From positions 1-64,000 of the forward strand of contig CAMFGY010000015.1 of the NCBI GenBank assembly GCA_945952065.1: 64,000 nt of DNA. Direction: 5' to 3'. This DNA is from an uncultured Burkholderiales bacterium. GTDB lineage: Bacteria; Pseudomonadota; Gammaproteobacteria; Burkholderiales; Burkholderiaceae_C. Below, piece after piece: positions 1-64,000 of this stretch. The first letter of the stretch is position 1, and every line of letters starts with the position of its first letter. The notes under the pieces were generated by a model that was not told the origin of the DNA, made no database searches, and saw nothing but the letters and a program-made list of their open reading frames with translations. Position numbers and translations under genes: made by a program.

Positions 1-82
1 CACGTCCGAGCACCTTGTCGGTGGCGTCAATCACAAACCACTCGTGCGTCACTTCTGCCGGCTTGGCGCTGAAGGTCTTCAT
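1..82 (-). CDS. rplM: 50S ribosomal protein L13, N-terminal part only
   Basis: Reading leftward from the ATG at 82, the first 27 residues begin MKTFSAKPAEVTHEWFVIDA and continue TDKVLGR, which is the characteristic N-terminus of bacterial L13. The rest of the gene lies outside the window. L13 is an early assembly protein of the large ribosomal subunit and is normally cotranscribed with rpsI (S9), which would be further left. The start is preceded by a GAAAG purine stretch. Only the fragment is seen, but the match to the family N-terminus is strong. Confidence 0.93.
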   Translation of the reverse strand, partial: MKTFSAKPAEVTHEWFVIDATDKVLGR

Positions 83-101
83 GAGTTACTTTCGAATGCC
101 G

Positions 102-313
102 GCCCTCCAAACGGAGAGCCCAGCGGTCGGATGGCTGAATCAGGCCTTTGCTCCAAATTTACCGATCTTGTTCAGATCGAGGGTCCGCTCGGTTCCGCTT
201 ATTGTGAGCAAGTCCTCCGCAGCTTTCGCCGAAATTTCTTGCTCTCGCGGCCTCTCACGTCAGGCGCAAAGGCTTCTTTCCCGCAGCCAAATACAGGAAA
301 GCCGGTGATTCTA
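102..313 (-). promoter_or_regulatory. Promoter and long 5' leader of rplM
   Basis: The 338-base gap between rplM and the next gene holds the rplM upstream region. On the minus strand a TAGAAT -10 hexamer lies at 308-313 with no good -35. This would give an untranslated leader of over 200 nt. The leader contains a 6-bp hairpin (CGATCT/AGATCG, about 163-179) and a 7-bp hairpin with a GTTT loop at 102-119, about 20 nt before the start codon. L13 operons in other bacteria are known to be autoregulated through their leader. Whether this leader does so is inference. Nothing else is visible in the gap. Confidence 0.4.
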
Positions 314-420
314 GCATCAAGTCCAGCAAATCGTGAAACCCTCGATCACTGACCGCCTGACAGCCCACTCTCTGCCCGCTAAAATCAGGGTTACTACGTA
401 CCTTGAGCGCAAGGCTTTTG

Positions 421-1158
421 ATGAAACCCCCTTCCGACCTGCTCACAAACCCTTCGGCTGCTGAGCCTCAAGCACCGGCTTCAGCCAGCCCATGGCGAGC
501 AGCGGCTGCGCTTGGTCGGCTTTCCAATTGGATTCCCATCCGCTCCTTGGCGCGGCGACATCGCAAGCGCATCGCCCAGCACTTGCTCGCCTTGAACGAG
601 CGCGACCGCTATTTGCGCTTTGGCTATCCGGCCTCGGATGAACAAATCAGTCGCTATGCGATGGCCATTGATTTTGAACGGGATGAGGTGCTGGGCGTTT
701 TCAACCGCAAGCTCGAACTGGTGGTGATGGCGCATCTGGCTTATTCCCCCAAACCACAAAGGCCCGGTCAGCCCGCGATGGCTGAGTTCGGCGTTTCGGT
801 ATTGCCCCAGGTCAGAGGGCGCGGCTTGGGCGCACGCTTGTTCGAGCGGGCCGCCTTGCACGCCCGCAACCGCGGCATCGACACCCTGTTCATCCACGCA
901 TTGAGCGAAAACGTGGCGATGCTGAAGATCGCCCGCAATGCCGGAGCTACCGTGGAGCGCGAAGGCTCTGAGTCTGAGGCCTGGCTGCGCCTGCCCCCTG
1001 ACACGGTGTCGTCCCATGTGGGTGAAGCGATTGAGCGGCACATGGCGGAACTGGACTTTCAATTCAAGCGCCATGTGCGTGTGATTGGCGACATCATCGA
1101 CGGCGTCGCCGAAGTCAAAGCCAAGTTTGAAGAAGCCGGCAAGGCCGCCAAGCAATGA
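421..1158 (+). CDS. GNAT-family N-acetyltransferase
   Basis: A 245-residue protein whose middle carries the GNAT acetyl-CoA binding signature RGRGLG (about residues 132-137), followed by the usual helix and a second conserved strand ending near ENVAML. It would transfer an acetyl group from acetyl-CoA to an amine; the substrate cannot be told from sequence. The N-terminal 130 residues include a basic stretch (ARRHRKR) and are longer than a minimal GNAT domain. I chose the ATG at 421 because AAGG sits 6 nt upstream; in-frame TTG codons at 403 and 418 are alternatives. It stands alone, with rplM divergent upstream and a DUF2726 gene 140 bp downstream. Confidence 0.85.
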   Translation: MKPPSDLLTNPSAAEPQAPASASPWRAAAALGRLSNWIPIRSLARRHRKRIAQHLLALNERDRYLRFGYPASDEQISRYAMAIDFERDEVLGVFNRKLELVVMAHLAYSPKPQRPGQPAMAEFGVSVLPQVRGRGLGARLFERAALHARNRGIDTLFIHALSENVAMLKIARNAGATVEREGSESEAWLRLPPDTVSSHVGEAIERHMAELDFQFKRHVRVIGDIIDGVAEVKAKFEEAGKAAKQ

Positions 1159-1298
1159 TCAAAGTGGCACAAAAGAATCGCGAGCACCCCACTCAGACCG
1201 GGGGTAGCACCTGAGTTGACTGTCACGGAACTGCGCTACATTGAGTTCATAAGCGCCGCAATACAGGCGCAAATCAAACTTATGGGCTGTCGAGGGAC

Positions 1299-2147
1299 AT
1301 GCAAACAACCATTCCTTGGGTGATCGCGCTGCTGGCTGGCTTTGCCATGTTGGCTTTTGCCGTGTATTGGGCGCTGCGTCGTCCAGCGCCGACCAGCAAG
1401 CCCCTGCCTACCGAATGGTCCTTGACCGCACGCCCGGTGTTCAACGCCGAAGAGCGGCGGGTTTACCGGCTGCTCAAGGAGGCCCTGCCTCATCATGTCA
1501 TTCTGGCCAAGCTGCCCTTGGTGCGCTTTTGCCAACCCACCGAAGCCAGCGAGGTGCGCTACTGGTTTGAGCTGTTGGGGGCCATTCATGTGACCTTCGC
1601 CATTTGCAGCCCCAACGGCCGGGTGCTCGCCGCGGTAGACCTGGACGGCGAACGCAGCATCTCGAGCCGCAGCTTGCAGATCAAACAATCCGTGCTGGGC
1701 GCCTGCCGGGTGCGCTATTTGCGCTGCTCCATCGACAACCTGCCCAGCGCCGCCGAGTTGCAACTGCTGGTGCCCTTCACCAATAGCAGCGCTCGGGGCC
1801 CTCAGCCTGCCCCCACACCGAGCTCCAGCGCGGCAGCACGATCCGCCATTCAACGCGCCGCTGCGCGCAGCAGCGCCAGCAACAAGTCCGCCGTGGGTCG
1901 GCATGGCTTGTGGCAAGACTCGGCGGTATTCCATGACTCTTTTTTCGCCCCCGACAGCCGCTATGACACTGCCGCCGGCAGCGAACTCCCACGAGCAGGG
2001 CGGCCCGCAGGCAATAGCAGCTTTCAAGGTTTGACCGCCTTTGTCGAACCGATGAATGTGGACTCACATTTCCCTGACGAAGCCCCCAATGACATCGTTG
2101 GCATGGTGGTGGACTCGCCCCGCTACGGTGGGCGCCTGCCGCGCTGA
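1299..2147 (+). CDS. DUF2726 domain-containing membrane-anchored protein
   Basis: A 282-residue protein with one N-terminal membrane segment (about residues 7-27) followed by a cytoplasmic DUF2726 domain (about 45-165). The domain shows the pattern NAEERRVYRLL ... HVTFAIC ... VLAAVDLDG. DUF2726 resembles restriction-endonuclease-like folds, and its function is unknown. The last 110 residues are low-complexity (Ser/Ala/Pro rich) and look disordered. A tandem 14-bp repeat and a rho-independent terminator follow the gene, so it is probably transcribed alone. The DUF assignment is from pattern recognition; the role is unknown. Confidence 0.75.
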   Translation: MQTTIPWVIALLAGFAMLAFAVYWALRRPAPTSKPLPTEWSLTARPVFNAEERRVYRLLKEALPHHVILAKLPLVRFCQPTEASEVRYWFELLGAIHVTFAICSPNGRVLAAVDLDGERSISSRSLQIKQSVLGACRVRYLRCSIDNLPSAAELQLLVPFTNSSARGPQPAPTPSSSAAARSAIQRAAARSSASNKSAVGRHGLWQDSAVFHDSFFAPDSRYDTAAGSELPRAGRPAGNSSFQGLTAFVEPMNVDSHFPDEAPNDIVGMVVDSPRYGGRLPR

Positions 2148-2184
2148 GCGGGCTCACTGGCGACACCGGGCCCGCGACATACGG

Positions 2185-2218
2185 CGCAAAGCAAGGGACG
2201 CAAAGCAAGGGACGCAAG
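2185..2218 (+). repeat. Two perfect 14-bp tandem repeats plus a partial third
   Basis: The unit CGCAAAGCAAGGGA occurs at 2185-2198 and 2199-2212 and is followed by a 6-base partial copy (CGCAAG). The array lies in the short gap between the DUF2726 gene and srkA, just before the terminator hairpin. No function is evident; replication slippage is the simplest origin. Confidence 0.8.
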
Positions 2219-2227
2219 CGATACTGC

Positions 2228-2261
2228 GGCGTCGGACCGAAACAGGTCCGGCGCCGTTTTT
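2228..2261 (+). terminator. Rho-independent terminator directly in front of srkA
   Basis: An 11-bp stem (GGCGTCGGACC paired with GGTCCGGCGCC, one G-U pair) with a GAAACA loop is followed by a run of T with one C. It ends only about 14 bases before the srkA ATG at 2275, so the poly-T stretch lies where a ribosome binding site would be. It may terminate the DUF2726 transcript, or act as a leader attenuator or occluder of srkA. Confidence 0.8.
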
Positions 2262-2274
2262 CTTTTCTCTGCCC

Positions 2275-3345
2275 ATGAACCCTGATCTGGACCGCAGCTT
2301 TGGCGACCTGACGCCCGAATTCATGCTGGACGCGCTCGACGCTGCCGGCCTGTACGGCGACGGTCGCATATTGCAACTGAACTCTTACGAAAACCGGGTG
2401 TTGCAAGTGCATCTGGAAGATGGCCGCATCGCCGTCGCCAAGTTCTACCGCCCCGGGCGCTGGAGCGATGCCCAAATTCTCGAAGAACACCAGTTCGCGC
2501 AAGAGTTGGCCGCCGCTGAGGTGCCGGTCGCTGCCCCTTGGACGCTCACCGCCGCCAACGACGCGCTCCGAGGGGTGGGCCATCCGCCAACCTTGGCGCA
2601 TTTTGGCGGGCAGCGCTTTGCGGTGACGCCACGCCAAGGCGGTCGCGCGCCCGAGCTTGAGGATCGCGAGGTTCTGAGTTGGATCGGCCGCCTGCTGGGG
2701 CGCTTGCACAATGTTGGGCGTGAGCGTCCCTTTGAGCACCGCCTGAGTTGGGTGGGCGCACAACCGGGCCAATTGGCACGCCAACTGCTGCTGGACTTGG
2801 ACTGCATCCCGATCGAGGTTTTGCCGGCCTGGGACGCCATGGTGCAAGCCTGCCTGCGGCGCATTCAAGCGATGTTTGATGCGATTCCCCATTTGCAAAC
2901 CCTGCGACTGCACGGGGACTGCCACCCCGGCAACATCCTCTGGACGCCCGACCACGGGCCGCACTTTGTGGACTTGGACGATGCCGTCACCGGCCCAGCG
3001 GTGCAGGATTTGTGGATGCTGCTTTCGGGTGATGAAGTCGCGGCGCGCCAGCAATTGATGTGGATTCTGGACGGCTATGAAACCGTTGCCGAATTTGATC
3101 GCCGCGAACTGAGCCTGATCGAACCGCTTCGCACGCTGCGCATGATTCACCACAGCGCCTGGCTGGCCAAACGCTGGAACGACCCGGCCTTCCCGCTCGC
3201 CTTCCCCTGGTTTGGCACGCCCAACTACTGGCACGACCAAGTCGCCAAATTGGGCGAACAGCTGGAAGCCATGACGCCCAAGGACGAGCGAGCAGTGGAC
3301 GATTGGCGCGACGACGAGGTGCAGTTCGACGAAGGCTTCAAGTAA
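2275..3345 (+). CDS. srkA: Stress response kinase A (SrkA/YihE/RdoA family)
   Basis: A 356-residue cytoplasmic Ser/Thr kinase with an aminoglycoside-phosphotransferase-like fold. The catalytic motif HGDCHPGN lies at 213-220 (catalytic Asp 215, Asn 220) and the metal-binding VDLDD at 232-236, followed by PAVQDLWM. Length and motifs match E. coli SrkA, which protects against stress-induced death linked to the MazEF toxin and Cpx signalling. The ATG at 2275 is chosen because the protein starts MNPDLDRSFGDLTP, as in the family; an open frame upstream reads through the terminator and is not coding. There is no clear Shine-Dalgarno: the upstream sequence is the T/C-rich terminator tail, suggesting weak or unusual initiation. 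Confidence 0.92.
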   Translation: MNPDLDRSFGDLTPEFMLDALDAAGLYGDGRILQLNSYENRVLQVHLEDGRIAVAKFYRPGRWSDAQILEEHQFAQELAAAEVPVAAPWTLTAANDALRGVGHPPTLAHFGGQRFAVTPRQGGRAPELEDREVLSWIGRLLGRLHNVGRERPFEHRLSWVGAQPGQLARQLLLDLDCIPIEVLPAWDAMVQACLRRIQAMFDAIPHLQTLRLHGDCHPGNILWTPDHGPHFVDLDDAVTGPAVQDLWMLLSGDEVAARQQLMWILDGYETVAEFDRRELSLIEPLRTLRMIHHSAWLAKRWNDPAFPLAFPWFGTPNYWHDQVAKLGEQLEAMTPKDERAVDDWRDDEVQFDEGFK

Positions 3346-3364
3346 ACGCGGCCCCGACCCAGCA

Positions 3365-3407
3365 CAAAAAAGCCCCGCAGCTTCGCAGCTGACGGGGCTT
3401 TGCTTTT
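3365..3407. terminator. Bidirectional rho-independent terminator between srkA and htpG
   Basis: The stem AAGCCCCG/CGGGGCTT encloses a second perfect hairpin CAGCT-TCGC-AGCTG. It has an A-run on the left and a T-rich stretch on the right. It lies between the convergent srkA and htpG genes, so it can terminate both transcripts. Confidence 0.88.
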
Positions 3408-3425
3408 GGGGATGCAGACGGAGTC

Positions 3426-5306
3426 TTAGGCCAGGAGCATCGCATTGACGCGCTTCACATAGGCGGCCGGGTCTTCCAGGTGGCCGCCTTCGGCCAGCAC
3501 CGCCTGATCAAAGATCACATTCGCCAGATCATCGAACTGTGCCGAGGCCTCCAGCTTCTTGACCAAGGCGTGCTCGGCATTGATCTCCAGCGTGGGCAGC
3601 GAGGTCGGTGCGGCTTGGCCCGCTTGCTTGAGCAAGCGCGCCAGATGGCCGCTCATATCGCCCTCTTCCACCACGATACAGGCGGGCGAGTCGACCAGAC
3701 GGGTGGAGACGCGCACGTCTTTGGCCCGGCTCTTCAAGGACTCCTTCAAGCGCTCCAGCAAAGGCTTGAAGGCCTCAGCCGCTTCCTCGGCCTTCTTCTT
3801 CTCGTCCTCGTCTTGCAGCTTGCCCAGATCGATGGCGCCCTTGGCCACCGATTGCAGCGGCTTGCCTTCGAACTCATACAGATGCGAGAGCATCCACTCG
3901 TCCACACGGTCCACCAGCAAGAGCACCTCGATGCCCTTCTTGCGGAAAATTTCCAGCTGCGGGCTGTTCTTGGCGGCGCTGAGCGAATCAGCGGTGATGT
4001 AGTAGATCGCTTCTTGATCTTCCTTGGCGCGCTTGACATAGTCGGCCAGGGACACGCCCTCATCGGCATGGGTCGAAGCAAAACGGAACAGCTTGGCCAG
4101 ACGCTCTTGATTCTGGTGGTCTTCGCCAATGCCTTCCTTGAGCACCGAGCCGAAGTCCTTCCAGAACTCCGCGTACTTGGCGCGCTCGGCAGCGTCCTCG
4201 CTGTCCGCCAGCGACTCCAACATGCCCAGCACCCGCTTGGTCGAGCCTTCGCGGATGGCCTTCACATCGCGGCTTTCCTGCAGCAGTTCACGGCTGACGT
4301 TCAGCGGCAGATCAGCCGAGTCGATCACGCCCTTGACGAAGCGCAGGTAGACCGGCATCAGCGCCTCGGCGTCGTCCATGATGAAGACGCGCTTGACGTA
4401 GAGCTTGACGCCACCGCGCTTGTCGCGGTTCCACAGATCAAACGGCGCCTTCTTGGGGATGTAGAGCAACTGGGTGTACTCGCTGCGGCCTTCCACGCGG
4501 TTGTGGGTGTGGGCCAGCGGCGCCTCGGTGTCGTAGCTGATCTGCTTGTAGAACTCGTCGTACTGCTCTTGCGTGACTTCGCTCTTGGAACGTGACCACA
4601 GGGCCGAGGCCTTGTTGACCGACTCCCACTCGTCCTTGATCACCTGCTTGGCAGCTTCGGCATCCCATTCTTCCTTGCGCATCAAGATGGGCAAGGAGAT
4701 GTGGTCGGAGTACTTGCTGATGACCGACTTCAAGCGCCAGGTCTTGAGAAACTCGTCCTCACCTTCGCGCAGATTCAGGATCACATCGGTGCCGCGGCCG
4801 GCCTTGTTGATGGTCTCGACTTCGTAGTCGCCGGTGCCTTCCGAGGTCCAGCGCACGCCCGCTTCGGCGGCCACGCCAGCGCGGCGGGTTTCGACGGTGA
4901 TGCGGTCCGCAACGATGAAGCCCGAGTAGAAGCCCACGCCGAACTGGCCGATCAGATTGGCGTCTTTCTTCTGGTCGCCTTCGAGCTTGGCCATGAACTC
5001 GCGGGTGCCGCTCTTGGCGATGGTGCCGAGGTGGGCAATCGCCTCTTCCTCGCTCATGCCGATGCCGTTGTCGCTGATGGTGACGGTGCGGGCGGCTTCG
5101 TCGAAGGAAACGCGCACTTCAAGATTCGGCGTGTCTTCAAACAGCGCGGCATTGTCCAGCGCCTCGAAGCGCAGCTTGTCGCAAGCGTCAGAGGCGTTGG
5201 ACACCAACTCGCGCAGGAAGATTTCCTTGTTGGAATAGAGCGAATGGGTGACGAGGTGCAGGATCTGCTTGACCTCGGCCTGGAAGGCATGGGTTTGCTT
5301 TGTCAT
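3426..5306 (-). CDS. htpG: Chaperone protein HtpG (bacterial Hsp90)
   Basis: A 626-residue ATP-dependent cytoplasmic chaperone. The N-terminal GHKL ATPase shows the Hsp90 motifs [21 protein letters not shown] and GQFGVGFYS. The middle domain has the conserved NVSRELLQ segment, and the protein ends with a normal dimerisation domain. Length is typical (E. coli 624). The start at 5306 gives [16 protein letters not shown], the family N-terminus, and has GAGCTCC upstream; a 24-residue N-terminal extension in the same frame is not conserved. It is monocistronic and convergent with srkA. The upstream 170 bp also serves the divergent TRIC gene. I do not see a convincing sigma-32 promoter. Confidence 0.96.
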
Positions 5307-5480
5307 GGCTGGAGCTCTTTTGAAAATTAGCAAAATCGTCGATGGCGGGTGGCCCGATCTGGCAACAGGCCCAGACACACCCGGCCGACCTTGCGGTCGT
5401 GCAGCCGATGTGGGGGCGAGGCCGCGCGCTTCAAGACCCTCCCGCTCAAGCCATCCTCATGCCTTGGCAGCGCTGCGAAA

Positions 5481-6161
5481 ATGCACTTCATGAGTTCGCG
5501 CCCCCACCCCTCCCAAGAGTCTCTGACCCCCAAGGCCCGCATTGTTTTGTATTGGATGGACCTGGCCGGCGTGGCCGTGTTCGCCATCAGCGGCGCCTTG
5601 GCCGCCATGCAAGCGCGGCTGGATCTTTTTGGCGTCTTGGTTTTGGCCGCCATCACCGCCATCGGCGGCGGCACGCTGCGCGACCTGCTCCTGGGTCGCC
5701 ACCCGATTTTCTGGATGCGCGACACCCGCTACATCAAGGTCATCGGCCTGACCGCCTTGCTCACCGCCTTGATGGCCAATCGTTGGGGGCATTTACTCGC
5801 CACCGGCAATGGCGCCTTGGTGATTGCCGACACCCTGGGTCTGGCCTTGTTCGCCCTGTGCGGCGCAGAGATTGCCGAAGAGGCCGGCAAATCGCGCCTG
5901 GTGGTGGTGCTGCTGGGCACCATCACGGCCAGCGGCGGCGGCGTGATGCGAGATCTATTGACCAGCCAAGTGCCCCTGTTGCTGCGGCGTGATATTTACG
6001 CCAGCGCTGCCATCGGCGGCATCGCCGGTTACTTGGCCTTGCGGGCGCTGGGCCTGCCTCGCCAAGCGGCTTTCATCGCCGGCATGCTGATGGTGGTCGC
6101 CCTCAGGCTCGCCGCCTTGCACTACGGCTGGCAGCTGCCAGCGCCGCAGCTGAGTTCCTGA
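5481..6161 (+). CDS. TRIC/UPF0126 family trimeric cation channel-like membrane protein
   Basis: A 226-residue integral membrane protein with about seven membrane segments arranged as two repeats, each carrying the family hallmark GGGxxRD (IGGGTLRD near residue 55 and SGGGVMRD near 155). These match YadS/YicG, prokaryotic homologues of trimeric intracellular cation channels, so a K+ or other monovalent channel role is likely. The ATG at 5481 (MHFMSS) is used; the ATG at 5490 is an alternative. The gene is divergent from htpG with 174 bp between. The downstream gene converges after 14 bp. Confidence 0.88.
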   Translation: MHFMSSRPHPSQESLTPKARIVLYWMDLAGVAVFAISGALAAMQARLDLFGVLVLAAITAIGGGTLRDLLLGRHPIFWMRDTRYIKVIGLTALLTALMANRWGHLLATGNGALVIADTLGLALFALCGAEIAEEAGKSRLVVVLLGTITASGGGVMRDLLTSQVPLLLRRDIYASAAIGGIAGYLALRALGLPRQAAFIAGMLMVVALRLAALHYGWQLPAPQLSS

Positions 6162-6175
6162 GCCTCGGTGGCGGC

Positions 6176-6487
6176 TCAGTAACTCAGCGTGCGCTTGGCC
6201 ACGTCGACCCGCAGCAAGGCCTTGCTGAGCGCGCTGCTGGTGGCACGGGCGTAGTCCAAGGCCCAGGCCGGATCGGCAAAAGCCTGCGGGCCCGCCGCCG
6301 CAGCCACGCCCAAGATCTTGTCGGCCAACAAGACCTTGCCCGAGCCACGCATCGGCTCGCATTCGTACTTGACGTACTGCTCGTCCAACCATTGCCGGGC
6401 CGCCTCGAAGCTCAAGACTTCGTCGGCATCCACCGCCAGATCGAACTGCTGCACCGGACTGAACACGACCTTCACTTCACTGCGCAT
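6176..6487 (-). CDS. Conserved small hypothetical protein downstream of aroG
   Basis: A 103-residue soluble protein beginning MRSEVKVVFSPVQQFDL, acidic in its first half and with an alanine-rich helical second half. No domain is recognised. It lies 45 bp downstream of aroG on the same strand and is probably cotranscribed with it, since no terminator lies between. The segment EQYVKYECEPMRGSGKVLLADKIL could be part of a ligand or nucleic-acid interaction surface, but this is not a recognised motif. Its codon use fits its neighbours, so it is very probably a real gene of unknown function. Confidence 0.75.
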   Translation of the reverse strand: MRSEVKVVFSPVQQFDLAVDADEVLSFEAARQWLDEQYVKYECEPMRGSGKVLLADKILGVAAAAGPQAFADPAWALDYARATSSALSKALLRVDVAKRTLSY

Positions 6488-6532
6488 CGCGAGCCTTTCG
6501 TGAATGAGAGCGCCCCGATTCTGGCGCAGAAC

Positions 6533-7660
6533 TCAGCGCCGCGCAGCCTTGACGGCCGCACTCAGCACCTCCAGCGTCGCCAAGGAATCATCCCAGCCCA
6601 GGCAGGCGTCAGTGATGCTCTTGCCGTACTCGAGCTTGCTGGGGTCGTCTTTGCCCGGCGTGAACTTCTGTGCACCGTCGTGCAGATGGCTTTCCACCAT
6701 CACGCCAAATATGTGCTGGCCGCCGGCCATGATTTGCGCCCCGACATCGCGCGCCACCTCCAGCTGACGCAGATGCTGCTTGGCGCTGTTGGCATGCGAG
6801 CAATCCACCATCAGCGTGGTGTCCAGCTTGGCTGCAGCCAGGTCCTTGCAGGCCGCGGCCACGCTCTCGGCGTCGTAGTTGGGTGCCTTGCCGCCGCGCA
6901 GGATGACGTGGCAGTCCTTATTGCCCTTGGTTTCAACGATGGCGACTTGGCCGTTCTTGTGCACCGACAAGAAGTGGTGCCCACGCGCTGCCGCCTGGAT
7001 CGCATCGGTGGCGATCTTGATATTGCCATCAGTGCCGTTCTTGAAGCCAATGGGGGCGGACAAGCCCGAGGCCAGTTCGCGGTGCACCTGGCTCTCGGTG
7101 GTGCGCGCACCAATGGCGCCCCAGGAAATCAAATCCCCGATGTATTGCGGCGAGATCACGTCCAAAAATTCGCTGCCTGCCGGCATGCCCAGTCGGTTGA
7201 TCTCCAGCAGCAATTGGCGAGCGATGCGCAGGCCTTCGTCGATGCGGTAGCTTTCGTCCAAGTAGGGGTCATTGATCAAGCCTTTCCAGCCCACCGTGGT
7301 GCGCGGCTTTTCGAAGTAAACGCGCATGACGATTTCCAAGCTGTCGGCGTACTTCTCGCGCTGCACCATCAGGCGGCGGGCGTAGTCCAAGGCCGCAGCG
7401 GGGTCGTGAATCGAGCAAGGGCCGATGATCACCAACAGGCGATCGTCTTTGCGCTGCATGATTTTGCGGATGCTTTGGCGCGTGTTGGCAATCAGCTGCT
7501 CCATGGGCGTGCCACGGATCGGGAAGAAGCGAATCAAGTGCTCCGGCGGCGGCAGTGGTGTGATGTCGACGATGCGCTCGTCGTCGGTGGCGCTGGTCTT
7601 GTCCTCTTGCGAGTACCAGCGCTCGGCCTGAATCTCCGGTTTGGTGGACTTGGCATTCAT
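6533..7660 (-). CDS. aroG: 3-deoxy-7-phosphoheptulonate synthase (DAHP synthase, AroG type)
   Basis: A 375-residue class I DAHP synthase that condenses phosphoenolpyruvate and erythrose 4-phosphate, the first step of aromatic amino acid synthesis. Diagnostic segments are GPCSIHDPAAALDYA, RVYFEKPRTTVGWKG, GARTTESQVHRELASGLS, DCSHANSAKQH and a C-terminal DACLGWDDS. The roughly 40 residues before the catalytic core include the regulatory N-terminal extension found in feedback-inhibited AroG/F/H enzymes. The start at 7660 has a GGGAAAGTGAGAG purine tract upstream. A leader peptide and terminator precede it on the same strand (7720-7866), so transcription is very likely controlled by attenuation. 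The small gene at 6176-6487 probably shares the transcript. Confidence 0.95.
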   Translation of the reverse strand: MNAKSTKPEIQAERWYSQEDKTSATDDERIVDITPLPPPEHLIRFFPIRGTPMEQLIANTRQSIRKIMQRKDDRLLVIIGPCSIHDPAAALDYARRLMVQREKYADSLEIVMRVYFEKPRTTVGWKGLINDPYLDESYRIDEGLRIARQLLLEINRLGMPAGSEFLDVISPQYIGDLISWGAIGARTTESQVHRELASGLSAPIGFKNGTDGNIKIATDAIQAAARGHHFLSVHKNGQVAIVETKGNKDCHVILRGGKAPNYDAESVAAACKDLAAAKLDTTLMVDCSHANSAKQHLRQLEVARDVGAQIMAGGQHIFGVMVESHLHDGAQKFTPGKDDPSKLEYGKSITDACLGWDDSLATLEVLSAAVKAARR

Positions 7661-7719
7661 CGGCTCACTCTCACTTTCCCTAGTCTGGATTCGAATTCAA
7701 ATGTCGCTGCGCTCAGACG

Positions 7720-7753
7720 AAAAAAAACCGCCGGGTGTTGGACCCGGCGGTTT
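7720..7753 (-). terminator. Attenuator terminator of aroG
   Basis: On the minus strand an 11-bp perfect stem (AAACCGCCGGG / CCCGGCGGTTT) with a 7-nt loop is followed by eight T residues. It lies between the leader peptide stop (7789) and the aroG start (7660), so it would end aroG transcription early. Its 5' arm contains CCGCCGG (plus-strand 7744-7750), which is exactly complementary to CCGGCGG inside the leader peptide gene (plus-strand 7808-7814). Pairing of those two would form the antiterminator. Confidence 0.9.
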
Positions 7754-7788
7754 CTTGAGATTTGTGCGCTTTGCTTGCTTTGCTTGGC

Positions 7789-7866
7789 TTACGCGCTCGC
7801 CTCTCGGCCGCCGGTGCGGTCAGAGAACCAAAAAAAGCTAAAGAAATAAATCTTTGGCGAGTGCAT
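7789..7866 (-). CDS. Aromatic-rich leader peptide of aroG
   Basis: A 25-codon open frame, ATG at 7866 to TAA at 7789, encodes MHSPKIYFFSFFWFSDRTGG followed by REASA. Residues 7-14 are Y-F-F-S-F-F-W-F: five Phe, one Tyr and one Trp in a row of eight. It stops 35 nt before the terminator stem that precedes aroG. This is the arrangement of classical amino-acid attenuation: stalling at the Phe/Tyr/Trp codons would free CCGGCGG (codons 18-20) to pair with the terminator 5' arm. A competing 1:2 hairpin (CTCT..CCGC/GCGG..AGAG) is also visible. No Shine-Dalgarno is evident; see the promoter entry for a possible leaderless start. Confidence 0.85.
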   Translation of the reverse strand: MHSPKIYFFSFFWFSDRTGGREASA

Positions 7867-7873
7867 GGCTTTG

Positions 7874-7882
7874 AATGTAGCA
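7874..7882 (-). promoter_or_regulatory. Candidate extended -10 promoter for the aroG leader
   Basis: On the minus strand TGC-TACATT (TGn extended -10 plus a 4/6 -10 hexamer) lies 7 nt before the leader ATG, with no recognisable -35. Initiation from it would begin at or very near the ATG, making the leader peptide mRNA leaderless, which fits the missing Shine-Dalgarno. This is an inference from spacing only. Confidence 0.35.
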
Positions 7883-7890
7883 CGCGTTTC

Positions 7891-7922
7891 TTGCAGGCCG
7901 CCGCGCTGCTGCGGCCTTGCAA
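7891..7922. other. Inverted repeat after tldD
   Basis: TTGCAGGCCGC at 7891-7901 and GCGGCCTTGCAA at 7911-7922 form an imperfect inverted repeat with one extra base. It sits about 20 bp beyond the tldD stop. There is no T-run on the minus strand, so if it terminates tldD it is not a canonical intrinsic terminator. It may also separate tldD readthrough from the aroG leader promoter. Confidence 0.45.
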
Positions 7923-7940
7923 CAACAGTCGCGAGGTCGC

Positions 7941-9413
7941 TCAGGCGGTGCCGCCCACGGTCAAACCATCGATACGCAGGGTCGGCTGCCCCACTCCCAC
8001 CGGCACGCTCTGACCCTCTTTGCCGCAGACGCCAACGCCCGTGTCCAGCTGCATATCGTTGCCAATCATGCTGACACGGGTGAGAGCCTCAGGGCCGCTG
8101 CCGATGATGGTGGCGCCCTTGACCGGGTACTGGATCTTGCCGTTTTCCACCCAGAAGGCTTCGCTGGCCGAGAAGACAAACTTGCCGGATGTGATATCCA
8201 CTTGGCCGCCGCCAAAGTTGGTGGCATAGATACCGCGCTGGATGCTGGCCACGATCTCTTGTGGGTCCTTGTCGCCGCCCAGCATATAGGTGTTCGTCAT
8301 GCGCGGCATCGGCGTGTGGGCGTAGCTTTCGCGACGGCCATTGCCTGTGGGCGCGACCTTCATCAAGCGCGCATTCATCGCGTCCTGGATATAGCCCTTC
8401 AAGATGCCGTCCTCGATCAGCACATTGCACTGCGAGGCGCAGCCCTCGTCGTCCACATTGAGCGAGCCGCGGCGATCCGGCAGCGTGCCGTCGTCCAAGA
8501 CCGTGACGCCCTTGGCTGCCACGCGCTGACCGATGCGCCCCGCGAAGGCGCTGGAGCCCTTGCGATTGAAGTCGCCTTCCAGACCGTGTCCGACGGCTTC
8601 GTGCAGCAAGACGCCAGGCCAGCCCGGGCCAAGCACCACGGTCATTTCGCCGGCCGGTGCCGGGCGCGACTCCAGATTCGTCAGCGCCGCATTGACGGCT
8701 TGGTCGACATAGCGGGCAATCATTTCATCGGTGAAATAGGCCAGACCGAAGCGCCCGCCACCGCCGCCGCTGCCGACCTCGCGGCGGCCATTGCTCTCAG
8801 CAATCACGGTGACGCTCAAGCGCACCAGCGGCCGCACATCGGCCGCCAAGGTGCCGTCGGCGCGCGCTACCAACACCACCTCATGCTCAGCCGCCAGCCC
8901 AGCCATCACCTGCGCAACACGCGGGTCTTTGGCCCGCGCCATGCGTTCGGCACGTTCCAGCAGCGCGACTTTCTCGGCGCTGTCCAAGCTGCCGATCGGG
9001 TCCGCGGCGCCGTACAACGAGCGACTGCCCGACACGGTCGGCTGACCGGGCACCTTGACGCGCCGGCTTTGCCCGGCAGCCGCAATGGCTCGCACGGTCA
9101 AAGCGGCATCGATGATGGCGGCTTCGGAAATATCGTCGGAGTAAGCGAAGGCTGTTTTCTCCCCGGCCACTGCACGCACCCCCACGCCTTGGTCGATGTT
9201 GAAGCTGCCGCTCTTGACGATGCCTTCTTCCAAACTCCAGCCCTCGGCCCGGGTGGTTTGGAAATACAAATCCGCGTCGTCCACCCGGTGTTCGGTGATC
9301 AAACGCAAGGCTTTGGTCAGCACAGCCTCGCTGAGGCCATAGGGCTCCAGCAACTGGCTGCGGGCTGTGGCCAGGCGGGCAAGAGTAGGTTCGATCGAGA
9401 TCATGCGGGCCAT
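7941..9413 (-). CDS. tldD: Metalloprotease TldD
   Basis: A 490-residue zinc metalloprotease subunit that works with TldE/PmbA; the complex degrades unfolded peptides and matures microcin-type peptides and CcdA. The zinc signature [11 protein letters not shown] is at 271-281 (His 271, Glu 272, His 276). The glycine-rich stretch [13 protein letters not shown] and the C-terminal cysteine-containing [18 protein letters not shown] are typical of TldD. Length matches the family (E. coli 481). An in-frame ATG at 9404 is an equally possible start. No tldE/pmbA gene is in the window, which is usual since the two are often unlinked. It is followed by the aroG leader on the same strand. Confidence 0.94.
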
Positions 9414-9473
9414 TGTAGAAGCGCCACGCCTTGCGTGCAGCGGCCCGGGCTCTTCACCGCCTTGCCGCCCAGA

Positions 9474-10367
9474 TCAGGCCGAAAAAGCTGCCGCCAGGGC
9501 GTCAAAGACCACTCGCAATCGCGGCGTATCGCGCAACTCGCGATGGGCCGTCAGCCACATCGGCAGGGCTGGAATATTCAGCTCCGGCAAGACTTGCTGC
9601 AGCGTGCTTTCACGCTGGGCCAAGGACAAGGCACCGACGGCCAAGCCCATGCCCGCTCGCATCGCCTCCCAGACCACCACTTGGTTGTCACAGCGAAAGC
9701 CAAAAAATTCAGGCCCGACGGCAAAGCCCGCCGCCGCAAAGCCCCGCAGCATTTGCGGGTTACGGTCATAGCCCAGCCATTGATGCTGCAAGACATTTTC
9801 CAAAGTGGGCTGCCCATGGCGGGCCAGATAGTCCTGATGGGCGAACACCCCCACCGGCCAATCTCCCAGTTTGCGCGCCACCAGCGTGGCCTGTTCGGGT
9901 CGAACCATGCGCAATGCAATATCGGCGCTGCGCTCCAACAGGTTCTCGACCTCATTGCTGGCCACCAACTCAATCTGAATTTCGGGATGGCGGCGCCGCA
10001 GATCACTCAAGACCGGCGGCAAAAAGTAGGCGCAGACGATTTCGCTGGCCGTCAGACGCACAGTGCCGGCCAGGGATTGGTCTTGCGCCGAAAGCGCCAA
10101 TGCCAATTCCTGCGCCCCTTCGCGCATGCGTTGGGCGGCGGGCAGCAAGGCCTGCCCGGCGGGCGTGAGACTCAGTCCACGGGCATGGCGCTCAAACAGA
10201 CTCTGCCCCAGGGCAGCTTCCAAAGCGGCCAGTTGGCGGCTCAAGGTGGGCTGACTCTGCCCCAAGGCGGGCGCTGCCCGGCTCAAGGAGCCTGTTTCGG
10301 CCAGGGCCAAAAACGTTTGCAACAAAGACCAATCCAAAGCATTCGCGCGCATGCGGTATTCAAACAT
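9474..10367 (-). CDS. LysR-family transcriptional regulator
   Basis: A 297-residue regulator with an N-terminal winged helix-turn-helix (about residues 10-65, containing FLALAETGSLSRAAPALGQSQPTLSRQ) and a C-terminal substrate-binding domain. The ATG at 10367 (MFEYRMRAN) is chosen because AGCGAGG lies 6 nt upstream; the longer frame adds an unconserved 23-residue extension. It is divergent from the NAD-binding protein gene at 10467 with 99 bp between, the classic arrangement in which a LysR protein controls its divergent neighbour. The ligand is unknown. Confidence 0.9.
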   Translation of the reverse strand: MFEYRMRANALDWSLLQTFLALAETGSLSRAAPALGQSQPTLSRQLAALEAALGQSLFERHARGLSLTPAGQALLPAAQRMREGAQELALALSAQDQSLAGTVRLTASEIVCAYFLPPVLSDLRRRHPEIQIELVASNEVENLLERSADIALRMVRPEQATLVARKLGDWPVGVFAHQDYLARHGQPTLENVLQHQWLGYDRNPQMLRGFAAAGFAVGPEFFGFRCDNQVVVWEAMRAGMGLAVGALSLAQRESTLQQVLPELNIPALPMWLTAHRELRDTPRLRVVFDALAAAFSA

Positions 10368-10466
10368 GAATACCTCGCTTGCAAATCCTTGACTTCCGAA
10401 AGACCTGCAGGCGGCAGACACTGGCTTCACTGCCACCGCATTTCAGCCAACAGGAGTTCATCCCTC

Positions 10467-11468
10467 ATGCAGCCCAGGCCTTCCCCCCATCACAAGACCG
10501 TGCTGATTCTGGGCGCCGCTGGGCGGCTCGGACTTTGCTTGGTGCAAGCCTTTTCCAAGGCCGGCTGGCAGGTATTGGCCCAAGCGCGCAAGCCCCTCGC
10601 CCAGGAGATTGCCAGTCTGCCCGGGGTAAAACTCCTGCACTGTGATGCCCTGGACCGGAGCGCGTTGATCCGGGGTGGCCAAGGTGCACAGGTGTTGATC
10701 AACGCCCTCAACCCTCCTTACACCGAGTGGGCGCAAAAGCTGCTGCCCTTGGCTGAGGTCGCCCAAGACACGGCCCTGGCCTTGGACGCACTTTTGATGC
10801 TGCCAGGCAATGTCTACAACTTCGGCCAGCAGCTGCCCGAGCTGCTGCGGGAGCAGGGGCGGACGCCCGAACAAGCCAACACGCCCAAGGCGGCACTGCG
10901 CATCGAACAAGAAGCCCGCATGGCCGCAGCGGCCCCTCGGCTGCGCTCGGTGGTGCTGCGCGCTGGCGACTTTTTTGGCGGCCCTGGGCGCGGCTCCTGG
11001 TTTGATCTGAGCCTGGCCAGCCAACTTCACAAGGGCAAGGTGCTTCACCCTGGCCCCATGAATGTGGCGCATGCCTGGGCCTATCTGCCGGACTTGGCCG
11101 AGTGTTTTGTGCGCTTGGCCGAACGTCACGCCGAATTCAAGGGCCATACACGCCTGCACTTCAGCGGCCACACGCTGCAAGGCCAGCAACTGCACCAAGC
11201 CTTGGAGAACGTCTGGGGTCAGCCCCTCAAAGCCAGCACGCTGCCCTGGGGCCTGATTCGCCTAGGCGCACCTTTTGTCCCCAGCTGGCGCGCCATCGCC
11301 GAGATGCGCTATCTCTGGCAACGCCCGCACCGCCTCGATGAGCAAGAGTTGCGCCAATGGATTGGTGAGCCGCCTCACACCCCCTTGCTGCAAGCTGTCC
11401 AAGAAAGCCTGCTGGCCTTGGGCCTCCAAGCGCCCACGACTGATGCCAAGAAGGAGGCCTTGGCATGA
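10467..11468 (+). CDS. NAD(P)-binding epimerase/dehydratase-like protein
   Basis: A 333-residue Rossmann-fold protein of the atypical SDR (NAD-dependent epimerase/dehydratase) superfamily. The dinucleotide-binding motif GAAGRLG lies near residues 17-23. The segments VLINALNPPYTEW and LMLPGNVYNFG take the place of the usual catalytic YxxxK, which I do not see, so classical SDR chemistry is uncertain. The ATG at 10467 has CAGGAG upstream. It overlaps the next gene by 4 bp (ATGA), so the two form an operon, probably controlled by the divergent LysR regulator. Confidence 0.8.
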   Translation: MQPRPSPHHKTVLILGAAGRLGLCLVQAFSKAGWQVLAQARKPLAQEIASLPGVKLLHCDALDRSALIRGGQGAQVLINALNPPYTEWAQKLLPLAEVAQDTALALDALLMLPGNVYNFGQQLPELLREQGRTPEQANTPKAALRIEQEARMAAAAPRLRSVVLRAGDFFGGPGRGSWFDLSLASQLHKGKVLHPGPMNVAHAWAYLPDLAECFVRLAERHAEFKGHTRLHFSGHTLQGQQLHQALENVWGQPLKASTLPWGLIRLGAPFVPSWRAIAEMRYLWQRPHRLDEQELRQWIGEPPHTPLLQAVQESLLALGLQAPTTDAKKEALA

Positions 11469-11965
11469 ACAAGCCTTTGATCCCTGGCCGCATGACGGCG
11501 CAACTCGACGGAGACTATGTGGTCTTTTTGATCGGCATGCGCATCAACAAACCCTGGCAGGTTCACAAATGGTGGCCCGTGGCCCGAGCCATGCCACGCA
11601 TGTTGCGTGAATTGCAGAGCCAACCGGACTCAGGGCTCTTGCATGCGGAGATGTGGTTCGGCCGCACCTTGATCTTGGTGCAGTACTGGCGTTCGATGGC
11701 GCAACTCTTGGCCTATGCCAAGGACAAGCAATCCGAGCACCTGCCGGCCTGGAAGGCCTTCAATCAAGCGGTGGGCACAGACGGCTCGGTCGGCATCTGG
11801 CACGAGAGCTATGTCGTCGGCCCCGGCCGCTACGAAAACATCTACGTCAATATGCCGGCCTTTGGCCTGGGCCGCGCCGGGCGCTTGCTGCCGGTCCAAG
11901 GCCGGCTGGCCAGTGCCGCGCAGAGAATGGCCGCCCAGGCCTCTGATACCAGCGAACAAGGCTGA
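11465..11965 (+). CDS. DUF4188 domain-containing protein
   Basis: A 166-residue protein matching the DUF4188 family. Conserved features are an early FLIGMRINKPWQVHKWWPV, MWFGRTLILVQYWRS, and the late GIWHESYVV. The fold is thought to resemble ferredoxin-like monooxygenase domains, but no activity is established. Its start overlaps the stop of the upstream SDR-like gene (ATGA), implying translational coupling. The C-terminal 25 residues are alanine-rich and probably disordered. The family call is by recognition of these conserved segments. Confidence 0.8.
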   Translation: MNKPLIPGRMTAQLDGDYVVFLIGMRINKPWQVHKWWPVARAMPRMLRELQSQPDSGLLHAEMWFGRTLILVQYWRSMAQLLAYAKDKQSEHLPAWKAFNQAVGTDGSVGIWHESYVVGPGRYENIYVNMPAFGLGRAGRLLPVQGRLASAAQRMAAQASDTSEQG

Positions 11966-12156
11966 GGGCCCCATAGCGTTCAAGGCCCCGCAACTTCACA
12001 AACTGTTACGCGCCGCACGTCATCCTCCGAGCCCCTGGCCTGCGTTGAACCTGCAACGCGACGCAGCACTGCAAGGCACTGAACCCCTCGCAGCCCAGCA
12101 GCGAATCGCGTCCAGGCAATTCCGCCCTGAACTCGACATTGAACGGAGAGATTCTG

Positions 12157-12483
12157 ATGAACACCCTCACACGCAGCTTCACCGTCCTGGCAATTGCCGC
12201 CTTGAGCAGCTGGGCACAGGCCGGCACCAACACGCCCAATATCGACCAGCGAGAAGCCCATCAACAAGCCCGCATCGCCGAGGGCGCCAACAGCGGCGCA
12301 TTGACGGCCAAGGAAACTCAGCGCCTGGAACGCGAGCAAGCGCGCATCAACACGGCCGAAGCCAAGGCCAAGGCCGACGGTACGGTGACGCACAAAGAGC
12401 GCCAAAAGCTGCACGCGATACAAGACAAGGCCAGCCACGACATCCATCACGCCAAGCACAACGGCAAGGTGGCCGGGCAATAA
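12157..12483 (+). CDS. Small exported charged protein, function unknown
   Basis: A 108-residue protein with a Sec signal peptide (hydrophobic LAIAALSSWAQA, predicted cleavage after AQA near residue 20). The mature region is very hydrophilic and helical, rich in Gln, Glu, Lys and Ala, with the repeated pattern AKETQRLEREQARINTAEAKA. Similar Burkholderiales periplasmic proteins are common and uncharacterised. The ATG at 12157 follows ACGGAGAG. A terminator follows 45 bp after the stop, so it is monocistronic. An EF-hand-like or lysozyme-inhibitor role cannot be supported from what is visible. Confidence 0.75.
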   Translation: MNTLTRSFTVLAIAALSSWAQAGTNTPNIDQREAHQQARIAEGANSGALTAKETQRLEREQARINTAEAKAKADGTVTHKERQKLHAIQDKASHDIHHAKHNGKVAGQ

Positions 12484-12529
12484 AGACCGCGGGCCGGGGC
12501 TCTGAAAGCGATGGAGCCCACCGCCACAC

Positions 12530-12569
12530 AGCCCACTTCGACTTCAATCGGAGTGGGCTTGTTTTTTTT
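12530..12569 (+). terminator. Rho-independent terminator overlapping the 3' end of rsmI
   Basis: An 8-bp stem AGCCCACT/AGTGGGCT with a 14-nt loop is followed by TG and eight T residues. It terminates the small exported protein transcript. Its right half (from 12544) is also the last codons of the convergent rsmI gene. Confidence 0.85.
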
Positions 12570-13470
12570 GCGTCAAGGCCCAGTCGTACAGGGCATTGCG
12601 CGGCGCGCCGCTGATCTCCGCCGCCAAGGCCACGGCCTGCTTCAAGGGCAAGTCGGCCAGCAGCAAGCGCAGCACCCGCAGAGCCTCGGCAGGCAGCTCA
12701 GCATCGGCTTGCGCGCCGGACTTTTGCGCATGCAAGACCAACACGAACTCGCCGCGCTCGCGCTGCGGGTCGGCGGCCAACCAAGCCGGCAGCTGGGCGG
12801 CAGCGGTGGTGTGCACCGTCTCAAACTGCTTGGTCAACTCGCGGCAAACCGTCACCGTTTGGTCGGGGCAAAGCTCGGCCAACAGCTCCAACAAGGCCTT
12901 GATGCGATGGGGCGCCTCGAACAGCACCAGGCTGCGCGAGCTGCCGCAAAGCGCTTGCACGGCACTGCGCCGCTCAGCGCTCTTGGTGGGCAAAAAGCCG
13001 GCGAACTCAAAGCCCTCCGCGGCCACATCGCCGGCCACACTCAGCGCGGTGACGGTGCTGCTGACGCCGGGCACCGGAAACACCCGCAAACCCGCTTTCG
13101 CCACCGCCGCCACCAGCACCGCGCCAGGGTCGGAAATCGCCGGCGTGCCGGCGTCACTGATGTAGGCGATGCGCTCGCCCGCTTGCAGGCGCGCAATCAA
13201 AGCCTCGCTGGCCTCATGCTCGTTGTGCTGGTGCAGTTTGAGCAAAGGCTTGTGCAGACCCAGATGCCGCAGCAGCCCGGCACTGACGCGGGTGTCCTCG
13301 CAGGCCACCGCATCCACCAAGGCCAGCAGATGGACGGCCCGCAAGGTGATGTCGGCCAAATTGCCAATGGGCGTGGCCACCACATACAGCGTGGCTGCGG
13401 GATACTGCTGTGCACCGGCCGCAGCAGCGGCCGCCTGCTTGAGCAGGGAGGCATCGGCAATGTTGTTCAA
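12544..13470 (-). CDS. rsmI: 16S rRNA (cytidine(1402)-2'-O)-methyltransferase RsmI
   Basis: A 308-residue SAM-dependent tetrapyrrole-methylase-fold enzyme that 2'-O-methylates C1402 of 16S rRNA. Signatures: VVATPIGNLADITLRA near the N-terminus, EDTRVSAGLL, ISDAGTPAISDPG, PGVSSTVTALSVAG and LFEAPHRI. I place the start at the TTG at 13470 because GGGGAGAAG lies at proper distance upstream and this gives the family-typical short N-terminus; no ATG lies nearer. The start overlaps the divergent yraN start by 11 bp. In E. coli rsmI (yraL) is the divergent first neighbour of lpoA-yraN-diaA-dolP; here lpoA is absent. Confidence 0.92.
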   Translation of the reverse strand: MNNIADASLLKQAAAAAAGAQQYPAATLYVVATPIGNLADITLRAVHLLALVDAVACEDTRVSAGLLRHLGLHKPLLKLHQHNEHEASEALIARLQAGERIAYISDAGTPAISDPGAVLVAAVAKAGLRVFPVPGVSSTVTALSVAGDVAAEGFEFAGFLPTKSAERRSAVQALCGSSRSLVLFEAPHRIKALLELLAELCPDQTVTVCRELTKQFETVHTTAAAQLPAWLAADPQRERGEFVLVLHAQKSGAQADAELPAEALRVLRLLLADLPLKQAVALAAEISGAPRNALYDWALTQKKQAHSD

Positions 13471-13843
13471 AAAAGCTTCTCCCCAAGGGCTTGGATCGGC
13501 GGCAGAAGATCGCGCGCTGCAGTACTTACAGCAACGCGGCCTGCGCCTGGTGGAGCGCAATTATCAGGTGGCGGCCGGCCCCAGCGCGCGGGCCGGCGAG
13601 GTCGATTTGATTCTGCGCGACCCGCGCGACGGCAGCCTGGTGTTTTGCGAAGTGCGCGCCCGCAGCCAAGGCTCCCATGGGGGCGCCGCCGCCAGCGTCG
13701 GCCCGGCCAAACAGCGGCGTTTGATCTATGCCGCCCAACACTATTTGCTGCGCCATGCCAGCCCGCCGCCTTGCCGCTTTGATGTGGTGGCGATCGATGG
13801 CGACGCGATCGAATGGATCCAGGCCGCTTTTGAAGCAGGCTGA
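13460..13843 (+). CDS. yraN: UPF0102 family protein YraN (putative nuclease fold)
   Basis: A 127-residue protein with the UPF0102 restriction-endonuclease-like core: RNYQVAAG..GEVDLILRD..LVFCEVRARSQ, corresponding to the family E-D-ExK/R arrangement, then a late FDVVAID. The function of YraN is not established. The ATG at 13460 has GGGAGG 8 nt upstream. Both the start codon and its Shine-Dalgarno lie at or inside the 5' end of the oppositely oriented rsmI. It is followed 44 bp later by the diaA-like gene, in the order conserved across proteobacteria. Confidence 0.9.
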   Translation: MLFKKASPQGLGSAAEDRALQYLQQRGLRLVERNYQVAAGPSARAGEVDLILRDPRDGSLVFCEVRARSQGSHGGAAASVGPAKQRRLIYAAQHYLLRHASPPPCRFDVVAIDGDAIEWIQAAFEAG

Positions 13844-13887
13844 GCCCGAATTCAGGCGCGAGCAGCGCTGAACTATGATTCCGCCCC

Positions 13888-14460
13888 ATGCTTGAGCAAC
13901 GCATTCAACAACAATTCTTCGAAAGCGCCGACCTGTTGTATCAGGTCGCCGAGAACCTGTCGCGCCCGGTGTCCAGCGCCGCCCAGATGCTGATGGACGG
14001 CATCACCAGCGGCGGCCGCGTGCTGTGCTGCGGCTTTGGCCCTTCGGCACTGGATGCGGTCTACATGGCCGCCCTGCTGGTTGGCCGCTTTGAGCAAGAC
14101 CGCCCGGGGCTGGCCGCCTGGAGCCTGGATGCACAGGCCAATGGCAGCACACCTGAGGAGGCCTTGACGCGCCAGGTGCAGACCCTCGGTCACCCCGGCG
14201 ACATGCTGCTTGTGTTCGACGCACAGCCCCAATTGAGCCCGGCGTGGCAGGCGGTCTTGGAGGCCGCGCACGCGCAAGACATGAGCATCATCGCAATAAC
14301 CGGCGGCCTGCAAGACGAGATGCGCGCTTGGCTGCGCGATACCGATGTGCAGATCCGGGTGCAGCACAGCCGCGTCGCCCGCGTGGCCGAGGCCCAGCGC
14401 CTCTTGGCCCATTGCCTTTGCGATGCGGTCGATGTGCAGTTGCTGGGCGCCAGCGAGTGA
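13888..14460 (+). CDS. diaA: SIS-domain protein, DiaA-like DnaA-binding factor
   Basis: A 190-residue sugar-isomerase (SIS) fold protein. The sequence from GGRVLCCGFGPSALDA onward aligns with GmhA/DiaA, and position between yraN and a BON lipoprotein matches DiaA, the DnaA initiator-associating factor that promotes orderly replication initiation. Catalytic and sugar-binding positions are degenerate: the usual GNGxSA loop reads GFGPSA, and the later Ser-rich sugar loop reads FDAQPQLSP. About 8 residues are missing between the two. A non-enzymatic, DnaA-binding role therefore fits better than phosphoheptose isomerase. Confidence 0.82.
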   Translation: MLEQRIQQQFFESADLLYQVAENLSRPVSSAAQMLMDGITSGGRVLCCGFGPSALDAVYMAALLVGRFEQDRPGLAAWSLDAQANGSTPEEALTRQVQTLGHPGDMLLVFDAQPQLSPAWQAVLEAAHAQDMSIIAITGGLQDEMRAWLRDTDVQIRVQHSRVARVAEAQRLLAHCLCDAVDVQLLGASE

Positions 14461-14505
14461 GCGAGTGCGCAGGCGTCTTTTTGAATTTGCCTTTGACAGG
14501 ATGAG

Positions 14506-15189
14506 ATGAACGATATGAGTTTGCAGACCACCGCCGCCCCTCGCAACTACCGCCCATTGATGCTGGTGGCTACCTTGAGTGCAGCCTTGCTCAGCAGCGC
14601 TTGCGCGCCCTTGGTGATCGGGGGTGCCATGGTGGGCGGTGCCTTGGTGGCCACCGACCGCCGCACCTCTGGCACCCAAGTGGAAGACAAGGGCATCGAG
14701 GTCAAGGCCGCCTCGCGAATTTCCAGCCAGCTCAGCGACAAAGCCCATGTCAGCGTCAACAGCTATAACCGTCTGGTTCTGCTGACCGGGGAAGTGCCCA
14801 CCGAAGCAGAGCGAGCCAAGGCGGAAAGCCTGGTCAGCGGTGTTGAGAATGTGCGCAGCGTTTTGAACGAAACCGCGGTGATGCCGGCCAGCTCGCTGAG
14901 CAGCCGCTCCAACGATGTCTTGATTGCCGGCAAGGTCAAGGCCAGTTTGCTTGACGCGCCGGAGTTGATCTCCAATGCCTTTTATGTGGTGGTGGAGCGC
15001 GGCACGGTGTTTTTGATGGGCCGCGTGACCGAACGCGAAGCGGCACGCGCCGCCGCCATCGCGCGCAGCATCAGCGGCGTGCAAAAAGTGGTGCGCGCCT
15101 TCGACATCATCAGCGAAGAAGAGCTGGCCCGTATCCAGCCCGCCCCCGCGCCTGCCGCAGCTTCAGAGCCCAAGCCTCTCACGCCTTGA
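14506..15189 (+). CDS. dolP: BON-domain outer-membrane lipoprotein (DolP/YraP-like)
   Basis: A 227-residue lipoprotein. The N-terminal hydrophobic segment ends in the lipobox LLSSAC with the lipidated Cys at 33. Two BON domains follow (about 65-135 and 143-210), each with the conserved glycine-valine pattern (VLLTGEV..VSGVENV and VFLMGRV..SGVQKV). DolP supports outer-membrane integrity and BAM function in E. coli. The proline-alanine tail is probably disordered. It is the last gene of the conserved yraN-diaA-dolP run, 46 bp after diaA. Confidence 0.9.
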   Translation: MNDMSLQTTAAPRNYRPLMLVATLSAALLSSACAPLVIGGAMVGGALVATDRRTSGTQVEDKGIEVKAASRISSQLSDKAHVSVNSYNRLVLLTGEVPTEAERAKAESLVSGVENVRSVLNETAVMPASSLSSRSNDVLIAGKVKASLLDAPELISNAFYVVVERGTVFLMGRVTEREAARAAAIARSISGVQKVVRAFDIISEEELARIQPAPAPAAASEPKPLTP

Positions 15190-15223
15190 GGCCAAGCCCG
15201 GGGCGTTTGAGTGCGACAGCGGC

Positions 15224-16144
15224 TCAGCGCAGCCGCTTGATCAGGCTGGAGGTGTCAAGCCGGCCGCCGCCAGCGGCCTGCACATCGGCATAGAACTGGT
15301 CCACCACCGCCGTCACCGGCAGACGCGCGCCATTGCGGCGCGCCTCGTCCAGCACCAAGCCCAAGTCCTTGCGCATCCAGTCCACCGCAAAGCCAAAGTT
15401 GAACTGATCGTCCACCATGGTCTTGCCGCGGTTGTCCATCTGCCAGCTTTGCGCCGCGCCTTTGCCGATGACATCGAGCACCTGCTTCATGTCCAAGCCG
15501 GCCTTGCCGCCAAAAGCAATCGCCTCGGCCAAGCCCTGCACCAAGCCGGCGATGCAGATCTGATTGACCATCTTGGCCAACTGCCCCGCCCCCGATTCAC
15601 CCACGCGGGTGACCGCCTTGGCAAAGGCCAGGGCCACCGGCTGGATCTGTGCAAAGGGTTCGGCATCACCGCCGCACATCACCGTCAACGCGCCATTGAC
15701 CGCGCCCGCCTGTCCGCCGGACACCGGTGCATCGACGAAGTGCAGACCACGCTCGCGCGCCAGAGCAAACAAGTCCCGCGCCACCTCGGCTGAGGCGGTG
15801 GTGTGATCGACAAAAATGGCGCCGGGCTTCATGCCGGCAAAAGCGCCATCGGCGGCGCGCTGGCCGCCATCCAAGGCGCGACCCAAGACCACTGAGCGCA
15901 AATCATCGTCATTGCCCACGCAGGCAAACACGATGTCGGCGCCCGCCGCCGCTTCGGCCGGCGTTGCGGCTGAGCTGCCGCCATACTCGCCCACCCAAGC
16001 GGCCGCCTTGCTGGCCGTGCGGTTGTAAACGGTCACCGCATGCCCGGCGCGCTGCAAATGCCCGGCCATGGGGTAGCCCATCACGCCCAGGCCCAGAAAA
16101 GCCAGCTTTAGCGGCGCCATGGCCTCATAAGTTCGGGTGCTCAT
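15224..16144 (-). CDS. 3-hydroxyisobutyrate dehydrogenase-like NAD(P)-dependent oxidoreductase
   Basis: A 306-residue beta-hydroxyacid dehydrogenase. The Rossmann motif GLGVMGYPMAGHL is near residue 18, the substrate motif DAPVSGGQAGAVNGAL near 140, and the catalytic lysine lies in KMVNQ. Family members reduce or oxidise 3-hydroxyisobutyrate, tartronate semialdehyde or similar 3-hydroxy acids; the exact substrate is undetermined. It lies 14 bp downstream of pilU on the same strand and so may be read from the pilTU transcript. An internal ATG at 16120 (MAPLKL) is an alternative start close to the Rossmann strand. Confidence 0.88.
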   Translation of the reverse strand: MSTRTYEAMAPLKLAFLGLGVMGYPMAGHLQRAGHAVTVYNRTASKAAAWVGEYGGSSAATPAEAAAGADIVFACVGNDDDLRSVVLGRALDGGQRAADGAFAGMKPGAIFVDHTTASAEVARDLFALARERGLHFVDAPVSGGQAGAVNGALTVMCGGDAEPFAQIQPVALAFAKAVTRVGESGAGQLAKMVNQICIAGLVQGLAEAIAFGGKAGLDMKQVLDVIGKGAAQSWQMDNRGKTMVDDQFNFGFAVDWMRKDLGLVLDEARRNGARLPVTAVVDQFYADVQAAGGGRLDTSSLIKRLR

Positions 16145-16158
16145 GAAAAGAAAAGTCC

Positions 16159-17295
16159 TTAAACAATCGTGAAGTGTTCGGTGCCGGAGGACATGTCTTC
16201 CGAGCGGGCACGCTCGCTGTTGAGCTTGATCTGCAGGCGCAGGTCATTGAGCGAGTCAGCATTGCGCAGCGCATCTTCGTAAGTGACCTTGCCCAACTCA
16301 TAAAGATCAAACAAGGCCTGATCGAAAGTCTGCATGCCTTGCTCGCGGGAGCGCTTCATGATCTCTTTGATCTCACCCACTTCGCCCTTGAAGATCAGGT
16401 CGGAGATCAGCGGTGAGTTCAGCATGATCTCCACCGCGGCCACCCGGCCCTTGCCTTCGCGGCGCGGCAGCAAGCGCTGCGACACCAGGGCGCGCAGATT
16501 CAAAGACAAATCCATCAGCAACTGGCCGCGGCGCTCTTCCGGGAAGAAGTTGATGATGCGATCCAAGGCTTGGTTGGCGCTGTTGGCATGCAAGGTGGCC
16601 ATGCACAAATGGCCGGTCTCGGCGAAGGCCACCGCGTGCTCCATGGTCTCGCGGTCACGCACCTCGCCCATCAAAATCACATCCGGCGCTTGGCGCAGCG
16701 TGTTCTTCAGGGCTTGATCCCAACTGTCGGTATCGATGCCGACTTCGCGCTGGGTGACGATGCAGTTCTTGTGCGGATGCACGAACTCAATCGGGTCTTC
16801 AATCGTGATGATGTGGCCGTAGGTGGTGGTGTTGCGCTCGTCGATCATGGCGGCCAGCGAGGTGCTCTTGCCCGAGCCGGTCGCGCCCACCACGATCACC
16901 AGCCCACGCTTGGCCTGCACCACTTGACGCAACACCGGCGGCAGCTCCAGCGAGGCGATGGTGGGCACATCGGCCGGAATGGTACGCAGCACCAGACCCA
17001 CCGAGCCCTGCTGAATAAAAGCGTTAGCACGAAAGCGACCGATGCCTTGCGGGGAGATCGCGAAGTTGCACTCTTTGCTGCGCTCGAACTCGGCGGCCTG
17101 CTTGTCGTTCATGATGGCGCGCGCCAGCTGCAGCGTGTGCTGCCCGGTCAAGGGCTGCGGCGAGACCTTGGTGACCTTGCCGTCCACCTTGATGGCGGGC
17201 GGGAAGTCGGCCGTGAGAAACAAGTCCGAGCCCTTGCGCGAGATCATCAGGCGCAGAAGGTCGTTGATAAATTTGGTGGCCTGATCGCGTTCCAT
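16159..17295 (-). CDS. pilU: Type IV pilus retraction ATPase PilU
   Basis: A 378-residue hexameric secretion ATPase, accessory to PilT in pilus retraction. It has the Walker A GATGSGKST, Asp-box and Walker B (ILMGEVRDRETM) and His-box (MATLHANSA) of the PilT/GspE family. PilU rather than PilT is indicated by length, by the N-terminal FINDLLRLMISRKGSDLFLTAD, and by the C-terminal extension ending GTEHFTIV. It follows pilT on the same strand across an 87-bp gap that holds two perfect or near-perfect hairpins. It acts at the inner-membrane base of the pilus machine. Confidence 0.95.
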   Translation of the reverse strand: MERDQATKFINDLLRLMISRKGSDLFLTADFPPAIKVDGKVTKVSPQPLTGQHTLQLARAIMNDKQAAEFERSKECNFAISPQGIGRFRANAFIQQGSVGLVLRTIPADVPTIASLELPPVLRQVVQAKRGLVIVVGATGSGKSTSLAAMIDERNTTTYGHIITIEDPIEFVHPHKNCIVTQREVGIDTDSWDQALKNTLRQAPDVILMGEVRDRETMEHAVAFAETGHLCMATLHANSANQALDRIINFFPEERRGQLLMDLSLNLRALVSQRLLPRREGKGRVAAVEIMLNSPLISDLIFKGEVGEIKEIMKRSREQGMQTFDQALFDLYELGKVTYEDALRNADSLNDLRLQIKLNSERARSEDMSSGTEHFTIV

Positions 17296-17333
17296 GGGGG
17301 TCCTGGGCAGTGAATTCGCTGGGAAGTTTTGCC

Positions 17334-17398
17334 GTCACTCACGTGGCTGCTGCCACATGAGTGACGTCGAACTTTCCGGGCTTTAGCCCGGAAAGTTC
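17334..17398. other. Two adjacent long hairpins at the pilT-pilU junction
   Basis: Hairpin 1: 14-bp arms at 17334-17347 and 17352-17365 with a 4-nt loop and one G-U pair. Hairpin 2: 14-bp perfect arms at 17369-17382 and 17385-17398 with a 2-nt loop; the pilT stop codon (17383-17385) lies in its loop. Neither has a T-run on the minus strand, so they look more like mRNA-stability or processing structures that set the pilT:pilU ratio than intrinsic terminators. Confidence 0.75.
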
Positions 17399-18426
17399 TC
17401 CGGGAACTTGGCTTTGGCGCGGGCTTCGGCGGGGGAGATGATGTTGCGGCGGACCAAGTCGGTGAGGTTTTGGTCCAGCGTCTGCATGCCTTGACTGTTG
17501 CCGGTCTGGATGGCTGAGTACATCTGCGCCACCTTGTTTTCGCGAATCAGGTTTCGAATTGCCGAATTGCCCAGCATGATTTCATGCGCGGCGACGCGGC
17601 CCGAACCATCTTTGAGCTTGCAAAGGCTTTGTGAAATCACCGCCACCAAAGACTCCGACACCATGGCCCGCACCATTTCTTTCTCGGCTGCGGGGAAGAC
17701 GTCAACGATACGGTCCACGGTCTTGGCGGCCGAACTGGTGTGCAGGGTGCCAAACACCAAGTGACCGGTTTCGGCAGCGGTCAAGGCCAGGCGAATCGTT
17801 TCCAGGTCGCGCATTTCACCGACCAGCACCGCATCCGGGTCTTCGCGCAGCGCGGACTTCAGCGCATTGGCAAAGCTCATGGTGTGCGGACCCACCTCAC
17901 GCTGGTTGATCAAGCTCTTTTTGGACTCATGCACGAATTCGATCGGGTCTTCAATGGTGAGGATGTGCCCGTACTCGTTTTCGTTCAGGTGATTGATCAT
18001 GGCCGCCAAGGTGGTGGACTTGCCGGAGCCTGTCGGCCCGGTCACCAGTACCAAGCCACGCGGCCGCAGCGCCAACTCGGCAAAGATCTTGGGCGCATTG
18101 AGTTGCTCCAAAGACAAGATCTTGCTGGGAATGGTGCGGAACACCGCGCCCGCGCCGCGGTTTTGATTGAAGGCATTGACACGAAAACGCGCCAGGCCTT
18201 GGATCTCGAAAGAGAAATCCACCTCCAGCGCTTCTTCATAAATCTTGCGCTGCGAGTCGTTCATGATGTCGTACACCATGTCGTGCACGTCTTTGTGTTC
18301 GAGCGCCTCGACATTGATGCGGCGCACATCCCCATGCACCCGGATCATCGGAGGCAAGCCGGCCGAGAGGTGCAAGTCAGAGGCCTTGTTCTTGACCGAG
18401 AATGCCAACAGTTGAGTGATGTCCAT
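17383..18426 (-). CDS. pilT: Type IV pilus retraction ATPase PilT
   Basis: A 347-residue motor ATPase that depolymerises type IV pili for twitching motility. The Walker A GPTGSGKST lies at 130-138, followed by EDPIEFVHESKKSL, Walker B VLVGEMRDLETI and the His-box FGTLHTSSA. The C-terminal retraction region is present in the AIRNLIRENK form (family AIRNLIREGK). It is divergent from yggS with 29 bp between the starts, a gene pairing widespread in Pseudomonas and Burkholderiales. It is the first gene of a pilT-pilU-dehydrogenase run. Confidence 0.96.
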   Translation of the reverse strand: MDITQLLAFSVKNKASDLHLSAGLPPMIRVHGDVRRINVEALEHKDVHDMVYDIMNDSQRKIYEEALEVDFSFEIQGLARFRVNAFNQNRGAGAVFRTIPSKILSLEQLNAPKIFAELALRPRGLVLVTGPTGSGKSTTLAAMINHLNENEYGHILTIEDPIEFVHESKKSLINQREVGPHTMSFANALKSALREDPDAVLVGEMRDLETIRLALTAAETGHLVFGTLHTSSAAKTVDRIVDVFPAAEKEMVRAMVSESLVAVISQSLCKLKDGSGRVAAHEIMLGNSAIRNLIRENKVAQMYSAIQTGNSQGMQTLDQNLTDLVRRNIISPAEARAKAKFPENFPG

Positions 18427-18455
18427 TTTTTACAGGCAGAGGGCTGAAAGCCATT

Positions 18456-19154
18456 ATGGCGACGATCGCCGAGAACATACAAGAACAGCACAGGCGCATT
18501 GCGGCGGCCTGTGCCCTGGCCGGAAGGCCTGTGCAAAGCGTGCGCCTGATGGTGGTCAGCAAGACCTTTCCGGGCAGCGCCGTGCGTGAAGCGGTGGCCG
18601 CCGGTGAGCGCTGCTTCGGGGAGAATTATGTCCAGGAAGGCTTGGACAAAATCGCCGAATTGGCCGATCTACGCGGCCAAATCGAATGGCATCTGATCGG
18701 GCCGCTGCAAAGCAACAAGACCCGACCGGTCGCCGAGGCTTTTGATTGGGTCCACAGCGTGGATCGCCTGAAGACCGCGCAGCGTTTGTCGGAGCAACGC
18801 CCGGCACATCTGCCGCCCCTCAATATCTGTTTGCAAGTGAATATCAGCGGGGAAGCCAGCAAGAGCGGACTCCACCCCGCCGACTTGCCCGCGCTGGCGG
18901 CGGCCGTGAGCGCTTTGCCGCGCCTGCGTTTGCGCGGTCTGATGGCCATTCCCGAACCCGCGGCCGACTTTGAATCGCAGCGCCTGCCGCACCGTGCCCT
19001 GGCCCAGCTGCAAGCACAGTTGCAAGCCGCGCAGGGCTTACACCTTGACACCTTGTCGATCGGCATGAGCGCCGATTTGGAAGCCGCGGTGGTGGAAGGC
19101 GCCACGCTGGTGCGCATTGGCTCCGCCATTTTCGGTGCCCGACAAGCGCGCTGA
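18456..19154 (+). CDS. yggS: PLP homeostasis protein, YggS family
   Basis: A 232-residue pyridoxal-phosphate-binding protein (PLPBP/COG0325) with an alanine-racemase-like barrel. The PLP lysine is Lys 36 in LMVVSKTFP; other family segments are CFGENYVQEG, EWHLIGPLQSNKTR, and the C-terminal SIGMSADLEAAVVEGATLVRIG, which binds the phosphate. It controls PLP and amino-acid pool balance. It is divergent from pilT, a conserved neighbourhood. Confidence 0.95.
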   Translation: MATIAENIQEQHRRIAAACALAGRPVQSVRLMVVSKTFPGSAVREAVAAGERCFGENYVQEGLDKIAELADLRGQIEWHLIGPLQSNKTRPVAEAFDWVHSVDRLKTAQRLSEQRPAHLPPLNICLQVNISGEASKSGLHPADLPALAAAVSALPRLRLRGLMAIPEPAADFESQRLPHRALAQLQAQLQAAQGLHLDTLSIGMSADLEAAVVEGATLVRIGSAIFGARQAR

Positions 19155-19173
19155 ACACAATCAAGCCTTCATC

Positions 19174-19887
19174 ATGAATTTGCTTCGCTTGCGACGCTGT
19201 GTCTTGATCTGGGCCGGGCTGATGCTGCTTGGGGTGAGCGCCACCCCGCTGCTGGCCGCCCCGGCTTTTGAAGACACCATCGCCCAACGCGCCCAAGCCT
19301 GCACCCTGTGCCACGGCAAAGAGGGGCGCGCCGCAGCCGACGGCTACTACCCGCGCCTGGCCGGCAAGCCGCAAGGCTATCTTTACAAACAGTTGCTCAA
19401 TTTCCGCGATGGCCGACGTCATTACGGCCCGATGAGCGACTTGATCGAGCCTTTGAGCGATGCCTATTTGAACGAATTGGCCGGCTACTTCGCCCAGCTG
19501 AGCCTGCCCTACCCACCGGCCCAAGCGCCGGGTTTGCCCAGCGCCGCCTTGGCGCGCGGCCAAGCGCTGATTCTGCAGGGCGACCCGGCCCGCAAACTAC
19601 CGGCTTGTGTGCAATGCCACGGCCAGGCTTTGACAGGGGTGCAGCCGTTCATTCCGGGCCTGCTGGGCCTGCCTCGCGACTATTTGAACGGCCAGCTGGG
19701 CGCTTGGCGCAGCGGCCTGCGCCGCGCGGTCGCGCCTGATTGCATGGGCCAAATCGCAAAAATACTCAGCACCGAAGAGATCAACGCCATCTCGCATTTC
19801 TTGGCGGGCCAAGCCGTGCCGGCCAATGCCAAGCCCGCCGCCTCTTTGCCTGCGCCTTTGCCCATGCAATGCGGAGGCCTGCAATGA
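19174..19887 (+). CDS. Di-haem cytochrome c (c4-like), exported
   Basis: A 237-residue periplasmic cytochrome with a signal peptide (cleavage near LLAAP, residue 29) and two haem-binding sites, CTLCH at 43-47 and CVQCH at 145-149. The two-domain layout and segments YYPRLAGKPQGYLYKQL and PFIPGLLGLPRDYLNGQL (possible axial-ligand regions) resemble cytochrome c4. It would pass electrons toward terminal oxidases. The stop overlaps the ATG of the tri-haem cytochrome gene (ATGA), so the two are translationally coupled. Confidence 0.9.
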   Translation: MNLLRLRRCVLIWAGLMLLGVSATPLLAAPAFEDTIAQRAQACTLCHGKEGRAAADGYYPRLAGKPQGYLYKQLLNFRDGRRHYGPMSDLIEPLSDAYLNELAGYFAQLSLPYPPAQAPGLPSAALARGQALILQGDPARKLPACVQCHGQALTGVQPFIPGLLGLPRDYLNGQLGAWRSGLRRAVAPDCMGQIAKILSTEEINAISHFLAGQAVPANAKPAASLPAPLPMQCGGLQ

Positions 19888-21209
19888 CGAAGAAGAACAG
19901 AAGCCGTACCTTGCGCTGGCTCGGCGCGGGGCTGCTGGGCTTGGGCAGCATGGCCGGCTTGGCACTGCTGGGCCTGAACCATCTGGACGAAAGCCCAGCC
20001 TCGCCGTCCGCGAGCAGCACGCAAAGCCCTGGCAGCCGAACGCAAGCCCAGCGGGTGCAGCAAGGCGAATACCTGGCGCGCGTCGGCAACTGCATGGGCT
20101 GCCACACCCAGCGCGGCGGCGCGCCTTATGCGGGCGGCCGCGCCATCCCCACGCCTTTTGGCAGCGTCTTTGCCCCCAACCTCACACCCGATGCTGAAAC
20201 CGGCTTGGGGCGTTGGAGCGAAGCGCAGTTCTGGGCCGCGCTGCACCATGGCCGCGCGCCCGATGGCCGGCTCTACACGCCGGCCTTCCCCTTCGGCAAC
20301 TACAGCTTGGTCACACGCGAAGATGCCCGCGACCTGTGGGCCTATTTGCGCAGCCTGCCTGCGGTGGTGCAGCCGAATCGAGCTCACGAGCTGCGCTTCC
20401 CCTACAACACCCAGGCCGCCATGATGGTGTGGCGCGCGCTTTACTTTCGCCCGGCGGTGTACAGCCCGGCGCCGCAGCAAAGCGCCGAATGGAACCGGGG
20501 CGCGTACTTGAGCCAAGGCCTGGGGCATTGCAATGCCTGCCATGCGCCGCGCAATGCCCTGGGCGCAATCAGCGGCCCGGCGGATTTCTCCGGCGGCATG
20601 CTGCAAGGCCTGGGCTGGTACGCGCCCTCGCTGCACAGCGCCGCGGAGGGCAGCGTCGCGCACTGGGATCGCCAAGCGCTGATCGAATGGCTGAAGAGCG
20701 GGCGCAATGCCCAAGCCAGCGCCTTGGGGCCCATGGCGGAAGTGATCCAAGGCAGCACCCAATACTTGCGGCCCGATGACCTGGCGGCCATGGCCCGCTA
20801 TCTGCAAAGCCTGCCGCAACACCTGGTCGCACGTGGCGCGCCCTCATCACGACCCGAGTTCAAGCTTAGAGAAGTCGGCGAGGCCCTGTACGGCGAGCAT
20901 TGCGCGAGCTGCCATGGGGCCCAAGGTCAAGGCGTGGCCGGTGCCTACCCGGCCTTGCAAAACAACCGCACCGTCTTGATGCAACAGCCCGCCAACTTGC
21001 TGCGCATCATCCAAAGCGGCGGCTTCGCGCCCAGCACGGCTGACAATCCGCGTCCCTTTGGCATGCCACCCTTTGGCGGCGTCCTGGATGAAGGCCAACA
21101 GGCCGCCGTGGCCAGCTTTGTGCGCAATGCCTGGGGCAACCAGCCGCAAGGTGAAGCCGATGTGCGGGTGGTCGATGTGCTGCGCCTGAAGACCCGCCGG
21201 GTCGACTGA
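19884..21209 (+). CDS. Tri-haem cytochrome c, alcohol/gluconate dehydrogenase subunit type
   Basis: A 441-residue protein with an N-terminal membrane anchor or uncleaved signal (about residues 11-31) and three haem c motifs: CMGCH at 70-74, CNACH at 216-220 and CASCH at 340-344. Size and haem spacing match the cytochrome subunit of membrane-bound PQQ/flavin alcohol, gluconate and sorbitol dehydrogenases, which hands electrons to ubiquinone. No dehydrogenase subunit is adjacent; the partner is instead the coupled c4-like gene. It could take electrons from a dehydrogenase encoded elsewhere. Confidence 0.88.
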   Translation: MTKKNRSRTLRWLGAGLLGLGSMAGLALLGLNHLDESPASPSASSTQSPGSRTQAQRVQQGEYLARVGNCMGCHTQRGGAPYAGGRAIPTPFGSVFAPNLTPDAETGLGRWSEAQFWAALHHGRAPDGRLYTPAFPFGNYSLVTREDARDLWAYLRSLPAVVQPNRAHELRFPYNTQAAMMVWRALYFRPAVYSPAPQQSAEWNRGAYLSQGLGHCNACHAPRNALGAISGPADFSGGMLQGLGWYAPSLHSAAEGSVAHWDRQALIEWLKSGRNAQASALGPMAEVIQGSTQYLRPDDLAAMARYLQSLPQHLVARGAPSSRPEFKLREVGEALYGEHCASCHGAQGQGVAGAYPALQNNRTVLMQQPANLLRIIQSGGFAPSTADNPRPFGMPPFGGVLDEGQQAAVASFVRNAWGNQPQGEADVRVVDVLRLKTRRVD

Positions 21210-21349
21210 GCCCGGCGCCCGGGCAAGCCCCCATCTGGGGGATCTCCGCCGCATTTGCCGCGCAATTGTTCACGGCAGACCCGAACTCGCGTGTGCGCAA
21301 AACGAGCTGACGGCCCGACACTTCCGGCACGCGCCTCGCGACCTGAATT

Positions 21350-21376
21350 TCACGTCAGTTTGTTGACAGCCGATAT
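21350..21376 (+). promoter_or_regulatory. Candidate sigma-28 (FliA) promoter upstream of a chemoreceptor
   Basis: The 349-base gap 21210-21558 has no gene. It contains GCCGATAT at 21369-21376 (7 of 8 to the FliA -10 consensus GCCGATAA). Eleven bases upstream is TCACGTCA (4 of 8 to TAAAGTTT). A flagellar-regulon promoter would fit the chemoreceptor gene 183 bp downstream. The -35 match is weak. Nothing else was recognised in the gap. Confidence 0.35.
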
Positions 21377-21558
21377 GAAGGCCCGCCCGGATGCGACATT
21401 TTTCACAGCCCTGGCACTACGCATGAATTCCCTACTCAAGAAATCAAGCCTCCACGCCGAAAGCCAAGCAGGCGTTTTACGGCGCCAGCCACAGGGCATG
21501 GCATTGGCCGCGACCCAGGCGACCCAGAAAAACAATCCTTGACGAGGGATATTGATCC

Positions 21559-23118
21559 ATGAACTTCTTGACCCAGCTGCGCATCAGCCAGCGCTTGGCC
21601 GTCAGCTACGGCTTGTTGATTTTGTTGTTGGTGGCCATCGGCAGCTATGGCGCCCTGACCGCCAATCGGCTGGCCAAAGACCTGGACCGCACCGCCAACT
21701 CCAGCTTGGTGAAGATCGCTTCGGCCAATGCGCTGGAAGGCCAGGTGAATGTGATCGCCCGTGCCTCGCGTGACCTGCTCTTGTTGGACGAGGCCCGCCA
21801 GATCAAGAAGCAAAACGCCGCCATCGACGCCGCGCTGCAAGAAACCGAGAAGCAGCTCAGCAGCCTGGACTCCGCATTGGACGGCGGCAAAGAAAAAGAG
21901 CTGGTGAGCACCGTGCGTGAATCGGAGCGCAAATTCAGCGCTGCCGTCACCAAGTTCCGCAAGATCCAAAAAGACGGCAGCCCGGATGAAGCCCGCGAAA
22001 GCCTGATCACCGATGTGCGTCCGGCCCAGCAAGCCTATCAAGATGGCCTGAAGGGCTTGGTGGACCTGCAGTTCGACAGCGCCCGCACGCTGGCGGTGGA
22101 AGGCGGCGAAATGGCTCGCTCCTCCATCTTGCTGACCGCCGTGCTGGTGGTGGTGGCCGCTGTGATCGGCTTGGGCGGCGGCTTTGTGATTGCCCGCTCC
22201 ATCGTGCTGCCGGCTCAAAAAGCACAGCAAGCGGCCGAGGCGATCAGCGCTGGCGACCTGACCCAACACATCGTGGTGCAAGGGTCCGACGAACTGGCGC
22301 AAATGCTCAAGGCCATGCAAGACATGCAACACGCGCTCTCCGGCGTGGTCAGCAGCGTCAGCGATGCAGCCGGCGAAGTGGCACAAAACTCATCGGACAT
22401 TGCCCACAGCAATGTGAACCTGTCGGACCGCACGGCCCGCTCGGCGGCCAGCCTGCAAAACACCGCCGCCTCGGTGGAGCAGATTGCCGCCAATCTGAAT
22501 GGCGCCAGCGATCTGACCCGCCGCGCCGCCGGCATCGCCACCAAAGCGCGTCAATCGGCTCAGGCCGGTGGCACGGTGGTGTCCAAGGTGGTGGACACCA
22601 TGGAAGAAATCAGCGCCAGCTCCAAAAAGATTGGCGACATCATCGGCGTCATCGACGGCATCGCCTTCCAGACCAATATCCTGGCCCTGAATGCAGCAGT
22701 GGAAGCCGCGCGAGCTGGCGAACATGGTCGCGGCTTCGCGGTGGTGGCCTCGGAAGTGCGTGCCCTGGCGTCCCGCTCGGCCGCAGCGGCCAAGGAGATC
22801 AAGGTGCTGATTCAGGAGTCCTCGGTCAAAGTGGAGAACGGCACCGCCTTGGTCAACAACGCCGGCATCACCATCCGCAGCGTGGTCGACGAAGTCAACA
22901 ATATGGGCCAGCTGATCGAAGAGATTTCGCACTCGGCCCAGGAGCAGGCGGCGGGCGTCGGCGTGGTCAACAACGCCATGAATGAGTTGGACCGCACCAC
23001 CCAACAAAACACCACCCTGGTGGACGACTTGAGCCGCTCCACCGATGCCTTGAAGACCAGTTCCTCTCGCCTGCTGGATGCGGTGGGCTTCTTCCGGGCT
23101 TCCGGGGCCCATGTTTGA
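21559..23118 (+). CDS. Methyl-accepting chemotaxis protein
   Basis: A 519-residue chemoreceptor. Membrane segment 1 spans about residues 13-35, a four-helix-bundle periplasmic sensor runs to about 190, segment 2 about 193-215, then HAMP (ending near 265) and a cytoplasmic coiled-coil signalling domain. The conserved hairpin tip reads [27 protein letters not shown]-type flank here is [18 protein letters not shown]. No C-terminal CheR-tethering pentapeptide is present. ATTGATCC precedes the ATG and a GACGAGGG purine tract serves as Shine-Dalgarno. The ligand is unknown. Confidence 0.94.
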
Positions 23119-23140
23119 TCCACGCCCGGCGACTTATCAG

Positions 23141-23194
23141 TTCACTTTCTTTTTCGCTTCCCTTCTCCCTTCTTTTTCTTTCAGACCCCCTCCC
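23141..23194 (+). other. Polypyrimidine tract forming the 5' region of a TonB-type gene
   Basis: In the 54 bases before the ATG at 23195 only five are purines; the rest is alternating C and T runs. The translation start therefore has no Shine-Dalgarno. Such U/C-rich leaders can bind ribosomal protein S1; that role is inference here. Confidence 0.6.
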
Positions 23195-23536
23195 ATGAGC
23201 AAGACTTCTCTCTCCAGCCTGCTGCGCTCCACCTCTGTGCTGTGCGGCGCACTCGCCGTGGCTTTCAGCGCATACGCCTCGGCGCCCAAGATTTTGAAGA
23301 AGGTGCCGCCGGAATTCCCCGCAGAAGCCAGCAAGCAGTCGATCAAGTCAGGCACGGTCAAGGCCAAGATGGCCATTGAAGCCGATGGCTCGGTGTCGGG
23401 CGTGGACATCGTCGAGGCTCAGCCTCGCAAGGTCTTCGACAAGGCCGTGACCAAGGCGCTGATGGACTGGCGCTTTGAAGGCAGCGGCGAAAAGCAATCG
23501 CACGAAGTCAAGCTGGTGTTCAGCAACGAAGACTGA
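23195..23536 (+). CDS. Exported TonB C-terminal domain protein
   Basis: A 113-residue protein with a signal peptide (hydrophobic VLCGALAVAFSAYASA, cleavage near residue 29). The rest is one TonB C-terminal domain: PEFPAEASKQSIKSGTVKAK, DGSVSGVDIVEAQPRKVFD and ALMDWRFE. It lacks the N-terminal membrane anchor and proline-rich spacer of a true TonB, so it cannot span the periplasm to transduce energy alone. It may be a periplasmic binding module. A strong terminator follows 30 bp downstream, making it a single-gene unit. Confidence 0.85.
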   Translation: MSKTSLSSLLRSTSVLCGALAVAFSAYASAPKILKKVPPEFPAEASKQSIKSGTVKAKMAIEADGSVSGVDIVEAQPRKVFDKAVTKALMDWRFEGSGEKQSHEVKLVFSNED

Positions 23537-23566
23537 GTGCCAGGGCCACGCCCTGTAGCGCCCAAG

Positions 23567-23602
23567 GCCTGCACGCGACCGCTGTCGTGTGCAGGCTTTT
23601 TT
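23567..23602 (+). terminator. Rho-independent terminator after the TonB-domain gene
   Basis: A 13-bp stem (GCCTGCACGCGAC paired with GTCGTGTGCAGGC, one G-U pair) with a CGCT loop is followed by six T residues. It separates the TonB-domain gene from the copper module. Confidence 0.92.
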
Positions 23603-23666
23603 CATGGCTCAACAAATTGGGCCAAGCGCCAGGGGCGATTCAGGCCTTTCATTTAAACTGCCGCCC

Positions 23667-24170
23667 ATGCGCCCCTTCGCCATGAGCTCACCGCTGGCTT
23701 GGCTCCGGATTCTGGTCTGGACCTTGGCCCTGGCCCTGCCGCTGCAGGCCCAGGCGCGCCTGGTCATGTTGAGCTGCGCGGGCATGAGCCCCAGCGCCTC
23801 GCATACGGCACATGGGCTCAGCAAGACAATGGCCGAAACGGCTGCGCAGGCCTTGCACCTTCCTCCACACCCTGCCCATGAACAAGCCGGTGAGGAGATC
23901 CGCGTCCATGTCCATGGCTCTGCCCTGGCCCACCCGCAAGCGCAAACCCCGCCGGACTTGGCCCTGAGCCCGGCATTGGACGACGCCAGTAGCTCGCACA
24001 CCTGCAGCGCCTGCGCGGTTTGCTGTCTGGGCATGGCTTTGCCCAGCACCACGCTGCATCTTGGCGCCTCATTTGGCGCCGCCGTATGGGCCGCCAGCCC
24101 CGGGCCGTCCAGCCTGGACGTTGTCACGGCCACCCTGGAGCGCCCGCCCAGGGTTCAGCAGCCGCGCTGA
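23667..24170 (+). CDS. Small exported Cys-rich protein at the head of a copper module (DUF2946-like)
   Basis: A 167-residue protein with an N-terminal signal or anchor (RILVWTLALALPLQAQA). A His-containing stretch follows (HEQAGEEIRVHVHGSALAH), then a cysteine cluster HTCSACAVCCLGMALP near the middle-to-end, then a hydrophobic segment. This layout resembles DUF2946-type proteins, which are often found beside copper genes, but the assignment is loose. The start could be the ATG at 23667 or 23682; neither has a clear Shine-Dalgarno. It precedes the other copper genes on the same strand by 108 bp. A metal-sensing or metal-binding role is inferred from Cys/His content and context. Confidence 0.65.
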   Translation: MRPFAMSSPLAWLRILVWTLALALPLQAQARLVMLSCAGMSPSASHTAHGLSKTMAETAAQALHLPPHPAHEQAGEEIRVHVHGSALAHPQAQTPPDLALSPALDDASSSHTCSACAVCCLGMALPSTTLHLGASFGAAVWAASPGPSSLDVVTATLERPPRVQQPR

Positions 24171-24278
24171 TCGTGCTGCTCGACACCGCCCAAGTCCCGG
24201 GCGGCGTCGTCGTCTTTTTTCATCGCGCGCCCGCCCTTGAAACGCGGCGCGCCCTTCCCTTCCGACGAAGAGGATGCC

Positions 24279-24674
24279 ATGCACCCTTGCAAACCTTTTT
24301 TGCACACGCGCTGCTGCGTGCGCCGGGCTGTTCATTCCCTCGGCCTAGGCCTTGTGCTGGCCGCCGGCTTGAGCGCCAGCCCCAGCACTTGGGCCCAAAG
24401 CGGCGCTGACAAACGCCCCGACCCGGCTGCGCCCACCGAGGCGCCGCGCAGCCCCCAATCGCTGCAACACTACAAAGCCGCTGCGCTCGACAAACCGGTG
24501 CAGAGTTGGCCGGCCTCGAATCAACGTGTCCATGAGCTGGGCGGTTGGCGCGCCTATGCCAAAGAGGCCGCCAAAGAGGCCGCCAAGGAGGCCGCCAATG
24601 CGGCATCCACCCCTGCCTCTGGCCCGCATTCGCATTCGCATACGCATGCGCATCATCCCGGAGCTGCTCGATGA
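24279..24674 (+). CDS. Exported protein with AAKE repeat and His-rich tail
   Basis: A 131-residue protein with a signal peptide (GLGLVLAAGLSASPSTWAQS, cleavage after about residue 40). Three tandem Ala-Lys-Glu-Ala units (KEAAKEAAKEAA) form a short helix, followed by a C-terminal SHSHTHAHH run that should bind Cu or Zn. The gene stop overlaps the ATG of the TolC-type gene (ATGA), so expression is coupled. GAAGAGG precedes the start. Similar small proteins precede efflux outer-membrane genes in other Burkholderiales copper clusters; no function is assigned. Confidence 0.75.
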   Translation: MHPCKPFLHTRCCVRRAVHSLGLGLVLAAGLSASPSTWAQSGADKRPDPAAPTEAPRSPQSLQHYKAAALDKPVQSWPASNQRVHELGGWRAYAKEAAKEAAKEAANAASTPASGPHSHSHTHAHHPGAAR

Positions 24675-26104
24675 AATCCAAGCCTTTGAAGCCCGCCACG
24701 GTCTGCGCCACTTTGCTGAGCCTGGCGCTGCTGAGCGGCTGTGCCAGCTTGAACCCGCAAGCCCGTTTCGAGCCCCTGCAAGCCCAATCCCAAAAACTGC
24801 TGCAGCAAGACCTGCAATGGGCGCGCACCCCAGAGCAGAGAGCCGCGCTGGACGCAAGAGTGACCGAGTTGCTGAGCGCCCCCCTGACGGCCGAGCGCGC
24901 GGTGCAAGTGGCCCTGCTCAACCACCGCGGCCTGCAAGCCCAATTGCACCAACTGGGCATTGCCGACGCCGCCTGGGTGCAAGCCACACGCTGGCCCAAT
25001 CCCGGGCTCAGCCTGGGTCGGATGAAGCGCGGTGAAGAGCTGGAGATCGAACGCAGCCTGCATCTGAATCTGATGGCTTGGCTCACCAGCAGCGGCCGGG
25101 GCCGCGCCGCCGACTTGGAGCTTCAAGCGCTGCAGCGCAATCTGGGGCAAGAAGTGCTCAAGGTGGCCGCCGAAGCCCGCCATGCCTACTGGGTGGCCTT
25201 GGGCGCACAGCAGTTGCAGCAGTACAGCCAGCAAGTCTTGGAAGCCGCCCAGGCCGGCGCCGAGCTGGCGCAGCGCATGAGCCAAGTGGGCAATTTGAAC
25301 AAGCTCAAGCTGGCCCGTGAGCAGAGCTTTTACGCCGACGCGGCGCTGGCGCTGGCGCAGGCCGAAATGGCCAGCATCTCCAGCCGTGAAGGGCTGATCC
25401 GCGCACTCGGTCTGTGGGGCGAACAGCTGGCCCTGCTGAAACTGCCCGCTCGTCTGCCAGAGCTGCCTGCGCAGGCCTTGAACCAGCCCGATGTGGAGCG
25501 CATCGCCATCACCCAAAGACTGGATGTCCAGGAGGCCAAGAAAGCCGCCGAGGCCAGCGCCGCGCACATGGGGTTGACGCGCAGCACCCGCTTCATCAAT
25601 GTTCTGGAGCTGGGCTTGGCCAGCAATCGCAGCAATCACGAGGCGACCCAAACCGGCTTTGAGCTGAGCCTGGAATTGCCCCTGTTCGATTGGGGAGAAG
25701 CCCGGGTTGCCCATGCCGAATCGCGCTACCTGCAAGCGCTGGAGCGCACCGCCCATATCGCCATCACCGCACGCTCGGAGGCTCGCGAAGCCTATGCGCA
25801 GTACCGCGCGGCCTTTGATATCGCCCGCCACTACCGTGACGAAGTGTTGCCGCTGCGCAAACGCATCTCGGACGAAAACCTGCTGCTCTACAACGGCATG
25901 TTCATCGGCACCTTTGAGCTGCTGGCGGACGCCCGGGCGCAGATCAGCGCCGTGGCTGCAGCGATTGCAGCGCAGCGCGACTTCTTCTTGGCCGAGGCCA
26001 CACTCCAGCAGGCCTTGATCGGCCCCATCGGCAGCCCCGCCGCGCCGCGCTCGGCTTCGTCTTCTTCATCCTCTTCCGCCGCTGACGCCAGCGGCGGCCA
26101 TTGA
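24671..26104 (+). CDS. TolC/CusC-type outer-membrane channel lipoprotein
   Basis: A 477-residue outer-membrane efflux protein. The N-terminus has the lipobox LLSGC (Cys near residue 21), so it is a lipoprotein like CusC. Two OEP repeats follow with long alpha-helical hairpins (ALNHRGLQAQLHQLGIADA-like opening, ELPLFDWGEARVAHAESRYLQA). Channels of this type normally dock with an RND pump and a membrane-fusion protein. Neither is encoded here. The gene overlaps the upstream His-tailed gene by 4 bp and the next start region. A poly-Ser C-terminus is probably disordered. Confidence 0.88.
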   Translation: MKSKPLKPATVCATLLSLALLSGCASLNPQARFEPLQAQSQKLLQQDLQWARTPEQRAALDARVTELLSAPLTAERAVQVALLNHRGLQAQLHQLGIADAAWVQATRWPNPGLSLGRMKRGEELEIERSLHLNLMAWLTSSGRGRAADLELQALQRNLGQEVLKVAAEARHAYWVALGAQQLQQYSQQVLEAAQAGAELAQRMSQVGNLNKLKLAREQSFYADAALALAQAEMASISSREGLIRALGLWGEQLALLKLPARLPELPAQALNQPDVERIAITQRLDVQEAKKAAEASAAHMGLTRSTRFINVLELGLASNRSNHEATQTGFELSLELPLFDWGEARVAHAESRYLQALERTAHIAITARSEAREAYAQYRAAFDIARHYRDEVLPLRKRISDENLLLYNGMFIGTFELLADARAQISAVAAAIAAQRDFFLAEATLQQALIGPIGSPAAPRSASSSSSSSAADASGGH

Positions 26105-26115
26105 AAGCAATTCCC

Positions 26116-27513
26116 ATGGTTTCCCGTCGCCATCTTTTCTTAGGCGCTGGTGCGGTGGCCGCAAGCAGCGTGTCACGCGTTGCGCTCAGTGCCATCCCCG
26201 AGGCTGTGCAGCAAAGCCATGCCCAAACCGCGCCACCACTGATGCCGCCGAATGGCCGGCCCTACAACCCCGTCGTCACCCTCAATGGTTGGACCCTGCC
26301 TTGGCGCATGAACGCCGGTGTCAAGGAGTTCCATCTGGTGGCCGAACCGGTGGTGCGCGAAATGGCCCCCGGTTTCAGCGCTCATTTGTGGGGCTATAAC
26401 GGTCAGTCGCCCGGCCCCACCATCGAAGTGGTGGAAGGCGACCGGGTGCGCATCTACGTGACCAACCGCCTGCCCGAACACACCAGCGTGCACTGGCATG
26501 GCCAGCGCCTGCCCAATGGCATGGACGGCGTCTCGGGCCTGACCCAGCCCGCCATCCAACCCGGCCAGACCTTTGTCTACGAGTTCACTGCGCGCCGCCC
26601 CGGCACCTTCATGTACCACCCCCATGCCGACGAAATGACGCAGATGGCCATGGGCATGATGGGCTTGTGGATCACCCACCCCAAGCAGCGCCCTCACCCG
26701 CTGATTGCCGAAGTGCAGCGCGACTTTTGTTTCCTGCTGGCAAGCTATGACGTCGAGCCGGGAAGCTATACGCCCAAGCCGATGACGATGACGGACTTCA
26801 ACCTCTGGACCTGGAACAGCCGTATCTTCCCCGGCATCGACTCCTTCAATGTGCGGCTGGGTGATCGGGTGCGCATGCGGGTCGGCAATCTGACCATGAC
26901 CAATCACCCCATCCATCTGCACGGCCATGAGTTCGAGGTCACCGGCACCGATGGCGGCCCGGTGCCCAAGAGCGCCCGTTGGCCAGAAGTAACCACCGAT
27001 GTGGCGGTCGGCCAGATGCGTCAGATCGAGTTCATCGCCGACGAAGAAGGCGACTGGGCGGTGCACTGCCACAAGAGTCATCACACCATGAACGCCATGG
27101 GCCACAACGTGCCGAACTTGATTGGCGTCGACCACAGCGGCTTGGCGGCCAAGATCACCCGATTGATCCCCGACTACATGGTGATGGGCGAGCGCGGCAT
27201 GGCCGATATGGCGGAAATGGAGATGCCCTTGCCGGAGAACACCGCGCCCATGATGACGGGCACCGGCCCGTATGGCGGCCTGGAGATGGGCGGCATGTTC
27301 AGCGTCTTGAAAGTGCGCCGCGATCAAAAGCCCGGCGACTACCAAGACCCCGGCTGGTGGGCGGAGCGCGCGCCCAAGGGCACGGTGGCCAGTGCCTATG
27401 CAGGCCCCGTGCCGCAAGCGCCTTCGGCCGCCTCTGGCAAGCCCAGCGCCGCCGGAAAGGACGCCGAACTCAAGGTGCGCAAGCCCAGCGCCAACGCCCA
27501 TGGGAGCCACTGA
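26116..27513 (+). CDS. Periplasmic multicopper oxidase, Tat-exported
   Basis: A 465-residue multicopper oxidase. The N-terminus SRRHLFLGAGA is a twin-arginine signal. All four copper-ligand motifs are present: HWHG at 126-129, HPH at 168-170, HPIHLHGH at 264-271 and HCHKSHHTMNAM at 317-328. The last supplies the T1 Cys 318, His 323 and axial Met 328. A Met-rich stretch follows (about 355-400), as in cuprous oxidases CueO/CopA. It should oxidise Cu(I) to the less toxic Cu(II) in the periplasm. A TTG at 26101 overlapping the previous stop (TTGA) is an alternative start. Confidence 0.92.
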   Translation: MVSRRHLFLGAGAVAASSVSRVALSAIPEAVQQSHAQTAPPLMPPNGRPYNPVVTLNGWTLPWRMNAGVKEFHLVAEPVVREMAPGFSAHLWGYNGQSPGPTIEVVEGDRVRIYVTNRLPEHTSVHWHGQRLPNGMDGVSGLTQPAIQPGQTFVYEFTARRPGTFMYHPHADEMTQMAMGMMGLWITHPKQRPHPLIAEVQRDFCFLLASYDVEPGSYTPKPMTMTDFNLWTWNSRIFPGIDSFNVRLGDRVRMRVGNLTMTNHPIHLHGHEFEVTGTDGGPVPKSARWPEVTTDVAVGQMRQIEFIADEEGDWAVHCHKSHHTMNAMGHNVPNLIGVDHSGLAAKITRLIPDYMVMGERGMADMAEMEMPLPENTAPMMTGTGPYGGLEMGGMFSVLKVRRDQKPGDYQDPGWWAERAPKGTVASAYAGPVPQAPSAASGKPSAAGKDAELKVRKPSANAHGSH

Positions 27514-27514
27514 G

Positions 27515-28039
27515 ATGAAGCGCCCCGCATCCGCCATCGCCCTCGGCATGGCCTTGTTGTTAACAGATCATTTCAGCGGCATCGCCCAGGCGCATGGCTC
27601 CAAGCCGCACAGCCAGTCTGCGCCCGTGGACGCCGCCGAGCAGCAGGTCTTTGGGATCGCTGGCCGCGCAGCCGATGTGGTGCGCACGATCGACATCCGC
27701 ATGAGCGATGACATGCGTTTCAAGCCAGCCCTGCTTGAAGTGTCGGAGGGCGAAACCCTGCGCCTGCGCCTGCACAACAAAGGTCAGCTCATGCATGAGC
27801 TGGTGATAGGCACGCCGGCAGAGCTGGACCAACACGCCGCCCTGATGGCCAAGTTCCCCAATATGGAACATGAGGCGGCGCATATGGCCCATGTCGCCGC
27901 AGGCGCCAGCGGCAGCATTGTTTGGAAGTTCAATCGCGCAGGCAGTTTTGACTTCGCCTGCCTCATCAATGGCCATTACCAAGCAGGGATGCGCGGCCGC
28001 ATCGTCGTGCGTGCCAAGCCGCTCAGCCACAAACCCTGA
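27515..28039 (+). CDS. Periplasmic cupredoxin, CopI-like
   Basis: A 174-residue exported blue-copper-type protein. Signal peptide to about residue 26. The type 1 copper site is complete: His 94 (LMHELVI), Cys 139 (FACL), His 144 (NGHY) and Met 149 (AGM). Between His 94 and Cys 139 is a Met/His-rich insertion (FPNMEHEAAHMAHVAAG) that could bind extra copper. The closest named match I recognise is CopI, a cupredoxin for copper tolerance in Rubrivivax and Vibrio. The ATG is 1 bp after the oxidase stop. It may accept electrons from, or deliver Cu(I) to, the oxidase. Confidence 0.88.
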   Translation: MKRPASAIALGMALLLTDHFSGIAQAHGSKPHSQSAPVDAAEQQVFGIAGRAADVVRTIDIRMSDDMRFKPALLEVSEGETLRLRLHNKGQLMHELVIGTPAELDQHAALMAKFPNMEHEAAHMAHVAAGASGSIVWKFNRAGSFDFACLINGHYQAGMRGRIVVRAKPLSHKP

Positions 28040-28065
28040 ACCCGCAACTTTTGGAAGAGAAGTCC

Positions 28066-28440
28066 ATGAATACGCAAAGAAAAATTTTGTTGTCCTTGGC
28101 CGCGGCTGCTGTCATGAGCGGGCTGAGTCCACTCGGCCAAGCCCATGAGCATGCGCAGCACACGAGCACCGCAGCCAGCGCAGCCCCGGCTGCCATGCCC
28201 CAAGCGCAGAGCTGGACGGACGCGGAAATCCGCCGCGTCGATGTGACGGCAGCCAAGCTGACGCTCAAACACGGCGAAATCAAAAACCTGGACATGCCGC
28301 CCATGACCATGGTGTTCAGCCTCAAGCCCGGCGCCCCAGGGGCCGAACTGCTGCCGCAACTCAAGATCGGTGAGCGCATCTTGTTTCAAGCCGAGATGGC
28401 CCAGGGCAAAACCCTGGTGGTGGGCTTGAAACGCCCCTGA
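28066..28440 (+). CDS. CusF-like periplasmic copper-binding protein
   Basis: A 124-residue protein with a signal peptide (to about residue 26) and a His-containing linker (HEHAQH), then an OB-fold CusF domain. The CusF copper ligands align: His 69 (LKHGEI), Met 80 and Met 82 (MPPMTMVF). The aromatic residue that caps copper in E. coli CusF (Trp 44) is replaced by Met 77. CusF normally hands Cu(I)/Ag(I) to the CusCBA pump, which is not present here. AAGAGAAG precedes the start. Last gene of the copper run. Confidence 0.88.
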   Translation: MNTQRKILLSLAAAAVMSGLSPLGQAHEHAQHTSTAASAAPAAMPQAQSWTDAEIRRVDVTAAKLTLKHGEIKNLDMPPMTMVFSLKPGAPGAELLPQLKIGERILFQAEMAQGKTLVVGLKRP

Positions 28441-28510
28441 GCCCTCAAGTTCAGCGCCAAGTGGCCGATGTCGATGGAGCAGCCGTTCCATCGACTCAAG
28501 GGGTGAGTGC

Positions 28511-29032
28511 ATGGCCGATAGCCCAAGCATCAAAGCCGAATCCAGCCTGCCAGAGCTCGAAGCCGCACTGGCCCAAATGGTGCACGAGCGTTATTTCGAA
28601 GCCGAGAGTGACGAAGAGGCCGAATTGCAGGCCTTGGCCGCCAAAGACTGTGAATACCTGATGACCCGCATTCGCTGTCTGGAGCTCAGCCTGAAGGCGG
28701 CCGACGACGATTTGGCTTGGCTCGGCCCCGCCGCGCGCAGCTCACCGGCGCAGTCGCTGCGCCGCATCAAGGCCTTGTGTGGCCGCTATCCGGACTTGTT
28801 CGGCGCCATGCAGGCGGTGGTGGTGACGCACCCGGGCGTGTCGCGCGAGATGCTGGCCATGGCCATCAAACAGTTCCGCCGCGATGCCGAGTCCTACAGC
28901 CAAGAAGACCTGGTCGGTTTGTTGACCAGTGTCACCAATGGCGCCTTGCAGGCTTTTGATGCGGTGCTGCGCACCCGCAAAGGCGCGGATCGCAAGGCCG
29001 CGTCCTTGCCCTGGGGCAAGCACAACGAGTGA
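28511..29032 (+). CDS. Conserved hypothetical protein
   Basis: A 173-residue soluble, mostly helical acidic protein with an N-terminal coiled-coil-like region (SLPELEAALAQMVHERYFEA) and a central RRIKALCGRYPDLFGAMQAVV. No domain or catalytic motif is recognised. It follows the copper module by 70 bp on the same strand but has no signal peptide and no Cys/His cluster, so I do not include it in the copper system. Convergent with the cold-shock-domain gene. Real by codon use; function unknown. Confidence 0.7.
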   Translation: MADSPSIKAESSLPELEAALAQMVHERYFEAESDEEAELQALAAKDCEYLMTRIRCLELSLKAADDDLAWLGPAARSSPAQSLRRIKALCGRYPDLFGAMQAVVVTHPGVSREMLAMAIKQFRRDAESYSQEDLVGLLTSVTNGALQAFDAVLRTRKGADRKAASLPWGKHNE

Positions 29033-29051
29033 GCGGCGCAGCCGCCGCGCC

Positions 29052-29498
29052 TCAATGCAAGACATTGGCGCCCGCAGCGAGCCGGGTGCCGGCCACGGGC
29101 TTGTGGCCTAGAAGTTTCGCCACATGGCGGCCGTCTGCCTGTGAATAGTCCAGGCCGATCAAGGCGCCAACGCCCAGCATCAGCAGCAAGACCGCGCAGG
29201 CGGTATAGGCCAACCAAGGCCGACGCGGTTTCAAGGCCGGTCGCGGTGGACGCGGGCGTTGCGCGGGCGCTTCAGCCAAGGTGGGCGTGGGTTTGGGCCG
29301 CATCACCCGTGCCGCTTGTTTCTGGCCCTTGCTTCCTGCAACAACTTCAAAGCTGAGCAGCTCGTTTTGCTGCGGCTGCGCGCAATTGGCCGGAAAGGCC
29401 GAGATGTGTACAAACAGCGCTTGGCCGCCATGCAGCGGCGTGATCTCGCCATAGCCGCGCTCCACATGCCACTGTGTCAATATGCCTTCGAATCGCAT
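29052..29498 (-). CDS. Cold-shock domain protein with C-terminal membrane segment
   Basis: A 148-residue protein. The first ~65 residues form a cold-shock domain (MRFEGILTQWHVERGYGEITP, LFVHISAF; RNP1/RNP2 partly divergent), normally a single-stranded nucleic acid binder. A basic Pro/Arg linker (PRPPRPALKPRRP) leads to one membrane segment (AYTACAVLLLMLGVGALIGL) near 100-120. The architecture resembles CSD-DUF1294 fusions, but the DUF1294 part is missing. The start at 29498 has GAGGGAAG upstream; the longer frame extends into non-conserved sequence. Confidence 0.8.
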   Translation of the reverse strand: MRFEGILTQWHVERGYGEITPLHGGQALFVHISAFPANCAQPQQNELLSFEVVAGSKGQKQAARVMRPKPTPTLAEAPAQRPRPPRPALKPRRPWLAYTACAVLLLMLGVGALIGLDYSQADGRHVAKLLGHKPVAGTRLAAGANVLH

Positions 29499-29714
29499 GA
29501 TTCTTCCCTCTGAAACGATAGGCCCCAGGACGACGCCGCCCAGATCGGGCAGGCGCGGGCCCAAAGCACCGCTCCCTGTTTTCTTCTGTCTTTATCGTGC
29601 CTGAAGCCCCCCAGGCGCGCTGCAACAGTTGGTAAACAAATGTGCCAGCCTGGCCCCGCTGCGCAGCCGCGACAATAGCGGGGTCAGCGCAGCCAACAAG
29701 AGAGAGCAAAACAC

Positions 29715-30713
29715 ATGGCCATCAACTGGTTCCCCGGGCATATGAATTCAACCCGGAACGCCATCAATGAACGGATGAAAGCCGGGCTGGACGTGGTCAT
29801 TGAAATGCTGGACGCCCGCATCCCCGGTTCCAGCGCCAACCCTTTGCTGGCCCAGCTGACCGCCGGCAAGCCCACGCTCAAGCTGCTGAACAAGCAAGAC
29901 CTGGCCGACCCCGAGCGCACCGCCCAGTGGATGGCCTATTACAACGCCCAGCCCGACACCCGCGCGATTGCCCTGGACGCCAGCATCAAAGCCCCAGCCC
30001 AGGCCCTGATCAAAGCCTGCCGTGAGCTGGCGCCGCTGCGCGGTGGCATGGTCAAGCCGGTGCGGGTCTTGATCTGCGGCATTCCCAATGTGGGCAAGTC
30101 CACCTTGATCAACACCTTGGTGTCCAAACGTGCCGCCAAAACCGGCGATGAGCCGGGCATCACCAAGATCGAACAAAAAATCGTCTTGGCCGAGGACTTC
30201 TACCTCTTCGACACGCCCGGCATGCTGTGGCCGCGCATTGCCATTGAAGAGAGCGGCTACAACCTCGCCGCCAGTGGCGCGATTGGCCGCAATGCCTTTG
30301 AAGAAGACGAAGTGGCACTCGAGCTGCTCGACTATTTGCGTGTGCATTACCCCACGCAGCTGATTGAACGCTACAAGCTGGGCGATATCAGCGGCATGAA
30401 CGACGAAGAGCTGCTCACCGCCATCGGCCGCAAGCGCGGCGCCATGCTCAGCGGCGGACGGGTCAATCTGCAAAAAGCCGCCGAGGTCTTGATTTACGAA
30501 TTCCGCCAATGCATCCTCGGCCGCATCACGCTGGAGACACCGGAAGAATTCCAACAATGGGCCGCCAAGGCCGAGGCCGCCGAAGCGGCACGCCAAGCCA
30601 AGGCCGAGGCCCGCAAGGCCAAGCGCAAAAAAGGCAGCGGCGTGCGTGACGCAGACGCAGGCTCGGTGCCCGATTCTTCCACCCAAGACACCGAAGAGGC
30701 CGACGAAGAGTGA
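29715..30713 (+). CDS. ylqF: Ribosome biogenesis GTPase YlqF/RbgA
   Basis: A 332-residue circularly permuted GTPase of the YlqF/YawG family, needed for late 50S subunit assembly. G motifs occur in permuted order: G4 NKQDL near residue 60, then G1 GIPNVGKST near 120, and G3 DTPG near 170. The conserved N-terminus WFPGHM opens the protein. The C-terminal ANTAR-like RNA-binding domain is followed by a charged Lys/Arg tail. It is monocistronic, with nothing conserved next to it. Confidence 0.93.
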   Translation: MAINWFPGHMNSTRNAINERMKAGLDVVIEMLDARIPGSSANPLLAQLTAGKPTLKLLNKQDLADPERTAQWMAYYNAQPDTRAIALDASIKAPAQALIKACRELAPLRGGMVKPVRVLICGIPNVGKSTLINTLVSKRAAKTGDEPGITKIEQKIVLAEDFYLFDTPGMLWPRIAIEESGYNLAASGAIGRNAFEEDEVALELLDYLRVHYPTQLIERYKLGDISGMNDEELLTAIGRKRGAMLSGGRVNLQKAAEVLIYEFRQCILGRITLETPEEFQQWAAKAEAAEAARQAKAEARKAKRKKGSGVRDADAGSVPDSSTQDTEEADEE

Positions 30714-30750
30714 GGCGGTGGCGGCGCAGCTTTGAATCAGCGTCGCACGA

Positions 30751-31191
30751 TTACTCGACCACCAGCACCACTTTCACGCTTGCGTCCACCGCCGACTTCT
30801 CTATGTAGCCGATGGCATCGGGATTGGCTGCCACATACTTTTTCACATCCGCTGCGCTGGGCAATTCCTTGGGCGGCGTGGCCTTGCCCGAGAACGTCAG
30901 GCGCGACCATGCTGCCTTGACCTGTGCGCTGGTTTTGCCCGCAGCCTTGCTGTAGAACTGTTCGCGCACGCTGCTGGAGTCCGGCAAATCGGCCAAGGCC
31001 ACAGTCCCGCCGCCGGGCAAGGTGCTGGCCTTACCCAAGAACAGGGCCGCGGCTTGCTCAGAGGTCAATGTGCTCAAAGCACTCTTGGGGTTGACGATCA
31101 CCGCCGTTTGCGCAGCGGCCAGACTGGCCAGCCCGCACAGCAGCGACGCCAGCAGAACGTGGGACTTGGGTTTCAAAAAACGCTTGTTCAT
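30751..31191 (-). CDS. PstS-like phosphate ABC transporter substrate-binding domain protein
   Basis: A 146-residue exported protein (signal peptide ending near AAAQ, residue 28) forming a single short periplasmic-binding-like domain. Segments VIVNPKSALSTLTSEQAAALFLGK, SSVREQFYSKAAGKTSAQVKAAW and DAIGYIEKS are typical of the short PstS-like proteins, half the size of a true PstS. It lies 98 bp downstream of a porin gene, a pairing common in betaproteobacteria. No PstCAB is nearby, so transport as such is unlikely; sensing or binding is possible. Confidence 0.82.
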   Translation of the reverse strand: MNKRFLKPKSHVLLASLLCGLASLAAAQTAVIVNPKSALSTLTSEQAAALFLGKASTLPGGGTVALADLPDSSSVREQFYSKAAGKTSAQVKAAWSRLTFSGKATPPKELPSAADVKKYVAANPDAIGYIEKSAVDASVKVVLVVE

Positions 31192-31289
31192 GGCTGTGTC
31201 CTGATCATGGATTACGAAGGCTGGGAATTCTTCAAAAAGGCTGAGTCAGCCTTGTGCCATCACTCGATGATGGCCGCTGCCAGGCCCTC

Positions 31290-32447
31290 CTAAAAGACCA
31301 CATCGTAGGAAGCGCTCAGCACTTGCGCATTGCCCGCTCCCGGCACAGCACTGCTGTCACGCACGCGGTCCCATTGCAGCTTCAGCGCTCCGCCTTTGTG
31401 CAGCTCATAGCGCAGGGCCAGCAACTGGCTGCGCAGCTTGACGGGGGAATAGGCCGCTTCGTCAAAGCTGTTTTCCAAATAAGCGCTGCTCCCGCCGGTC
31501 AGAGTGAAGGCGCCCATGCGATAGCCCAAGGTCAGCAAGTAGTACTTGGCCTTGTAATTCAAAGCCTCGCGCTTGGCTTGGCCGAACTCGCTGCGCACGA
31601 TCCAGTGCTCAAAGTCGGCATTCACGGCCAGGCCCAGAAAGTCCTGCTTGGGGCCCGAGGCCTCGACTTCCACCAAACCGCTGTCGCGGTCGATCTGTTT
31701 CACCGTGCTGCTCACATAGCTCAGGCGGCCACTGAACCAGTCTTTTGAAAACTCAAAGCTGATGCCGCCGATGCTGCCCCAGCTCACATCTTTGGGAGCT
31801 TCGTTGTACAAACGGGCGTAGGGGTTTTTCTTGCTGTTCTCGCTGCCAACCAGCACCTCGGTGCGCAAGGTCCAGGCGCCCGCTTCGGTGGAATAGCTCA
31901 GGCTGGCCCCGTTGTAATTGACCACATCCCAGCCATAAACATCCGGGCTCGGCCGTATGGTGTTGTAGGCATAGCCCACGTCTTGGAAGTCGGAGTAGTA
32001 ATACAGCGGCAGTCGCTTTCGCCCCATTTGCAGCGTCCATTCGGGCGCGATTTGATAAGACAGATAGAGCCACTCCAGATTCAGGGCCTGGTCTTTGACC
32101 GCACGGGCGGTGACCTGCGTGGTGGCGCTCCACTGGGGGTTGAATTTCACCGTGGCCTGCAGACCAGCTCGTGACTCGGGCGTGGCCGTGAGCTCATCGC
32201 CGTACACACCGGCGTGGGCCCAGTCAGCAATGAAGCGGGTGCAGTTGTTGCTATGAGCCGGCGCCAAACCACTGGCCACACAAGCCCCAGAAGTTCGGCC
32301 CAGCACCAAAGACGCAAAGCCCGAAGTGCTGAACTCCTGCGCCTGCACTCCCAAAGGAAAGCTCAGGCACAAGCTCAACACACCTATTGGCCAAGGGCTG
32401 TAAGCGCGAGGAATGAAGTCCAAAAACGCGGGACGACGTTGCACCAT
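31290..32447 (-). CDS. Outer-membrane porin-like beta-barrel protein
   Basis: A 385-residue protein with a signal peptide (cleavage after GVQAQ near residue 36). About 350 residues of alternating polar and aromatic residues follow, ending in the outer-membrane terminal signature with final Phe (SASYDVVF). Segments such as GLQATVKFNPQWSATTQVTA and LQMGRKRLPLYYYSD resemble the general porin family. Substrate unknown. GGAGC precedes the ATG. Probably cotranscribed with the downstream PstS-like gene. Confidence 0.82.
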   Translation of the reverse strand: MVQRRPAFLDFIPRAYSPWPIGVLSLCLSFPLGVQAQEFSTSGFASLVLGRTSGACVASGLAPAHSNNCTRFIADWAHAGVYGDELTATPESRAGLQATVKFNPQWSATTQVTARAVKDQALNLEWLYLSYQIAPEWTLQMGRKRLPLYYYSDFQDVGYAYNTIRPSPDVYGWDVVNYNGASLSYSTEAGAWTLRTEVLVGSENSKKNPYARLYNEAPKDVSWGSIGGISFEFSKDWFSGRLSYVSSTVKQIDRDSGLVEVEASGPKQDFLGLAVNADFEHWIVRSEFGQAKREALNYKAKYYLLTLGYRMGAFTLTGGSSAYLENSFDEAAYSPVKLRSQLLALRYELHKGGALKLQWDRVRDSSAVPGAGNAQVLSASYDVVF

Positions 32448-32567
32448 GCCAAGCTCCAGTCAGAGTTGAGGGAAAAACTACTTCACCAAACATCTCTGTA
32501 CCCAGGGCTTGCATCGACGGCAACGCGGGTCTCCAGCGTCCACCTTCTGCCCTTGTTGCGGCACTTG

Positions 32568-32589
32568 CTTGATTCCTCCCGAAATCAAG
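32568..32589. other. Hairpin with a GGGAGG loop upstream of the porin gene
   Basis: CTTGATT and AATCAAG (7-bp perfect arms) enclose an 8-nt loop which on the minus strand reads TCGGGAGG. It lies about 120 bp upstream of the porin start, within a 252-bp gap that holds no gene. A loop-exposed GGA is a CsrA/RsmA-type recognition pattern. Whether the hairpin is transcribed with the porin is unknown. Confidence 0.4.
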
Positions 32590-32699
32590 CCTTGCACAAC
32601 GATAGCCAAAGCCAAGCGTCCACGCAGGGTTTTCACCCGGGTTCTTGAGCAAAAAAGCCACACGCTACCGCCACAACAGCCGGCTTTGTCAACTATTTC

Positions 32700-33614
32700 T
32701 CAGCTGACCTGCGCTTTCACCAGCCCCAGCAACTGCCGAGCTTCTTCAGGACTGGCAATCGAGCGCCCCGCCTGCCGGGCGCAAGCGGCCAGAGCTTCGA
32801 TCAAAACCCCGTTGCCGCTGGCGCGCTCGCCCTTGGGCAGGTAGAAGGTGTCTTCCAGCCCGGTGCGCAACATGCCGCCCAGTTCCGCCGTCAGCTGATG
32901 CACCGGCCAGATCTCCTGGCGGCCGATCAAGGTGGTCTGCCAAACGGCCCCCGCCACCAGATAGCGCGGCAGCAAGCGCAGCAAATCGGCATCGACTGGC
33001 ATGCCCGAGGCCACGCCCATCACCAAGTTGTATTCGGGGCGACCCATCTCGGGCTTGAACATGCCGGACTTCACATACATGCCCACCGCCCGCACGATGC
33101 CCACATCAAAGCACTCAAACTCGGGGTGCACCCCGCACTCGCTCATCACGTCCAAAAAGGCCTGTACCTTGGACACCGGGTTGTCAAACACCATGGGCGG
33201 CCAAGCCCAGCGGCCATCGTCTTTGAGCTTCAGATAGTTCAGGCTGCCCGCATTGCAGGCCGCAATCTCGGGGCGCACGCGCCGGATGCAGGCGGCGGGG
33301 CCAGAGATGTCTGCGCCCATCACGCCGGTCGTCAAGTTGATGATGACGCCTGGGCAGGCCGCGCGTATCGCCGCGACCACCTGCTCGGCCACATCCGGGT
33401 CCCAGCTGGGCAAGTGGCCCAGGCCTTCTTCCTGCATGCGCAGATGCACATGCATGACGGAAGCGCCGGCATTGAAGGCATCGCGTGCCTCGGCCGCCAT
33501 CTGCGCGGGCGTCACCGGCACCGGGTGCTGCTTGGGGTTGGTCAACACCCCGGTCAGCGCGCAGCTGAGCACGGCTTTATCGCTGGGGGTGGGCATGGGC
33601 GGCTTGTTCATCAT
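32700..33614 (-). CDS. Beta-keto acid cleavage enzyme (BKACE, DUF849)
   Basis: A 304-residue zinc-dependent enzyme of the BKACE/Kce family, which condenses a beta-keto acid with acetyl-CoA, giving acetoacetate and a new CoA ester. Zinc ligands are recognisable in MHVHLR near residue 53. Further motifs are VIINLTTGVMG and PEFECFDVG. The start ATG 33614 overlaps the upstream carboxylase stop (TGATG) and has AAAAGGAGAG ahead. It is the last gene of the acyl-CoA operon. In place of an HMG-CoA-lyase-type enzyme it could carry out the terminal cleavage; the substrate is inferred from position only. Confidence 0.88.
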   Translation of the reverse strand: MMNKPPMPTPSDKAVLSCALTGVLTNPKQHPVPVTPAQMAAEARDAFNAGASVMHVHLRMQEEGLGHLPSWDPDVAEQVVAAIRAACPGVIINLTTGVMGADISGPAACIRRVRPEIAACNAGSLNYLKLKDDGRWAWPPMVFDNPVSKVQAFLDVMSECGVHPEFECFDVGIVRAVGMYVKSGMFKPEMGRPEYNLVMGVASGMPVDADLLRLLPRYLVAGAVWQTTLIGRQEIWPVHQLTAELGGMLRTGLEDTFYLPKGERASGNGVLIEALAACARQAGRSIASPEEARQLLGLVKAQVS

Positions 33615-35596
33615 CAAGAGCTCTCCTTTTCATCCAGGCTTTGCAACTCCACCAGCAAGTCGCCCGCCGCCACCGCGGCCTGCGGTGCGGCATGAAGGGC
33701 TTTGACGCGGGCGGCAGCGCCGGCTGTCAGCCACATCTCCATCTTCATGGCCTCCACGCTGAGCAAGGCCTGACCCTCTTGGACAAGATCGCCCACTTGC
33801 ACCAGCACTTGCGCCACCAAGCCCGCCACCGGCGAGCGCGCGCGCAGCGGGTCTCTGTCGCCCTCAGCGCTTGACGGGTAGGGCGAGACCTCGCTGAACA
33901 CATGGCAGGCCGCATCGCTCACCAGATGCAGCACCGGGCCCTGCGGGCTCTCCGTGAGGCGGCAGATCAGGCGGCGCTGCACCCCGTCAAGCCGCACCCG
34001 GGTCCAGCCGTCCGCCAGATCGGGCAACAGTTCCAACGGATGGGTGTGCCCCTCAGCCGTGATGCTCAACCCTGCGCCCGAAGCGGCCACGCGCAGGGTC
34101 CGCCGCTCGGTGCCCGCCTGCAGATGCATGGAAAAGGCCTGCAAGCTGAGCGGGCGCTGCCGCATCGGCCCAGCCGCCAAGGCCAGCAAGCCGGCCGCGA
34201 GCAGCCAGTCGCAGGGCGCAGGCGCCGGACGCTGCAGCAGCGGTGCCCCAGCCTGGGCCCAGGCGTCCAAGCTACCGGTGTTCATGCGCGCCTGGGCAAA
34301 GTCTGGGTGCCGCAACAGATCCCGTAGAAAACGCCCGTTATTGCGCAAGCCCAGCAGCGGTAGGTCTTCGAGGGCCGCACAGAGGCGGCGTCGCGCATCA
34401 TCCCGGTCGCGCCCATGCACGATCAGCTTGGCCACCATGGCGTCATAAAAAGGCGAGACCTCGTCGCCCTCTTGAATGCCCGCATCCAAGCGCACCCCCG
34501 GGGCCAAGCGCAGCGGCGCCCAAGCGAGGATGCGCCCGGTCTGCGGCGCAAAGCCTTCGTACGGGTCTTCGGCATACAAGCGGGCCTCGATGGCGTGGCC
34601 GCTGAACTGCAGCTGCGCCTGGGTCAGCGGCAGTCGCTCTCCGGCCGCCACCCGCAACTGCCACTCCACCAGATCGAGGCCGGTGATGGCCTCGGTGACC
34701 GGATGCTCCACCTGCAGCCGGGTGTTCATCTCCAGAAAAAAATGCTTGAGTTCAGCGTCAACGATGAACTCCACCGTGCCCGCGCCCACATAGCCCACGG
34801 CAAGCGCGGCGGCCACCGCATCGCGGCCCATGGCTTCGCGCATGGCGGGGCTGACAATGGGCGACGGCGCTTCTTCAATCACCTTTTGACGGCGCCGCTG
34901 CGCGGTGCAATCGCGCTCGCCCAGATGCAAGGCCTGGCCATGGCGGTCGGCAAAGATCTGCACCTCGATATGCCGCCCGCCCTCGATCAAACGCTCCAGC
35001 ATCAGGCGACCATCGCCGAAAGCGCTCTCGGCCTCGCGGCGTGCGGCCGTGATGGCGGGGCCCAAGTCCTCGGCCTGCAGGGCCAAGCGCATGCCGCGCC
35101 CGCCGCCGCCCGCCACCGCCTTGACCAGCAAAGGAAAGCCCAGCGCCTGAGCCTCGCGCAGCAGGCTGGCCTCGTCTTGCTGCTCGCCCAGATAGCCCGG
35201 CGCGCAAGGCACACCGGCCGCGCGCATGCGGCGCTTGGCATCGGCCTTGTTGCCCATGGCTTCGATGCTGGCGGCCGAAGGGCCGATGAAAACCAAGCCC
35301 GCATCAAGGCAGGCCTGCGCAAAGTCGGCCCGCTCCGACAAAAAGCCATAGCCCGGGTGCACCGCATCCGCGCCGGTGGCCCGCGCGGCGGCCAGCAGCG
35401 CCGCGATGTTCAGATAGGACTGGGCCGCAGGTGCCGGGCCAATGCACACCGCCTCATCGGCCTCGCGCACATGCAGGGCGCCGGCATCGGCTTCGCTGTA
35501 AACCGCCACACAGCGGTAGCCGAGCCGGCGTGCGCTGCGCATCACCCGACAGGCGATCTCGCCGCGGTTGGCGATCAAGATCTTGCTGAAGCTCAT
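33614..35596 (-). CDS. Acyl-CoA carboxylase alpha subunit (biotin carboxylase + BCCP; AtuF/LiuD type)
   Basis: A 660-residue biotin-dependent carboxylase subunit. Biotin carboxylase part (about 1-445): ILIANRGEIACRV opening, GGGGRGMRL ATP loop, ERDCTAQRRRQKVIEEAPS, EMNTRLQVEHPVTE. The BT linker domain follows, then a C-terminal BCCP domain with the biotinyl lysine in VEAMKMEMW at residue 618. The partner beta subunit is two genes upstream. The gene order (beta, dehydrogenase, hydratase, alpha) matches atuCDEF geranyl-CoA carboxylase clusters more than liu. ATG overlaps the hydratase stop (ATGA). A longer frame (to 35608) adds only four residues. Confidence 0.9.
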   Translation of the reverse strand: MSFSKILIANRGEIACRVMRSARRLGYRCVAVYSEADAGALHVREADEAVCIGPAPAAQSYLNIAALLAAARATGADAVHPGYGFLSERADFAQACLDAGLVFIGPSAASIEAMGNKADAKRRMRAAGVPCAPGYLGEQQDEASLLREAQALGFPLLVKAVAGGGGRGMRLALQAEDLGPAITAARREAESAFGDGRLMLERLIEGGRHIEVQIFADRHGQALHLGERDCTAQRRRQKVIEEAPSPIVSPAMREAMGRDAVAAALAVGYVGAGTVEFIVDAELKHFFLEMNTRLQVEHPVTEAITGLDLVEWQLRVAAGERLPLTQAQLQFSGHAIEARLYAEDPYEGFAPQTGRILAWAPLRLAPGVRLDAGIQEGDEVSPFYDAMVAKLIVHGRDRDDARRRLCAALEDLPLLGLRNNGRFLRDLLRHPDFAQARMNTGSLDAWAQAGAPLLQRPAPAPCDWLLAAGLLALAAGPMRQRPLSLQAFSMHLQAGTERRTLRVAASGAGLSITAEGHTHPLELLPDLADGWTRVRLDGVQRRLICRLTESPQGPVLHLVSDAACHVFSEVSPYPSSAEGDRDPLRARSPVAGLVAQVLVQVGDLVQEGQALLSVEAMKMEMWLTAGAAARVKALHAAPQAAVAAGDLLVELQSLDEKESS

Positions 35597-36399
35597 GCCG
35601 AAGCCCACCGTGGTTTGCGTTGCTCAACAAAGGCCATCACGCCCTCTTGCCCCTCGGGCCCAGCGGCCGCATGCGCAAAGGCAGCGGCCGCCTCTTCCAC
35701 CAAAGAGGCAGCTTCATGGTGACAAGCACGCGCCATCAAGCGCTTGGTGGCCGCCAGCGCTTGCGGGGCGCATTGCAAGATGCCGCTCAAATGACGGGTC
35801 AGGGCCACCTCCAAGCCGGCGCCAGCATGCAGCTCATGCACCAGGCCCAGTTGCAAGGCCTGATGCGCGTCGAGCCGCCCACCGCAGACCGCTAAGCGGC
35901 GCGCTTGGGAGTAGCCCAGGCGCTCCACCAAGAAAGGCGCGATCTGCGCCGGCACCAGGCCCAGCGAGGTCTCCGGCAAGCGAAAGCTCCCCGTCTCGCT
36001 GGCCAGGACCAGATCCGCGACACAGGCCAGGCCAAAGCCGCCGCCCATGACCGAACCCTCCAGCACCGCCACCACCGCCAAGGGACTGCGCGCGAATGCC
36101 CCACACAAATGGCCGAAGGCCGCATTCATCTGCTGCAGCACCGCCGGGCCTTCTTCGCCCATGCGTTGCCGCGCCTGCGCAATGTCTTTCAGATCAGCGC
36201 CGGCGCAAAAATGCCCACCCGCGCCGCGCAGCACCAGTACACGGGTTTCGCCGCCCTCTTCGGCATCGGCCAAGGCGACGCGCAATTCGGCCACCATGTC
36301 CAGCGAGAGCGCATTGCGCACCTCGGGGCGGTTCAGGGTCAGATGCAAGACGCCGGTGGGCTCGCGACGCAGGTCCAGCGTTTGGTAGTGTTGCAGCAT
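35593..36399 (-). CDS. Enoyl-CoA hydratase/isomerase family protein (AtuE/LiuC type)
   Basis: A 268-residue crotonase-fold enzyme. The oxyanion-hole motifs are GGHFCAGADLKDI and the catalytic region EGSVMGGGFGLACVADLVLA, then SFRLPETSLGLVPAQIAPFL. In the carboxylase operon it would hydrate the carboxylated enoyl-CoA (isohexenylglutaconyl-CoA or 3-methylglutaconyl-CoA). The ATG at 36399 (MLQHYQ) has GGAGG 8 nt upstream; a TTG at 36414 is a weaker alternative. Overlaps the downstream alpha-subunit gene by 4 bp. Confidence 0.9.
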   Translation of the reverse strand: MLQHYQTLDLRREPTGVLHLTLNRPEVRNALSLDMVAELRVALADAEEGGETRVLVLRGAGGHFCAGADLKDIAQARQRMGEEGPAVLQQMNAAFGHLCGAFARSPLAVVAVLEGSVMGGGFGLACVADLVLASETGSFRLPETSLGLVPAQIAPFLVERLGYSQARRLAVCGGRLDAHQALQLGLVHELHAGAGLEVALTRHLSGILQCAPQALAATKRLMARACHHEAASLVEEAAAAFAHAAAGPEGQEGVMAFVEQRKPRWASA

Positions 36400-36415
36400 G
36401 GCCTTGCCCTCCAAC

Positions 36416-37570
36416 TCAATGGCTAGCCTTGGGCAAGGTGCCCTCGAGTTTGCAGATGATGCCTAGCATCACCTCGTCAGCGCCACCGCCGATGGACACC
36501 AAGCGGCCATCGCGGAAGGCTTGGCTGATGGGGTTGTCGCGGGTGAAGCCCATGCCACCCCAATATTGCAGGCAGCTGTCGGCCACTTCGCGGATCAAGC
36601 GGCCGCATTTGAGCTTGGCCATGGAGGCCAGCTTCATCACATCTTTGCCGGCCACATACTGCTCCACCGCGGCATAGGTCAGCGCCCGCAAGGCCTCCAC
36701 CTCGGTGCGCAACTCGGCCAGGCGGAAGTGCACCACCTGGTTGTCGAGAATGCTTTTGCCAAAGGCCTTGCGCTCGCGGGTGTAGTCGATGGTGAGGTCG
36801 ATCAGGCGGTCCAGGTTTTTCAGCGAGGAAGCCGCGCCCCAGAGCCGCTCTTCTTGGAACTGCATCATCTGGAACATAAAGCCCAGACCCTCTTGGCCGA
36901 TCAGATTGCGCTTGGGCACCCGCACATGGTCAAAAAAGAGTTGAGCGGTGTCGGAGGCGTCCATGCCGATCTTGTGAATCTTCTGGCGGCTGACGCCGGT
37001 GGCATCCAAGGGCACGATGATCAGGCTTTTGTTCTTGTGCACCGGGCCTTCGCTGGTGTTGGCCAAGAGGCAGCACCAGTCGGCTTGCATGCCGTTGGTG
37101 ATCCACATCTTGCCGCCGTTGATCACATAGTCGCTGCCTTCGCTGCGCGCCGTGGTCTTGATGGCGGCCACATCCGAGCCGCCGCCCACCTCGCTGACGC
37201 CGATGCAGCCGACCAGATCGCCGGCAATCGAAGGCGCCAAGAACTCATGCCGCAAGGCGTCGCTGCCAAAGCGCGCCAGCGCCGGGGTGCACATATCGGT
37301 GTGCACGCCAATGCCCATGGGCACGCCAGCGCAGGCGCAGGTGCCCAGGGCCTCGGCCATCACCATCGAGTAGCTGAAATCCAGCCCGGCACCGCCGAAT
37401 TCCTCGGGGTACTTCAGGCCCAAAAGGCCCAGATTGCCGAGCTTTTTGAAGACCTCATGGGCCGGAAATTGCTCGGCTTTTTCCCACGCGGGCACATAGG
37501 GGTTCAGCTCTTTTTCGACAAACTTGGCCACCGTGTCGTAGAGGGCGCGGTGTTCTGGACTCAGGTTCAT
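36416..37570 (-). CDS. Acyl-CoA dehydrogenase (AtuD/isovaleryl-CoA dehydrogenase-like)
   Basis: A 384-residue FAD-dependent dehydrogenase. Signatures: VSEVGGGSDVAAIKTTA, WITNGMQADWCCLLANT, YTRERKAFGKSI and SIGGGADEVMLGI. The Glu of the MCAD-type C-terminal catalytic base is absent (GGGADE), as in isovaleryl-CoA dehydrogenase. There the base lies in the internal ERL segment, and here QEERLWGA provides it. Position after the carboxylase beta gene matches citronellyl-CoA dehydrogenase AtuD. Substrate (citronellyl- versus isovaleryl-CoA) is not decided by sequence alone. Confidence 0.9.
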   Translation of the reverse strand: MNLSPEHRALYDTVAKFVEKELNPYVPAWEKAEQFPAHEVFKKLGNLGLLGLKYPEEFGGAGLDFSYSMVMAEALGTCACAGVPMGIGVHTDMCTPALARFGSDALRHEFLAPSIAGDLVGCIGVSEVGGGSDVAAIKTTARSEGSDYVINGGKMWITNGMQADWCCLLANTSEGPVHKNKSLIIVPLDATGVSRQKIHKIGMDASDTAQLFFDHVRVPKRNLIGQEGLGFMFQMMQFQEERLWGAASSLKNLDRLIDLTIDYTRERKAFGKSILDNQVVHFRLAELRTEVEALRALTYAAVEQYVAGKDVMKLASMAKLKCGRLIREVADSCLQYWGGMGFTRDNPISQAFRDGRLVSIGGGADEVMLGIICKLEGTLPKASH

Positions 37571-37616
37571 GGGAGGGTCTCCGTGCTGATGGTCTGCTCA
37601 ATCCGCGCCGCCGGCC

Positions 37617-39227
37617 TCAAAGCCGCGCTACGCCAAAGCTATTGCCCTGCAAGCGCCGCTGCTCGGCCTCACGCGCCAGGCTCAGGGCCAGGGCCAAAAC
37701 GCGCCGGCTGTCGCGCGGGTCGATCACGCCGTCATCCCAGAGCCGGGCGGTGCCAAAAAGCACGCTGGACTCGCGGTCGATGCGGGCGCGCAACTGCTCG
37801 CTCATGGCCGACAAGGCTTCATCGTTGACCTCCGCACCCATGCGCTCCAGCTTGGCGCGGTTGACGATGTCCATCACCTTGGCGGCCTGTGCGCCGCCCA
37901 TCACCGCGGTGCGAGCGCTGGGCCAAGAGAAGATGAAGCGGGGGTCAAAGCCACGCCCGCACATGCCGTAGTTGCCAGCGCCGAAGGAGCCGCCCAGCAC
38001 CAAGGTGAACTTGGGCACGCGTGCATTCGCCACCGCTTGGATCATCTTGGCCCCATGCTTGATGGCGCCGCCGCGCTCGGCTGCCTTGCCCACCATATAG
38101 CCGGTGGTGTTTTGCAAGAACACCAGCGGGGTCGTGCTTTGGTCGCAGAGCTGGATGAACTGCGCGGCCTTGGTCGAGCCCTGCGGCTGGATCGGGCCGT
38201 TATTGCCAATCAGGCCAACGCGCTGGCCTTCGATGCGCGCATGGCCGCAGACGGTCTCGGCCGCGTACTCGGCCTTGAACTCCAAAAAGTCCGATCCATC
38301 GACCAAGCGGGCGATCACCTCGCGCACGTCATAAGGCTCGCGCTCGTCATGCGGCACCACACCAAGCAATTCTTCGCAGGGGTAAAGCGGCGGCGCGGCC
38401 GGCTCGGGCGGCTTGACCTCATCCCAATTCAGCTGGCCCAGCAACTCGCGGGTGAGTGCCATCGCATGGGCATCGTCCTCGCTCAAGTACTCGCCCAGGC
38501 CGGTGATGCGCGCATGGGTGTCGCTGCCGCCGAGTTCGTCTTCGCTGGCCTCTTCGCCGATGGCAGCCTTCACTAAAGGGGGGCCGGCCAAATAGATGCT
38601 GGAGCGGTTTTTCACCAGCACCACATAGTCCGACAAGCCCGGCAGATAAGCACCTCCGGCCGTGCTGGCGCCATGCACCACGGCAATTTGCGGCAGGCCC
38701 AGGGCCGAGAGCCGCGCCTGGTTGGCAAAGCTGCGGCCACCTTCCACAAACATCTCGCTCTGGTACATCAGATTGGCGCCGCCGCTCTCCACCAAATAAA
38801 TCAGCGGCAGCTTGTTTTCGCGCGCAATCTCCTGGGCGCGCAGCGCCTTCTTCAGACCCATGGGTGCCACGGTGCCGCCTTTGATGGCGCTGTCGCTGGC
38901 GGAAATCATCACCCGCTTGCCGGCCACCACGCCGATGCCAACGATGGAGCCACCGCCCAGCACGGCCTTTTTGCCATCGTCATCATGCATGCCCAAACCG
39001 GCCAGCGACGAAAGCTCCAGAAAGCCCGAGTTGCGGTCCAGCAAGCGCGCCACGCGCTCGCGCGGCAAGAGCTGACCGCGCGCCTCGAACTTGGCGCGCT
39101 TGCTCTCCGACTCGGCCAGCACCTTGGCCTCCAGCGCGCGGATTTCAGCCAGGCGCTCACTCATGCGCTGCGCATTGGCGGCAAAGGCCGCCGAGCGCGG
39201 ATTGATGCGGCTGTGGATCACGCTCAT
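37617..39227 (-). CDS. Acyl-CoA carboxylase beta subunit (carboxyltransferase; AtuC-like)
   Basis: A 536-residue carboxyltransferase. Crotonase-like motifs: LVESGGANLMYQSEMF, GASTAGGAYLPGLSDYVV, AGPPLVKAAIGEEASEDELGG, GGSFGAGNYGMCGRGFDPRF. Compared with methylcrotonyl-CoA carboxylase (GGANLPRQ..VFPDR), the GGANLMYQ..FVEGG segment in the substrate pocket is different and resembles geranyl-CoA carboxylase AtuC, which takes a longer branched substrate. Start overlaps the SDR stop (ATGA). With the alpha subunit at 33614-35596 it would form the holoenzyme. Confidence 0.88.
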   Translation of the reverse strand: MSVIHSRINPRSAAFAANAQRMSERLAEIRALEAKVLAESESKRAKFEARGQLLPRERVARLLDRNSGFLELSSLAGLGMHDDDGKKAVLGGGSIVGIGVVAGKRVMISASDSAIKGGTVAPMGLKKALRAQEIARENKLPLIYLVESGGANLMYQSEMFVEGGRSFANQARLSALGLPQIAVVHGASTAGGAYLPGLSDYVVLVKNRSSIYLAGPPLVKAAIGEEASEDELGGSDTHARITGLGEYLSEDDAHAMALTRELLGQLNWDEVKPPEPAAPPLYPCEELLGVVPHDEREPYDVREVIARLVDGSDFLEFKAEYAAETVCGHARIEGQRVGLIGNNGPIQPQGSTKAAQFIQLCDQSTTPLVFLQNTTGYMVGKAAERGGAIKHGAKMIQAVANARVPKFTLVLGGSFGAGNYGMCGRGFDPRFIFSWPSARTAVMGGAQAAKVMDIVNRAKLERMGAEVNDEALSAMSEQLRARIDRESSVLFGTARLWDDGVIDPRDSRRVLALALSLAREAEQRRLQGNSFGVARL

Positions 39228-40147
39228 TTCAGCACCTCAGGCACAGCCGCGCGATGGAAGCCCTCAAATGCCGGCGCGCCCGCGTGGTCGATGGACGGAA
39301 ACATCGGATTGCCCAGCGACGCGCCGCCATCGATTTGCAAGGTCACGCCGGTGATGAAGCCCGCCGCCGGTGAGAGCAAAAACACAATGGCCGCGCTGAT
39401 CTCGGCCTCCGTCGCCAGTCGACGCAGCGGCACATGGTCTTTGAGCTTGCGAATCATCGGTTTGATGGCGTCGCCATAACTGTCCATCCCGCTGGAAGCC
39501 ACCCAACCCGGCGCCACCGCATTGACGCGCACCCCGGCGTGCGCCCATTCGAAGCTGGCACTCATGGTGAGATTGCTCATGCCCGCACGCGCCGCGCCGC
39601 TGTGCGCCATGCCGGGCATGCCGTTGCGGAAGTCGGCCGTCATATTGACGATGGCGCCGCGCCCCTGGCCCTGCATGCTTTGAGTGAAGACCTCGCGCAT
39701 CATCAAAAAGCCGCCGGTCAGGTTGTTGGCCACCACCGCCTCAAAGCCGCGCTTGCTGATCATCATCAGCGGTGCCGGAAACTGCCCGCCTGCGTTATTG
39801 ACCAGGCCATGGATCGGCCCATGCTCTCGAATCACACTCGCCACCTGGGCCTTGACCGCTTCATCGTCACGGATGTCAAAAGCGCGCCAAGCGCATTGCC
39901 CGCCGTCCGCCAGGATCTCGGCCGCCACGGTCTTGAGCTTGTCTTCGCTGCGCCCCGAGATCAGCACCTTGGCACCCAAGGCAGCCAATTCATGCGCCAC
40001 GCAGCGCCCAATTCCGGAGCCGCCACCGGTCACCCAGATCAGCTGACCCGCAAACAAGCCGAGGCGAAACACCGAGCGATAGTGAGACGAAAAAGGCTCA
40101 GGGGACGGAGAAGGCTCGGCCTTCGGAACAGCGGCAACCTCACTCAT
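39224..40147 (-). CDS. Short-chain dehydrogenase/reductase, first gene of the atu-like operon
   Basis: A 307-residue classical-fold SDR. The cofactor motif GGGSGIGR (TGGGSGIG) is near residue 41, NNAG is present as VNNAGG, and the C-terminus is long. The canonical active-site YxxxK appears as SGAARAG (HSGAARAGMSNL), with the Tyr replaced by Gly or Ala. This is as in 2,4-dienoyl-CoA reductase-type and PhaB-unlike members, so activity may be on a CoA-thioester or the Tyr may be absent. The operon context suggests oxidation of a terpenoid alcohol or a beta-hydroxyacyl-CoA. It is divergent from the SCP2 gene. Confidence 0.85.
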   Translation of the reverse strand: MSEVAAVPKAEPSPSPEPFSSHYRSVFRLGLFAGQLIWVTGGGSGIGRCVAHELAALGAKVLISGRSEDKLKTVAAEILADGGQCAWRAFDIRDDEAVKAQVASVIREHGPIHGLVNNAGGQFPAPLMMISKRGFEAVVANNLTGGFLMMREVFTQSMQGQGRGAIVNMTADFRNGMPGMAHSGAARAGMSNLTMSASFEWAHAGVRVNAVAPGWVASSGMDSYGDAIKPMIRKLKDHVPLRRLATEAEISAAIVFLLSPAAGFITGVTLQIDGGASLGNPMFPSIDHAGAPAFEGFHRAAVPEVLK

Positions 40148-40226
40148 GGGGCAAGCTCCTGCGCGGCATCAATCCGGTCGATGGGTGAGCGCCACACCAG
40201 GACACATCACCTCTTGGTCCGACAGC

Positions 40227-40265
40227 TTCCGTTAACGTCACCCCAATTGCCTATCGGTAATTACC
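40227..40265. promoter_or_regulatory. Two palindromes in the divergent promoter region of the acyl-CoA operons
   Basis: TTCCGTTAACGTCA at 40227-40240 is centred on the perfect 8-bp palindrome CGTTAACG. GGTAATTACC at 40256-40265 is a perfect 10-bp palindrome. They sit in the 219-bp gap between the divergent SDR and SCP2 genes, and a MerR-family regulator is the second gene on the plus side. The first palindrome has the look of a LiuR/MerR-type operator. Binding by this MerR protein is inference. Confidence 0.5.
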
Positions 40266-40366
40266 ATGAAGCCTCGGGCAGTCTTTGTGCGTAGCATGCC
40301 TGCACGACCTTGGCGCTCAGCCTCAGACCCAAGGCCTTCCCCGACCTTCATCCACAGGAGAGACCC

Positions 40367-40663
40367 ATGGACATGCAAGCCGCCACCGCCGCACTGCGCG
40401 CCAAAGTTGGCGAAGACAGCGGCCTCAACGCTATCCTCAAATTCGACTGCGGCGCCGATGGCGTGGCGGTGATCGATGGCAAGAACGTGCCCAATACCGT
40501 CAGCAACCAAGACCGCGAGGCCGACTGCACCGTGGCCATTTCTCTGGAAAACCTCAGCGCCCTGCTGAGCGGCGAACTCAACCCCATGAACGGCTTCATG
40601 ATGGGCAAGTTCAAAGTCTCCGGCGATATGAGTGTGGCCATGAAGCTGCAGCGCGTGGTCTGA
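40367..40663 (+). CDS. SCP2 sterol-binding domain protein
   Basis: A 98-residue protein made of a single SCP2 domain (lipid/CoA-ester carrier fold): the FDCGADGVAVIDGK loop, ADCTVAISLENLSALLSGEL and FMMGKFKVSGDMSVAMKLQ. Bacterial SCP2 proteins accompany fatty acyl-CoA or steroid catabolism and may carry hydrophobic CoA esters. AGGAG precedes the ATG. First gene of the plus-strand operon leading to MerR, acyl-CoA dehydrogenase, thiolase and hydratase/dehydrogenase. Confidence 0.9.
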   Translation: MDMQAATAALRAKVGEDSGLNAILKFDCGADGVAVIDGKNVPNTVSNQDREADCTVAISLENLSALLSGELNPMNGFMMGKFKVSGDMSVAMKLQRVV

Positions 40664-40680
40664 ACCGAGGCGCACTGAGC

Positions 40681-41175
40681 ATGGATCGCAAGGTCAATCT
40701 CATGAGCAACGGCAGCAGCCTCGGCCATGGCAGCGCCGCCCGCACCGCCGCCGCGCGCGAGGTGCTCCATCAAAGCGCGGCCGGCGGGCCGGTCGAAGCC
40801 TTGTTTGGCATCACCGAGCTGTGCGCCGAGTTTGATCTCTCGGCCCGCGCCATTCGCTTTTACGAAGACAAAGGCCTTTTGCAGCCCCGGCGTGTCAACG
40901 GGGCGCGCGTCTACACGCAGCGTGATCGCACGCGCTTGAAACTGATTCTGCGCGCCAAAGCCCTGGGTTCCTCGCTGGCTGAGATCAAGCAGTTCTTAGA
41001 TCTCTACGGCACCCACGGCGAAGGCCGCACCAAGCAATTGCAGTTCACCCTGGAGCGCACCGATCAAGCGATCGCCGAGCTGGAGCAAAAGCGCGCCCAT
41101 ATCGAGGCCACCTTGGCCGAACTGCGCCTGATCAACACATCGGTGCGCCAGCAACTGGCCGCCCGGGAGAAGTAA
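40681..41175 (+). CDS. MerR-family transcriptional regulator
   Basis: A 164-residue regulator. The MerR helix-turn-helix opens GITELCAEFDLSARAIRFYEDKG and continues VNGARVYTQRDRTRLKLILRAK; an effector-lacking coiled coil follows (LEQKRAHIEATLAELRLIN). No metal-binding cysteine pair is present, so it is not a metal sensor. Acyl-CoA catabolism operons in beta- and gammaproteobacteria commonly have such MerR proteins (LiuR type). It is 5 bp upstream of the acyl-CoA dehydrogenase gene. The ATG at 40702 is an alternative start. Confidence 0.88.
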   Translation: MDRKVNLMSNGSSLGHGSAARTAAAREVLHQSAAGGPVEALFGITELCAEFDLSARAIRFYEDKGLLQPRRVNGARVYTQRDRTRLKLILRAKALGSSLAEIKQFLDLYGTHGEGRTKQLQFTLERTDQAIAELEQKRAHIEATLAELRLINTSVRQQLAAREK

Positions 41176-41179
41176 ACCC

Positions 41180-42361
41180 ATGTCTGCCCTGCCCCTGTTC
41201 CCCTCGCGCTGGATCAGCGAAGACCACCAGATGCTGCAAGACGCGGTGGCCCGATTCTTCAAGCAGGAATGGGTGCCGCGCGCGGCCGAATGGCGCGAGG
41301 CCGGCATGATGAGCCGCGACACCTGGCGCCAAGCCGGGGCCAACGGCCTGCTGTGCGCCTCCATGCCCGAGCAGTACGGTGGCGGGGGCGGCGACTTCGG
41401 CCACGACGCCATCATCCTGCTGGAGCAGGCCAAGGCCAATCTGAGCGGCTTTGGCGGCGGCTTGCATTCGGCCATCGTGGCGCCCTACATCCTGCATTAC
41501 GGCAACGAGGCGCAAAAGCAGCGCTGGCTGCCCAAGATGGCCAGCGGCGATTTGGTGGGCGCCATCGCCATGACCGAGCCGGGCACGGGGTCTGATCTGC
41601 AAAATGTGGCCACCCATGCACGCCGAGAAGGCGAGCACTATGTGCTGAGCGGGCAGAAGGTCTTCATCACCAATGGTCAGAACGCCAATCTGATCATCGT
41701 GGTCTGCAAAACCGACAAGACGCAGGCGGCCAAAGGCATCTCGCTGCTGGTGGTGGAAGTGGAGCAAGCCGACGGCAGCCTGGTGCCGGGCTTTCGCCGC
41801 GGCCGCAATCTCGACAAGATCGGCATGAAGGCCCAAGACACCTCGGAGTTGTTCTTCGATGAAGTGCGGGTGCCGGTGGCGAATTTGCTGGGCGGCGCCA
41901 ATGGCGAGGAGGGCCAGGGCTTTTTCCAGCTGATGCAAGAGCTGCCACAAGAGCGGCTGATCATCGCCGTCACTGCCGTCGGCTCGATGGAGCGCGCCCT
42001 CAGCGAAACCCTGGCCTACACCCAAGAGCGCAAGGCCTTTGGCAAGACCATCTGGGATTTCCAGAACACCCGCTTCAAGCTGGCCGAGGTGCAGTCGCAA
42101 GTGCTGGCCGCACGCACTTTTGTGGACGCCTGCATGGAGGCCCATCTGAAGGGCGAGCTGGATGCCGCCCGCGCTGCGCTGGCCAAAGCCTGGACCACCG
42201 ACCTCGCTTGCAAGGTGATGGACGAATGCCTGCAACTCTTTGGCGGCTATGGCTACATGATGGAGTACCCCATCGCCGAGCTGTATGCCGACGCCCGCGT
42301 GGCCCGCATCTATGGCGGCACCAACGAGATCATGAAGGAACTGGCCTCGCGCTTCATGTGA
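41180..42361 (+). CDS. Acyl-CoA dehydrogenase, second (LCAD-like)
   Basis: A 393-residue FAD acyl-CoA dehydrogenase. Signatures: AMTEPGTGSDLQNVATHA, VFITNGQNANLIIVV, YTQERKAFGKTIWDFQNTRFK and the C-terminal YGGTNEIMKELAS. The usual C-terminal catalytic Glu is Gly (YGGTNE), as in LCAD/IVD-type enzymes. The internal QERLIIA Glu is the probable base. It follows the MerR gene and precedes the thiolase, so it belongs to the beta-oxidation block. Confidence 0.92.
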   Translation: MSALPLFPSRWISEDHQMLQDAVARFFKQEWVPRAAEWREAGMMSRDTWRQAGANGLLCASMPEQYGGGGGDFGHDAIILLEQAKANLSGFGGGLHSAIVAPYILHYGNEAQKQRWLPKMASGDLVGAIAMTEPGTGSDLQNVATHARREGEHYVLSGQKVFITNGQNANLIIVVCKTDKTQAAKGISLLVVEVEQADGSLVPGFRRGRNLDKIGMKAQDTSELFFDEVRVPVANLLGGANGEEGQGFFQLMQELPQERLIIAVTAVGSMERALSETLAYTQERKAFGKTIWDFQNTRFKLAEVQSQVLAARTFVDACMEAHLKGELDAARAALAKAWTTDLACKVMDECLQLFGGYGYMMEYPIAELYADARVARIYGGTNEIMKELASRFM

Positions 42362-42419
42362 GCGACCGCTCCGCACGGCGTTCCAAGGCCACAACACCCC
42401 GCATGAGGACGACCCGCCC

Positions 42420-43628
42420 ATGAGTTTCGACGCTTACCTCTACGACCATGTCCGCACCCCGCGCGGCAAGGGAAAAAAAGACGGCGGCCTGCATCAGGCC
42501 AGCCCGGTTTGGCTGCTGCGCACGTTGCTGCAGGCCTTGGCGCAGCGACTGTCCTTGGACACTGCCTTGGTGGACGATGTGGTGCTGGGCTGCGTGACGC
42601 CGGTGGGTGAGCAAGGCGCCGACATCGCCCGCACCGCCGTGCTGGACGCCGGCTGGGCCCAGCGCGTGGCCGGGGTGACGCAGTCGCGTTTTTGCGCCTC
42701 GGGCTTGGAGTCCATCAACCTCGCGGCAGCCAAGGTGGCGAGCGGTTTCGAGCGTCTGGTGGTGGCCGGCGGCGTCGAATCCATGAGCCGCTGGCCCATG
42801 GGCAGCGATGGCGGCGCCTGGTTCATGGACCCGCGCATCAACCAGGCGCTGGGCTTCATTCCGCAAGGCATCAGCGCCGACCTGATTGCCGCGCTAGAAG
42901 GCTTTGCTCGCAGCGATGTGGACGGCTATGCCGCCGAATCGCACCGGCGCGCGGCTGCCGCTCGGGCTCAGGGTTATTTCGATGCCTCGCTGGTGCCGGT
43001 GCATGACATCGCGGGTCTCTTGCTGCTGGCTCAAGACGAAACCATACGCCCGGGCACCAGCCTGGAGACCTTGGCCAAGCTGGAGCCCAGCTTTGCAATG
43101 ATGGGCCAGATGGGCTTTGATGCCACCGCCCTGCGCAAGTACACAACGCTGGAGGGCATCCCCCACATCCACCACGCCGGCAATTCTTCCGGCATCGTCG
43201 ATGGGGCTGCGCTGATGCTGGTCGGCAACCAAGCCGGCGGTGCAGCGGCGGGCCTCAAGCCGCGCGCTCGCATCCGCGCCGCCGCAGTGATTGGCTCCGA
43301 ACCCACCCTCATGCTCACCGGCCCCACCCCGGCCTGCCAAAAAGCGCTGCAGCAGGCCGGCATGCAGGTCGCCGACATCGATCTGTGGGAAATCAATGAA
43401 GCCTTTGCCGTGGTGCCGATGAAAACGGCTCGCGATCTAGGCGTGAGCCTGGAGCGGGTCAATGTGAACGGCGGCGCCATCGCCTTAGGCCACCCGCTGG
43501 GCGCCACCGGCTGCGTGATTCTGGGCACCTTGCTGGATGAACTGGAGCGCCGCGACTTGAACACCGGCTGCGCCACGCTCTGCGTGGGCGGCGGCATGGG
43601 CATTGCCACCATCATCGAAAGGGTCTGA
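42420..43628 (+). CDS. Acetyl-CoA C-acyltransferase (thiolase)
   Basis: A 402-residue thiolase. The nucleophile Cys is in [17 protein letters not shown]; the other motifs are [22 protein letters not shown] and the second Cys in CVGGGMGIA. Degradative 3-ketoacyl-CoA thiolase is likely from context. GACGA precedes the ATG. It is followed 2 bp later by the fused hydratase/dehydrogenase, the same pair as fadA-fadB in E. coli, with the order reversed. Confidence 0.94.
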
Positions 43629-43630
43629 CC

Positions 43631-45784
43631 ATGAATGACGCTTTGACCCTGGACCATGGCGCCGACGGTGTGCTCATCGCCACCATGGACCTGCCCGGCG
43701 CATCGATGAATGTGCTGAACGAAGCCCTGTCCTCCGCGCTGATCGGCCTGGTCGAGCGGCTGGAGCTGGACGCCAGCGTGCGCGGCCTGATCCTGCGCTC
43801 GGGCAAAAAAGACTTTCTGGCCGGCGCCGACATCGACCGCCTGCGCGCACTGCGCAGCGCCCAGGAGGCTTTTGAGGCCTCGATGGCGCTGAAGCACTTC
43901 ATTCGCCGTTTTGAGCGCTGCGGCAAACCGGTGGTGGCGCTCATCAACGGCCTGTGCCTGGGGGGCGGGCTGGAGATCGCCATGGGCTGCCATTGGCGCA
44001 TCGTCATCGACGATGGTCGCGCCCGGCTGGGCCTGCCCGAAGTCAAACTCGGCCTGCTGCCGGGCGGCGGCGGCACCCAGCGCCTGCCGCGTTTGGTGGG
44101 CATGCAGCAGGCCTTGCAATGGATGGGCGAAGGCAGCCAGGTGCGCGCCGCCCAGGCCTTGTCCAGCGGCCTGGTGAACGCGCTGGCCCGCGATGCGGAC
44201 GACGGCTTGGCCCAGGCGCGCGCCTGGATCGCCGCCAACCCCGCCCCCAAGCAGCCATGGGACGCGCCCAAATTCCGCTACCCCGGCGGCGACTCGCGCT
44301 CGCCCGCCGTGGCGCAAATGCTGGCGATTGCGCCCTCCATGGCCTCGGCCAAGAGCTATGGCAATTACCCGGCGCTCACCCACATCATGTCCAGCGTGTT
44401 TGAAGGCGGCCTGAGCGACTTTGACCGCGCGCTGGAAATCGAAGCCCGCTACTTCGCCGCCTGCGCCATCAGCCCAGCGTCCAAGAACATGATGGGCACG
44501 CTCTGGTACCAGCTGAACGCCTTGAAGAAAGGCGCCTCCCGGCCCGCCGCGCCGGCACGCAGCCGGGTCAAGAAGCTGGGCATTCTGGGCGCCGGCATGA
44601 TGGGCGCCGGCATCGCCTATGTGGCGGCCAAGGCCGGCATCGAGGTGGTGCTGCTGGACAGCAGCCAAGCCGCCGCCGACAAAGGCAAGCAGGTCTCGCA
44701 AGCGCTGCTGGACAAGGCGGTGAAGCAAGGCCGCAGCACGCCCGAGCAGCGCGAAGCCCTGCTGGCCAGCATCGAGCCCACCACCCAGTACGAAGCACTG
44801 CGCGGCTGCGATCTCATCATCGAGGCGGTGTTCGAAGACCGCGCCGTCAAGGCCGAAGTGACGCGGCAGGCCGAGGCCATCATCGGCTCGGAGGCGGTGT
44901 TCGCCTCCAACACCTCGACCCTGCCGATCAGCAGCCTGGCCCGGGCCTCGCAACGCCCGGCGCAGTTCATCGGCCTGCATTTCTTCTCGCCGGTGGACAA
45001 GATGCCGCTGGTGGAAATCATCATCGGCCAAGAGACCTCGGACGAGACCCTGGCGCGGGGCTTCGACTTCGTGCTGCAGATCGGCAAAACGCCCATCGTG
45101 GTGAACGACTCGCGGGGCTTTTACACCAGCCGGATTTTTGCCACTTATGTGATGGAGGGCCTGGCCCTGCTGGCCGAAGGCGTGCACCCCCGCTCCATCG
45201 AAGTGGCAGGCCTGCAAGCCGGCATGCCGATGCCGCCACTGGCCTTGCAAGACGAGGTCTCGCTGAGCTTGGGCCTGCATGTGGCCGAGCAAACCCGCCA
45301 AGACCTCGCCGCCGAAGGCAAGCCTTATGTCGAACACCCCGGTGAAGCGGTCTTGCGGCAGCTTTGCGCGCTGGGCCGCATCGGCAAAAAAGCCGGCCAA
45401 GGTTTTTATGACTACCGCGAGGGCGACAAGCAGCTCTGGCCCGGCTTGGCCCAGCTTTACCCGCTGCAGGCCCAGCAGCCCGAACAAGCCGAGCTGATCG
45501 ACCGCCTGATGTTTGCCCAGGCGAATGAGGCGGCGCGCTGCTGGCAAGAAGGCGTGCTGCGATCGGTAGCCGACGCCAATATCGGCAGCATCTTCGGCTG
45601 GGGCTTTGCGCCCTTTCACGGTGGCGCGCTGCAGTTCATCAACGCCTATGGTCTGCCCGAATTTGTGGCGCGCGCCCAAGCCTTGGCCGCGCAGCATGGC
45701 GAACGCTTTGCGCCGGCGCAGTGCTTGCTGGACATGGCGGCCAAAGGCGAGCGTTTTGAAGAGGGTGGCCCGGCCAGCGCCTGA
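43631..45784 (+). CDS. Fused enoyl-CoA hydratase / 3-hydroxyacyl-CoA dehydrogenase (FadJ/FadB type)
   Basis: A 717-residue bifunctional beta-oxidation enzyme. N-terminal crotonase (about 1-200): [18 protein letters not shown] and [19 protein letters not shown] carry the two catalytic Glu residues. The central Rossmann dehydrogenase begins [19 protein letters not shown] near residue 315; the dehydrogenase motif reads [18 protein letters not shown]. The C-terminal duplicate domain ends near the stop. With the thiolase upstream it completes trifunctional beta-oxidation. Long antisense open frames over this gene are shadows. Confidence 0.94.
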
Positions 45785-45801
45785 AGCTCAGGCATGAAAG
45801 C

Positions 45802-46992
45802 TCAGGCACTCCGCTCGCGCATCAACACCGCGAGCAAGCCCAGGCCCAGGGCCAGCACGGCGGCGGTGATCCACAAGGCGCCGTGATAGCTGCCGCTGGC
45901 TTGGGCCATGGCGCCGGCCAAGGCAGGCGCCCCCACTTGGGCCAAGCCATAGCTCAGCGTCAGCCGGGCCATGGCTTTGCCGGGGTTGTGGGGCGTGCGT
46001 CGGCCCACCAGGGCCAGGGTCAAGCTGACGATGCCAATGAAGGTGCCGCCATACAGCAGCGCGCCGGCCAGGGCGGCAGCCAGTCCGTCCGACAAAGCCG
46101 GCAGCAGCACCGACACAATCTGCAAGGCAAAAGCCGCGAACAAGGCCTTCAACTCACCCCAACGGCGCGCCACGCGGTCCCACAAAAAGACCGCCGGTGT
46201 GGCCGCCAAACCCACCAGTGCCCAGGCCCAGGGCCCTTGGCCCGCCAACAGCGGCTGGCGCTCGACAATCGCCACGGTAAAGGTGGCGCTGATCACAAAA
46301 CCCCAGCCGGCGCAAAAGTACATGGCCATCATCAGCGCCATCCAGCGCGGTGCCGGCGGCAGGGCAGCGGCCTGTGCAGCGCTCGCGGCGGGCGGCACCG
46401 GCGGGCGCCAAATCCAAGCCGGGGCGAGAAACACAAGGCCGATGAAGGCAAAGCCCAACCATTGCCGCGACCAGTTCAGCGCCCACTCGGCCATCAAAAA
46501 AGCCCCCAGCGCCGACACCCCAATGCCCAGCCCCAAGCCGATGAAATGCAGCCCCAACTCCGGCCGCCGGCCCTGCCGCATCAACCAGCCCAGCACCAGG
46601 CCCGAGCCCAAGAGCATGCCCGCCGCGCCACACAAGCCCCCCAAATAGCGTGACAAAGCCCAGACCCAGAACTGATCGCTCAGGCCCATCACAGCGGTGA
46701 TCAACAGGCTCAGCAGCAGGCCGGCGCTGTAGAGGCGCTGGCGCAGGGTGGGCCGCTCCAGCCAGGCGGCCAACAGGGCGCCACTCATATAGCCCAGGTA
46801 ATTGATGGAAGCCAACCAGCCGCCTTGCCAATGCGTCAGCCCCGCCTGTTTTTGCATCAAGGGCAAGAGCGGGGTGTAGGCAAAGCGGGCCAGGCCCACG
46901 GTCAAGACCAGGCCGCAAATCCCGCCCACGATGACTTGCCACGCTTGCAGGCGGGCGTTGGCGGGCTGGGCTGTCACATCGGTCTTGTGCAT
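45802..46992 (-). CDS. MFS transporter, YbfB/YjiJ family
   Basis: A 396-residue inner-membrane protein with about twelve membrane helices. The opening GGICGLVLTVGLARFAYTPLLPLM and LASINYLGYMSGALLAAW are the family signature of YbfB/YjiJ transporters. Substrate unknown. It converges with the fadJ-like gene and is divergent from mtfA, whose start is only 50 bp away. The ATG at 46992 (MHKTDV) is chosen; a GTG six bases upstream is an alternative. Confidence 0.9.
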   Translation of the reverse strand: MHKTDVTAQPANARLQAWQVIVGGICGLVLTVGLARFAYTPLLPLMQKQAGLTHWQGGWLASINYLGYMSGALLAAWLERPTLRQRLYSAGLLLSLLITAVMGLSDQFWVWALSRYLGGLCGAAGMLLGSGLVLGWLMRQGRRPELGLHFIGLGLGIGVSALGAFLMAEWALNWSRQWLGFAFIGLVFLAPAWIWRPPVPPAASAAQAAALPPAPRWMALMMAMYFCAGWGFVISATFTVAIVERQPLLAGQGPWAWALVGLAATPAVFLWDRVARRWGELKALFAAFALQIVSVLLPALSDGLAAALAGALLYGGTFIGIVSLTLALVGRRTPHNPGKAMARLTLSYGLAQVGAPALAGAMAQASGSYHGALWITAAVLALGLGLLAVLMRERSA

Positions 46993-47042
46993 GACCACAG
47001 CTTAAGGCAAGGCCGACTTGCAATCCGCCCCAGCGCGCCCAT

Positions 47043-47888
47043 ATGCCGACCATGGATCTTCAAGCCCTGCCCCTTTTGCTGACGATTGCTTTGGCGATGG
47101 GCCTGGTCCTGTGGCTGGCAAGTGGCCCGCTGCGGCAAAGCCGACGCCGCCAACGCTTGCGTGAACAACCCTTTCCGCAGGCTTGGCGGCGCATCTTGCG
47201 GCGCCGTGTGCCGCTGGCGCAGCGCCTGCCGGCCGATCTGCACCTGCGGCTCAAGCAAGAGATTCAGGTCTTTCTGGCCGAAAAACCCATCATCGGGTGC
47301 GATGGCTTGGAGGTCACCGATGAGATGCGCGTCACCATCGCCGCGCAGGCCTGCCTGCCCTTGCTGGGGGCCAGGCGCGGCTACTACCCCGCGCTCAAGC
47401 AAATCCTGCTTTACCCCGGCGCTTTTGTGGTGGACCGCCCGGTGAGCGAGCCCGGCGGCGTCTTGCGCGAGCAGCGCCGCGCACTGGCGGGCGAGAGCTG
47501 GGTGCAGGGTCAGGTCTTGCTTTCTTGGCGCGATGTGCTGGCCGGTGCGGCCGACCCCAGCGATGGCCACAACGTTGTCATCCATGAATTCGCGCATCAA
47601 CTGGACCAAGCCAAGGGCCATGCCAATGGCGCCCCCGTCTTGACCAGCACCCTGGCCTACCGGCGCTGGTCGACCGTGATGCAAAACGAGTTTGATGCGC
47701 TGCGCCGTCGCTTGGCGCTGGGGGAAGACAGCTTGATCGACGCCTATGGCGCCACCGATCCGGCGGAGTTCTTTGCCGTGTGCAGCGAATTGTTTTTCGA
47801 GCGGCCGCTGGACTTGGCGCGGCAGCACCCGGCTTTGTACAGCGAGTTGAGCGCCTACTACCGGCTCAATCCGATGGCTTGGCAGTGA
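47043..47888 (+). CDS. mtfA: Zinc-dependent peptidase MtfA (M90 family)
   Basis: A 281-residue metallopeptidase with a hydrophobic N-terminus (LLLTIALAMGLVLWL) and zinc site HEFAH at 181-185, followed by DPAEFFAVCSELFFE, which supplies the third ligand Glu. In E. coli MtfA binds and inactivates the repressor Mlc and so affects the phosphotransferase system. The ATG at 47043 is used; 47052 is an alternative. The cheZ gene converges downstream. Confidence 0.92.
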   Translation: MPTMDLQALPLLLTIALAMGLVLWLASGPLRQSRRRQRLREQPFPQAWRRILRRRVPLAQRLPADLHLRLKQEIQVFLAEKPIIGCDGLEVTDEMRVTIAAQACLPLLGARRGYYPALKQILLYPGAFVVDRPVSEPGGVLREQRRALAGESWVQGQVLLSWRDVLAGAADPSDGHNVVIHEFAHQLDQAKGHANGAPVLTSTLAYRRWSTVMQNEFDALRRRLALGEDSLIDAYGATDPAEFFAVCSELFFERPLDLARQHPALYSELSAYYRLNPMAWQ

Positions 47889-47903
47889 TCAAAAGCTTGG
47901 TGC

Positions 47904-48527
47904 TTAAAAGCCCAGCGATGCCAGCAAATCATCGACATCGTCTTGCTGCAGCGCTTTGTCGGGCGTTTGCACGCCTTCCAGCGCTTGGCCGGCTGACTCG
48001 CTGAGCTCGGGCTTGGGCGGCTCGAACTGGGCCAGCATATGCTCCAGCGGCGCCTCCACGCTTTCCAGCATGCCCACCACTTTGTTGATGACTTGACCGG
48101 ACAGATCCTGAAAGCCCTGCGCCATCATGATCTCGGTGTGCAGCGACTTCTCACGGCTGGCAAAGCTGGCGGCATTGGCGGCATAGGCCGCGCACAGCTT
48201 CATCATCTGGCGCGCCCGCTCGATGGTCAGATCCGGGGCCAAGGCCATACGGCACAAGGATTCTGAAAGATCGGCCCCTTGGCGGCGCACTTGTTCGGCA
48301 TCGTCCTGAGCGGCATCGACCAAGCCCAGCACCTTGGTGGCGGCCTCCTCGGTCATGCTGCGGACATAGGCCAGGCGCTCGCAGGCGTCGGGCAGTTCTT
48401 GCACCACTTTGTGCAAAACCTGCACCGGGTCCACAGCGGGTGTGACTGGCGCGCCAGCTACCGTGGCGCTGGCTTCGACCGGCTGCGCAGATTGGGACAT
48501 TTGCACCTGTTGATGAACGACTGACAT
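47904..48527 (-). CDS. cheZ: Protein phosphatase CheZ
   Basis: A 207-residue chemotaxis phosphatase that dephosphorylates CheY-P. The long helical hairpin core contains the catalytic segment GFQDLSGQVINKV, with the conserved Asp and Gln that attack the CheY phosphate. The C-terminus DDVDDLLASLGF is the amphipathic CheY-binding peptide of CheZ. AGGGGG precedes the ATG at 48527. No cheA, cheW, cheY or flagellar gene is nearby. Three chemoreceptor genes occur elsewhere in the window. Confidence 0.93.
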   Translation of the reverse strand: MSVVHQQVQMSQSAQPVEASATVAGAPVTPAVDPVQVLHKVVQELPDACERLAYVRSMTEEAATKVLGLVDAAQDDAEQVRRQGADLSESLCRMALAPDLTIERARQMMKLCAAYAANAASFASREKSLHTEIMMAQGFQDLSGQVINKVVGMLESVEAPLEHMLAQFEPPKPELSESAGQALEGVQTPDKALQQDDVDDLLASLGF

Positions 48528-48687
48528 GGCACTGAACCCCCTGAACAAACCGCGCCTTGCCGCGGCGAAAAACCTGGGCGCCATTATCCCGAGCCTCCCC
48601 CGGGTTCAAGGGGATCTGGGGCTGCATGAAGCGTCATGCTGCGAGGGATTTGTCACGCTCAAAGCCGATCCAATGAGCCGCTCTTGC

Positions 48688-49380
48688 TCAAGTCCAAAGA
48701 TCGAGCGGCGCCTCGCGGGTCAGCGCGCGCAAGATGTCGCTGCGCGATAAAAAGCCCTGCATATTGCCAAACTCGTCCACCACCGGCAGGCCCGGCAGGC
48801 GCAAGTCCAGCAAGGCCTGGGCCACTTCACGAACAGGGGTGTCAGGCCGCGCCGCAGGCACCGGGCTCCACATCACTTGAGCGACCGGCTGGCCCAGCCA
48901 GTCTTGCCAGGCTTGGCTGTCTTCCAGCTCTTGTGGCCCGGGCAAGAGATCGGCCCGCAGCAGCAGCCCGACCAGCCGACCATAGGCATTGACCACCGGC
49001 GCTTGGCCGACGCCGGCCCGGCTCAGCAGCGCCAGCCCCTGCGCCAGCGTCGATTGCAAGGGCACGGTGTGCAGGCGCCGGCTCATCAACTGCTCGACCA
49101 GACTCAGCACCCGGCGCTCGCCCCCGCCTTGACCCAGAGACTGCGCTTGTTGATAGGCCGCCAAGGCATCACTGGCACGCGGCTCGGCGCCGCCCAAAGC
49201 GGGCAAAGCCGTGTCGGGCGCCGGGCCGGCCAACAAGACCCCGGGCGACTGCAAAGCCGCATCGCCTTGCACCGGCTCGATCGCCCGCACCCGCGACACC
49301 GCCTGCACCGGGGCGAGCTCACGCAAGCCTTCGAGCCGGCCGCTGAAGACCCGGCCATTCAGGCCATAAACCGTGAACAT
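48688..49380 (-). CDS. CBS-pair domain protein
   Basis: A 230-residue protein. The first ~80 residues are unassigned; two CBS domains follow, the first about 95-150 (RLHTVPLQSTLAQGLALLSRAG..VVNAYGRLVGLLLRADLL) and the second about 165-225 (PDTPVREVAQALLDLRLPGLPVVDEFGNMQGFLSRSDIL). CBS pairs bind adenosyl ligands such as ATP, AMP, SAM or c-di-AMP as regulatory switches. It lies 5 bp downstream of the diguanylate cyclase gene and is probably cotranscribed. Confidence 0.85.
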   Translation of the reverse strand: MFTVYGLNGRVFSGRLEGLRELAPVQAVSRVRAIEPVQGDAALQSPGVLLAGPAPDTALPALGGAEPRASDALAAYQQAQSLGQGGGERRVLSLVEQLMSRRLHTVPLQSTLAQGLALLSRAGVGQAPVVNAYGRLVGLLLRADLLPGPQELEDSQAWQDWLGQPVAQVMWSPVPAARPDTPVREVAQALLDLRLPGLPVVDEFGNMQGFLSRSDILRALTREAPLDLWT

Positions 49381-49385
49381 GGCGC

Positions 49386-50564
49386 TCAGTCTCCCGCGGG
49401 CAAAGGCAGCGTGGGCAGCGCCACTTCCACTCGGTTGCGGCCGTTTTGCTTGGCCCGGTAGAGCGCTTCATCGGCTGCGCCGACCAGCTTGTCTGCCGTG
49501 TCGCCGCCGGTGACCGCGCCGCCGCGCACCCCGATGCTGATGGTGACGGCAATGCTGTGCGCGCCCCATTGCGTGGGTGTGGCCTCCACCGCCTGACGCA
49601 AGGCCTCGGCCAGGGTGAGCGCGCCGTCCAAATGGGTATCGGGCAGGATGACAATGAACTCTTCGCCGCCAAAGCGACCAATCTGATCCTGCGCACGCAA
49701 GCGGCTTTGCAGGGTTTGCGCCACGCCGCGCAGCACCATATCGCCGGCTTGGTGCCCATAGCCGTCATTGACGCGTTTGAAGTGGTCAATGTCCAGCATC
49801 AGCACACTCAGGTATTGGCCTTGCCGCTGAGCCCGGGCCACCGTGGTCAAGAGTTGGTCGGTGATGGCGCGGCGATTCGCCAGCCCGGTCAACATGTCCT
49901 TCATGGCCAGCTCAAAATTGAGCCGCTCGGCCCGTTCCACCGTCATGTACACAAAGCCCAGGGTGATGCTCAGAATCACCCACATGGAAATCATGAACAC
50001 CAGCCCCAGCCAACGCTCGGTCTCGGGGCCGGCCTGCCGGTCCAAGGCACCAGTGAGGGCCGCCACGCAGCGCAGCAACAAAATCGTCAGCAAGACCGAA
50101 AACGCGCCCACCAAGATGTAGCGCCCCCGACCATGCTGCTTTTGACCGGGGTGCAGCAGGGCCAGCAAGATCACGCCGATCTGGTAGCAAAACACCAGGG
50201 TCACGCTGAGCACACGCCAGCGCGGTTGCTCCAGAAAAATCAGCGTCAGCACCGGCACCAAAAGCACCGGCATGGACCAGCGCAGCCCCAAGGTCTCCGC
50301 CCCCTGAAAGCGACGCAAGGCCACTTGCATCAACACCAGGGCCAAGGCACAGGCGGTATTGCCCGTGGCAATGATGGTGCCCAGCGACAACAAGCCCTGC
50401 AGGGCAAACACGCCCTGGCTGATGCCGTAAAAAAGCAGGGCCGAAGCCCAGGCCCACAAAGCATGCCGCGCAGGTTGCCCCCAGGCCATGAAAGCGACCC
50501 AGAAAGACAGCAGCAGCGCGACCGTCGTCACCACCACGAACAGGGTCTGCATGTCCAGGTTCAT
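49386..50564 (-). CDS. Diguanylate cyclase (GGDEF) with membrane sensor domain
   Basis: A 392-residue protein. The N-terminal ~200 residues are hydrophobic with about seven membrane helices (MASE-type sensor). The C-terminal GGDEF domain has the active-site variant GGEEF and an upstream I-site RAQD five residues before it, so it should make c-di-GMP with product inhibition. Part of a divergent-free minus-strand run ending with the CBS gene. Signal unknown; a link to motility is plausible given nearby cheZ and receptors. Confidence 0.92.
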   Translation of the reverse strand: MNLDMQTLFVVVTTVALLLSFWVAFMAWGQPARHALWAWASALLFYGISQGVFALQGLLSLGTIIATGNTACALALVLMQVALRRFQGAETLGLRWSMPVLLVPVLTLIFLEQPRWRVLSVTLVFCYQIGVILLALLHPGQKQHGRGRYILVGAFSVLLTILLLRCVAALTGALDRQAGPETERWLGLVFMISMWVILSITLGFVYMTVERAERLNFELAMKDMLTGLANRRAITDQLLTTVARAQRQGQYLSVLMLDIDHFKRVNDGYGHQAGDMVLRGVAQTLQSRLRAQDQIGRFGGEEFIVILPDTHLDGALTLAEALRQAVEATPTQWGAHSIAVTISIGVRGGAVTGGDTADKLVGAADEALYRAKQNGRNRVEVALPTLPLPAGD

Positions 50565-50640
50565 GACCGCATTCTAGGAGCCGAAAGCCGCAATCCGCTA
50601 ACGAATCAGTCGCACAGGCCCAAGACTGCGCGCGGCGGCA

Positions 50641-51546
50641 TCATGTCGGAGACGCAATCAGCGCCTGCAGGGCTTGCAGGCGGTCCTCATCCAAGCGAGC
50701 ACCGAGGGCCGCCAAGTGCAGCTGACGCTGTGCCAGCTCTCGGTAAAAAGTACCATGGGAGCCGCCCAGCGCGTCAAGCGCCTGCAAGTGCGCAGCGACC
50801 ACCCCAAGATCGCCGCGTGCGATCGGCCCTGAGAGCGCCCCCGCCAAGCCGCGGGCCTGGGCAGCGGCCAAGGTGCCGCGGGCCAGGGGCAGCAAGGCCG
50901 GCAAAGCGGCCGATTCGGGCAGCCCCACCTGGGCCCAAAGCTGCGCCGCCTCCTCCAGCAAGGACAGCAAAAAGCTGGCCGAGAAATTGGCCGCTGCGTG
51001 ATAGGCGGCTCGGCTGCCGGGGGGCAATTGCAAGGGCTGCATGCCCAAGACCTGGGCCAAACCATGCAAGCGCTGCTGCAAGGCCGCGTCAGCCGCCCCC
51101 AGCTCGATGGCCACGGTGCTACCGGCCAACAGGTATTCGGCCTGCTCGGGGTCTGAAAAAATTTGCAGCGGATGAAAGCCCGCCGTTTGCGCACCTGCGC
51201 GCGCGGCTGCCGCCAAGGCGCTCAGCTCGGTGGCGCCGCTGCAATGCAAGGCCAACTGCCCCGGGCGCCAAGGCAAAGACTCCGCAAGTGACGCGATGGC
51301 GTCATCCGACACCGTCAAAAACACCCAGTCCGCCGCCTGCACCGCTTGCGCGGGGCTGAGCGCCCGGCAGGCCGGCAGTTTCACGGTCAGTTGCGCGGCC
51401 AGCTGCTCGGCGGCAGCCTGCGAACGACTGGCCACGGCCACCACGGCCTCGCCCCGGGCTGCACACGCCCGGGCCAAGGCCGTGCCCAGCCGGCCCGCGC
51501 CTATGAAGGCCAGGCGGGGCTGCGCAGACGGCTGGAGGGAGGTCAA
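50641..51546 (-). CDS. Rossmann-like and DUF2520 domain-containing protein
   Basis: A 301-residue protein. N-terminal Rossmann domain (RLAFIGAGRLGTALARACA) and C-terminal DUF2520 domain resemble the ProC/6PGDH superfamily. The family appears widely without an assigned substrate. Its start overlaps the stop of the methyltransferase-like gene (ATGA), so the two are translationally coupled. The ATG at 51546 is clear. Confidence 0.85.
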   Translation of the reverse strand: MTSLQPSAQPRLAFIGAGRLGTALARACAARGEAVVAVASRSQAAAEQLAAQLTVKLPACRALSPAQAVQAADWVFLTVSDDAIASLAESLPWRPGQLALHCSGATELSALAAAARAGAQTAGFHPLQIFSDPEQAEYLLAGSTVAIELGAADAALQQRLHGLAQVLGMQPLQLPPGSRAAYHAAANFSASFLLSLLEEAAQLWAQVGLPESAALPALLPLARGTLAAAQARGLAGALSGPIARGDLGVVAAHLQALDALGGSHGTFYRELAQRQLHLAALGARLDEDRLQALQALIASPT

Positions 51547-52385
51547 GGCTTGACGAACTTCAGCGTCATGCGATCGCTTTCACCAATCGCTTCAAAGCGC
51601 GCGCGGTCCTTGTCCTTGCTGGCAAACGTCGGCGGCAGATCCCAAACGCCGTTGGGGTGGTTGGCCGTGTCCTTGGGGTTGGCATTGATCTCGCTGCTGG
51701 CCACCAGCTTGAAGCCGGCGTTCTCGGCCATGCGGATCACATAGGCTTGGTGCACATAGCCGCTTTCGGCCTTCTCAGTCTGGGGCATATGGGCCGGTAA
51801 ACGGTGGTCCACCAAGCCGAAGGTGCCCCCGGGCTTCAAAGCCGTGAAGACGCTTTTGAACACCGCCTGGGTCTTGGCCTCACCCAGGGCCACCCAGTTG
51901 TGCACATTGCGGAAAGTCAGCACCAGATCGGCGCTGCCGGGCTTGGCATAGTCCAGCTTGCCGGTGCTGGCAGCAAACACCGTCACCTGGGCACGGTCGT
52001 ACAGGGCCGGACTGGCGGCCAATTTTTCCTTCAAACGCGCGGCGCTGCGCTGGAAATAAGCCTGTTCGGAGGCCGGGTCATCGCCCGCCAAAATCAGCTG
52101 GCCCTTCTCGCGCAAATACGGCGCCAAGATTTCGGTGTACCAACCACCGCCGGGGGAAAGTTCCACCACCGTCATGGTCGGCTTGATGCCGAAAAAGGTC
52201 AGGGTCTCGTAGGGATGACGGGCCGCATCACGAGCCACAAACGCCGGCGTGCGATGGCTGCCGGCGATGGCCGCCTTCAAGGCCTCATCCGTCTGCGCCT
52301 GCGCCGCAGTCATCAAGGGCAAGCCGGCCAGCAAGCCCAGGCTGGACAACAAAGCCGCTCTGCGCGTGATTTGAAGCAAATTCAT
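51543..52385 (-). CDS. Exported class I SAM-methyltransferase-fold protein
   Basis: A 280-residue protein with a signal peptide that has a twin-arginine-like start (ITRRAALLSSLG, cleavage near AQAQ). The rest has a methyltransferase fold: VVELSPGGGWYTEILAPYL (motif I, SAM site), LILAGDDPA and DLVLTFRNVHNW. The export signal is unusual because SAM is cytoplasmic, so the protein may be catalytically degenerate or act on another ligand. Coupled with the downstream DUF2520 gene. The ATG at 52385 is chosen over the longer frame, which has no signal-like N-terminus. Confidence 0.82.
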   Translation of the reverse strand: MNLLQITRRAALLSSLGLLAGLPLMTAAQAQTDEALKAAIAGSHRTPAFVARDAARHPYETLTFFGIKPTMTVVELSPGGGWYTEILAPYLREKGQLILAGDDPASEQAYFQRSAARLKEKLAASPALYDRAQVTVFAASTGKLDYAKPGSADLVLTFRNVHNWVALGEAKTQAVFKSVFTALKPGGTFGLVDHRLPAHMPQTEKAESGYVHQAYVIRMAENAGFKLVASSEINANPKDTANHPNGVWDLPPTFASKDKDRARFEAIGESDRMTLKFVKP

Positions 52386-52530
52386 GGTGAAGGCATCTCC
52401 GGTTTTTTGGGGGTCAGGTGTGAACAGGCGCGAGTATGGCCTGCCTTCGCCGCGGGTGGCAAAAGCCATGAGGGACAATGAGCTCTTTCGCCCCCCCCAA
52501 GTGCGCCCAACTTACACCGCTTGCCCCACC

Positions 52531-52875
52531 ATGAGCACCCCGACCGCCTGCCCCGTCTGCACCCTTGAAAACACCTACCGCGACGGAGCCCTGTGCATCT
52601 GCCCGGACTGCGGCCATGAATGGAGCGAGGACGACGCCGCGGACGGTGCCGCCGAAGAAGGCGCCAAAGTCGTGCGCGACGCCAACGGTCAGGTGCTGGT
52701 GGATGGCGACTCGGTGATCCTGATCAAAGACCTCAAGGTCAAGGGTTCTTCCCTGGTGCTGAAAAAAGGCAGCAAGGCCAAGAGCATCCGCCTGGTGGAC
52801 GGCGACCACGATGTGGACTGCAAGATCGACGGCGTCAGCCTCAGCCTCAAATCCGAGTTCCTGAAAAAGGCCTGA
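52531..52875 (+). CDS. yjdM: Zinc-ribbon protein YjdM (PhnA family)
   Basis: A 114-residue protein with an N-terminal zinc ribbon (CPVC...CPDCGHEW, Cys pairs near residues 7-30) and a C-terminal PhnA-like domain with VVRDANGQVLVDGDSV and IKDLKVKGSSLVLKKG. The family was named for phosphonate metabolism in error; its role is unknown. It is monocistronic and converges with the second chemoreceptor gene. Confidence 0.93.
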   Translation: MSTPTACPVCTLENTYRDGALCICPDCGHEWSEDDAADGAAEEGAKVVRDANGQVLVDGDSVILIKDLKVKGSSLVLKKGSKAKSIRLVDGDHDVDCKIDGVSLSLKSEFLKKA

Positions 52876-52883
52876 GGCGCCGA

Positions 52884-54431
52884 TCAGGCGGAACGCCCGT
52901 CCAGCCTGAACACCGACACCGCCTTGACCAGTTCCTGCGCCTGGTTCTTGAGGCTTTCCGCGGCGGCGGCTGATTCTTCAACCAGGGCGGCGTTTTGCTG
53001 CGTGCTGCGATCCATCTGCACCACCGCCTCGCCCACCTGGGCCACACCGTCGCTCTGCTCGGTGCTGGCGGCACTGATCTCGCCCACGATATCGCTGACC
53101 CGGCGGATCGCCGCCACCACCTCGTTCATGGTGCTGCCGGCTTGATCCACCAAGGCGCTGCCCTGCTCGACCCGCTCCACACTCACGCCAATCAGGCTCT
53201 TGATTTCGCGCGCCGCCTCGGCGCTGCGCTGCGCCAAGGAGCGCACCTCGCCCGCCACTACCGCAAAGCCGCGCCCCTGTTCGCCGGCACGCGCCGCTTC
53301 CACCGCGGCATTCAGGGCCAGGATATTGGTCTGAAAGGCAATGCCGTCGATGACGCCGATGATGTCGCTGATCTTGCGCGAGCTGTCATTGATTTCCTTC
53401 ATCGTGGCCACCACACGCCCCACCACCTCGCCGCCTTGCAGGGCCACGCTGCTGGCGTTTTGCGCCATCTGATTGGCTTGCCGTGCATTGTCTGCGTTGT
53501 GCCGGACGGTGGCGCCCAACTCCTCCATGGAGGCGGCGGTTTGCTCCAAGGCGCTGGCTTGCTGCTCGGTGCGAGCCGAGAGGTCGTTGTTGCCTGAGGC
53601 GATTTCCGCACTGGCGGTGGACACACTCTCCGAACCTTGGCGCACGGTGCTCACCACCTGCACCAAGCTCTTTTGCATGGCCGCCAGAGCAGCAAACAGA
53701 CGCGCAATTTCATCATTGCCGCGCACATCCAACTCACCACTCAAATCGCCCTGACCGATGCGCTCGGCAGCCCGGCTGGCGCGGGCCAGCCCGCCAGCGA
53801 TGCTGCGCGACAGACTCCGGCTGATCAAGACCGCCAGCACCACGCCCAACACCAGCAATATGGCACCCACCCCATAGAGGCGCTTGAAACTCTCTTCCAC
53901 CTGTTTTTGAGCTTGCTGCACATGACTCTGTTCGCCGTCGACCAAGGCCTGAGTGACGCGGACATACTCTTCAGTCAGCGGCACAAACTTGTCTTGGACC
54001 ATGGTGCGCGCCGCTGCATCATTGCCCGAGGCCTTCATTTGATTGGACTCGTCTCGAACTGCGAGCCAGCGCTTTCTGACCTCGACCACATCATCGGCCC
54101 GTTTGCGTGAGGCCTCTGATTGCACCAAGGCGAGAAACTCTTTTTGGGTTTCCGAAGTTTGCGCCGACGTGGCGGCCATCGCCTCTTTGAAGAAGCCCAG
54201 CATCGCGCCGCCTTCTGAAAAGCCCACGGCCAGAGAGCGCGCCGAGTTCTGGCGCACATGGCCTTGCCAAGCACTGGCCAAGCGCAGCAACTCGGCCGAG
54301 CGCTCCATGCGCTGAGTCGCCGCACTCGCCGCTTCAAGCTGCCAGGCCGTCAAACCCGCCAAGAGCAAAAACAATGCAAGCACCAAGCCGAAACCTGCTT
54401 TCAGCTTGCTTGCCACCGTCCAGTTCATCAT
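52884..54431 (-). CDS. Methyl-accepting chemotaxis protein (Tar/Tsr type)
   Basis: A 515-residue chemoreceptor. Membrane segment 1 is about 10-32, the periplasmic four-helix sensor runs to about 190, segment 2 follows, then HAMP and the signalling domain with tip [29 protein letters not shown] precedes the start (ATG at 54431, with a second ATG adjacent). Convergent with yjdM. The 406-bp region upstream is the structured gap 54432-54837. Confidence 0.94.
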
Positions 54432-54506
54432 TTGTCATCCTCAGAAAAAGTGCTGCCCTGCGGGGCCAGTCAAACCACCTTCCGGCTTGGGATCAAAGGT
54501 GGGCTG

Positions 54507-54670
54507 CGGGCTTTCAAAGCCCGACGTATGCCGGGCTATCGGCAGCGCAGGGACAAACTTGACCCAAGGCTCAGGCCGCAAGCCTTTGCCAACCGGCCCC
54601 CTTGCATTTGAATGCGCCGGGCAAACCGGGAAATGCCAACACGACCCGGCGCTGCCCCCAATTGCGGGCA
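54507..54670. other. Dense array of inverted repeats in a gene-free gap
   Basis: Six hairpin-forming repeats occur in 164 bases: A 54507-54523 (7-bp perfect stem, 3-nt loop); B 54529-54544 (5 bp); C 54566-54586 (6 bp); D 54593-54620 (two 5-bp helices); E 54626-54649 (5 bp, 14-nt loop); F 54653-54670 (5 bp). A further imperfect repeat is at 54550-54565. No coding signal is seen in the 406-base gap 54432-54837. The density suggests a structured RNA or leader of the plus-strand DoxX-like gene; no known riboswitch family could be assigned by eye. Confidence 0.45.
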
Positions 54671-54701
54671 AGCAGGCCCAATTACACACACCCAAGGTTC
54701 G

Positions 54702-54739
54702 ATTCAGGAGAATTCAGAGTCAATTCAGATGTGTTTCAG
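54702..54739 (+). repeat. Four helically phased ATTCAG-type repeats upstream of the DoxX-like gene
   Basis: ATTCAG at 54702, 54712 and 54723 and TTTCAG at 54734 are spaced 10, 11 and 11 bp, one helical turn apart. Direct repeats with this spacing are the hallmark of operators of winged-helix response-regulator-type proteins (PhoB/OmpR/ToxR fold). The array lies about 100 bp upstream of the DoxX-like start. A ToxR/CadC-type regulator is encoded 580 bp downstream. The link between them is inference. Confidence 0.55.
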
Positions 54740-54837
54740 GTGTTTTAAGCCCGGTTTGGCCACCATGCGCAGGCTCCAGCCCAGGCTGTCCTTGCGAGGC
54801 AGCGGGCATCGATCCACCCACTCTGAGAGCTTTCCCA

Positions 54838-55278
54838 ATGAAACTTTGGCCCGCCACCAGCCATCGCGCTGAAGACTTGCTTCACCTGCTGCGCATCACC
54901 ATCTGCCTGCTCGCTGCCATTCACGGCTGGACCCGTTTCACCGAGGGTCATGTGCTGGGCTTTGGCCGCTACCTCGCCCAGCTGGGTGTGCCGCTGGGCG
55001 TGCTGGCCGGCGTGCTGGTGTCGAGCATGGAGGCCTTTGTGGCACCGCTATTGGCCACCGGAAGATTGGGGCGCTTGAACACGCCGCTGGCGCTCGGCTT
55101 CGCCCTGATCTACACCGTCGGCATCTTCATCTACCACTGGCCCAATGGCTGGTTCTCTGCCGGGCACGACGATGGTTGCGAATATCCCACGCTGATGGTG
55201 CTGTGCTTTGGCCTGGTCGCCTGGTTCCATGCTGACGCCTGGCGTCGCCCCGAAGCGCTCCAGCGCCAAGCCGCGTAG
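54838..55278 (+). CDS. DoxX-like small integral membrane protein
   Basis: A 146-residue protein with four membrane helices. The DoxX-type pattern is LLHLLRITICLLAAIHGWTRFTEG, LAQLGVPLGVLAGVLVSSMEAF and NTPLALGFALIYTVGIF, with a polar cluster GHDDGCEYPTLM before helix 4. DoxX proteins contribute to redox or quinone-linked envelope functions, but the role of this one is not known. Preceded by the hairpin array and phased repeats; followed 41 bp later by the ToxR/CadC-type regulator gene. Confidence 0.75.
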   Translation: MKLWPATSHRAEDLLHLLRITICLLAAIHGWTRFTEGHVLGFGRYLAQLGVPLGVLAGVLVSSMEAFVAPLLATGRLGRLNTPLALGFALIYTVGIFIYHWPNGWFSAGHDDGCEYPTLMVLCFGLVAWFHADAWRRPEALQRQAA

Positions 55279-55319
55279 ACGGCCCGCCGACCTCATCGGG
55301 CGGGGCGGGGATCCCTACA

Positions 55320-56330
55320 ATGGCGACCGTCTCCAACGCCGTCGACCGTCCATGGACGCTGTCTGGCCTGCCGCCCTTCCCGATGGACCGACTGATCACC
55401 TCCGCCCAAGTCCTGCGCCTGCTGGACTGGCAACTCGACACCCGCAGCGGCGAACTGCTGCACTTGGCCAGCGGAGAACGTCAACGCCTCGAAGGCCGCC
55501 AATTGCAGTTGCTGCTGTACTTGGCCAGCCGCGAGGACGAAGTGGTTGGCTTGGAGGAATTGCTGGATCAGGTCTGGGTCGGCGTGATCGTCAGCCCTGA
55601 CTCGGTCTACCAAGCGATTGCGGCCCTGCGCCGCACGCTCGGCGATGACCCCCGACAGCCACGCTACATCGCCACCGTACCGCGTCAGGGTTATCGCTTG
55701 CTGCCACGGGCGCACCATGTGGATGAACCCACGGCAACGATGGCCCCCACCGCGGCCAACAGCCCGGCCAACAGCCTGGCTTCGCCGAATGCTGAACAAG
55801 AACTCGAGAAGCCGGCCGACGCCTCCGTCGCGCCAAGGCCTTCGCGCCGAATACTGTTGGGGGCGGGCCTGGGTGGCCTTGCCGTGCTTGCCCTGGGTGG
55901 GGCTTTGACCCGCTGGCCCGGTGGCAAGGCACTGCCACCCGCGCGATCGTTGGCGGTATTGCCTTTTCTCGACCTGACCGATGCCATGGATGCCGAGCCG
56001 CTGGCCGACGGCATGAGCGAACAACTGATCGATGCCCTGGGCAAACACCCAGAGTTGCAGGTGCAGGCCCGATCACGCGTTTTTGCCTACAAAGGCCGAG
56101 ACTGGCCGGCCAGCCGCATCGGCCAGGAACTCGGCGTGGCCCAGGTGCTGGAAGGCAGCGTCCGCGGCGATGGCTCGCAATTGCGCATCAACGCCCAGTT
56201 GGTGCAAGTGAGCGATGGCAAGGTGCGCTGGTCAGCCTCTTACGACCGGCCTCGCCGTGAACTGCTGCAATTGCAAAGCGATGTGGCACAGCGCATAGAG
56301 CAAGCGCTGGTCGGCTTGCTGGCTGGCTAG
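55320..56330 (+). CDS. ToxR/CadC-type membrane-bound winged-helix regulator
   Basis: A 336-residue protein. The N-terminal Trans_reg_C winged helix (about 35-125) contains LEGRQLQLLLYLASREDEVV and IAALRRTLGDDPRQPRYIATV, the DNA-binding form of ToxR/CadC/OmpR. A membrane segment (RILLGAGLGGLAVLALGGAL) lies near 178-198, and a periplasmic C-terminal domain (SLAVLPFLDL..DGMSEQLIDAL..GVAQVLEGSVR) resembles FlgO/TolB-like sensors. No TPR follows. It could regulate the neighbouring DoxX-like gene. The ATG at 55320 or the Met at 55383 may be the start. Confidence 0.88.
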   Translation: MATVSNAVDRPWTLSGLPPFPMDRLITSAQVLRLLDWQLDTRSGELLHLASGERQRLEGRQLQLLLYLASREDEVVGLEELLDQVWVGVIVSPDSVYQAIAALRRTLGDDPRQPRYIATVPRQGYRLLPRAHHVDEPTATMAPTAANSPANSLASPNAEQELEKPADASVAPRPSRRILLGAGLGGLAVLALGGALTRWPGGKALPPARSLAVLPFLDLTDAMDAEPLADGMSEQLIDALGKHPELQVQARSRVFAYKGRDWPASRIGQELGVAQVLEGSVRGDGSQLRINAQLVQVSDGKVRWSASYDRPRRELLQLQSDVAQRIEQALVGLLAG

Positions 56331-56435
56331 CCATTTGCTCTCAAAATCATCAAGCCCATCGCGCTTCGCCGCGCACTCACGGCCCATGCATCAAGCGATG
56401 CTGGACCTTTCAAGCGAAGCCCGCACGACAGCGGA

Positions 56436-56867
56436 TCATGGCAAGGCGTAGTCGTTGCGCTCGCTCGGATCCGGCGACAAATACTCGACAAACTCGAATT
56501 GCAGCCCTTCACGCGCAAGAAAATAGGCGCTTTTGCGAAAAGGATGGGCGCCACCCCAATGATCTGGGGTGTAGCCAGCCGCCCCTAGCTTTTGTAGCGT
56601 CTCTTCCAAAGACGCTACAACGATGCCTATGTGCTTGGTGCCAACAGCGGAACTCCGCCAATCGGCATGCGCGCCCTCGCCGCCGCTTTGCAGCGCAATG
56701 TAAGAACTCTCGGTGCCGACATGCAGCCAGCGTATCGTCTTGCCAAACCAATCCTGCACCCCTTGGCCACGCACTTGCCAAGTCGGCAAGGCACAGAGCA
56801 GCAGATTTTTGACCTCATCGAGATCGCGAACCGTCACGTTGGCATGTTCCACATAGGCTTGATGCAT
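56436..56867 (-). CDS. VOC-family (glyoxalase/bleomycin resistance fold) protein
   Basis: A 143-residue protein with one VOC domain (HANVTVRDLDEVKNLL..GTKHIGIVVASLEETLQKL..PFRKSAYFLAREGLQFEFVEYL). Metal ligands are likely His near the first and second strands and the Glu in FEFVEYL. Function unassigned. AAGGGGGT precedes the ATG at 56867; the upstream part of the open frame is not conserved. Confidence 0.85.
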   Translation of the reverse strand: MHQAYVEHANVTVRDLDEVKNLLLCALPTWQVRGQGVQDWFGKTIRWLHVGTESSYIALQSGGEGAHADWRSSAVGTKHIGIVVASLEETLQKLGAAGYTPDHWGGAHPFRKSAYFLAREGLQFEFVEYLSPDPSERNDYALP

Positions 56868-57041
56868 TGTTGACCCCCTTTCAGTCGGTGATGGCCTTTT
56901 TGGCCAAGAGACCGGATGCTGAAAGTTCAAGTGCACTTGAAGTCAAGGACTTCACCCAAGCGCCCGAGCCAGAAAGGCGCGTCGGAGCCCCACCTCAAAC
57001 CAGAGCCCGAGGGTGCATGGGCGATAGATGCTCTGTAGCCC

Positions 57042-57512
57042 TCACCCCACCGGCAGCGCCGTCTCGTACTTGACCTCGCGCAGCACCACATTGCTGCGCA
57101 CGCTGGCCACGCCGGGCACTTTGAAGATTTGGCTTTGCAGAAAGGCGTCGTAGGCCTTCATATCGGGCACGACGACCTTGATCACGTAGTCGGCCTCGCC
57201 GGTGATGCCGTGGCATTCGATGATCTCGCGGCTGACCTGCACCAGGCGCTCGAATTGCTCGACCGCCCCTTCGCTGTGCCGCACCAGGCTGACATTGGCC
57301 AGCACGCAGATATTGAGGCCCAGCTTCTCGCGGTCCACCAGGGCGACATGGCGGCGAATCACGCCGCTGTCTTCCAGCTCCTTGATGCGGCGCCACACGG
57401 GTGTGGCCGAGAGCCCCACCTGGTCGGCCAAGGCCTGGGTGCTTTGGCGGCAATCGGATTGCAAGGCCTCCAAAATCTGCCGGGTGGCCCGATCAAAACG
57501 ATCCATCTCCAT
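57042..57512 (-). CDS. Lrp/AsnC-family transcriptional regulator
   Basis: A 156-residue regulator. N-terminal helix-turn-helix (ILEALQSDCRQSTQALADQVGLSATPVWRRIKELED) and C-terminal RAM ligand-binding domain (NVSLVRHSEGAVEQFERLV, GITGEADYVIKVVVPDM). Start at 57512 has AAGGAG upstream. It is divergent from the indolepyruvate ferredoxin oxidoreductase gene with 123 bp between, so it probably regulates that gene in response to an aromatic or branched amino acid, as is usual for this pair. Confidence 0.92.
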   Translation of the reverse strand: MEMDRFDRATRQILEALQSDCRQSTQALADQVGLSATPVWRRIKELEDSGVIRRHVALVDREKLGLNICVLANVSLVRHSEGAVEQFERLVQVSREIIECHGITGEADYVIKVVVPDMKAYDAFLQSQIFKVPGVASVRSNVVLREVKYETALPVG

Positions 57513-57635
57513 AACAAGCTCCTTTGAGATGAATTCTCTCATTGAGCCGCTTGACAGCAGCAAACAGAGCAACAAACACTGGGCCCTCTGACGAAAAATT
57601 CCGGCCTGCCATCGTTCGTCTTGCGAGGAAAGCCC

Positions 57636-60600
57636 ATGTCCAGTTCAGAAGCCCCCACCCACAGCCCCGCAGCGCCAGCGCTGCGCGACTACAAGCTCTC
57701 GGACAACCTCGCGGCCAAAAGCGGCGCGGTCTTTTTGACCGGCACCCAAGCCCTGGTGCGTTTGCTGCTGGCGCAAAAAGCGCAGGACGAAAGCAAGGGC
57801 CTGAAGACTGCGGGCTTCGTCTCGGGCTACCGTGGCAGCCCCCTGGGCATGGTGGACCAGCAGCTGTGGAAGGCCAAAAAGTTTCTCGACGCGGCCCAGG
57901 TGAACTTCCTGCCCGCCATCAACGAAGACCTGGCCGCCACCGCTTGCCTGGGCGTGCAGCGCGTGGCCCTGGACCCCAAGCGCACCGCCGATGGCGTGTT
58001 CGCCATGTGGTACGGCAAGGGCCCGGGCGTGGACCGCTCGGGTGATGCGCTCAAGCATGGCAATGTCTATGGGACGTCCAAGTTAGGCGGCGTGCTGGTG
58101 GTCTGCGGTGACGACCATGGCTGTGTCTCGTCCAGCACCCCGCACCAGAGCGATTTGGCCCTGCAGGCCTGGCATATGCCCATCGTGCACCCGGGCAATG
58201 TGGCGGAGTATTTGGAGTTTGGCCTGTATGGCTGGGCGCTGAGCCGTTTTTCGTCGACCTGGGTCGGCTTCAAGGCCATCTCCGAGGTGGTGGAGTCGGG
58301 CATGACGGTGGATCTGGACAGCGTGCCGCTGGACTTTGAACTGCCGGTGGACCATCAGGCTCCGGTGGATCTGCACATCCGCGCCGTGGACCTGCCCTCG
58401 CTGGAGCTGGAAACCCGCCTGGAACACAAGCTCAACGCCGTCAAAGCCTTTGCCAAGCTCAACAGCATTGACAAACACATCGTCGTGAGCCCACGCGCCA
58501 GCCTGGGCATCGTCACCGTGGGCAAGGCGCACTACGACTTCATGGAAGTGCTGCGCCGCCTGGACCTGGACCCGAATGCCCTGGCCGCCGCCGGTGTGCG
58601 GGTCTACAAGGTCGGCCTGGTGTTCCCACTGGAAGCCTCGCGCATGAGCGAGTTCGCCCAGGGCCTGAGCGATATGCTGGTGATCGAGGAAAAAGCCCCG
58701 GTGGTGGAGCGCCAAATCAAAGAGCTGCTCTACCACCTGCCAGACGCTCAGCGCCCTCGCGTGGTGGGCAAGACCGATGAGCATGGCCAGCCCGTGCTGA
58801 GCGCGCTTGGCGAGCTGCGCCCTTCGCGCATCATGAACACCGTGGCCGATTGGCTGGCCCGCCTCAACCCCGCGCTGGACCGCCGCCACCTGGTGGTGGA
58901 CTTCCTCACCCCCTGCCTGCTCTCCAATGCCGCTGACGGCGTGCGCCGCCAGCCCTATTTCTGCTCAGGCTGCCCGCACAACACCTCTACCAAATTGCCC
59001 GAGGGCTCGCGGGCCCTGGCCGGCATCGGCTGCCACTTCATGGCCAGCTGGATGGAGCGCGGCACCTCCGGGCTCATCCAAATGGGGGCCGAGGGCGTGG
59101 ACTGGGCGGCGCACAGCCGCTTCACCACCGAAAAACATGTGTTCCAAAACCTGGGCGACGGCACCTACTACCACTCGGGCTATTTGGCGATCCGCCAAGC
59201 CATCGCGGCCAAGACCAATATCACCTACAAAATCCTCTACAACGACGCGGTCGCCATGACCGGCGGCCAGCCGGTGGACGGCAGCACCAGCGTGCCCCAG
59301 ATCGCCCGCCAGGTGGAGGCCGAGGGCGTGAAGCGTCTGGTGGTGGTGAGCGACGAGCCGCAGAAATACCAAGGCCACGAGAACCTCTTCCCCCCGGGCA
59401 CCACCTTCCACGACCGCAGCGAGCTGGACGCGGTGCAGCGCGAGTTGCGCGAAATAGAAGGCGTGACGGTGCTGATCTACGACCAAACCTGCGCCGCCGA
59501 AAAGCGCCGCCGTCGCAAGAAGAAGGAATTCGTTGACCCGCCCATGCGCATCTTCATCAACGAGCAGGTCTGCGAAGGCTGCGGTGACTGCGGCCAAGCC
59601 AGCAACTGCCTGTCGGTGGTGCCAGTGGAGACCGATTTCGGCCGCAAGCGCGCCATCGAACAGAGCAGCTGCAACAAAGACTTCAGCTGCATCAAGGGCT
59701 TTTGCCCCAGCTTTGTCTCGGTGCATGGCGCGCAGCTGAAAAAGCGCGTCGGCGCGGGCTTCAGCGCGCAAGACCTGGCCCGCGAAATCGCTGCCATTGG
59801 CCAGCCCGACCCTTGGCAATGGACCGGCCCCTTCGACCTCTTGGTGACCGGCGTGGGCGGCACCGGCGTGCTGACCGTGGGTGCACTCGTTTCCATGGCC
59901 GCGCACTTGGAGGGCAAGCAAGCCTCGGTGCTGGACTTCATGGGCTTTGCGCAAAAAGGCGGCTCGGTGCTGAGCTTTGTGCGCATCGCGCCGACCCAAG
60001 ACCTGCTCAACCAGGTGCGCATCGACACCCAGCAGGCCGATGTGCTCTTGGCCTGCGATATGGTGGTGGGCGCCTCCCCCGATGCGCTGGGCACGGTCAA
60101 GCCGGGCCGCACCGTCATCGTGGCCAACACCCATGAGCTGCCCACCGCCGCTTTTGTGCGCAACCCCGATGCCAGCCTGCAAGGCGAATCGCTGCTGGCC
60201 AAGATGCGCCATGCGATTGCCGATGACAAGCTGCTCTCCACCCTGGATGCCCAAGCGATTGCCCAAGACCTGATGGGCGACACCATGCCCAGCAACATCG
60301 TCATGCTGGGCGCCTGCTATCAGCGCGGCTTGATCCCCTTGAGCGAAGCCGCCCTGCTGCGCGCCATGGGACTCAACGGCGTGGCCGTGGAGGGCAACAA
60401 GACCGCTTTTGCACTGGGCCGCCTGGCGATGGGCGCGCCCGAGGCACTGGACCGGCTGCGCGGCGGCAGCGCCACCGAGCACAAAGTGCAGCTGCTGTTG
60501 GGCCAAGACAAGCTCGATGGGCCAGAGGGCTTGATCGCCCGCCGCATGCAGCATTTGAGCGCCTATCAAGATGACGCCTATGCGCAGCGTTATGCCGCCT

Positions 60601-61220
60601 TGGTCGCACGCGTGCGCAAGGCCGAAGCCGCTCTGGGCGAAGCCGGCAAGGCCGAGCGCCTTTCCAAGGCGGTGGCCCGCTACTACGCCAAGCTCTTGGC
60701 CATCAAGGACGAGTACGAAGTGGCGCGCCTCTACACCGACGGCAAGTTCGAAGCCGCGATGAAAGCGCAGTTCGACAACTGGGAGCGCGTGAGCTTCCAC
60801 CTGGCGCCACCCTTGATCGCCAAGCCTGGCCCCGATGGCCGTGCCAAGAAGATCGAGCTGGGCAGTTGGACCTTCCAGGCCTTCAAGGTCCTGGCCAAGT
60901 TCAAAGGCCTGCGCGGCAGCGCGCTCGACATCTTCGGCAAAACCGAAGAACGGCGCATGGAGCGCCAGCTGATCAAGGACTACGAAGCGCTGGTCGATGA
61001 GTTGCTGGCAAACCTGAGCGCTGACAAGCTGGACCTCGCCCTGCAACTGGCCCGCTTGCCCGAGCAGATTCGCGGCTATGGTCACGTCAAGCATGCAAAC
61101 GTGGCGACGGCCCGGGCCAAGCAAAAGGCACTGCTGGAGCGCTTCCACGGCCGCAGCGCCGAGCCGGCGGAACAGGCTGTGGCCCTGCCTCAGCGCATCA
61201 AGAGCGTGGCGGAGCTGTAA
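57636..61220 (+). CDS. Indolepyruvate ferredoxin oxidoreductase, fused alpha-beta
   Basis: A 1194-residue TPP- and Fe-S-dependent enzyme that oxidatively decarboxylates aryl or branched 2-oxoacids to acyl-CoA with ferredoxin. TPP-domain segments include GYRGSPLGMVDQQLW and INEDLAATACLGVQ; GMSFLEGNKT-like ATP sites are absent as expected. The Fe-S cluster Cys are 646, 649, 652 and 658 (CEGCGDCGQASNC). The C-terminal gamma-type domain has TGVGGTGVLTVGALV. GAGGAA precedes the ATG. Divergent from the Lrp-type regulator. A long antisense frame (about 58965-61148) is a shadow. Confidence 0.95.
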   Translation: MSSSEAPTHSPAAPALRDYKLSDNLAAKSGAVFLTGTQALVRLLLAQKAQDESKGLKTAGFVSGYRGSPLGMVDQQLWKAKKFLDAAQVNFLPAINEDLAATACLGVQRVALDPKRTADGVFAMWYGKGPGVDRSGDALKHGNVYGTSKLGGVLVVCGDDHGCVSSSTPHQSDLALQAWHMPIVHPGNVAEYLEFGLYGWALSRFSSTWVGFKAISEVVESGMTVDLDSVPLDFELPVDHQAPVDLHIRAVDLPSLELETRLEHKLNAVKAFAKLNSIDKHIVVSPRASLGIVTVGKAHYDFMEVLRRLDLDPNALAAAGVRVYKVGLVFPLEASRMSEFAQGLSDMLVIEEKAPVVERQIKELLYHLPDAQRPRVVGKTDEHGQPVLSALGELRPSRIMNTVADWLARLNPALDRRHLVVDFLTPCLLSNAADGVRRQPYFCSGCPHNTSTKLPEGSRALAGIGCHFMASWMERGTSGLIQMGAEGVDWAAHSRFTTEKHVFQNLGDGTYYHSGYLAIRQAIAAKTNITYKILYNDAVAMTGGQPVDGSTSVPQIARQVEAEGVKRLVVVSDEPQKYQGHENLFPPGTTFHDRSELDAVQRELREIEGVTVLIYDQTCAAEKRRRRKKKEFVDPPMRIFINEQVCEGCGDCGQASNCLSVVPVETDFGRKRAIEQSSCNKDFSCIKGFCPSFVSVHGAQLKKRVGAGFSAQDLAREIAAIGQPDPWQWTGPFDLLVTGVGGTGVLTVGALVSMAAHLEGKQASVLDFMGFAQKGGSVLSFVRIAPTQDLLNQVRIDTQQADVLLACDMVVGASPDALGTVKPGRTVIVANTHELPTAAFVRNPDASLQGESLLAKMRHAIADDKLLSTLDAQAIAQDLMGDTMPSNIVMLGACYQRGLIPLSEAALLRAMGLNGVAVEGNKTAFALGRLAMGAPEALDRLRGGSATEHKVQLLLGQDKLDGPEGLIARRMQHLSAYQDDAYAQRYAALVARVRKAEAALGEAGKAERLSKAVARYYAKLLAIKDEYEVARLYTDGKFEAAMKAQFDNWERVSFHLAPPLIAKPGPDGRAKKIELGSWTFQAFKVLAKFKGLRGSALDIFGKTEERRMERQLIKDYEALVDELLANLSADKLDLALQLARLPEQIRGYGHVKHANVATARAKQKALLERFHGRSAEPAEQAVALPQRIKSVAEL

Positions 61221-61284
61221 AGCCCTCGAGCGACTTTGGCGGGCCGCTCGGGCCAGGGCCCTGGCTTCGGGTTATCGTTGAGCG

Positions 61285-62103
61285 GTGAACGACAAGTTTC
61301 TTATCTCGGCGGGCCCGGCCTTGGGCCCGCGCTTGCTGATGGTTCTCAGTCTGGGCTTGAGCTTGGGGCTGGCGAGCCATCAGGCCGCGCAAGCGCAACC
61401 CCAATCCATACCGCCCAGCCCGGAACTCGTGCCCCTGTGCGTGGGTGACTTCCCGCCCTTCAACAGCGCCCATCTGCCGCAACAAGGGCCAGTGATTGAA
61501 ATCACCACCGAAGCCTTCAAGCGCTCCGGCTATGCAGTGAAGACTCAGTTCATGCCCTGGGCGCGGATTGTCAAAGAAGGCGAAGAGAAAAACTGCCTGA
61601 TCTTGGGCATTTGGCGCAATGCCCAGCGCGATCAGATCTTCAACTTTTCTCTGCCCATCGTTCAACAAGAGCTGGGCTTTTTTGTTCGGCAAGATTCGCC
61701 CATCCAAGACTGGCGAAAGCCAGGACTGCTGCAGCAAGAACTGATTGGCGTCGAGCGCGGCAGCTATTTGTCACCGGCCTTGCAGGCGCCCGGCGTGCAC
61801 TTGGACCCTTCAGGCGGCATCAGAACCAATCTGCAAAAGCTGGTGCGTGAGCGCATTCATCTGGCCTACGCCGCCAAGGAAAGCGGTCTGTACGCCATCC
61901 AAAACGATGAGGGCTTGAAGCACAAGGTTCGATGGCTGCCACCGGCCATTGAGCGCAAAGATGCCTTCTTGGCCTGCGCCAAAGACCACCCCGAGCAAGC
62001 CCGGCTGCTGAACGCTTTTGACCGAGGCCTTCGCAGCATGCGCGCAGACGGCAGCTATCAAAAAATATTGAAGCGCGCTGGGCTGGAGGCCGCGGCGCCC
62101 TGA
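61285..62103 (+). CDS. Periplasmic solute-binding protein (SBP_bac_3 type)
   Basis: A 272-residue exported protein. The signal peptide (LLMVLSLGLSLGLASHQAAQA, cleavage near residue 38) precedes a type-II periplasmic binding fold: VPLCVGDFPPFNSAHLP opening, QGPVIEITTEAFKRSG and AYAAKESGLYAIQN. ABC permease genes are not adjacent, so it could work with a distant transporter or signal to the chemoreceptor encoded immediately downstream. Starts with GTG at 61285. Confidence 0.85.
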   Translation: MNDKFLISAGPALGPRLLMVLSLGLSLGLASHQAAQAQPQSIPPSPELVPLCVGDFPPFNSAHLPQQGPVIEITTEAFKRSGYAVKTQFMPWARIVKEGEEKNCLILGIWRNAQRDQIFNFSLPIVQQELGFFVRQDSPIQDWRKPGLLQQELIGVERGSYLSPALQAPGVHLDPSGGIRTNLQKLVRERIHLAYAAKESGLYAIQNDEGLKHKVRWLPPAIERKDAFLACAKDHPEQARLLNAFDRGLRSMRADGSYQKILKRAGLEAAAP

Positions 62104-62259
62104 GCGCGAGCCGGTTGCCAAGGGCCCACGGGGCCCGCTGCGGGGGTCAGGCCTTGCTTCAGGAGCCAGCGCCCCGAGCTCAATTTCCTTCACCCAAGCC
62201 CGCCCGCTTGGGCTAGCATGCCCCGGCAAACCTCGCAGCTCGTGAATGGAGTCTCGGTC

Positions 62260-63831
62260 ATGAAATTCTCCGACCTTTCCATCAGCGCCAAGATCGGTGG
62301 CGGCTTCGCCGCCATCGTGATCCTGGTTTTTGCCCTGGGCGTGCTGGCCCTGATGCAGCTCAGCTCGGTGAACGGATCGACCGAGCAGATCGCCACCAAC
62401 AATTTACCCAGCGTCAAATTGGCAGCTCAGATGGGCGATTTGCTGCAATCCATGCGACGCGCAGAGGCCCGTCATGTGATGTCCGCGAATGAAGCTGAGA
62501 TGGACCAGTTGGAAGCGCGCATGGCTGCCTCGAGAAAAGAGCTGGACAGCCTGCAGCCCAAAGCCACCGAGTTGTTCAACTCCGACGCCGAAGTCAAGGC
62601 CTTGGCTGGACTCAGGAAATACACCGAGCTCTGGTATGGGGTCTGGGACCAAAAGCTTCGCCCAGTTTCGCGCAAAGGCGAAGCGGCCAGCGCGGAAGCG
62701 CAAAAGCTCTACCGTGATGACTCCGCAGACAGTTTCAACAAGGCCCTGGCCGAAGCTGGCCAGCTGAGCGAGATCAATGCCAAGCTGGCGGACCAAGCCC
62801 TGGCCGATGCGCGCGCGGTGTATGCGCGCGCCCGCATGCTGGTGGTAGCCGCCTTGACGGTGGCGGTCCTGCTGGCCGTGGGCATGGCCTGGGTGATTTC
62901 GCGCGCCATCGCGCGGCCGATCGAGGCGGCCGTCCTTTCGGCCCATGCCATTGCCTCGGGAGATATGACGCAGGCGATTCACGCCGAAGGCCGCGACGAG
63001 ACCGCCAGGCTGCTGCAAGCACTTGACAGCATGCGCGAGAAATTGGTCCAAGTGGTTCGCACTGTGCGCCAAGGCTCGGAAGCAGTCGCCACGGCCTGTT
63101 CAGAAATTGCTTCGGGCAATAACGACTTGTCTGCACGCACCGAGCAGCAAGCCAGCGCACTGGAAGAGACCGCCTCCAGCATGGAGGAATTGGGGGCCAC
63201 CGTGAAGCAAAACGCCGACTCCGCCCGGCAAGCCAATCAGCTGGCGCAAAAGGCCTCCAGCGTGGCCATCGAAGGGGGCGAAGTGGTCGGCCAAGTGGTC
63301 GAAACCATGCGCGGCATCAATGAATCGAGTCGAAAAATCAGCGACATCATCAGCGTGATCGACGGCATTGCTTTCCAAACCAATATCCTGGCTTTGAATG
63401 CCGCCGTCGAAGCGGCGCGGGCGGGCGAGCAGGGCCGGGGGTTTGCGGTCGTGGCCTCGGAAGTGCGTTCACTGGCCAGCCGTTCGGCCGAGGCCGCCAA
63501 GGAAATCAAGACCCTCATCAACGCCAGCGTCGAGCGGGTTGAACAGGGCTCCGCATTGGTGGACAAGGCGGGCGTCACCATGACCGAGGTGGTCAACAGC
63601 ATCCGCCATGTCACCAACATCATGGGCGAGATCAGCGCGGCCAGCGCGGAACAGGCCTCGGGCGTGGCCCAGGTGGGCGAGGCGGTGACGCAGATGGATC
63701 ATGCCACCCAGCAAAACGCGGCCTTGGTGGAACAAATGGCCGCTGCCGGCAGCAGCCTGAAGACCCAAGCCCAAGACTTGGTGGCCGGGGTCTCCTACTT
63801 CAAACTCAGCGGTCACACGACCAGGGCTTAG
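62260..63831 (+). CDS. Methyl-accepting chemotaxis protein, third
   Basis: A 523-residue chemoreceptor: segment 1 about 10-32, four-helix periplasmic sensor to about 190, segment 2 ([20 protein letters not shown]) near 195, then HAMP and signalling domain with tip [26 protein letters not shown]. No CheR-tethering pentapeptide at the C-terminus. It lies 156 bp downstream of a solute-binding protein gene, which could supply its ligand. The ATG at 62260 (MKFSDLSIS) is preferred over the longer in-frame start. Confidence 0.94.
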
Positions 63832-63882
63832 GGCAGCTTCGCATCAATGGCCGGGGGACGCGCTGCTGGCTGCAGACCTGAC

Positions 63883-64000
63883 TCAGGCTAAACCTTTGAA
63901 CGGCCCCGACTGCAACCAGCGTTCGATCTGGGTCTGCCTGTCATTGCCCCAGAAGGGTTCGCCGTCGATGATGAAGAAAGGCGCGCCGAACACGCCCGCG
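63883..64000 (-). CDS. 2-hydroxychromene-2-carboxylate isomerase-like protein, C-terminal part
   Basis: Only the last 38 residues lie in the window, read leftward: AGVFGAPFFIIDGEPFWGND, then RQTQIERWLQSGPFKGLA. The VFGAPFFIIDGEPFWGND segment is diagnostic of the DsbA-like kappa-class 2-hydroxychromene-2-carboxylate isomerase family. The cis-Pro lies in APFF. The stop is at 63883 and the gene continues beyond the right edge. Confidence 0.85.
   Translation of the reverse strand, partial: AGVFGAPFFIIDGEPFWGNDRQTQIERWLQSGPFKGLA

Follow-up and report, generated by a model that had tools for sequence, protein, structure and literature searches.

A probable ribosome-mediated attenuator of the DAHP-synthase gene aroG, conserved across a family of Burkholderiales

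The minus strand of the window (the whole 64 kb stretch of DNA that was analysed) carries at positions 6533–7660 a gene for 3-deoxy-7-phosphoheptulonate (DAHP) synthase, the enzyme at the entry to the shikimate pathway. Its product matches the NCBIfam model TIGR00034 (aroFGH) with 524.9 bits, against a cut-off of 173.2, and scores 534.4 bits with the AroG equivalog model PRK09261, which is below the cut-off of 568; the isozyme name is therefore not settled, and the name aroG used in the original prediction has been kept. The same genome contains a second DAHP-synthase gene, which is 59% identical. On the same strand, tldD ends at 7941, just upstream of the leader described below, and a 103-residue open reading frame (ORF; 6176–6487, minus strand) that has no NCBIfam or Pfam match is located just 3′ of aroG.

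Upstream of aroG, and likewise on the minus strand, the sequence displays an extended −10 element, TGCTACATT (7874–7882), which includes the hexamer TACATT with its 3′ end 7 nt upstream of the leader ATG. The leader ORF of 25 codons, MHSPKIYFFSFFWFSDRTGGREASA (7789–7866), is assigned from the sequence and by comparison with relatives and is frame-specific. The aromatic run Y-F-F-S-F-F-W-F occupies leader codons 7–14 on direct reading, and these codons (Y7, F8, F9, S10, F11, F12, W13 and F14; 7825–7848) are assigned as the sensing codons from the sequence and from their position in 124 distinct leaders. Pairing in the helices analysed below defines segment 1 (CUC … CC; 7818–7825), which forms the 5′ side of hairpin 1:2 and overlaps the last aromatic codon, segment 2 (CCGGCGG; 7808–7814), which is the antiterminator strand and lies within the leader ORF, and a GAG (7803–7805) that forms the 3′ side of hairpin 1:2. 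Segment 3 (CCGCCGG; 7744–7750), recognized by its complementarity and by helices 2:3 and 3:4, is the 5′ arm of an intrinsic terminator hairpin composed of segments 3 and 4, AACCGCCGGGT-CCAAC-ACCCGGCGGTT (7726–7752), which is evident from the sequence and from the pairing of helix 3:4 and runs into a U tract of eight T (7720–7727). Direct reading of the sequence bears out the minus-strand coordinates and the description of all of these parts in the original prediction, including its claim that the antiterminator is exactly complementary to the 5′ arm of the terminator (7814–7808 with 7750–7744). The attenuator-like arrangement in front of aroG is a real observation.

The 147 nt leader RNA has a folding energy of −56.9 kcal/mol (z = −4.9), which was equalled by none of 200 shuffled sequences, and the leader is the only ATG ORF of 12–40 codons with at least five aromatic residues in eight on either strand of the 64 kb window. 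A scan for consensus promoters and terminators reported neither in the region 7600–8000. The promoter scan requires a −35 in addition to a −10 element, and no −35 element is evident before the leader; the overlap of the terminator stem with the U tract probably explains why the hairpin escaped the scan.

Conservation was assessed in 110 DAHP-synthase loci (L001–L110), consisting of 80 named contig loci, which are the best 80 of 593, and of 30 loci taken from 36 matches in the genome of the window and 17 others of its genus. An aromatic leader, defined as an ORF with at least five aromatic residues in eight just upstream of aroG, is present in 77 of the 110 loci (these including the best 80 of 593), and a U-tailed terminator is found 15–48 nt after the leader stop codon in all 77. 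Since these leaders were chosen by their aromatic content, this content is not evidence in itself, in contrast to their position, frame and structure. Among the named carriers are members of Roseateles, Pelomonas, Polaromonas, Variovorax, Hydrogenophaga, Acidovorax and Comamonas, and further to Caballeronia, Paraburkholderia, Cupriavidus lacunae, Massilia, Janthinobacterium and Rugamonas; in the genus of the window the leader is present in 15 of 18 genomes. The 33 loci without a leader comprise 12 that contain the second DAHP synthase (L002 and L100–L110), one at a contig edge (L027), one divergent member (L023) that is still matched at 62.8 bits by the covariance model R1 introduced below, and 19 others, including three from Polynucleobacter, two from Cupriavidus and three from the same genus as the window (L097–L099). 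The attenuator has apparently been lost from the last three, which have no leader before aroG; L097 has kept the terminator, and L098 and L099 show an apparent terminator remnant.

Outside the recorded leaders, 13 comparable aromatic ORFs were found in 1.32 Mb of sequence (both strands of L001–L110). Six of them pass a test for a terminator plus a complementary segment and turned out to be already recorded aroG leaders, extended to an in-frame ATG farther upstream; the remaining seven were counted as a group. The rule behind this test is crude, as it passes 32 of the 66 aroG leaders seen and not that of the window, and it therefore serves as a specificity check only.

The addition of 56 leaders from a sample of the order to the 77 described above gave 133 leaders with 126 distinct ORFs, 124 of which have a recognizable segment 2. 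In these 124 leaders the aromatic codons are concentrated about 13–33 nt upstream of segment 2: at each codon offset from −11 to −5 relative to segment 2 the aromatic share is 65–95%; it is down to 29% at offset −4 and no higher than 3% between −3 and +4. Over the seven codons at offsets −11 to −5 the aromatic fraction amounts to 0.785 in the leader frame, compared with 0.269 and 0.202 in the other two frames and 0.325 in shuffled sequences. This excess is confined to the leader frame, a result that a merely U-rich stretch would not give. Segment 2 ends at most 18 nt before the stop codon in 90 of the 124 leaders, so that a ribosome located at the stop codon would often cover it. The Phe codons of the leaders are mostly UUU (366 UUU and 207 UUC), as opposed to a preference for UUC in aroG itself (83 UUU and 338 UUC in the genes of the order sample); the prevalence of UUU in the leaders may keep the stalling stretch unstructured or slow.

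The three helices were evaluated in a MAFFT alignment (A1) of 66 of the 77 leaders, from which near-duplicates were left out. The proportion of paired cells is 94.2% for helix 2:3, 91.8% for helix 3:4 and 95.5% for helix 1:2, and the covariation scores of all three exceed those of all 500 shuffles, as well as those of every version in which the partner strand was slid by 1–3 columns. The clearest compensatory position is the base beside the invariant GGCGG, which is found as C-G, U-A, U-G and A-U in helix 2:3 and as G-C, A-U and U-A in helix 3:4. Five pairs of helix 3:4 and three of helix 2:3 are invariant, and the covariation rests on few flanking pairs because the core GGCGG/CCGCC hardly varies; the compensatory changes also partly follow clades. 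In neither helix 2:3 (236/500) nor helix 3:4 (385/500) does the count of pairs that change on both sides surpass the shuffles, and all 500 shuffles reach at least as many pair types in helix 3:4. In helix 1:2, sliding the partner strand by +2 raises the number of two-sided cells from 9 to 13, and an alternative register of this helix scores lower, with 90.9% of cells paired. In the predicted structures the antiterminator and the terminator would exclude each other, as would the 1:2 hairpin and the antiterminator; three helices, mutually exclusive by this prediction, are thus conserved, with some compensatory change. The comparison with relatives that had been proposed in the original prediction therefore found both the aromatic codons of the leader (77 leaders) and the pairing of the stems (three helices) to be conserved.

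The effect of a ribosome on the choice between these helices was simulated for the 77 leaders by forcing the nucleotides under the ribosome to remain unpaired, with the RNA cut just after segment 3 and an assumed footprint extending 18 nt upstream and 13 nt downstream from the first base of the A-site codon. With the ribosome at the second-last to fourth-last aromatic codon, helix 2:3 exceeded 0.5 in 95–97% of the leaders; moving the ribosome to the final aromatic codon reduced this proportion to 73% and moving it to the stop codon to 42%, and removing it altogether gave 51%. In the full leader RNA, the terminator formed in 97%. A ribosome at the first aromatic codon also brought helix 2:3 above 0.5 in 90% of the leaders, and the simulation therefore cannot tell codons apart. 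The 77 leaders include 52 close members, whose aroG is at least 70% identical to that of the window, and 25 more distant ones below 70%; in the latter, helix 2:3 exceeded 0.5 in 68% without a ribosome and in 24% with the ribosome at the stop codon. For the leader of the window itself the values were 0.995 with a stalled ribosome, 0.58 with the ribosome at the stop codon and 0.87 for free RNA, which suggests a modest equilibrium contrast between the ribosome states. Taken with the positions of the codons, the simulation and its assumed footprint indicate that the control codons are likely to be placed such that a stalled ribosome would mask segment 1 and free segment 2.

Among 129 distinct upstream sequences, 79 have a TANNNT motif with its 3′ end 5–9 nt upstream of the leader start, and 200 mononucleotide shuffles gave 8.9 such sequences on average and 16 at most. 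This placement is seen in 58 of 64 sequences whose aroG is at least 70% identical to that of the window and in 21 of 65 elsewhere. As TACATT ends 7 nt before the ATG, the predicted transcription start is at or next to the A of the ATG and, given the −10 element 5–9 nt before the start codon in the 79 sequences, the transcript is often likely to be leaderless, here as well. The original prediction had noted that the leader lacks a Shine–Dalgarno sequence and may be translated without a 5′ leader. Indeed, no Shine–Dalgarno-like motif precedes the leader start in any of the 52 close members, the window included, and one does so in 1 of the 25 more distant leaders, in a test of low sensitivity that finds motifs before only 13 of 30 aroG start codons; in 50 of the 52 close members, moreover, an extended −10 element has its 3′ end 6–8 nt upstream of the leader AUG, which strengthens the suggestion of a leaderless start. 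In 17 of the 25 more distant leaders, mostly of Burkholderia and Oxalobacteraceae types, TATAAA or TATAGT was found by eye about 30–45 nt upstream of the leader (L052–L055, L058, L059, L061–L063, L065, L068, L069, L073, L075, L076, L078 and L079); a stricter script rule finds these motifs in 12 of the 25 more distant and in none of the 52 close leaders. A short 5′ UTR is probable for leaders of this type, which likewise show no clear Shine–Dalgarno sequence, and the promoter position thus appears to differ between lineages, being 30–45 nt upstream in some and compatible with a leaderless layout in others.

A covariance model of the element (R1, 152 positions) was built in order to follow its distribution; the E-values are rough, as the calibration was short, and the searches of large samples used stricter filters, which lose weak matches. 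When model matches are counted irrespective of the downstream gene, 147 of the 150 family genomes searched have an R1 match at E ≤ 1e-4. The three genomes missed are about 90% complete, and one family genome has a second, weak match. In the order sample, 87 of 250 genomes match at E ≤ 0.01 in a total of 96 places, 61 of which reach E ≤ 8.6e-8 and are spread over 14 family labels. Of these 61 strong matches 56, including that of the window, were examined, and every one of them immediately precedes an aroG homologue; at least four aromatic residues in eight are present in 55 of their leaders and three in eight in the remaining one (L164). None of the 14 weaker matches examined (of 35; L167–L180) is upstream of aroG.

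In the class sample, 17 of 276 genomes match R1 at E ≤ 0.001. Three of them are from the family of the window, four are strong matches from outside the order (labels f60 and f65), all upstream of aroG and with aromatic leaders, and ten are weak, none of these being upstream of aroG. As an independent check, the sequence in front of aroG was inspected in the 40 best matches to this gene from outside the order, in two of which a contig end truncates it: an aromatic leader with a terminator occurs in one (label f60), and no such leader was found at the other 39 of these loci from other orders of the class. R1 matches none of the 12 loci of the second DAHP-synthase gene. As judged from these sequence searches, almost every genome of the family appears to carry the element; many but not all genomes of the order sample have it, few do among those sampled from the remainder of the class, and none of the 12 loci of the second DAHP synthase yielded it. 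Other targets of the same element were considered and set aside, the weaker R1 matches mostly being treated as chance terminator matches. A chance origin of the element itself is rejected by the frame test, the paralogue control, the class-wide control and the locus-wide ORF count.

The element is very probably a ribosome-mediated transcription attenuator for aroG. The trp/phe-type attenuation put forward in the original prediction finds support, at the level of sequence comparison, in the conservation of codons and stems and in the position and frame of the aromatic run in relatives, and the gene that would be regulated codes for a DAHP synthase, an enzyme in the synthesis of the control amino acids themselves, as expected for an attenuator of this type. 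We infer the start site, translation, stalling, termination in the cell and the amino acids that act as follows. Transcription would begin at the leader AUG or only a few bases away from it, with a ribosome translating the leader behind the RNA polymerase. A shortage of charged Phe, Tyr or Trp tRNA would stall this ribosome on the aromatic codons, where it would cover segment 1 (CUC) and leave segment 2 (CCGGCGG) free to pair with the emerging segment 3; the terminator would then be prevented and aroG transcribed. With an ample supply of aromatic amino acids, the ribosome would reach the stop codon, usually near enough to cover segment 2, or alternatively would leave, in which case hairpin 1:2 would take segment 2; with segment 2 occupied in either way, segments 3 and 4 would form the terminator and transcription would stop before aroG.

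The same attenuator might in practice respond to one amino acid, mainly Phe or, in some lineages, Trp, instead of all three, a reading that we regard as possible but tentative. Phe is the commonest residue of the stalling zone (445 of 914 in the 124 leaders) and is present there in all 124, Tyr being found in 112 and Trp in only 77; moreover, the C. glutamicum leader AroR (Phe-Tyr-Phe), which precedes aroF, is induced by Phe and not by Tyr limitation according to a review (PMC11802643). On the other hand, all three residues occur in the zone of 68 of the 124 leaders, which would fit the common first step of the pathway. It is quite unlikely that the terminated leader RNA or the leader peptide also acts in trans in the manner of S. 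meliloti rnTrpL/peTrpL: the predicted start at or near the AUG recalls rnTrpL, an attenuator RNA whose 5′ end is the AUG of the leader ORF (PMC7298713), but a comparison by eye shows the peptides to differ widely except in the aromatic run and in the codons near segment 2. A broader proposal would make a leaderless attenuator the main ancestral control of aromatic entry in Burkholderiales, with the AUG start as part of the sensor, reading without a Shine–Dalgarno sequence, release of termination by any of the three tRNAs, and an RNA of about 147 nt and a peptide acting in trans as rnTrpL/peTrpL do; as a whole we consider it unlikely.

Two further explanations were considered. The hairpin could be a mere terminator of tldD and the leader ORF incidental, given that tldD is just upstream on the same strand (ending at 7941) and that L097 keeps the terminator without a leader before aroG; this is hardly credible, however, since 124 distinct leaders keep the aromatic codons in frame and in register, most members have a promoter element immediately in front of the ORF, and segment 2 is conserved as the complement of the terminator. 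A different read-out, in which aroG would be controlled at translation or the RNA would act as a sensor that binds a tRNA or a protein, is most improbable. Rfam gave no match at the gathering score within the window, so that no known sensor RNA is indicated, and the U-tract terminator present in 77 of 77 leaders, together with the in-frame aromatic run, favours attenuation by a translating ribosome.

The proposed aroG attenuator resembles the E. coli trpL, pheL and pheST leaders, which likewise combine a leader peptide rich in the end product, mutually exclusive helices and a U-tract terminator. The element described here differs from them in controlling a DAHP synthase, in mixing Phe, Tyr and Trp codons, in having segment 2 inside the leader ORF and, probably, in having no 5′ UTR in many members. 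The C. glutamicum aroR–aroF attenuator was reportedly described by Neshat et al. in 2014, and earlier comparative work on attenuators is said to include that of Vitreschak et al. from 2004. As described in the review (PMC11802643), the C. glutamicum system similarly places an aromatic leader before a DAHP-synthase gene, in a distant phylum and with no Trp given for the leader. The original prediction had stressed that the attenuator is attached to a DAHP synthase; this attachment has a precedent in C. glutamicum aroR. The S. meliloti rnTrpL/peTrpL system controls trpE(G) through Trp codons, and trans functions have been reported for it (PMC7298713). The Rfam family RF01859 (Phe_leader) has nearly the same layout and gives a weak full-length alignment at 7718–7867; membership was rejected at 16.8 bits (E = 2.4), compared with a gathering score of 55, although Phe_leader is the only amino-acid leader family found in the window at E up to 10.

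RNA control has likewise been proposed before the DAHP-synthase genes aroF and aroH of Shewanella, as computational predictions in a list (PMC2659441); for a Tyr-tRNA-sensing aroF attenuator, the same paper cites a 1980 E. coli study. A comparative study (PMC5343134) describes the E. coli-type regulators TyrR and TrpR for gammaproteobacterial lineages, and nothing was found in the accessible passages on how Burkholderiales control the DAHP-synthase step. No description of an aroG attenuator in Betaproteobacteria was found in the accessible parts of the open-licence literature. The gene is not named in the text passages available from a genome-wide terminator survey (PMC2965389) and is absent from the main text of two papers on B. 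cenocepacia transcripts (PMC4603805 and PMC5688073). There is a minor, although appreciable, chance of an earlier mention in older or closed surveys. The kind of attenuation is classical, and what is new is the member in this lineage and its family-wide occurrence. The element would provide a concrete answer to the control of DAHP synthase in a family in which R1 matches 147 of 150 sampled genomes, and it deserves annotation. The probably leaderless leader and the location of the antiterminator strand inside the leader ORF are of specialist interest, and the diverse and often, as predicted, leaderless leaders constitute a natural set for studies of translation start and multi-amino-acid sensing.

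Leader-like ORFs were also observed before other genes. In two genomes of another family, with the label f27 (L169, 2425–2590, minus strand; L170, 296–461, plus strand), the ORF MITFSAVFNAYFYWYRSSRRLQGASLD and a terminator precede a gene other than aroG, of which a 174-residue piece of the product has no Pfam match; this is possibly another aromatic attenuator. In a genome of another order (L188, 1501–1648, plus strand), and not before aroG, a Phe-rich leader-like ORF, MCSFFRFSRFYFKRFFTRADGKQRKKPRTLPQK, is accompanied by a terminator-like hairpin.
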